21,719 nucleotides of DNA from a virus. The DNA lies in the IMG/VR virus record IMGVR_UViG_3300036978_000109, positions 1 through 21,719 of that record; one strand, written 5' to 3'. Numbering within the stretch: the stretch's first letter is position 1; each line of letters starts with the position of its first letter. This document shows, one piece after another, positions 1-21,719 of this stretch. Both the position numbers and the translations under genes were made by a program. Below the pieces are notes generated by a model that was given only the letters and a program-made list of their open reading frames with translations, ran no database searches and had not been told where the DNA came from.

Positions 1-3000
1 TCTTCATAATCCTCATGCGATTACGAAGTTCGTCATTCTTATCTGCGGCTGCTTCAATGCGGTCAAACAACTGAGCGACTCGCGACCTGAACTTAGATCG
101 CAATTCGTTCCGTGAAGCCACAGCAATTGCCCGCTGCTTCTTCGCCTCTTCACGAACGCCCTCAACGCGGCCCTTGGCAATGCCAGCCGCCTGACCAGAC
201 CTACGGCCCATTTCGCTGGCCAATCCAAGCGGATCAATTTTTGTGACCTTACGGCGCAGCCCACGAACAGCCGACATCATTTCCTTCCGGGCAGCAATAA
301 TCTTGTCCTTGTCTTTGGTTGCAATTGCATCAGCCAACCGACTACGGGCCGTATCAAGAATAGCACGGGCGGCATCGTCAGCGCGTTCCCCTGTAGGCCC
401 GCGCTCTCTGGCTTCCATTATGTTCCCAGTTTTTGATGACCATGTGCCACGGTTATAGATGCTTTTAATCTGATTTTCGCGAAATGGAATCCATTGCCGG
501 GGAATACCACCAAATGATTCTCTGGCTTCAACACTCGTTGCTGCTTCATCACTAAAGGTTTCAATTCCGTCATAACCCTGTCGTTCAAGATCAGCAACGT
601 AAGCGCGAATTTCCTTTTCAGTCAACGATTTAAGTCGTAGTCCAAGTTTGTTTGCTTCAAGCGGACCTAATTTAATTGGATTTTTGATTGACAAAACGAC
701 TGGGTAAACCCGCCCACCTACGCCAACTTCGGGAGGCAAAATTTTGTCAAGATATTCTCTGTATTCGCGTGGATACGACCGCGCTTTTTTCCTATTGTCA
801 GCGCGACGAAGCGATACATCTTGAGTTTCAAAACTGTAAGTTCCGGAAACAAGATCATCAAAAATTTCTACATCACGTTTAGAGTTGACACGCACAACTA
901 CATCGCCTACCGAAACAATAGTTCCAAATTCATTTTCTGGAATATCATCAATAATTGAATGCGTTCGTATTCTTTTTGGAATGGCAACAGGAGCAGAAAT
1001 AATTTTATATCTGCTAGTCAGTTTTTTTTGCCGTTTAACAGATACATAAGCCTCGGAGTATGCACTTGCTTCTTGCGCGTTTTCGGTAAAGAATGACGGG
1101 TTTCTAAAGATGTCTGTGAATGTTCGCCACGTTCCGTGATAGACAACAAGCGGATTGCCTTCGGCGTCTACAACCTTGCTATCGCCAAAGTATTCTTTAA
1201 AGTTTGGATCATCCTTAAATCCAGCAACAACGTCACGGTGTCTGGCCCGCATGATGTCCATGCTTCCAGAGTCAAATCGTTGTGACAATGGAATGACGTT
1301 CCCGGCTTCGTCACGGGTTACTGGATCAGCAGACTTCACTTGTTCAGGGCGAGTGGCTACATAAAACGTCGATGTGTAATCTTCGTTTTTGAGAGTATCA
1401 ATGTTTTGTTGCGAAATTGTTTCAAGATCGCCTTCAAGTATTCCTTCAATACTTAATTCGCCTTCGCGCCATGTCTTATCAAACTGCGTTTTAACAGTTT
1501 CAATCTTGCCGGGATTGAGATACAGATTGAGTTTGTTTTCACCGGACCATCCTGTAGGAGATGCAGTTAGCCAGATGCCCGGACCAGCCTTTCCCTTTTG
1601 AATGTCAAATGACGTAAACGATTCGTCAGTAAAGTGATATACGGGAATGGTGTAACCAGCCGCCGCCGCTGCATCATCCACCATTGTTTGCGCTGTAGCC
1701 ATGTCACCACGCTCAACCGCCGCCATGTAGTCCGCATCTGTCTTTTGGGAGCGGGCCGACAATGGCGCTAATGGTGCAGAGAACGCTGCCGCTTGAGCAT
1801 CAAGATAATTGTTCCATTTATTCTGGAACTCAATGAGCGTATCAATTGCTTTTTCTTTTGTTTTTCCTAGTGGCTGATCAAACCCAAATGACTCTCCATT
1901 TGCATTTTTTTCATCCCATTGGAAATCGGAAGATGAATCCGATTCCATATACCATTGGCCATCATCAGCCTTAAACAGTTGGACAAAGTTAGAAGACTGT
2001 CTATTTTTGCTATTCTGTTGGCTGCGTAAATAAACTTCGTAGAGTTGGCTTCCGTTATATGCAGGGTGAGGCGTAGTAACATTTCCACCGCCATATTTGG
2101 TTACCGTCTGAACAAATCCCTTGATTGGAAATCCAAACTTCAACATTCCCTTAATAGGTTTTAATTTGATTTCGCCGGGGACTACAGGACGCCTTCCTGC
2201 TTGCATAGATTCAACTGGCATTGTTGCAATCTCTTCAGTCAAGCGAACGACATCTGTAAGCATCGACTCAAGTTGAGCCGGAATTCCTAACAAGTTACGA
2301 ATTGCAGTTACAAAGCGCTGGAACATATTTCCACCACGCCCCTTAGATGGCAATTTCGACAACATTGATTGGAATAATGGGTCAGACATAGCCCCCGCCA
2401 AGAACTCGTCCAAATTGCCAAACTCATAAAGACCAGCGCGACTAACCATCGTATCGCCGCTGCCGCGAACATTTACAGCACCCGAACCCTTGTAAGTTGG
2501 CGTGATTGTGAACGGAGCGCCTGAATCAAGAACAACACTTTTAGTCCAAGAAACAAGAAACTTTGCAAACAACGAAGTAGGTTTTTTCGCCCGTAACAAA
2601 TCAACCATTGAATTTGCAGCCCCTTGGTCAAAGGTTCGTGCAAGTTCTTTACCATCAACCGTTACCTGATATTTAACAGTAGGAACATTTTTCAATTCGC
2701 CTGTTTTTGTAATATCGTCGTAAACATATTTTTGTATTGTTGCGGGGATTTCCTGCACAGTTACAAGTGCTGGATCGCCTGTATAAGTAATAAGACTGGC
2801 GCTTTGCTTGCCAGTTGTCATTTTCCTATATTGTTCAGGGTACGCCTTGGCAGATTCAAGGAAACAATCAATAAGTTCTTTGATTGCTGGATCTACATTT
2901 GGGTTAGCAGAGAAATTTTCAAGCGCAGTTATATAAGCCTTTCCAGACTTATTTGAAAACGATGCTTTCTTTTCAAAGTCATACGAGAGCATACTTCCTA

Positions 3001-6000
3001 CGACATACCCCAGCGTCCTCTCTCCTTCTTGTCGCAAGAAATTAGTTTCGTATTGATGGATTTTTGTAGATGTAGCCGCGTGAGTTAACTCATGTGCAAA
3101 GACATATTCTTTATCTTTAGACGCTGCCGCCATATTTTCAGTTGAGCCACCATTGGCATCTGTTGTTTTCCCAAGCAACGATGGCGGAACCTGATTTTCT
3201 TGAAGAGTTATTGACGATCCATAAACTGAGTAATACGCACGAACCTTTGGGTAAACTCGTACAGGTACCCCATCTTTTGGTTTACTAATTCCCCAGACGC
3301 TAGGGCCGTTCATTAAAGCCGCCTGATTGCGGGACTCAAGGATGCTGTCATTAAGCGCCTTGACAAGTTCTGCAAACTTTCCGCCAGCACTTACAACTGC
3401 GTCTACGAATTTTGTACTGGTTGTTTCAAGGATTGGGTTTCCGACTGGGGCGCGGATTCGGGCATAGGTTCCTGCGTTGGCAAGGAAGTCTGCTTTGGAC
3501 TGCTCTCCAAGTCCGCGAGTTCGGCCAGCCCCTCCACCATCGCGTCCATTTGCTCGTCCGACAGACTTACGAGCCACTTGTTGTGCTTTTCTTGATCGAG
3601 ATTCCGCTGTTGAGATGGCCGCATCGAGTTCTTCATTCTTGAATCCTTCTTTCAGAAGCATCTTCCGCATGGCGCCGGAATAGTCCTGACTGGTGACAGT
3701 TAGTTTGACGCCAAGACTCTTGTACAACTCCTGCTCTGGATACCACACAAGCGCCTGAAAGGCTGCATTGGGGACAGGGCTACCGTGCAGAGCGTTGAGT
3801 TTCTCTACCGATCGGCGAACAACATCTCGCAAGATACGGCGCTCTCCGCCCGACTTAGGACTATCACGGGGCTTATCAAACGACTTGATGATGGTCTTGG
3901 CAGCACGGACCATTTCACTTTGTACACGCTTACCTGATTTGTAGGCAGGGCGATTTGCTTTGAAGTCTTTCTCATGGAACTTGAGTACTTCACGCGCAAG
4001 CGCAAGAACCGGGCCATCGCCAAGTTTCTCGTTCTTGGCATCAGCAACCATCTTCTTGCTGAACTCCTTGGAGTAAACGCCGTCACGACCGACTGCGTAC
4101 AGACCAGTACGGAATCGCTTGACCTGTTTGGCAAACGTCTTGGGGTTGAAGGCTGGCAAGGTGCCAGACAATCGGCCTACCAAACGCATGAACCACATAT
4201 CCATAGTGACCGGGTCGTAGTTGCCATCAAGGTTAGACAAGAATCCAAACCCAATCTTAGGTCCAAAGATTGCGCTACCAAGAACCAGTTCGGTCTGTAG
4301 TTCGCCACCAACCTTTAGCCCAGCCTTGTTCAATTGGCCAGCCGTGAATTGAGTGCGCAAGAATCGAATCAGTTTCTCAGGGCCAACCTTGGCAAGCATC
4401 TTGTTTGCAAGTTTGAAATTCTTGCGCTGGGCATCGGCATTCTTGCCCTTGCCCTTTACTTGGAACTGCCCGTACCCAGTCTTCTTCGATACCGTCTTGC
4501 GGTACGCGGCGTACTGCTTCGTTGCGAAGGCTAGGTTGACTTCAACATTCAGCGCTTGTGAGGAGATTGCAACAGCCATCAAGAACGCCAACCGCGCCTT
4601 TGGATCCGTATTCAGTTCTGGGAATTTGATTGCAGCCTGTGCAATGGTGTTACGAATCGTCTTGTCGTACCACTCAATAGCGTCACCCGCTGAACGGATA
4701 GCAGCAAGCGCTTCAACAGCAAGAAGGCGCGAAAGCGCTTCCCTGTCTTCTTCTAGTGTCAAATCAAATTTAGGCAACCCAGACGCAAGCCGCCGTTCAT
4801 GCAACCATTTCACGGTGTCGGGGATTCCGCCAACCTCTTGCGGTACAAATGATTCTTGCTTTGACTTCCCGGTCATAAAGTCAAGCACGGTTGACTTCAC
4901 TTCTTCTTCGGTCAGTTTCAATTCCTTGATTGCGTCCGCAACCAACCTACGGCCACGGTTGGTATCTGATCGCGCCCGCGCCCACAGGCTGGTGTAATCA
5001 GGACCAAACGCCTTTGCCATTTCGTTGCGAAGTTTGTTGCCAATCTGCTGCTCTTGCGGACTAAGAAGCGCTGGCTCCCGCTCCATGCGTTCAGCAATCT
5101 TGTACAGCGGCTTACCTTCAGCCCATTTAGGTTGCGACTTGCGGATGCGCTCCGCCGCCAAATCAACCATCGCCGTAAAGCCGGGCGTTCCTGCCAACGC
5201 AGCGTCCGCAGGGGACAAGCCGCTGACCGTTCCAGCCTTTGGCGCGGTTGGTTCGGGAGGGGCGCTAGGTACCGCCGCAGGCGCCGCTGTGGCGTCCGGA
5301 GCGGCAGGAGCGCCCGGAACTGGACTAGGAGCAGGGGACGGCGCTGGAGCAGCCGTAGCGTCTGCTGCGGGGGCAGCAGTTTCCTGCATCATCGCCACCT
5401 CACGGGCAACACCCTTGGCTTCCTCAATCTGCAACCCTGTTTCAGTTAGCGCAGGCTTGGCGCCGGACCGGGCGGCAATCCGCTTTTCAGCCGATGCCAG
5501 CAACAACGATCGCACCCGCAATGCCGTAGCCGCTTGCCTACCGCGCAGGCCCATTCTGACAATCAACTTGCCCAAGAATCCGGGAGCCTTGCCAGTCCGG
5601 AACAGTTCGCGTATGCCGTCTTCTAGATTCCGCGCTTCGCCTTCTGCCGTCAACAATGACCGCCCAGCCCGTTGAACCAATGTTCCCTCTTGGGTCATGG
5701 GTTGCGTTGCTTGGCCTTCTAGATCGGCCTGCAATGCTGCGTTGGCATTCTGTGCCAATCGATCATCAGCCCGCATGGCATCATTAAAGTATTGCGCCCC
5801 AGCCTCAACAGTCGAGACTTCATCAAATGATGCCCTCAGAGCGTTGTACAACTTGCCATCCGTAGCCTGCACGATGTGCATCACTTCGTGATACGCAAAT
5901 CCCATGACCTTGGCTATGTCACCTTGTTCTAGACCAGAACGAAGGTAAACGGTATTTGGTGTTGCAGGGTGATAGAACGCTGGATCAGAGTTGTCCGCGC

Positions 6001-7582
6001 TATCTGGAGTAAAGAACTCAATGTCGTACCCAAGGTTTCTTAGTTCAGTAGCAGCGGCCTCATCGGCTTCCGTACTAGCAGCGGCTAACGTCTTCTTCTC
6101 ACCCTTTAAGACTGACGCCGCATCCGCTTCAACTGTTGGCGCATTTCGCCCATTGAATGCAGCAATAGTAAACAAGCGAGTGCGGGCAGAAACCAACTCT
6201 GCTGCCAAACTTGCTTGGGCATTGAATGCCGCATCGTAATTGTCTTGCGCTGTTTTGGCCGCTTCTGTAGCAGCGGTAATCTTGTCAGCGTTCTTACTTC
6301 GCTCTGCCTTTGATAACGCCTTCTGGGTTGTTTCCAAATTCAAAGACGCTTTGTTCAGGTTGTCTGCACCAACTTGGCGATCAAGATCGGCTTGTTGGTG
6401 CGTAGCCCGCGCTGTCTCTAGTTCTACAGCCCGCTCGTCAGGAGTCATCGTCCGCAAAGAATCTACAGTTGCTTGTGGCATCCGATCCCAGAATTCCGGG
6501 TCAGAGAAAGCGTTGTTTGAATTTCTGATTGATTCAGAAATACGGTTGCGCATTATCTTTTCGTTGCCGTTTTCAATTATGCCAACAAACGGATGCGCTC
6601 CCGCTCCTCCGAAACCACCATAGAACGCATCAGCAATTGCATCATTTACAGCGTTACCAAGTTTGGGTGATTCTTGTCCCGAAGCCCACTTGGTTGACGA
6701 ATACACAAGCGAACCAAACCCCTCTTCACCCGCTTCTGCTAGGTAGGCCAGTCCCGTACCAGCCGCGAATCGATATGCAGGATTCATATCCTTTATTGCT
6801 TGTTTAGCACTAGCACCCCAAAAAGTCTTAGCAATTTTTACAGCAGCCTTTCCGCCGACCCATTCTGTAAAACTTTCAATGGCGCCACCCTTAACGGCTG
6901 CTCGATATTTATTGAGAGCGTTGTATTTGCCAGACTTATCTACCAATTCATTATTGACAAATGCTTGGTCATATTCGTTTGCACCACCACCAGCACCCTG
7001 TAAGAAGAACAATGGGACCGCAGCGAGATTCAATCCGGGGGTAACAGCAATAGCAATATTGCCAACGCCTTGTGTCATTGCCGACACAATTTTGTCGCTG
7101 GTGGCATCAGAACGCATTGTCGTTCCAGTTCCCATCCCACGGGCAAATCCTTCAACAGCATCAATAGGAACATAATCCTTAGTCATTTCAGAAGTCATTG
7201 CCGTTGCGCCACGGACGGTTGATGTAACCATTCCGGCCAGCGATCTTCCAAATGAATCGCGAACCCCACCTGCTTCAGCCTGTTCGCGGTTCTTGTCAAT
7301 TACATATTGCGACGCCAAATCAGCGCCATCCATATTGAACAACTTCATTATGGACGCAGTTGCGCGTTCTGGGAAATCACCAAAAGAACCCGGCGTCAAT
7401 GCCGACACAACTGTCGCGCCTGCTAATTCACCCGCAGGCTCGTTGGCGGATCCGGGAAGCGCTTCGGCCCGCCTCTCTCGACCAATCTCTCCAACAATAT
7501 CAAGGAATGTGGCTTGCTTTGGAATCTTGCGAACTACATCTAACAGCGGGAACTGGTTGTCTTCTGCCACAGGATTCTCCAT
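1..7582 (-). CDS. Giant multidomain phage polyvalent protein (partial, C-terminus beyond left edge)
   Basis: An open frame of 2527 codons runs from the ATG at 7582 off the left edge with no stop. Seen in order: Gly/Ala-rich, partly hydrophobic N-terminus; coiled coil about 380-475; HEVMH at 565-569 with candidate third zinc ligand E647 or E649; Ala/Pro linker about 734-783; a region about 870-1290 with GPKIG (K1109), VTMD (D1128) and ALVWYPEQELY; HELTH at 1497-1501 with downstream DEFLAGAMSD (E1726); a first ADP-ribosyltransferase-like domain (VYHFTD, H1983, ending PEQVKSADPV); a second (VVYHGT, H2149; YDGIETF, Y2337; ENQIKS); then a charged helical tail. Known: such mixtures typify polyvalent proteins of phages and conjugative elements, thought to be injected with DNA. 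Inferred: a virion protein acting in the new host cell. The start overlaps the upstream stop as TGATG; no strong ribosome site, so translational coupling is likely. Domain identities are by motif only. Confidence 0.93.
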   Translation of the reverse strand, partial: MENPVAEDNQFPLLDVVRKIPKQATFLDIVGEIGRERRAEALPGSANEPAGELAGATVVSALTPGSFGDFPERATASIMKLFNMDGADLASQYVIDKNREQAEAGGVRDSFGRSLAGMVTSTVRGATAMTSEMTKDYVPIDAVEGFARGMGTGTTMRSDATSDKIVSAMTQGVGNIAIAVTPGLNLAAVPLFFLQGAGGGANEYDQAFVNNELVDKSGKYNALNKYRAAVKGGAIESFTEWVGGKAAVKIAKTFWGASAKQAIKDMNPAYRFAAGTGLAYLAEAGEEGFGSLVYSSTKWASGQESPKLGNAVNDAIADAFYGGFGGAGAHPFVGIIENGNEKIMRNRISESIRNSNNAFSDPEFWDRMPQATVDSLRTMTPDERAVELETARATHQQADLDRQVGADNLNKASLNLETTQKALSKAERSKNADKITAATEAAKTAQDNYDAAFNAQASLAAELVSARTRLFTIAAFNGRNAPTVEADAASVLKGEKKTLAAASTEADEAAATELRNLGYDIEFFTPDSADNSDPAFYHPATPNTVYLRSGLEQGDIAKVMGFAYHEVMHIVQATDGKLYNALRASFDEVSTVEAGAQYFNDAMRADDRLAQNANAALQADLEGQATQPMTQEGTLVQRAGRSLLTAEGEARNLEDGIRELFRTGKAPGFLGKLIVRMGLRGRQAATALRVRSLLLASAEKRIAARSGAKPALTETGLQIEEAKGVAREVAMMQETAAPAADATAAPAPSPAPSPVPGAPAAPDATAAPAAVPSAPPEPTAPKAGTVSGLSPADAALAGTPGFTAMVDLAAERIRKSQPKWAEGKPLYKIAERMEREPALLSPQEQQIGNKLRNEMAKAFGPDYTSLWARARSDTNRGRRLVADAIKELKLTEEEVKSTVLDFMTGKSKQESFVPQEVGGIPDTVKWLHERRLASGLPKFDLTLEEDREALSRLLAVEALAAIRSAGDAIEWYDKTIRNTIAQAAIKFPELNTDPKARLAFLMAVAISSQALNVEVNLAFATKQYAAYRKTVSKKTGYGQFQVKGKGKNADAQRKNFKLANKMLAKVGPEKLIRFLRTQFTAGQLNKAGLKVGGELQTELVLGSAIFGPKIGFGFLSNLDGNYDPVTMDMWFMRLVGRLSGTLPAFNPKTFAKQVKRFRTGLYAVGRDGVYSKEFSKKMVADAKNEKLGDGPVLALAREVLKFHEKDFKANRPAYKSGKRVQSEMVRAAKTIIKSFDKPRDSPKSGGERRILRDVVRRSVEKLNALHGSPVPNAAFQALVWYPEQELYKSLGVKLTVTSQDYSGAMRKMLLKEGFKNEELDAAISTAESRSRKAQQVARKSVGRANGRDGGGAGRTRGLGEQSKADFLANAGTYARIRAPVGNPILETTSTKFVDAVVSAGGKFAELVKALNDSILESRNQAALMNGPSVWGISKPKDGVPVRVYPKVRAYYSVYGSSITLQENQVPPSLLGKTTDANGGSTENMAAASKDKEYVFAHELTHAATSTKIHQYETNFLRQEGERTLGYVVGSMLSYDFEKKASFSNKSGKAYITALENFSANPNVDPAIKELIDCFLESAKAYPEQYRKMTTGKQSASLITYTGDPALVTVQEIPATIQKYVYDDITKTGELKNVPTVKYQVTVDGKELARTFDQGAANSMVDLLRAKKPTSLFAKFLVSWTKSVVLDSGAPFTITPTYKGSGAVNVRGSGDTMVSRAGLYEFGNLDEFLAGAMSDPLFQSMLSKLPSKGRGGNMFQRFVTAIRNLLGIPAQLESMLTDVVRLTEEIATMPVESMQAGRRPVVPGEIKLKPIKGMLKFGFPIKGFVQTVTKYGGGNVTTPHPAYNGSQLYEVYLRSQQNSKNRQSSNFVQLFKADDGQWYMESDSSSDFQWDEKNANGESFGFDQPLGKTKEKAIDTLIEFQNKWNNYLDAQAAAFSAPLAPLSARSQKTDADYMAAVERGDMATAQTMVDDAAAAAGYTIPVYHFTDESFTSFDIQKGKAGPGIWLTASPTGWSGENKLNLYLNPGKIETVKTQFDKTWREGELSIEGILEGDLETISQQNIDTLKNEDYTSTFYVATRPEQVKSADPVTRDEAGNVIPLSQRFDSGSMDIMRARHRDVVAGFKDDPNFKEYFGDSKVVDAEGNPLVVYHGTWRTFTDIFRNPSFFTENAQEASAYSEAYVSVKRQKKLTSRYKIISAPVAIPKRIRTHSIIDDIPENEFGTIVSVGDVVVRVNSKRDVEIFDDLVSGTYSFETQDVSLRRADNRKKARSYPREYREYLDKILPPEVGVGGRVYPVVLSIKNPIKLGPLEANKLGLRLKSLTEKEIRAYVADLERQGYDGIETFSDEAATSVEARESFGGIPRQWIPFRENQIKSIYNRGTWSSKTGNIMEARERGPTGERADDAARAILDTARSRLADAIATKDKDKIIAARKEMMSAVRGLRRKVTKIDPLGLASEMGRRSGQAAGIAKGRVEGVREEAKKQRAIAVASRNELRSKFRSRVAQLFDRIEAAADKNDELRNRMRIMK
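5236..5384 (-). other. Ala/Pro-rich low-complexity linker in the giant protein
   Basis: About residues 734-783 of the giant protein are almost only Ala, Pro, Ser, Thr, Asp and Val (for example APAPSPAPSPVPGAPAAPD). It separates the first metalloprotease-like region from the central Lys/Asp region. Such linkers usually join independently folded domains and are exposed to proteases; whether this one is cut is unknown. Confidence 0.8.
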
Positions 7583-9012
7583 CACTTAGTTGAGTATTCG
7601 TCAATGACTCGCGCTGCTTGAATAATAAGTTGCTGTTCTTCGCGGCTGAATCTTCCCATTCGGGCTAACTTGGCTGGATCACTTCCCATCGCCTGAATGC
7701 GCACAAGCGTGTCCCTTGGAGATTCGTTTGCATCTTTCTGCATCAGTTGAATAGCACTACTCAATGTCTCATTGGCGCTGGCATCGGCAGACTTCTGTTG
7801 TTCAGGTGATTTAGGCGCACCAGCAGCGCCATACTTGGCTTCCTGCTGCTGCATTCGCGCTTGGTCAGCCATCTCTTGGCGTTGCAGACTTACAGGAACA
7901 ATACGCTCTGGAGGAGGAGCAATAGTTGAAACGGCGCCTCGCGTGTTATTTGCGATGTCCAATGCCTTGACCATTGCAGACAAGCCAACTTCATCAGTAG
8001 CAAGAACTGGCGACCACCCAAGTCGCTGACCAACCATATTGAATTGGCCCAAGAACTTCTGCACTTCCGCCATGTTGTATTGGCCCTTTAAGTCAGGCGC
8101 TGGCAGTTGTGCGGGAACTGGCAAGCCTGTCATCATTGGCTTTGTCATGGCTTGAAACAAAGTAACCAATGGCAATGGACCAGAATCCTGATCTTGCAAT
8201 GAATCAACCAATGTCATTGTGCTTGGCAATGAATATTGATCTGGCCTACGCCGCATGGCGACCATGTTCTCAATGAGTGGAGCGGCATAGGGCTGATCTT
8301 GATAAGCCTTCATTGATTCGCGGTATGCGGCATTTCCCTGTTGGTATTCATTCTGCTCCATCGTGATTGCTTGTTGTGCGAAAGCCTTGGTAACAGGCTT
8401 TCCGCGCCAAGTAACCATTTCAGCATTAGCCTTGTTCTGTTCGCGCTGAAATTCACCAAGTTGCTTCATGGCCATTTCGGGATCGACTTGATACATGGCT
8501 GCTAGATAGCCACCAATATCCGGATCCTGCGCAGCAGTAACCTTCTTGGCCATATTGTTGAAATACGGAACGAACGCCTTTCGCTTGGCATCTAACTTTC
8601 GTTCTTCTTCCAATTGCTTGCGTGACTGCGAACGATGCTCAATTGCACCCATCCATTGCGGGACGGTCAACTTGATCACTTGTCGCTGGCCGTCCTCATC
8701 AGTAAATGACGCCGCTGGAGTACCGTCTGCCAGCGCACCAAAGTCCATCATCTCTAGACCTTGGAAGTCACCATTCTCAATACCACTCACAGCCCGGCCA
8801 AAACTAGGTGGGCCAGCGTATTGGGGATTTCCCATATACATCGACTTGTCGCGGTCAGCGTATTCGATAGCGCGATTTACAACAGGCGGAAGATCTTCGG
8901 CGCTGATCTTCTGCATTGGGCGCTGCTTGACGCCATTGGCGTAGGTGGGCGGAGGGTTGTCCTGTGAACCATCTAGTGTGTTCACAGCAGGATTTAGATT
9001 CATCGGATCCAT
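7582..9012 (-). CDS. Hypothetical virion-associated protein, 476 aa
   Basis: I do not recognise the family. The protein is soluble-looking, rich in Gln, Met and Ala, with a Pro-rich N-terminus (NPPPTYANG), a charged helical stretch around residues 125-150 (SRKQLEEERKLDAKRKAF) and a Gln/Ala-rich helical region near the C-terminus. There is no signal peptide or membrane segment. The start is supported by TGAGGA about 7 bases upstream and by a TAATG overlap with the preceding stop; its own TGA overlaps the ATG of the giant protein. Lying between a Gly/Ala-rich internal-virion-like protein and a giant multidomain protein, it holds the place of the middle member of the three ejected internal virion proteins of T7-like phages. 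That role is inferred from position and size only; a scaffolding or tail-assembly role is possible. Confidence 0.85.
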   Translation of the reverse strand: MDPMNLNPAVNTLDGSQDNPPPTYANGVKQRPMQKISAEDLPPVVNRAIEYADRDKSMYMGNPQYAGPPSFGRAVSGIENGDFQGLEMMDFGALADGTPAASFTDEDGQRQVIKLTVPQWMGAIEHRSQSRKQLEEERKLDAKRKAFVPYFNNMAKKVTAAQDPDIGGYLAAMYQVDPEMAMKQLGEFQREQNKANAEMVTWRGKPVTKAFAQQAITMEQNEYQQGNAAYRESMKAYQDQPYAAPLIENMVAMRRRPDQYSLPSTMTLVDSLQDQDSGPLPLVTLFQAMTKPMMTGLPVPAQLPAPDLKGQYNMAEVQKFLGQFNMVGQRLGWSPVLATDEVGLSAMVKALDIANNTRGAVSTIAPPPERIVPVSLQRQEMADQARMQQQEAKYGAAGAPKSPEQQKSADASANETLSSAIQLMQKDANESPRDTLVRIQAMGSDPAKLARMGRFSREEQQLIIQAARVIDEYSTK

Positions 9013-9590
9013 TATGCAGTCCTCATGCCTGAATTTACGCCGAACAATGTCTGCGCAGCCCTACTTGCGGCGAGTCCTTGTTGTGCCAGAAACACCTTCC
9101 CGGCAGGAGACAGATACGAGGCGCCAATATTCAATTCACCGCGATCTTCCATCTCTTCTTCCGTCCGCCGCTCAGAGGTTGACTTTGATGGCTTGTATGT
9201 CTTGAGAATGGATTTGGTATTCTCAAGATCTTTGTTTAGTTTGGCCTGATACTCGTCAAGCCTTAACGCCGATGCTGTCTTCTGTTTCTCAATAGCCCAC
9301 GGCATTTGCGCCTGTTCGGTGTCCAAGGCGGATTGGGTTTGACTGGCATTTGTTGCCATTCCAAGACCGCCGAGGTTTGCCATACCAGCACCCTTAAACG
9401 GGTTGTTGAGATCAGTATTCGCAAGGCCAGTACCAATACCTTGTGCCATGCCCGTACCCGCGTACATGAAGAACTTCCCAAGGTTTCCCATGTACGTTCC
9501 ACTTGTTTGATCTCGCTGCATTTGTGATTCGCCAATTGATCGCGAACCACTTCGGTTCATGTCATTCTGAATATCGTCATAGTAAGCCAT
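9012..9590 (-). CDS. Hypothetical virion-associated protein, 192 aa
   Basis: No family recognised. The N-terminal quarter is polar (MAYYDDIQNDMNRSGS). Residues about 35-85 are rich in Gly, Met and Ala (FFMYAGTGMAQGIGTGLA) and could be weakly membrane-active. A charged helical, probably coiled-coil region follows at about 90-150, with a Ser/Lys/Glu-rich patch (KPSKSTSERRTEEEMED) and an Ala-rich C-terminus. A purine-rich GAGAGAGA lies about 8 bases before the ATG. The gene follows the Gly/Ala-rich 331-residue gene after 15 bases and shares one base with the next gene (TAATG). The Gly-rich composition and position among internal-virion-like genes suggest a small ejected or core protein; this is inference. 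Confidence 0.82.
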   Translation of the reverse strand: MAYYDDIQNDMNRSGSRSIGESQMQRDQTSGTYMGNLGKFFMYAGTGMAQGIGTGLANTDLNNPFKGAGMANLGGLGMATNASQTQSALDTEQAQMPWAIEKQKTASALRLDEYQAKLNKDLENTKSILKTYKPSKSTSERRTEEEMEDRGELNIGASYLSPAGKVFLAQQGLAASRAAQTLFGVNSGMRTA

Positions 9591-9605
9591 GTCAGTATCT
9601 CTCTC

Positions 9606-10601
9606 TTAGTATTGAGAATTCATTCCAGATTGATATGCAGCGCCAGCCATATAGGGCTGGATCATTCCCATCATCCCAGACGCAATGCCACTAGTTGCTC
9701 CACCAACAATAGCCGCAGCGGTTTGGTAACCGGATCCAGCGTATTGCGCAGCCGCAGCCTTTGGCCCAAGGACCCGCGCAACACGTTCACGCTCGACGTT
9801 TACCTGAGCGTTTAGGAAGTCTGATCGCAATGCAGTTGACTGCCTTGCCACATCTTCCGATTGCCCAAACTGCTGTTGGAGCAACTGCTGCTGCAATGTC
9901 AATCCGCCACCAACTCGCGCTTGGCTCATTTGTGTCATTGTTCCAAGACGCTGTTGTTCCAGAGCCGTAGTTCCTTGCACCATCGCCTGCTGAATACCCG
10001 CCAATTGACTTGAGTATTGCTCTTCAACCACACCCTTTTGTAGGGCGCCTTGGCTTTGCTGTGCCGCCAAACCCGATTGACCAAACGATGTGCCGGACAA
10101 TCCAGTAAACGCCTGTGATTGCTGCATACGCTGGACGTTCGTATTAGTTGCCTGATCAATCGCCGCAAGGGTATTGGTCCGTCCCGATTCAGCAATAGCG
10201 CGAACGCCCTGCATACCTTCACGGTAACTAGCAGTAAGTCCAGCAGACTGTTGTGCGTACGTCGATTCCAACTCTTGGTATCGCGAATTGAAATCACTTA
10301 GCAGTTGGTTGTAACCGCCCGTATATTTGGTCATATTCGCAGATCGATCGTCAATGAAAGTCTTGAGAATCTTGTCTTGTTCTTTCTGCTGGTATGTGCC
10401 AAGTTCTCCGTATTGGCCCCCGGCCCATTGAGCCATGTTTCGATAGGCCGCTTGTTTCTGATCGGCTGCTTGCTTTGCCAAGATGCCTGACGCAATAGCG
10501 CCACCACCAGCAACAACTCCGCCGACCACAAGGCCAGTTCCGATGGCTGCTGCCGCGCTTGCTCCAACTCCAATTCCGATTGCTGCTCCAATGAGTGACA
10601 T
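9606..10601 (-). CDS. Internal virion protein-like, Gly/Ala-rich with coiled coil (331 aa)
   Basis: The N-terminus is a Gly/Ala/Val glycine-zipper-like hydrophobic stretch (GAAIGIGVGASAAAAIGTGL, continuing to about residue 45). A long Gln/Ala-rich helical region with little Pro follows (for example LTLQQQLLQQQFGQSED), then a second Gly/Ala-rich hydrophobic patch near the C-terminus (AAAIVGGATSGIASGMMG). Known: small internal virion proteins of T7-like phages (gp14 type) combine a hydrophobic N-terminus with helical repeats and insert into the host envelope during DNA ejection. Here composition and position before two more putative ejected proteins fit that role, but no diagnostic motif exists. 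GGAG sits 6 bases before the ATG, which directly abuts the TAA of the SET-fusion gene. Confidence 0.85.
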   Translation of the reverse strand: MSLIGAAIGIGVGASAAAAIGTGLVVGGVVAGGGAIASGILAKQAADQKQAAYRNMAQWAGGQYGELGTYQQKEQDKILKTFIDDRSANMTKYTGGYNQLLSDFNSRYQELESTYAQQSAGLTASYREGMQGVRAIAESGRTNTLAAIDQATNTNVQRMQQSQAFTGLSGTSFGQSGLAAQQSQGALQKGVVEEQYSSQLAGIQQAMVQGTTALEQQRLGTMTQMSQARVGGGLTLQQQLLQQQFGQSEDVARQSTALRSDFLNAQVNVERERVARVLGPKAAAAQYAGSGYQTAAAIVGGATSGIASGMMGMIQPYMAGAAYQSGMNSQY

Positions 10602-11423
10602 TTAAATCTCCGTTTCTAATGCGAGGGCAACTCGACCAGATGTTCGATAGTCCACAGTAATTTCAGTTCCAGCAGGAATATCAAGCATGGCAATCATGTC
10701 AACATGATCGTCAATTCCAGTTGCTTGAAACTCTGCGTTTGGTTCGTGCGAGTGATTAGTAAACCGACCAGCCACGCAACGCATCCGATCTCTACGGGCC
10801 GGGGCAATACATTCACCCTTGCATATGTCACGGATTGCCACAACCCCAATCCCATGAATTGCAGATTGCTGCATCACCGTATTGCGGAAGCAGGCGTCTG
10901 TTTCGAGAAGATCGTCAGTACGCCGCATCTCTTGGTCAATGAATCCAAGCGGCAAGCCATACTCACGGACAAATGCGTTGTAATCACTTCGCGCTTTGCT
11001 GTTCCAATCAAACTCAATACCAGTCCGGCGAGTCTGAAGGATGTGCGTTTCAGATGTCATTTCATCTTCGGCGTCTTCGACCGTTTGCGCTTTGGTGGGG
11101 ACAACCGTTGTCCAATAGGTATCTGAGTGCGTGTATCCAACTCGCTTAGATCCCTTGGCGGCAGGCAGAACGTGATACCCAATGAGGCGCCGCATACCAG
11201 TATCCGTAGTCACGCTAATGTCACCAGACACAATGCAGATGTTGTCTAGGTTGGTCAGCGCACCAGTCACCATCGTCCCGGCTGGGACAAAGATAGTGCG
11301 GGCATACATATCTCCGTAGATAAGGCTTGCAGTCTCCACGTTGACCTGTGGAAGCGACAGCATTTGTTTCTCAAGATCCCTGATTTGCTCCACCCTGTTG
11401 GGGCCAATTTCATTATGAGACAT
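10602..11423 (-). CDS. Cupin-like + SET-domain fusion protein (putative lysine methyltransferase), 273 aa
   Basis: Two parts are visible. Residues about 25-115 form a beta-rich region with YARTIFVPAGTMVTGA and NICIVSGDISVTT, resembling a cupin barrel. Residues about 188-262 carry the hallmark SET motifs: GIGVVAIRDICKGE (the GxG S-adenosylmethionine-binding strand), GRFTNHSHEPNAEF (canonical RFxNHSxxPN; N223, H224, S225, P228, N229) and AGTEITVDY (canonical GEELTxDY; Tyr259). SET enzymes transfer methyl groups to lysine side chains. Only about 25 residues separate the first and second motifs, so the domain is very compact, and no post-SET cysteine cluster is seen. The start at 11423 is preferred over one at 11450 because AGAAGGA lies 8 bases upstream and the overlap with the nozzle-like gene falls to 11 bases. 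The substrate is unknown; late-operon position allows a virion or host target. Confidence 0.88.
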   Translation of the reverse strand: MSHNEIGPNRVEQIRDLEKQMLSLPQVNVETASLIYGDMYARTIFVPAGTMVTGALTNLDNICIVSGDISVTTDTGMRRLIGYHVLPAAKGSKRVGYTHSDTYWTTVVPTKAQTVEDAEDEMTSETHILQTRRTGIEFDWNSKARSDYNAFVREYGLPLGFIDQEMRRTDDLLETDACFRNTVMQQSAIHGIGVVAIRDICKGECIAPARRDRMRCVAGRFTNHSHEPNAEFQATGIDDHVDMIAMLDIPAGTEITVDYRTSGRVALALETEI

Positions 11424-13560
11424 CGCGCACCGTCCTTCTTGGTCCAACAACTTGAAGATTTAGACCGACTCGCTCAAACGCAAATGGGTATCCGGACGAA
11501 CGAACGCGAACAAACATCGCATTGTCGCGAACACGGCAGCGCAATCGGTTGTTTGCACCTTCTGCAATATTTCCAATATCGGTAACTGTTGCTGTGCTAA
11601 ATCCAGATGCAGAAACTGAGGCCGTATCTGTGGCAAGAGTTGCCACTATGGCTCCCGTAGAATCAATGTTGGTAAATCGATATTCACCAACACTTGGATC
11701 ATCTGCGTAAGCACCGTTGACTTGTTGCTGCACATACACCGGGAAATCGTCAACTTGAAAACTGATATACCAACGAGTAGCACCGCCAATAGAGCCGCGA
11801 GTCAATTGGAATTGACTTGTAGCGTTCTCAAATACTCGCAGCAGGGGCGATACAAAAGTGTCTTGTGACGTATATAAACCAGTAGCGGATGTTGCGTATG
11901 CGCCATCAACATATATGGTTATTGTCTGAGTTGCGCCACCGCCATCGTAATCGGGCGCCACTTGCTGATCGCTTCCAGCAATATCGCCGGGCAAAGACAA
12001 ATTTGCATTTCCACCATTGGCCGTAATAAACAAAACCGGATTAACCACCAAGGTGTTTATGTTGTCAGCAATGGCTTCTTGCGCTGTTGGTGCAGAAAGA
12101 ATCTGTACGGTTGGATAAGCAGAAATACCTTTTACGTTTGTGTCAGCAAGATAAGTATCAGCGCCAAGTTCAATTTGTACTTCGTTGCAAAAGGCAAGGC
12201 CGGGAGATGATGACACAATGGGACCAATTGATACAGAACTCTGTATTCGCTGTAGTGCAGATTCGTCAATAGTTGGATTGTTGGCCGGGTCGTATCCAGC
12301 AGCAACATAGCCATCAATTCCGACAATTAACGATGAATCAAAGATTCCAAGTTGGCCAGTTGAACTACCAAAGATTGCTACTTGCACCCGGCCATCGTCT
12401 GTCAACATCTGCGCTTGCGAAAAGGCGCCATAGAAATTTGGGTCATACATCTTGAATGGGAAGAACCCATCCGTCTGCTCTGAGTAGAACAAATGGGTGC
12501 TACTTGAAGGCTGATCAATTCTGGTAAGAAAGACCCAAACACCTCTTCGCTCAACGTCATAAGTAATTGATGGGCTGATATCTTCCCACTTCAAATTTGC
12601 AAAGAACGAATCAAGTTTGTCTCGCGATATCAGTTGACCACGATCAACATTAAAGTCGTTGGGAGTAATCCGGTACAGGCCGTCTTGAGACAACAAGAAC
12701 ACGGATTTCTCCGGACCATTGCACCATCCTCTTGGTCCGCAGATACCAACCGTTCTACTCAGTTGTTGAATTGACGCACTTCCAAAGATTGGATCTTGCG
12801 TCAACATCGACATTGATTTCTTGCCAGCAAAGATAATGCTGCCCTGACCAAACGGAATTGAGCAAATAATTTCATCGCCCGGTACGCCGAAGTCACCATT
12901 ATTGCCAGCAATTGCATCCCCGGCGCCTGCTGTTACTACTGACCAAATATCCGGGTCATCAATTTGAGACATGAACCAGACATTCTCAAGTTGCTTAACT
13001 CCACCAAGAACTAAACGTCCACCGTACAAAACAATGTTTGTCGCGGTATAGGTAATTCCGCCAATGACCTTTTTGATATTTACATCAGGACCAGTTGTAG
13101 CAACCGCCCATAATGACCATACTGGCGGGTTGGCAAACAAATTCACCTTGACGTAATTAGACCCATCTACAAAGTAGCAGTACTGACCACGCTGAACAGC
13201 CTCAACGCGGGCAGTCGTATTAAGACAGGCCGCTGCTGAAGATGATGGGCCAAGTACCTGTTGTGGATTTCCACCGGGATCCATGTAATAGATCTTGCCA
13301 GAGTTGGCTACTAACAGCCGATCCTTAATGACTGGCGGATCTCCAGAGAATGCGTTTGTTCTAACGATGCATTGAACTGATCCGCTGGCAAACTTGTATA
13401 AGCGATTGAACCCCGGACGCGTACCCAAGCGCACACGCCTGCGAAACGGATCAGCAGGAATCATGTCAAGAATGTCGTGCGTATACCCCTCTGGCACTCC
13501 ACTATATGGAACGTCAGTAACCCATCCGCGAATAGGGATAATCGCTTGGGTGTATGGCAT
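11413..13560 (-). CDS. Tail nozzle / tail tubular protein B-like structural protein, 715 aa
   Basis: A long beta-rich protein without signal peptide or membrane helix. The N-terminus (PIRGWVTDVPYSGVPEGYTH, then DPFRRRVRLGTRPGFNRLY) resembles the opening of phage tail-nozzle and stabilisation proteins, where a defined entry loop precedes propeller-like blades. Repeated blade-like segments follow: DRLLVANSGKIYYMD, NIVLYGGRLVLGG, GSIIFAGKKSMSMLT, VFLLSQDGLYRIT, GVWVFLTRIDQPSSS. From about residue 450 it becomes a Thr/Ser-rich beta region resembling fibre or cell-wall-contact modules. Known: in podoviruses such a protein forms the distal tail tube below the adaptor. The ATG overlaps the previous stop as TAATG, with AAGG 8 bases upstream. 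A nozzle is the best reading; another propeller-type tail protein is possible. Confidence 0.9.
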   Translation of the reverse strand: MPYTQAIIPIRGWVTDVPYSGVPEGYTHDILDMIPADPFRRRVRLGTRPGFNRLYKFASGSVQCIVRTNAFSGDPPVIKDRLLVANSGKIYYMDPGGNPQQVLGPSSSAAACLNTTARVEAVQRGQYCYFVDGSNYVKVNLFANPPVWSLWAVATTGPDVNIKKVIGGITYTATNIVLYGGRLVLGGVKQLENVWFMSQIDDPDIWSVVTAGAGDAIAGNNGDFGVPGDEIICSIPFGQGSIIFAGKKSMSMLTQDPIFGSASIQQLSRTVGICGPRGWCNGPEKSVFLLSQDGLYRITPNDFNVDRGQLISRDKLDSFFANLKWEDISPSITYDVERRGVWVFLTRIDQPSSSTHLFYSEQTDGFFPFKMYDPNFYGAFSQAQMLTDDGRVQVAIFGSSTGQLGIFDSSLIVGIDGYVAAGYDPANNPTIDESALQRIQSSVSIGPIVSSSPGLAFCNEVQIELGADTYLADTNVKGISAYPTVQILSAPTAQEAIADNINTLVVNPVLFITANGGNANLSLPGDIAGSDQQVAPDYDGGGATQTITIYVDGAYATSATGLYTSQDTFVSPLLRVFENATSQFQLTRGSIGGATRWYISFQVDDFPVYVQQQVNGAYADDPSVGEYRFTNIDSTGAIVATLATDTASVSASGFSTATVTDIGNIAEGANNRLRCRVRDNAMFVRVRSSGYPFAFERVGLNLQVVGPRRTVRDVS

Positions 13561-15023
13561 TAAGAAAGCCTTATGGCAATTACTTCACAATTTGTTTGAA
13601 CAACACCAGTACCACCAGAACCACCACCCCATCTCAAAACATTCACCGTGTTTGCTCCGTTAAATGCATATGTTGGAACAAATCGACAATGTTGCGAATC
13701 AGCGGGTATGCCTGCGGTAGCAGCCCAAACTTCGTTTCTCCAATACCAAGAAAGTCCAGTTGTTCCAGCCGCAGTAAAAGGCGGAACTGATCCAAGGTCA
13801 TATCCACCAAACACTACAAAAGTTTCTCCTGCTTCAACAATTGCCCTACACGTTACTGATGCGGATCCAGTTCCATCAAGTCTTGCGTGGCTAATTGGAA
13901 ACCGAGTAATTACACCAACAGTTAGGGTTGTTACATCAAGATCTAAATTGATGGCCGTACCCCCACTTACGTCAAGTTTGGTCCATATGGTGTTGGCTGT
14001 ACCAAGCGCTGTGAACGCCGAAGGAACTAGGCCAAGCATCGTTCTCGATTGCGCTTGAGTAAGAGCAGATACGTTTGTCGCAGACGCTGTGCCACTTGGA
14101 GTACCAAGGAATGACGGTACGGCAACTTGCGCAAGTTTGGCAACGGTTACTCCGTTGTCTGCAATTGCTGCACCAGCAACCGATCCCGCTGGAACACTAA
14201 TAGTAGTGCCAGCATTAAGAGTCAATGCGCCATTACTTAAAGTAATTCCGCCGCTTGATGTTAAGCCACTTGCACCAGCAGAAAGCCCTGTTGCGGTAAC
14301 AGCGCCAGTAAGAGCAACTCCAGTCGTTGTTGCAGAAATTCTGGTAGTGCCATCAACAGATATGTCAGCAGTCGTTGATGCAGTTGTATTTGCAGGATCT
14401 GCTGCAATTAAAACCGATCCAGTTGAATTACTTGCGCTGATCTGCACATATTCAGCGGTAGTACTTGTGGTGTCCTTCAACCGAATGATTGGAGTGGCGC
14501 CCTGAATATGCAGTTGATCTAAAGGAGCAGACGTTCCAATGCCAACATTGCCAGTAGAACTAATTCGCATGAGTTCATCACCACCAACACTCGTATTTCT
14601 TCCTCTCCAAAATGCAAATGCATCCGTTGCTGCTGGTTGGCCAATAGCCCAATCTTGAATAGTGCTTTGGGTAATTTGAATTTGGCTACCAGTTACTCCT
14701 GCGGTGTTCTGCACTATTTCGACAATTCCGTTTGTCGGACCAAGAACAGCGGTATGGAGTTTTACTTGTGGAGATGCGGTTCCAATGCCTACCCGGTTGT
14801 TGGTCTGGTCAACAGCAAGCGTTGCGGCGGCTAATGTAGAGTTAGTGCCGCTGTACACGGGCGCCTGATACTTCAGCGCCGACCATACGTTTGTTCCATC
14901 ACCAATCTTTAGATTGCGCGTGTCGGTTTCGTAACCAATCTCTCCTGCTGCAAGGATAACGGAGCCAGAAACTGCGTTCCAATTCGCGACCGTGTCTCGT
15001 CGTATCTGAATCTTTGATGCCAC
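13560..15023 (-). CDS. Tail fibre protein with tropism-determinant-like N-terminal domain, 487 aa
   Basis: The N-terminus (KIQIRRDTVANWNAVSGSVI, then AAGEIGYETDTRNLKIGDG) matches the attachment domain seen at the start of many phage fibres and of Bordetella phage major tropism determinant. Next comes a fibre shaft of short beta repeats, including NRVGIGTASPQVKLH and GNVGIGTSAPLDQLHI, then low-complexity Thr/Ala/Gly repeats at about 195-310. A compact C-terminal region of about 140 residues with WYWRNEVWAATAGI and a Gly-rich loop (LRWGGGSGGTG) may be the receptor-binding head. The start is GTG at 15023 with GGAG 7 bases upstream. No chaperone or DGR repeat is visible. It lies immediately upstream of the nozzle-like gene, joined by TAATG, and is one of two fibre-like proteins in the window. 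Confidence 0.9.
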   Translation of the reverse strand: MASKIQIRRDTVANWNAVSGSVILAAGEIGYETDTRNLKIGDGTNVWSALKYQAPVYSGTNSTLAAATLAVDQTNNRVGIGTASPQVKLHTAVLGPTNGIVEIVQNTAGVTGSQIQITQSTIQDWAIGQPAATDAFAFWRGRNTSVGGDELMRISSTGNVGIGTSAPLDQLHIQGATPIIRLKDTTSTTAEYVQISASNSTGSVLIAADPANTTASTTADISVDGTTRISATTTGVALTGAVTATGLSAGASGLTSSGGITLSNGALTLNAGTTISVPAGSVAGAAIADNGVTVAKLAQVAVPSFLGTPSGTASATNVSALTQAQSRTMLGLVPSAFTALGTANTIWTKLDVSGGTAINLDLDVTTLTVGVITRFPISHARLDGTGSASVTCRAIVEAGETFVVFGGYDLGSVPPFTAAGTTGLSWYWRNEVWAATAGIPADSQHCRFVPTYAFNGANTVNVLRWGGGSGGTGVVQTNCEVIAIRLS

Positions 15024-15041
15024 TTGCTGACTCCGTTTCTA

Positions 15042-15152
15042 TTAGAACTGCTTCTTGCTGCGTAGGTAATAACCACCGACCACGCCACACACCAATGCCA
15101 AGCCGACTGCCCAAACACTACCGATGAATGAACTTAGATCTGCAAGAATCAT
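15042..15152 (-). CDS. Small single-helix membrane protein, 36 aa
   Basis: This very short gene starts with ATG at 15152, overlapping the stop of the lipoprotein gene as ATGA, and has the best ribosome-binding site in the area, AGGAG 5 bases upstream. The protein has a short N-terminus (MILADLSS), one hydrophobic helix at about residues 9-29 (FIGSVWAVGLALVCGVVGG) and a positively charged tail (YYLRSKKQF), which predicts an outside-N, inside-C orientation by the positive-inside rule. Together with the two membrane genes upstream it may belong to a lysis or membrane-remodelling cassette; holin-like and regulatory functions are both possible. The family is not recognised. The coding call rests on ribosome-site strength, coupling and the coherent membrane-protein pattern. 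Confidence 0.75.
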   Translation of the reverse strand: MILADLSSFIGSVWAVGLALVCGVVGGYYLRSKKQF

Positions 15153-15637
15153 GGCTTCTCCTGAGCGGCCCTCGCCTTGACAAAGGCGGCGTTGAAGTAA
15201 GGATCAGAGGCGCGTTGGGCCGCTATAAATTCGCGGGCGTTCTCTGGTTTTGATGGGTCAAGCATATTTGCTGCCAACTCCGCCTCCTGACGGGGCCTGC
15301 GCGGAATCCAACCAATAGCAAGCCTGATAGCAGTACCAATTCCTGTCTGCCAAAGGATCACCGCTACAGCCACTAGAACTGCCGCTAGGGCAACCCAAGT
15401 CAACGTGGACATCCAAGCCGGAGTCTTGTCCTCGACTCCTCCTAGTGCTACATGAATCCCTGCCGCAAGGGTGTCAATGCGCGTTGCCCCAGCGACAACT
15501 ACCGGATCATTGATTGCAGCCCCATGACTTGCAAGCAATTGAGCCTCGCTGCGGATCTCGTTGCTATTGGAAGCAATCCGGGTAACCGGAGAGCATCCTC
15601 CAACAAGGAACATGACTAGGAGTCCAAGAAGCATCAT
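15149..15637 (-). CDS. Putative lipoprotein with an internal membrane segment, 162 aa
   Basis: The N-terminus MMLLGLLVMFLVGGCSPVTR is a short lipoprotein signal with lipobox VGGC (Cys15), so export and lipidation are likely. After a soluble stretch at 16-75, a strong hydrophobic segment at about 77-98 (WVALAAVLVAVAVILW) and a weaker one to about 112 precede a charged, Ala-rich C-terminus. The start overlaps the upstream coiled-coil gene (ATGATG: a start at either Met gives a 4- or 1-base overlap). Known: outer-membrane spanin subunits are small lipoproteins encoded next to or overlapping an inner-membrane coiled-coil subunit, but they normally lack a second membrane helix, so this is not a standard case. 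A membrane-anchored virion or lysis accessory protein is the alternative. Confidence 0.86.
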   Translation of the reverse strand: MMLLGLLVMFLVGGCSPVTRIASNSNEIRSEAQLLASHGAAINDPVVVAGATRIDTLAAGIHVALGGVEDKTPAWMSTLTWVALAAVLVAVAVILWQTGIGTAIRLAIGWIPRRPRQEAELAANMLDPSKPENAREFIAAQRASDPYFNAAFVKARAAQEKP

Positions 15638-15897
15638 GGCCGGGCTTCCATCCGTTCTAGTCGCTTCTCGACTTGGCTGACGCGCTCACCAATGACGCGA
15701 ATCTGGGCGCTGGCGTCAGCGTTGCGATCCTTGATCAGGTTGATATCTGCCGCAATGCATTCTAATAGGTGCTGCTGGTGTTCGTCCTTCTCTAAACGGC
15801 GCCCAACGTAAACGATGGCCCCAATGATCAAGATTGAAGTCAAGATCAATTGGGTCTTCTCAAGAGCAAAGCGTGTCGGTGTATTTTGATTTGTCAT
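15634..15897 (-). CDS. Small membrane protein with C-terminal coiled coil, 87 aa
   Basis: The N-terminus is polar (MTNQNTPTRFALEK), followed by one membrane helix at about residues 16-32 (LILTSILIIGAIVYVG) and then an entirely helical charged region at 33-87 with heptad-like spacing (VIGERVSQVEKRLERMEARP). This matches the layout of an inner-membrane spanin subunit, and equally that of a small membrane-anchored holin-like protein. The downstream gene, a lipoprotein, overlaps its stop by 4 bases, as in two-component spanin pairs. No clear ribosome-binding site is seen upstream of 15897; the previous gene ends 14 bases earlier. No endolysin is visible in this window, so a lysis role remains an inference. 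Confidence 0.84.
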   Translation of the reverse strand: MTNQNTPTRFALEKTQLILTSILIIGAIVYVGRRLEKDEHQQHLLECIAADINLIKDRNADASAQIRVIGERVSQVEKRLERMEARP

Positions 15898-15911
15898 GTG
15901 TTGATTTTTAG

Positions 15912-16214
15912 TTACGCAAACACGCGGTAAGGAATGGCTGGTAGTGGGTCAAAGGTTGGCAAGGATTCAATCTGCTCAGTAGTTAAATCGATCATGGCGC
16001 GGATATTCGTGTGCCAACGATTGTCACCGGGGCTGGTCTGCACACCATCAATATCCACGGTAGGTGGGATAGGACCGATGTGGTCGATAGAGATTCCGGT
16101 AGTAGGAATGACTATGACCTCACCTTCGATATCGGTGATTTCCTGCGCAACACCAGCGGCAATGAGTGCGTCTTCCATGTCAGACTCTGTAGTTGTGCGG
16201 AGCATATAGTCCAT
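15912..16214 (-). CDS. Small phage protein downstream of the fibre gene, 100 aa
   Basis: A small acidic soluble protein with no signal or membrane segment. The first 35 residues look like an alpha/beta start (ESDMEDALIAAGVAQEI), a Pro-rich middle follows (IDHIGPIPPTVDIDGVQTSP), and the end carries RWHTNIRAMIDL and the Pro-rich closing motif FDPLPAIPYRVFA. Similar short proteins with WHxN-like and PxxPYRVF-like endings often sit directly after tail-fibre genes in phages; their function is not established to my knowledge. It begins 2 bases after the fibre stop with no clear ribosome site, which favours coupled translation. A fibre-associated or assembly role is an inference from position. Confidence 0.85.
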   Translation of the reverse strand: MDYMLRTTTESDMEDALIAAGVAQEITDIEGEVIVIPTTGISIDHIGPIPPTVDIDGVQTSPGDNRWHTNIRAMIDLTTEQIESLPTFDPLPAIPYRVFA

Positions 16215-16216
16215 GT

Positions 16217-18393
16217 TTAGCCAGTCGTAAGAGATTTAAGTTGGGTGTTGGTAAGACGAGTTGGAAAATATTTTAATGAACGAATATGACCGTTCTTAAA
16301 ATAGATGTCATTAGGACTGGAAACAACATCTCCTCCAATGACCATTTTTGTAAGTACACCAGCACTAACAAGCGTTCCCAATGTATCAGTCCCAACAGAT
16401 CCACCATTTGCAACGATTGCAAAATTGTTGGTATCCCACGCATATCCCATCTTGTAGACCGTATTAAGCGTAGGTGCATATCCGCTGTCTGCTGCTCCTT
16501 GAAACGACGCAGCACCACCAACGGTGGTCAACAAGTATTCGTTTGCTGCACCGCCAACTTTGAATCCCATGCGGACATAGTTACTCGTACTATCATCGCT
16601 AATGGATGCGTTCAAATTCTGTATGTTAGATTTAATAATATCCGACACAGCAATCATTGTCCCTGCGCCAACGCTGAACCACGAGGTGAAATTTTCGCCT
16701 GTTGCGTAGCAATGATCGAATGTCCGCGTTCCGGCACTCCCGCCCGTAAGAATTGTCGAAGATGCACCGGAGCCTGCTTCTACTTGTACGCCCCAAACTT
16801 GCACGGTCGCTGTTTCATCGTTACCAGTAATGCTGTCCCACAACATGATTTGTGGAGTTGCATCAACAGTACTAACAGTTTGTGTGTAACTGAATCGAGT
16901 CCATGTTGGAGTAACGAAACAATTGAATCCAGCATCACCAGCCGCCAATCCAAGACGAATGCCGACATTTGCTGTTCCAGAAACAGTTCGCATCCACACA
17001 CTCATGGTGTATGCGGTTGATGCTGTAGCAGTAGTAAAAGTCTGTCGTATTCTTGAATACGAACCACCAGTTTTATTCAATACAATTTGAGTTACTCCTA
17101 AACCACCCGTTGGGTTAGGAGCATCGGTTACAGTTGAAACTACAGGATTAAATGAAGAACCATTATCTAGTAACCAAATGGCGTTTGCAAGATTTGTATT
17201 ATAAGTAGTGAGATTTATTGCCTGTGCCTCAATCAACAACCCACTTGGTTGAGTTGTACTAACTGAACTTATGGCCGTGGTTGTCGGGATGTAATCGGTA
17301 GCAACCGTGGCAGTAGGCACATATTCAACTTGGAAACCGAAAATCGACAGATCAAGTGTGTCAGTTGAAAAGAAACCGCCAAATAAAGTAACTTCGGTTA
17401 AAGGATTCACACTTACAAAACCGAATCGTTGCCATACAGTCGTAGCCTCTGTAGTGAGAGTTATGCTGCTACTTAAAGTCACAGCAAAATTTTGAGTACC
17501 AACTTTATTGGATTTTGCATAAAACGAAACTACAATAATTTTACCAGCAATGTTTGAAAGACTCAGTACTTGTTTTATGCCAGCATTCTCATTACTTGAT
17601 GTGATTCTTGTAGCAGTACCACTCAATCCAAACGGTGCTGATTCAAAGCCAGACTGAAGCGTTGCAGCGTGTGCGCCATTTGCTTGACCCCAAGTAGGTG
17701 TTACAGTAAATGAATTGGATTGCAGTATGAAGTTGGTACGGGTTGTGACCGCATTGTCGAACCGTGGAGTATTCCACAATGAGACAGAAGTAGAAGTGTT
17801 TTCTTTGTACACAGACGGCGTAGACCCAAGATTCAACTGCGGCTCAGTAATAAACAACAGCACTTGCGCGTTGACTGGGTTGTAAATTCCAACGCCAATT
17901 GATGGGAATGCCCCCAAGCCACCCGTTGGTATTGCCGAATAAACAATAACACTACCCGCACCCCACCCTGTATATGACCCAAGTTGGCTTACACCATTGA
18001 CGGTGAAAGTATCTCCAGTTGCGTTATTACTTGGGAATCCCACCAACTCGTCAAGGCGGAACGCGGCTCCAATTTTATTTGTAACCCTGAATTTAATTGT
18101 ATATCGCATTCCAGTAACGCCAGAGCCAAGCGATTGATACATATAAGTAGATAGACCATTCGTGCCAATCAACAACACTTTGCTGCCTGTGGTCGTATAC
18201 GTTTCGGCACTACCACCAAGCGACCATCCTGTAGGCGGAGATCCACTAGCCGCGGCCAAGGACGAGTTCCTAAACAAATTTTCCGCAGCAATCTCTACAT
18301 ACCCCTGCGTGTTCACAGAGGTCCTAGTGCTTGCGCTGGTGAATGTCAGACGAGAATCAAGAACGCCACCTAGAAAATTCAAATCTAAAGTAG
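16217..18393 (-). repeat. Second of two related protein-level units of the large fibre
   Basis: Protein-level repeat, boundaries approximate. It runs from about residue 630 to the end of the fibre and begins LDLNFLGGVLDSRLTF, echoing LSLDFTTGVLDSRLTF of the first unit. It ends IRSLKYFPTRLTNTQLKSL, echoing the end of the first unit. It is longer by about 130 residues because of an extra jelly-roll module (start TRTNFILQSNSFTVTPTW). Similarity at the DNA level appears low, so the duplication is old. Confidence 0.7.
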
Positions 18394-20278
18394 GCGCGAC
18401 ATAGTCAGGTTCTGTAAGTGCTTTAAGCCGAGCGTCAGTCAATCGAGTTGGGTAATACTTGAGCGTGCGAATACTGTTGTTGAGCATGACACTTGTATCG
18501 GTAATGCTTGTCCCATTTATAGATGGTCCGCCAATACTTAGGAACGTTGGGGCAACACTAAACCCAAGCGTTCCAGTAGCAACCGTTTCACCATTCAAAC
18601 ACAGACTTGTAGCCGTACCCGCATAACTAAACGCTCCCTTTGTCAACGGATTAGCGGTTAGGTTGTTTGCCGTTGTGACGGTTGCCAAAGCACCAAAGTC
18701 TGCTAGCCGCAGCGTGAGCGCGGAGGCGGTTTGATACAGATGCAAGTGCTGGTCATCTACGTCACTCGTTGCTATCACAGATCGAGCGGTCGTACTTGAC
18801 GCGCTACCGTACCAATTAGAAACAAACGTACCCGTTGTCCCGCCCGTGTACCAAGAATTAAAGTTTGTCCCGGCGGCAATGATGGCGGTATCTACTTCTC
18901 GCGTGACCTGACTTGCGCCCGTAGGGATGTACGAGGATGCAAGAGATGCCTGTTCAGCCTGTGCGCCCCAAATATAAAGCGAGTCGGTTGTTAGTTGGTC
19001 AGTAGTACCATCGGGGTAAAGGAACGCGTCAAAATTTCCTGTGCCAACAAAATTTGAATCGGTAGTAACGGCGACACGCGTCCACCCGGTGGAAGACAGA
19101 TTAGTAATAGTCGGTCCAACTGTTCCGTTTCCTGTGAAAGAAGCGGAAGCACCTGCTGGCTGCGAAATAATTACGCCGGACGAATTAACAAGTCCTGTAG
19201 AATTAAAAATCAGGAATACTCCCCGATTTGTTCCCTTTGCTTTCAACCAAATACTATAGGTAACCCTTGTAGTTGTTAAAAATCCAGCAATAGATGGTCC
19301 AAGAAATCGATTGTTACCGTTTGTAGTCGGCGCGAACCAACGGCTTCCGAGAGTTCCGCTTGGGTTCGTATCACTAGAGTCCACCGTTATTGTCGTATCG
19401 TTCGGAATATAAGGAGGTAATGGGAATGTTTCGCTATTGATTGCCTTGTTTACTCTTTGCCCCTCAATCAGCAGGCCCCTTGGCTCCCCAATGTTCGTAG
19501 GGCTGTAGTCGAATCGCGGGGCGTGGTAAGCCGCTGTGGTTGTTGGGTAGTAGGTCTGAACGGTGGAGCCGGGGTTGATTTGGAAACCCCAAACCAAGAT
19601 TCCACTAGTGCCATTGCCAGCAAAGGAAGTAAAGTTTGAATCTGGATGAACTCTAATTATGAACGTATTACTCGTTGATGCAGTTTGTTGTACAAATGAA
19701 AAACTTATCTTTCTCCAACCCGCTGCATCTGGCGTTCCAATAACAAGATTGCTTCCACCCGAAAAACTAATAGACGTATTAGTAGTTAGATTGAAGGTTA
19801 ACGCATAAGGGCTAGCAGCAGCGTTGTCAAACAGATAAAAGAAGTTGTAACCATTTGGTTTAACATAAAACGAAATAGTGTATGGAAGACCACTTGATAA
19901 GACAAAAGGTTGAATTATTCGATGATCAGCCGTGTTCGTTGTATCTGGAATAACCGTTGTAATATCTGTTGTGCTTCCGCTTGGAGCAGGAATTCCACTT
20001 GGCGCAACGGGAGTTATTAAATTATTTTTTGTCCAATTTGTTCCAGATAAATCATTGGATGACCTAAACAGGTTCGCCCCCGCGTACTCCACATACCCGC
20101 TTGAGTTTATAAATGTCGCAGTACTGGCGCGGCTGAAGGTCAACCGTGAATCAAGTACACCCGTCGTGAAGTCAAGGGACAGCGTGGAGCCATCCCCGCC
20201 TTCGATTGGCATTGCGCGTTGACGGCAACGCTCTACAGGATCGCTGCCAAGCAGCCATGTGCGGTTTCTTGCTTGCAT
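16217..20278 (-). CDS. Large tail fibre/receptor-binding protein with duplicated carbohydrate-binding-like units, 1353 aa
   Basis: Two large units are visible. Unit 1 begins at about residue 33 (LSLDFTTGVLDSRLTFSRAS) and unit 2 at about 630 (LDLNFLGGVLDSRLTF). Both contain NLFR-plus-Ser/Thr-rich jelly-roll modules of the type W.R..., VWGxQxxxGS and Y.PTxxxx, a GLLIE.Q..N linker, and a final LamG/concanavalin-like sandwich ending IRTLKYYPTRLTDARLKAL in unit 1 and IRSLKYFPTRLTNTQLKSL in unit 2. Unit 2 has one extra jelly-roll module. These folds commonly bind glycans, so surface binding is likely; no enzymatic motif was seen. The start at 20278 is preferred because it forms TAATG with a five-codon reading frame beginning at the previous gene's stop; a GTG at 20332 would add 18 residues with a 38-base overlap. 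The start is moderately certain. Confidence 0.9.
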   Translation of the reverse strand: MQARNRTWLLGSDPVERCRQRAMPIEGGDGSTLSLDFTTGVLDSRLTFSRASTATFINSSGYVEYAGANLFRSSNDLSGTNWTKNNLITPVAPSGIPAPSGSTTDITTVIPDTTNTADHRIIQPFVLSSGLPYTISFYVKPNGYNFFYLFDNAAASPYALTFNLTTNTSISFSGGSNLVIGTPDAAGWRKISFSFVQQTASTSNTFIIRVHPDSNFTSFAGNGTSGILVWGFQINPGSTVQTYYPTTTAAYHAPRFDYSPTNIGEPRGLLIEGQRVNKAINSETFPLPPYIPNDTTITVDSSDTNPSGTLGSRWFAPTTNGNNRFLGPSIAGFLTTTRVTYSIWLKAKGTNRGVFLIFNSTGLVNSSGVIISQPAGASASFTGNGTVGPTITNLSSTGWTRVAVTTDSNFVGTGNFDAFLYPDGTTDQLTTDSLYIWGAQAEQASLASSYIPTGASQVTREVDTAIIAAGTNFNSWYTGGTTGTFVSNWYGSASSTTARSVIATSDVDDQHLHLYQTASALTLRLADFGALATVTTANNLTANPLTKGAFSYAGTATSLCLNGETVATGTLGFSVAPTFLSIGGPSINGTSITDTSVMLNNSIRTLKYYPTRLTDARLKALTEPDYVAPTLDLNFLGGVLDSRLTFTSASTRTSVNTQGYVEIAAENLFRNSSLAAASGSPPTGWSLGGSAETYTTTGSKVLLIGTNGLSTYMYQSLGSGVTGMRYTIKFRVTNKIGAAFRLDELVGFPSNNATGDTFTVNGVSQLGSYTGWGAGSVIVYSAIPTGGLGAFPSIGVGIYNPVNAQVLLFITEPQLNLGSTPSVYKENTSTSVSLWNTPRFDNAVTTRTNFILQSNSFTVTPTWGQANGAHAATLQSGFESAPFGLSGTATRITSSNENAGIKQVLSLSNIAGKIIVVSFYAKSNKVGTQNFAVTLSSSITLTTEATTVWQRFGFVSVNPLTEVTLFGGFFSTDTLDLSIFGFQVEYVPTATVATDYIPTTTAISSVSTTQPSGLLIEAQAINLTTYNTNLANAIWLLDNGSSFNPVVSTVTDAPNPTGGLGVTQIVLNKTGGSYSRIRQTFTTATASTAYTMSVWMRTVSGTANVGIRLGLAAGDAGFNCFVTPTWTRFSYTQTVSTVDATPQIMLWDSITGNDETATVQVWGVQVEAGSGASSTILTGGSAGTRTFDHCYATGENFTSWFSVGAGTMIAVSDIIKSNIQNLNASISDDSTSNYVRMGFKVGGAANEYLLTTVGGAASFQGAADSGYAPTLNTVYKMGYAWDTNNFAIVANGGSVGTDTLGTLVSAGVLTKMVIGGDVVSSPNDIYFKNGHIRSLKYFPTRLTNTQLKSLTTG
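18396..20182 (-). repeat. First of two related protein-level units of the large fibre
   Basis: Protein-level repeat, boundaries approximate, about residues 33-627 of the fibre. It runs from LSLDFTTGVLDSRLTF through two jelly-roll-like modules and a LamG-like module to IRTLKYYPTRLTDARLKAL. It pairs with the downstream unit that starts LDLNFLGGVLDSRLTF. Confidence 0.7.
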
Positions 20279-20295
20279 TAGATTGAGCCAATCAT
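20278..20295 (-). other. Five-codon mini-ORF bridging two TAATG junctions
   Basis: The stop of the 171-residue gene (TAA at 20295-20297) overlaps an ATG at 20295. Five codons (Met-Ile-Gly-Ser-Ile) follow, and the next TAA at 20278-20280 overlaps the ATG of the large fibre gene. A terminating ribosome could therefore step twice by reinitiation. No Shine-Dalgarno sequence is seen at either ATG. The mini-peptide itself is unlikely to have a function; the arrangement may set the fibre's expression level. Confidence 0.5.
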
Positions 20296-20810
20296 TAGAT
20301 AAAGTTGATAAGCGCGTTCGCAGACGCACCACTACCTACCATGTGAAATTCAACAAGTTCGCAACCAGTAACGTCAACAAGTACAAACCCATTGACTACC
20401 GATGCTGCTTCTCCGTTGTAAATCTTTGCATCTCCAAATGTCTTTACATACGTCAACCCCGGATAGAGTGTTGTGCCATTAACAGTAAACCCTACCGCTG
20501 CGCCAGTTGCCGTTACTTTGGTCAGCAATGATGGAACCCAAAGTGCAACACCAGCAACAAAGGTCCACCCAATGACATACGAAGTCATGGTGTGACTTGC
20601 GGTTGAGTTGAGCGTCTGGAACTTGATGTAGTTCAACGATGGGGTAACAACAATACTTCCAGTAGTAGTCGTAGGGCGACCTGATGTTGCATAGCGAGTT
20701 AGAACCGTTGCTACCGGAGCAATGTTTGTAACACTTGCAACCTCTAATGGGGAAACAAGGGTGCGAGTTGAAGTAACAGTTGACATTAGTCCAGAAAGAT
20801 CAATTGGCAT
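20295..20810 (-). CDS. Small beta-rich structural protein, 171 aa
   Basis: The protein is Thr/Ser/Val-rich with few charges, alternating beta-strand-like segments (GSIVVTPSLNYIKFQTL, YVIGWTFVAGVALWVPSLLT, KIYNGEAASVVNGFVLVDV) and no signal peptide. It looks like a compact beta sandwich such as a head decoration or fibre-base protein; I do not recognise a family. AAGGAAA lies 6 bases before the ATG, a good ribosome-binding site, and fixes the start. It lies between the adaptor-like gene and the large fibre gene and ends in a TAATG junction, so it may be made in proportion to the fibre. A decoration, head-fibre or fibre-adaptor function is inferred from position only. Confidence 0.85.
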   Translation of the reverse strand: MPIDLSGLMSTVTSTRTLVSPLEVASVTNIAPVATVLTRYATSGRPTTTTGSIVVTPSLNYIKFQTLNSTASHTMTSYVIGWTFVAGVALWVPSLLTKVTATGAAVGFTVNGTTLYPGLTYVKTFGDAKIYNGEAASVVNGFVLVDVTGCELVEFHMVGSGASANALINFI

Positions 20811-20846
20811 GGTGTTTCCTTGTTTGGTACTTGAATGATGTTTGTA

Positions 20847-21587
20847 TTAGTTTGGATTTTGGACGTAGCCGTAGTCAGGCCTATTCCAATTCACAGAACT
20901 TGGCGAACGAGAAGGACGAATGCGGCCAAGATCACGCTGTAACAACCCGTCCTTGGTGCTAGCGGTGGCAAGGATTGGACCCATGTCAATCTCTGTTAGG
21001 CGTCCCGTCAAGCCTTCGTCTTCATACGCCTGCGCGAACGCACGACAATACGCGATAAACAACGCATCGCAGTACTTAGGGATCTGAATCTCCCATGAGT
21101 CAGGAGCATCGTCAGCAATGTAGACCCAGTTTGCACGGTATCGAACCGCAATGGCATCGGTAACATTAGCGGTTGGTGTTGGGTAGACATCAAGACGTAC
21201 AGGTGGCAGGGCAACGCCATCTGCTGGCGCCGACCGGGTGAACACCGCGTGTGTCACGCCGGGGCCAGTCATCGTCAGGCCCATCTGGCGCAATTGCTCC
21301 ATATGGTCTGGAGTAACCATCTCAACGAGGTATCCAAGCGTCTGACGAGAAATGATTGACAACAACTCTTCAACATCATCAGGCAAAGCAATATAAGACT
21401 GGTTTGCAACCATGTTCAAATACTTGCTTGTCCGCTCCCGGAATCGCCAAGGCCGACACATGAGATACTGACCAGCCTGATTTACGATCTCAGCCAGTCG
21501 ATGGTTGCGAGTCTGACCGGGAGCAAGTGATGGGTATCCACCAACTGCAAGAACGGCGTGATTCTTTGCTTCAGCGAATGTAGGCAT
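20847..21587 (-). CDS. Head-tail adaptor / tail tubular protein A-like, 246 aa
   Basis: The N-terminal half is helical (PTFAEAKNHAVLAVGGYPSL, and HRLAEIVNQAGQYLMCRPW), followed by NQSYIALPDDVEELLSI, the typical 'Tyr-x-Ala-Leu-Pro-x-Asp' strand of podovirus adaptor proteins. Further on are LDVYPTPTANVTDAIAVRYR, with the conserved YPTP loop, and a C-terminal helical segment IPKYCDALFIAYCRAFAQAY. Known: such proteins form the ring between portal and tail nozzle. A start at 21587 is chosen because the longer reading from TTG at 21617 would place the start within a strong hairpin. No Shine-Dalgarno sequence lies between the hairpin and the ATG, which may lower translation. Confidence 0.85.
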   Translation of the reverse strand: MPTFAEAKNHAVLAVGGYPSLAPGQTRNHRLAEIVNQAGQYLMCRPWRFRERTSKYLNMVANQSYIALPDDVEELLSIISRQTLGYLVEMVTPDHMEQLRQMGLTMTGPGVTHAVFTRSAPADGVALPPVRLDVYPTPTANVTDAIAVRYRANWVYIADDAPDSWEIQIPKYCDALFIAYCRAFAQAYEDEGLTGRLTEIDMGPILATASTKDGLLQRDLGRIRPSRSPSSVNWNRPDYGYVQNPN

Positions 21588-21593
21588 AGAAGT

Positions 21594-21621
21594 CCGCTTG
21601 GGGGGTTTCCCCCCCAAGCGG
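21594..21621 (-). promoter_or_regulatory. Perfect 12-bp stem with GAAA tetraloop before the adaptor gene
   Basis: On the minus strand the arms CCGCTTGGGGGG and CCCCCCAAGCGG pair perfectly around GAAA, a GNRA-type tetraloop. The structure lies between the stop of the right-edge gene (TAA at 21639-21641) and the adaptor-like ATG at 21587, 6 bases before that ATG. There is no T-run after the stem, so it is not a classic intrinsic terminator. It occupies the space where a Shine-Dalgarno sequence would be and may stabilise the upstream mRNA end or lower adaptor translation. Transcription pausing is also possible. Confidence 0.8.
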
Positions 21622-21638
21622 TAATAGTGTGTTACAGA

Positions 21639-21719
21639 TTAAGAAGCGGCAGTTACGGTTCCATCCATCGGTCCTTCAAACATCAACACCGAAATCATGG
21701 TGGTTGCAGCAATAGCAAC
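21639..21719 (-). CDS. C-terminal end of an upstream structural gene (partial; possibly major capsid protein)
   Basis: An open frame enters from the right edge and reads 26 residues, VAIAATTMISVLMFEGPMDG followed by TVTAAS and TAA. No start is visible. It sits directly before the hairpin and the adaptor-like gene, the place where the major capsid gene stands in T7-like order, and its Thr/Ala-rich end would suit a capsid or decoration protein. The identity is inferred from position only. Confidence 0.55.
   Translation of the reverse strand, partial: VAIAATTMISVLMFEGPMDGTVTAAS

Follow-up and report, generated by a model that had tools for sequence, protein, structure and literature searches.

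A giant polyvalent-type phage protein with zincin-like and ART domains and a candidate Ogg-like DNA glycosylase domain

The giant frame and its surroundings

The window analyzed here is a whole viral contig of 21,719 bp from a freshwater phage, with all of its large genes on the minus strand (Table 1). The last of these is a giant frame that starts with GTG (7585) or ATG (7582), overlaps the stop codon of the upstream ORF and exits at the start of the contig. The initial annotation had described an uninterrupted frame of at least 2527 residues without naming its strand, and this was borne out. When residues are numbered from the GTG codon (V1), all of the motifs listed there are found, at positions that differ by one to three residues: HEVMH at 566, K1110, D1129, HELTH at 1498, VYHFTD at 1982 and VVYHGT at 2147. 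The order of domains, as read from the sequence, appears to be an N-terminal region, a first zincin-like region, an Ogg-like DUF7178 domain, a second zincin-like region, two ARTs, of which the first is degenerate and the second intact, and finally a helical tail. The N-terminal region had no match in PDB. Where the frame is complete in a relative, its length is mostly about 1,600-3,900 aa, and in relatives the charged C-terminal stretch extends several hundred residues further. An assembly artefact as the source of the frame was ruled out by the homologous giants in more than 70 contigs and in the isolate DC33.

Table 1. Features of the window (residues refer to the giant frame, V1 = GTG)
Feature	Coordinates (nt)	Strand	Remarks
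Giant polyvalent protein frame	2..7585	minus	at least 2528 aa, stop-free; C-terminus lost at contig end
N-terminal region, residues 1-469	6179..7585	minus	hydrophobic stretch 177-195; ~49% identity with sister phages
Zincin-1, residues about 500-715	5441..6088	minus	HEVMH 566-570 (nt 5876-5890)
DUF7178 / Ogg-like HhH-GPD glycosylase domain (predicted), residues 871-1350	3536..4975	minus	profile homology
K1110, predicted Schiff-base lysine (FGPKIG)	4256..4258	minus	aligns with DUF7178 K122 and, through it, the Ogg lysine region
D1129, predicted catalytic aspartate (VTMDMW)	4199..4201	minus	aligns with the Ogg aspartate via DUF7178 D140
Zincin-2, residues about 1390-1800	2186..3418	minus	HELTH 1498-1502 (nt 3080-3094)
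ART1, residues about 1977-2095	1301..1657	minus	ART-PolyVal; H1984 and domain end kept
ART2, residues about 2140-2385	440..1168	minus	H (VYHGT), Y (ASAYSE) and D (GYDGIE) present
Charged C-terminal stretch, probably helical	2..373	minus	lost at contig end
Upstream ORF, 476 aa	7582..9012	minus	overlaps giant gene; kept in sister phages, 48-61% in the closest
Two ORFs, 192 and 331 aa	9012..10601	minus	same block; 53% and 68% identity with L139
715-aa ORF, tail/virion block	11413..13560	minus	upstream of the giant gene also in L004-L006 (30-36%)
Head-tail adaptor, SU10 adaptor family	20847..21617	minus	PF24175, E=1.3e-10; upstream end of structural block

The SU10 adaptor and the tail genes of the window place the giant gene in a phage structural context. 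The 476-aa ORF directly upstream of it, which matched nothing in Pfam or PHROGs and nothing credible in PDB, is a candidate internal virion protein, and the 715-aa ORF had no confident match to any family. Two further ORFs of the minus strand lie in this region. One of them (10602-11450; 282 aa; 73% identity in L139) combines an N-terminal part that matches PHROG tail-fibre families with a SET domain of the protein methyltransferase-like type at its C-terminus (E=1.9e-10). The other (13560-15023) is tail-fibre-like, and its N-terminus carries an Mtd_N domain (E=1e-15).

The complete genome of a relative, L081, carries terminase, head-to-tail connector and major capsid genes, and in it the giant gene is preceded by those of tail tubular protein A, a stabilization protein and a lysozyme. 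In Limnohabitans phage DC33, which infects Limnohabitans sp. DCL3 and has a 32-nm tail (PMC12195039), the large ORFs, whose gene names are not annotated, follow an order resembling that of L081. One DC33 protein, XLZ15523.1, with a length of 3,125 aa, contains ART, GPKIG...TMDRW (glycosylase) and HETAH in a single chain.

ART and zincin-like domains

The initial annotation had assigned two ADP-ribosyltransferase (ART)-like domains to the frame and proposed a Pfam profile search as a check. This search revealed matches to ART-PolyVal (PF18760) in three stretches of the frame, over the curated cut-off (E=2e-14; 54.8 bits versus 31.2). According to the main text of the 2017 survey of polyvalent proteins (PMC5512222), the active site of this family is formed by H, Y and D. 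All three are present in ART2, where they were placed by eye from the pattern; the ART alignment is noisy because of insertions. In ART1 the alignment located only the H and neither the Y nor the D position, and owing to the loss of these two residues we consider this copy probably degenerate. The two-domain assignment therefore holds at the level of the Pfam match, with the H-Y-D set present in ART2 and incomplete in ART1.

The giant frame contains two HExxH motifs, versus 0.007 expected for a protein of its composition. Of the 76 related frames, 67 contain HExxH, with 69 occurrences in all versus 0-7 for ten permuted or altered motifs, which rules out a chance origin. The motif is present in 48 of the 49 complete glycosylase-bearing giants, and lies upstream of the glycosylase domain in 45 frames and downstream of it in 24.

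Zincin-1 matches the PHROG_87 metallo-protease family (E=1e-3) and is 50-54% identical to its counterparts in sister phages, with HExxH intact in L142, L143, L144 and L158. The AF2 model of the L158 homologue shows one helix followed by three strands and then the helix that bears HExxH (core pLDDT about 82-94), i.e. the core described for polyvalent zincin domains in the main text of PMC5512222. Zincin-2 found no relatives when searched alone in IMG/VR, and those analyzed were obtained via the swapped-module phages described below. Two of them, L144 and L158 (34-36% identity), keep HExxH, the AATS that follows it and the Glu of FGNLxEF (three sequences in all, with the window), and E1727 of FGNLDEFLA is a candidate third ligand. 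The C-terminal flank of zincin-2 matches PDB entry 9sfn_G, 'Internal virion protein' (E=0.005). The two zinc-protease-like domains proposed earlier are thus supported by the conserved HExxH, by the HExxH...E of the two zincin-2 relatives and by the zincin-like core of the zincin-1 homologue, structure prediction having been suggested as the check on this fold.

In L145, L147, L154 and L150, zincin-1 reads EExxH (first His replaced by Glu), with the remainder of the region conserved. As several relatives share this change, the peptidase activity of zincin-1 may be dispensable.

The candidate Ogg-like domain and its relatives

No other part of the giant frame is as widely shared as residues 871-1350, which have homologues at 76 viral loci, of which 59 were aligned. 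K1110 and D1129 are invariant in all 59, at identities down to 35%, within the context FGPK[IV]G...PVTMDMWFMR. The copy in the window gave no convincing match in Pfam, PHROGs or PDB: it falls below the Pfam cut-off for DUF7178 (PF23802), and PF00730 (HhH-GPD) was directly matched neither in the window nor in five related viral records. Its relatives weakly match DUF7178 and phrog_3842, five of the 59 family members hitting PF23802 directly (best E=2.4e-4). Comparison of the family of the window's domain (A1) with a 20-sequence DUF7178 profile by hhalign gave P=96.6% and E=6e-10, and comparison with a wider DUF7178 set gave E=5e-13, K and D being aligned in both cases. When the DUF7178 profile was in turn compared with all PDB sequences, the three best matches were versions of 8-oxoguanine DNA glycosylase/AP lyase (E=0.003, and 0.003-0.005 over the DUF7178 profiles used), with the regions of the catalytic K and D aligned and with 3fhf, 3knt and 3n0u lower in the list. 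The K-D spacing of 19 in the window's domain equals that of the K249-D268 pair of human OGG1, as cited in PMC13160076.

This chain of homology, leading from the family to DUF7178 and from there to Ogg, supports the assignment of residues 871-1350 as a divergent DUF7178 domain and a putative Ogg-like glycosylase. Together with the weak similarity in fold seen for a related domain (see below), it also sustains the DNA-glycosylase-like region of the initial annotation. Like the Ogg-type enzymes (9o00, 3fhf, 3knt, 3n0u), the domain has K and D in the same motif, but its sequence link to them runs only via DUF7178 (E=0.003) and it is embedded in a giant virion-type protein. With DUF7178 and phrog_3842 it shares the WY, S-P/Q, N, G-K...F-N...T-D and Q-A-x-W motifs as well as the invariant K and D; however, known members are stand-alone proteins of ~200 aa or short modules, whereas the domain of the window is ~480 aa long, contains insertions and lies below the threshold.

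A direct profile test against bacterial EndoIII/MutY/AlkA-type enzymes paired up the SQ motif without reaching significance (P=0.04), and an ungapped motif-block scan for HhH-GPD stayed within the null. Phrog_3842 was absent from 185 genomes of one bacterial class. A match to the K-D region in a Vibrio phage was antisense to an annotated gene where inspected, and this group of matches (E 2-8) was discarded.

AF2 modelled the window's domain confidently (pLDDT 87), and a Foldseek search of PDB with this model matched no solved structure. With the L158 model, which comprises zincin-1 and a compact DUF7178 module, hOGG1 came first, albeit weakly (E=0.31, prob 0.63), and the top 50 included further OGG1 entries, AGOG and zinc metalloproteases, all with weak E-values. 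The structural evidence is mixed, and we treat an HhH-GPD fold of the glycosylase domain as likely rather than established.

One of the weakly matching relatives led us to the compact, 198-aa stand-alone protein of Tunturiibacter phage Tunturi_3, which matches DUF7178 with E=1e-39, and to 118 further phage records. Several of these carry the depositor labels glycosylase, DNA glycosylase or N-glycosylase/DNA lyase (annotation only), and K and D do not vary among the compact and swapped relatives either. The Tunturi_3 protein itself (L122:1180-1776) is annotated 'portal protein', probably a mis-annotation.

The swapped relatives occur in sister phages (L139/L142, L143, L144 and L158), where a distant DUF7178 subfamily (E=1e-13 in L139) directly follows zincin-1. 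The flanks of this module are 50-60% identical to those in the window (upstream gene about 54-61%, N-terminal region about 49%, zincin-1 about 51%). There is thus an apparent like-for-like swap of DUF7178 domains in one slot, the simplest reading of which would be cassette exchange under selection for DUF7178 activity at that position; that two distant subfamilies occupy one conserved slot suggests that the activity itself is selected. What L004 and L005 have in common with the window is instead its glycosylase (60%) and its ART segments (66-84%), and hardly the N-terminus.

A Pfam search of 15 complete giants of the glycosylase family found LPD38 in 11, ART-PolyVal in eight, LPD22 in three and a zeta toxin domain in two, with Acb1, GNAT and RelA/SpoT once each. 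The presence of LPD38, ART-PolyVal and other polyvalent domains in relatives fits the view of the initial annotation that the frame encodes a polyvalent protein. In the giant of L012, an anti-CBASS Acb1 domain (residues 1375-1515; E=1e-26) is fused directly upstream of the glycosylase domain. Another giant frame, of 3606 aa, which is present both in a bacterial genome and in a viral contig (L115/L117), carries ART and DUF7178, the latter preceded by a zincin-like stretch, HETVGH (HExxxH type), read by eye. A 2,039-aa protein with a DUF7178 domain is encoded by Virus Rctr197k (L138, L171; KX853510, 146011-152130), a 197-kb virus from an enrichment culture.

Delivery, processing and possible targets

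ART, zincin-like and glycosylase-like domains, disparate as they are, are combined in one polypeptide, as is characteristic of polyvalent proteins. Like the proteins described in the main text of PMC5512222, this one is a phage giant built of several domains, ART-PolyVal and zincin-like ones among them, and its relatives carry LPD38, LPD22 and other polyvalent domains. The explanation that we favour, and consider probable, is that of a polyvalent protein which is packaged, ejected and cut by its zincins, with ART2 and the glycosylase as effectors. The giant protein would probably be made late, packaged with the internal virion proteins and ejected with the DNA; we infer packaging and ejection because the giant gene directly follows genes of internal-virion type, and gene order in complete short-tailed phage genomes suggests, in line with the initial annotation, that the protein is probably injected with the phage DNA. 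The zincins would cleave the giant chain, in the head or after entry, and so free the effectors. ART2, to judge from its family, would modify host proteins, and the glycosylase, given its K and D, would remove a damaged or modified base by means of K1110 and D1129 and then cut the strand at the abasic site. The target that we slightly and tentatively favour is the incoming DNA of the phage itself, bearing lesions from sunlit water or base marks set by host defence; host DNA is a possible but somewhat doubtful target, and another substrate, or a DNA-binding role of a catalytically dead domain, is unlikely.

The zincins may alternatively be effectors that cut host proteins, and do not process the giant chain, which we regard as a possible, though not the expected, function. 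Their sequence and their position relative to the glycosylase differ between relatives, as those of effectors do, and PMC5512222, in its main text, leaves both roles open; but the near-constant HExxH fits a role in maturation, and the same text describes P1 DdrB as processed before packaging.

According to another view, the glycosylase is an early weapon that excises bases of the host chromosome and nicks it by its lyase activity, so that host replication stalls and the phage gains nucleotides. Strand nicking is predicted by the invariant lysine, and the companions of the domain (ART, zeta toxin, Acb1) are effectors aimed at the host or at host defence. However, Ogg enzymes are lesion-specific, compact DUF7178 proteins are common in phages and bear no signs of toxins, and host base-excision repair would counter such an attack; we consider this role rather unlikely.

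That the domain retains only its fold, and serves the ejection apparatus by binding DNA or as a structural component, is in keeping with the large insertions, which make the domain far longer than compact DUF7178, and with the lack of a match in the direct fold search with the window's domain. The invariance of K and D across the family and its compact and swapped relatives argues against such a role, and the replacement by a distant DUF7178 would be harder to explain without conserved chemistry; we therefore consider it improbable. Least probable of all is a late protein that acts in the cell and is absent from virions: the window covers only part of the genome, but the giant gene keeps its place in the tail/internal-virion block, the sequence flanking zincin-2 matches 9sfn_G, a solved structure labelled 'Internal virion protein', and the N4 virion RNA polymerase is a precedent for a giant that is packaged and ejected (PMC12633501).

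The N4 polymerase resembles the polyvalent protein proposed here in being ejected, in its size (about 3,500 residues) and in its HExxH domain, but carries RNA polymerase in place of glycosylase and ART (PMC12633501). Base excision in the conflict between phage and host is also known from the anti-phage glycosylases Brig1, Brig2 and Brig3 (PMC13160076), which differ in being host-encoded and in acting on modified phage DNA; Brig3 belongs to the uracil-DNA glycosylase superfamily. By analogy, one may speculate that short-tailed phages deliver in their virions a glycosylase/AP lyase, fused to ART and freed by zincins, as an early effector that excises host-made or host-specific bases, and that it would be the phage-side mirror of Brig-type defence, a combined reading that we put forward as conjecture.

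The main text of PMC5512222 mentions neither 'glycosylase' nor 'base excision', and our full-text literature search, which covered the main texts of papers open without subscription, returned none that joins a polyvalent protein with a DNA glycosylase. The earlier suggestion that the set of domains may be undescribed is therefore retained, within these sources, for the glycosylase, but not for polyvalent proteins, ARTs and zincins as such, which are known. If the protein is injected, as we infer, the domain adds a DNA-repair-type enzyme to the activities present in polyvalent proteins, and DUF7178, a Pfam family of unknown function, acquires a testable Ogg-like role. Packaging, processing and activity can be tested in DC33, since this cultured phage encodes ART, glycosylase and HExxH in one protein. 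The DC33 record (PQ492659.1) is filed under Inoviridae despite the icosahedral head, 32-nm tail and terminase gene of this phage.
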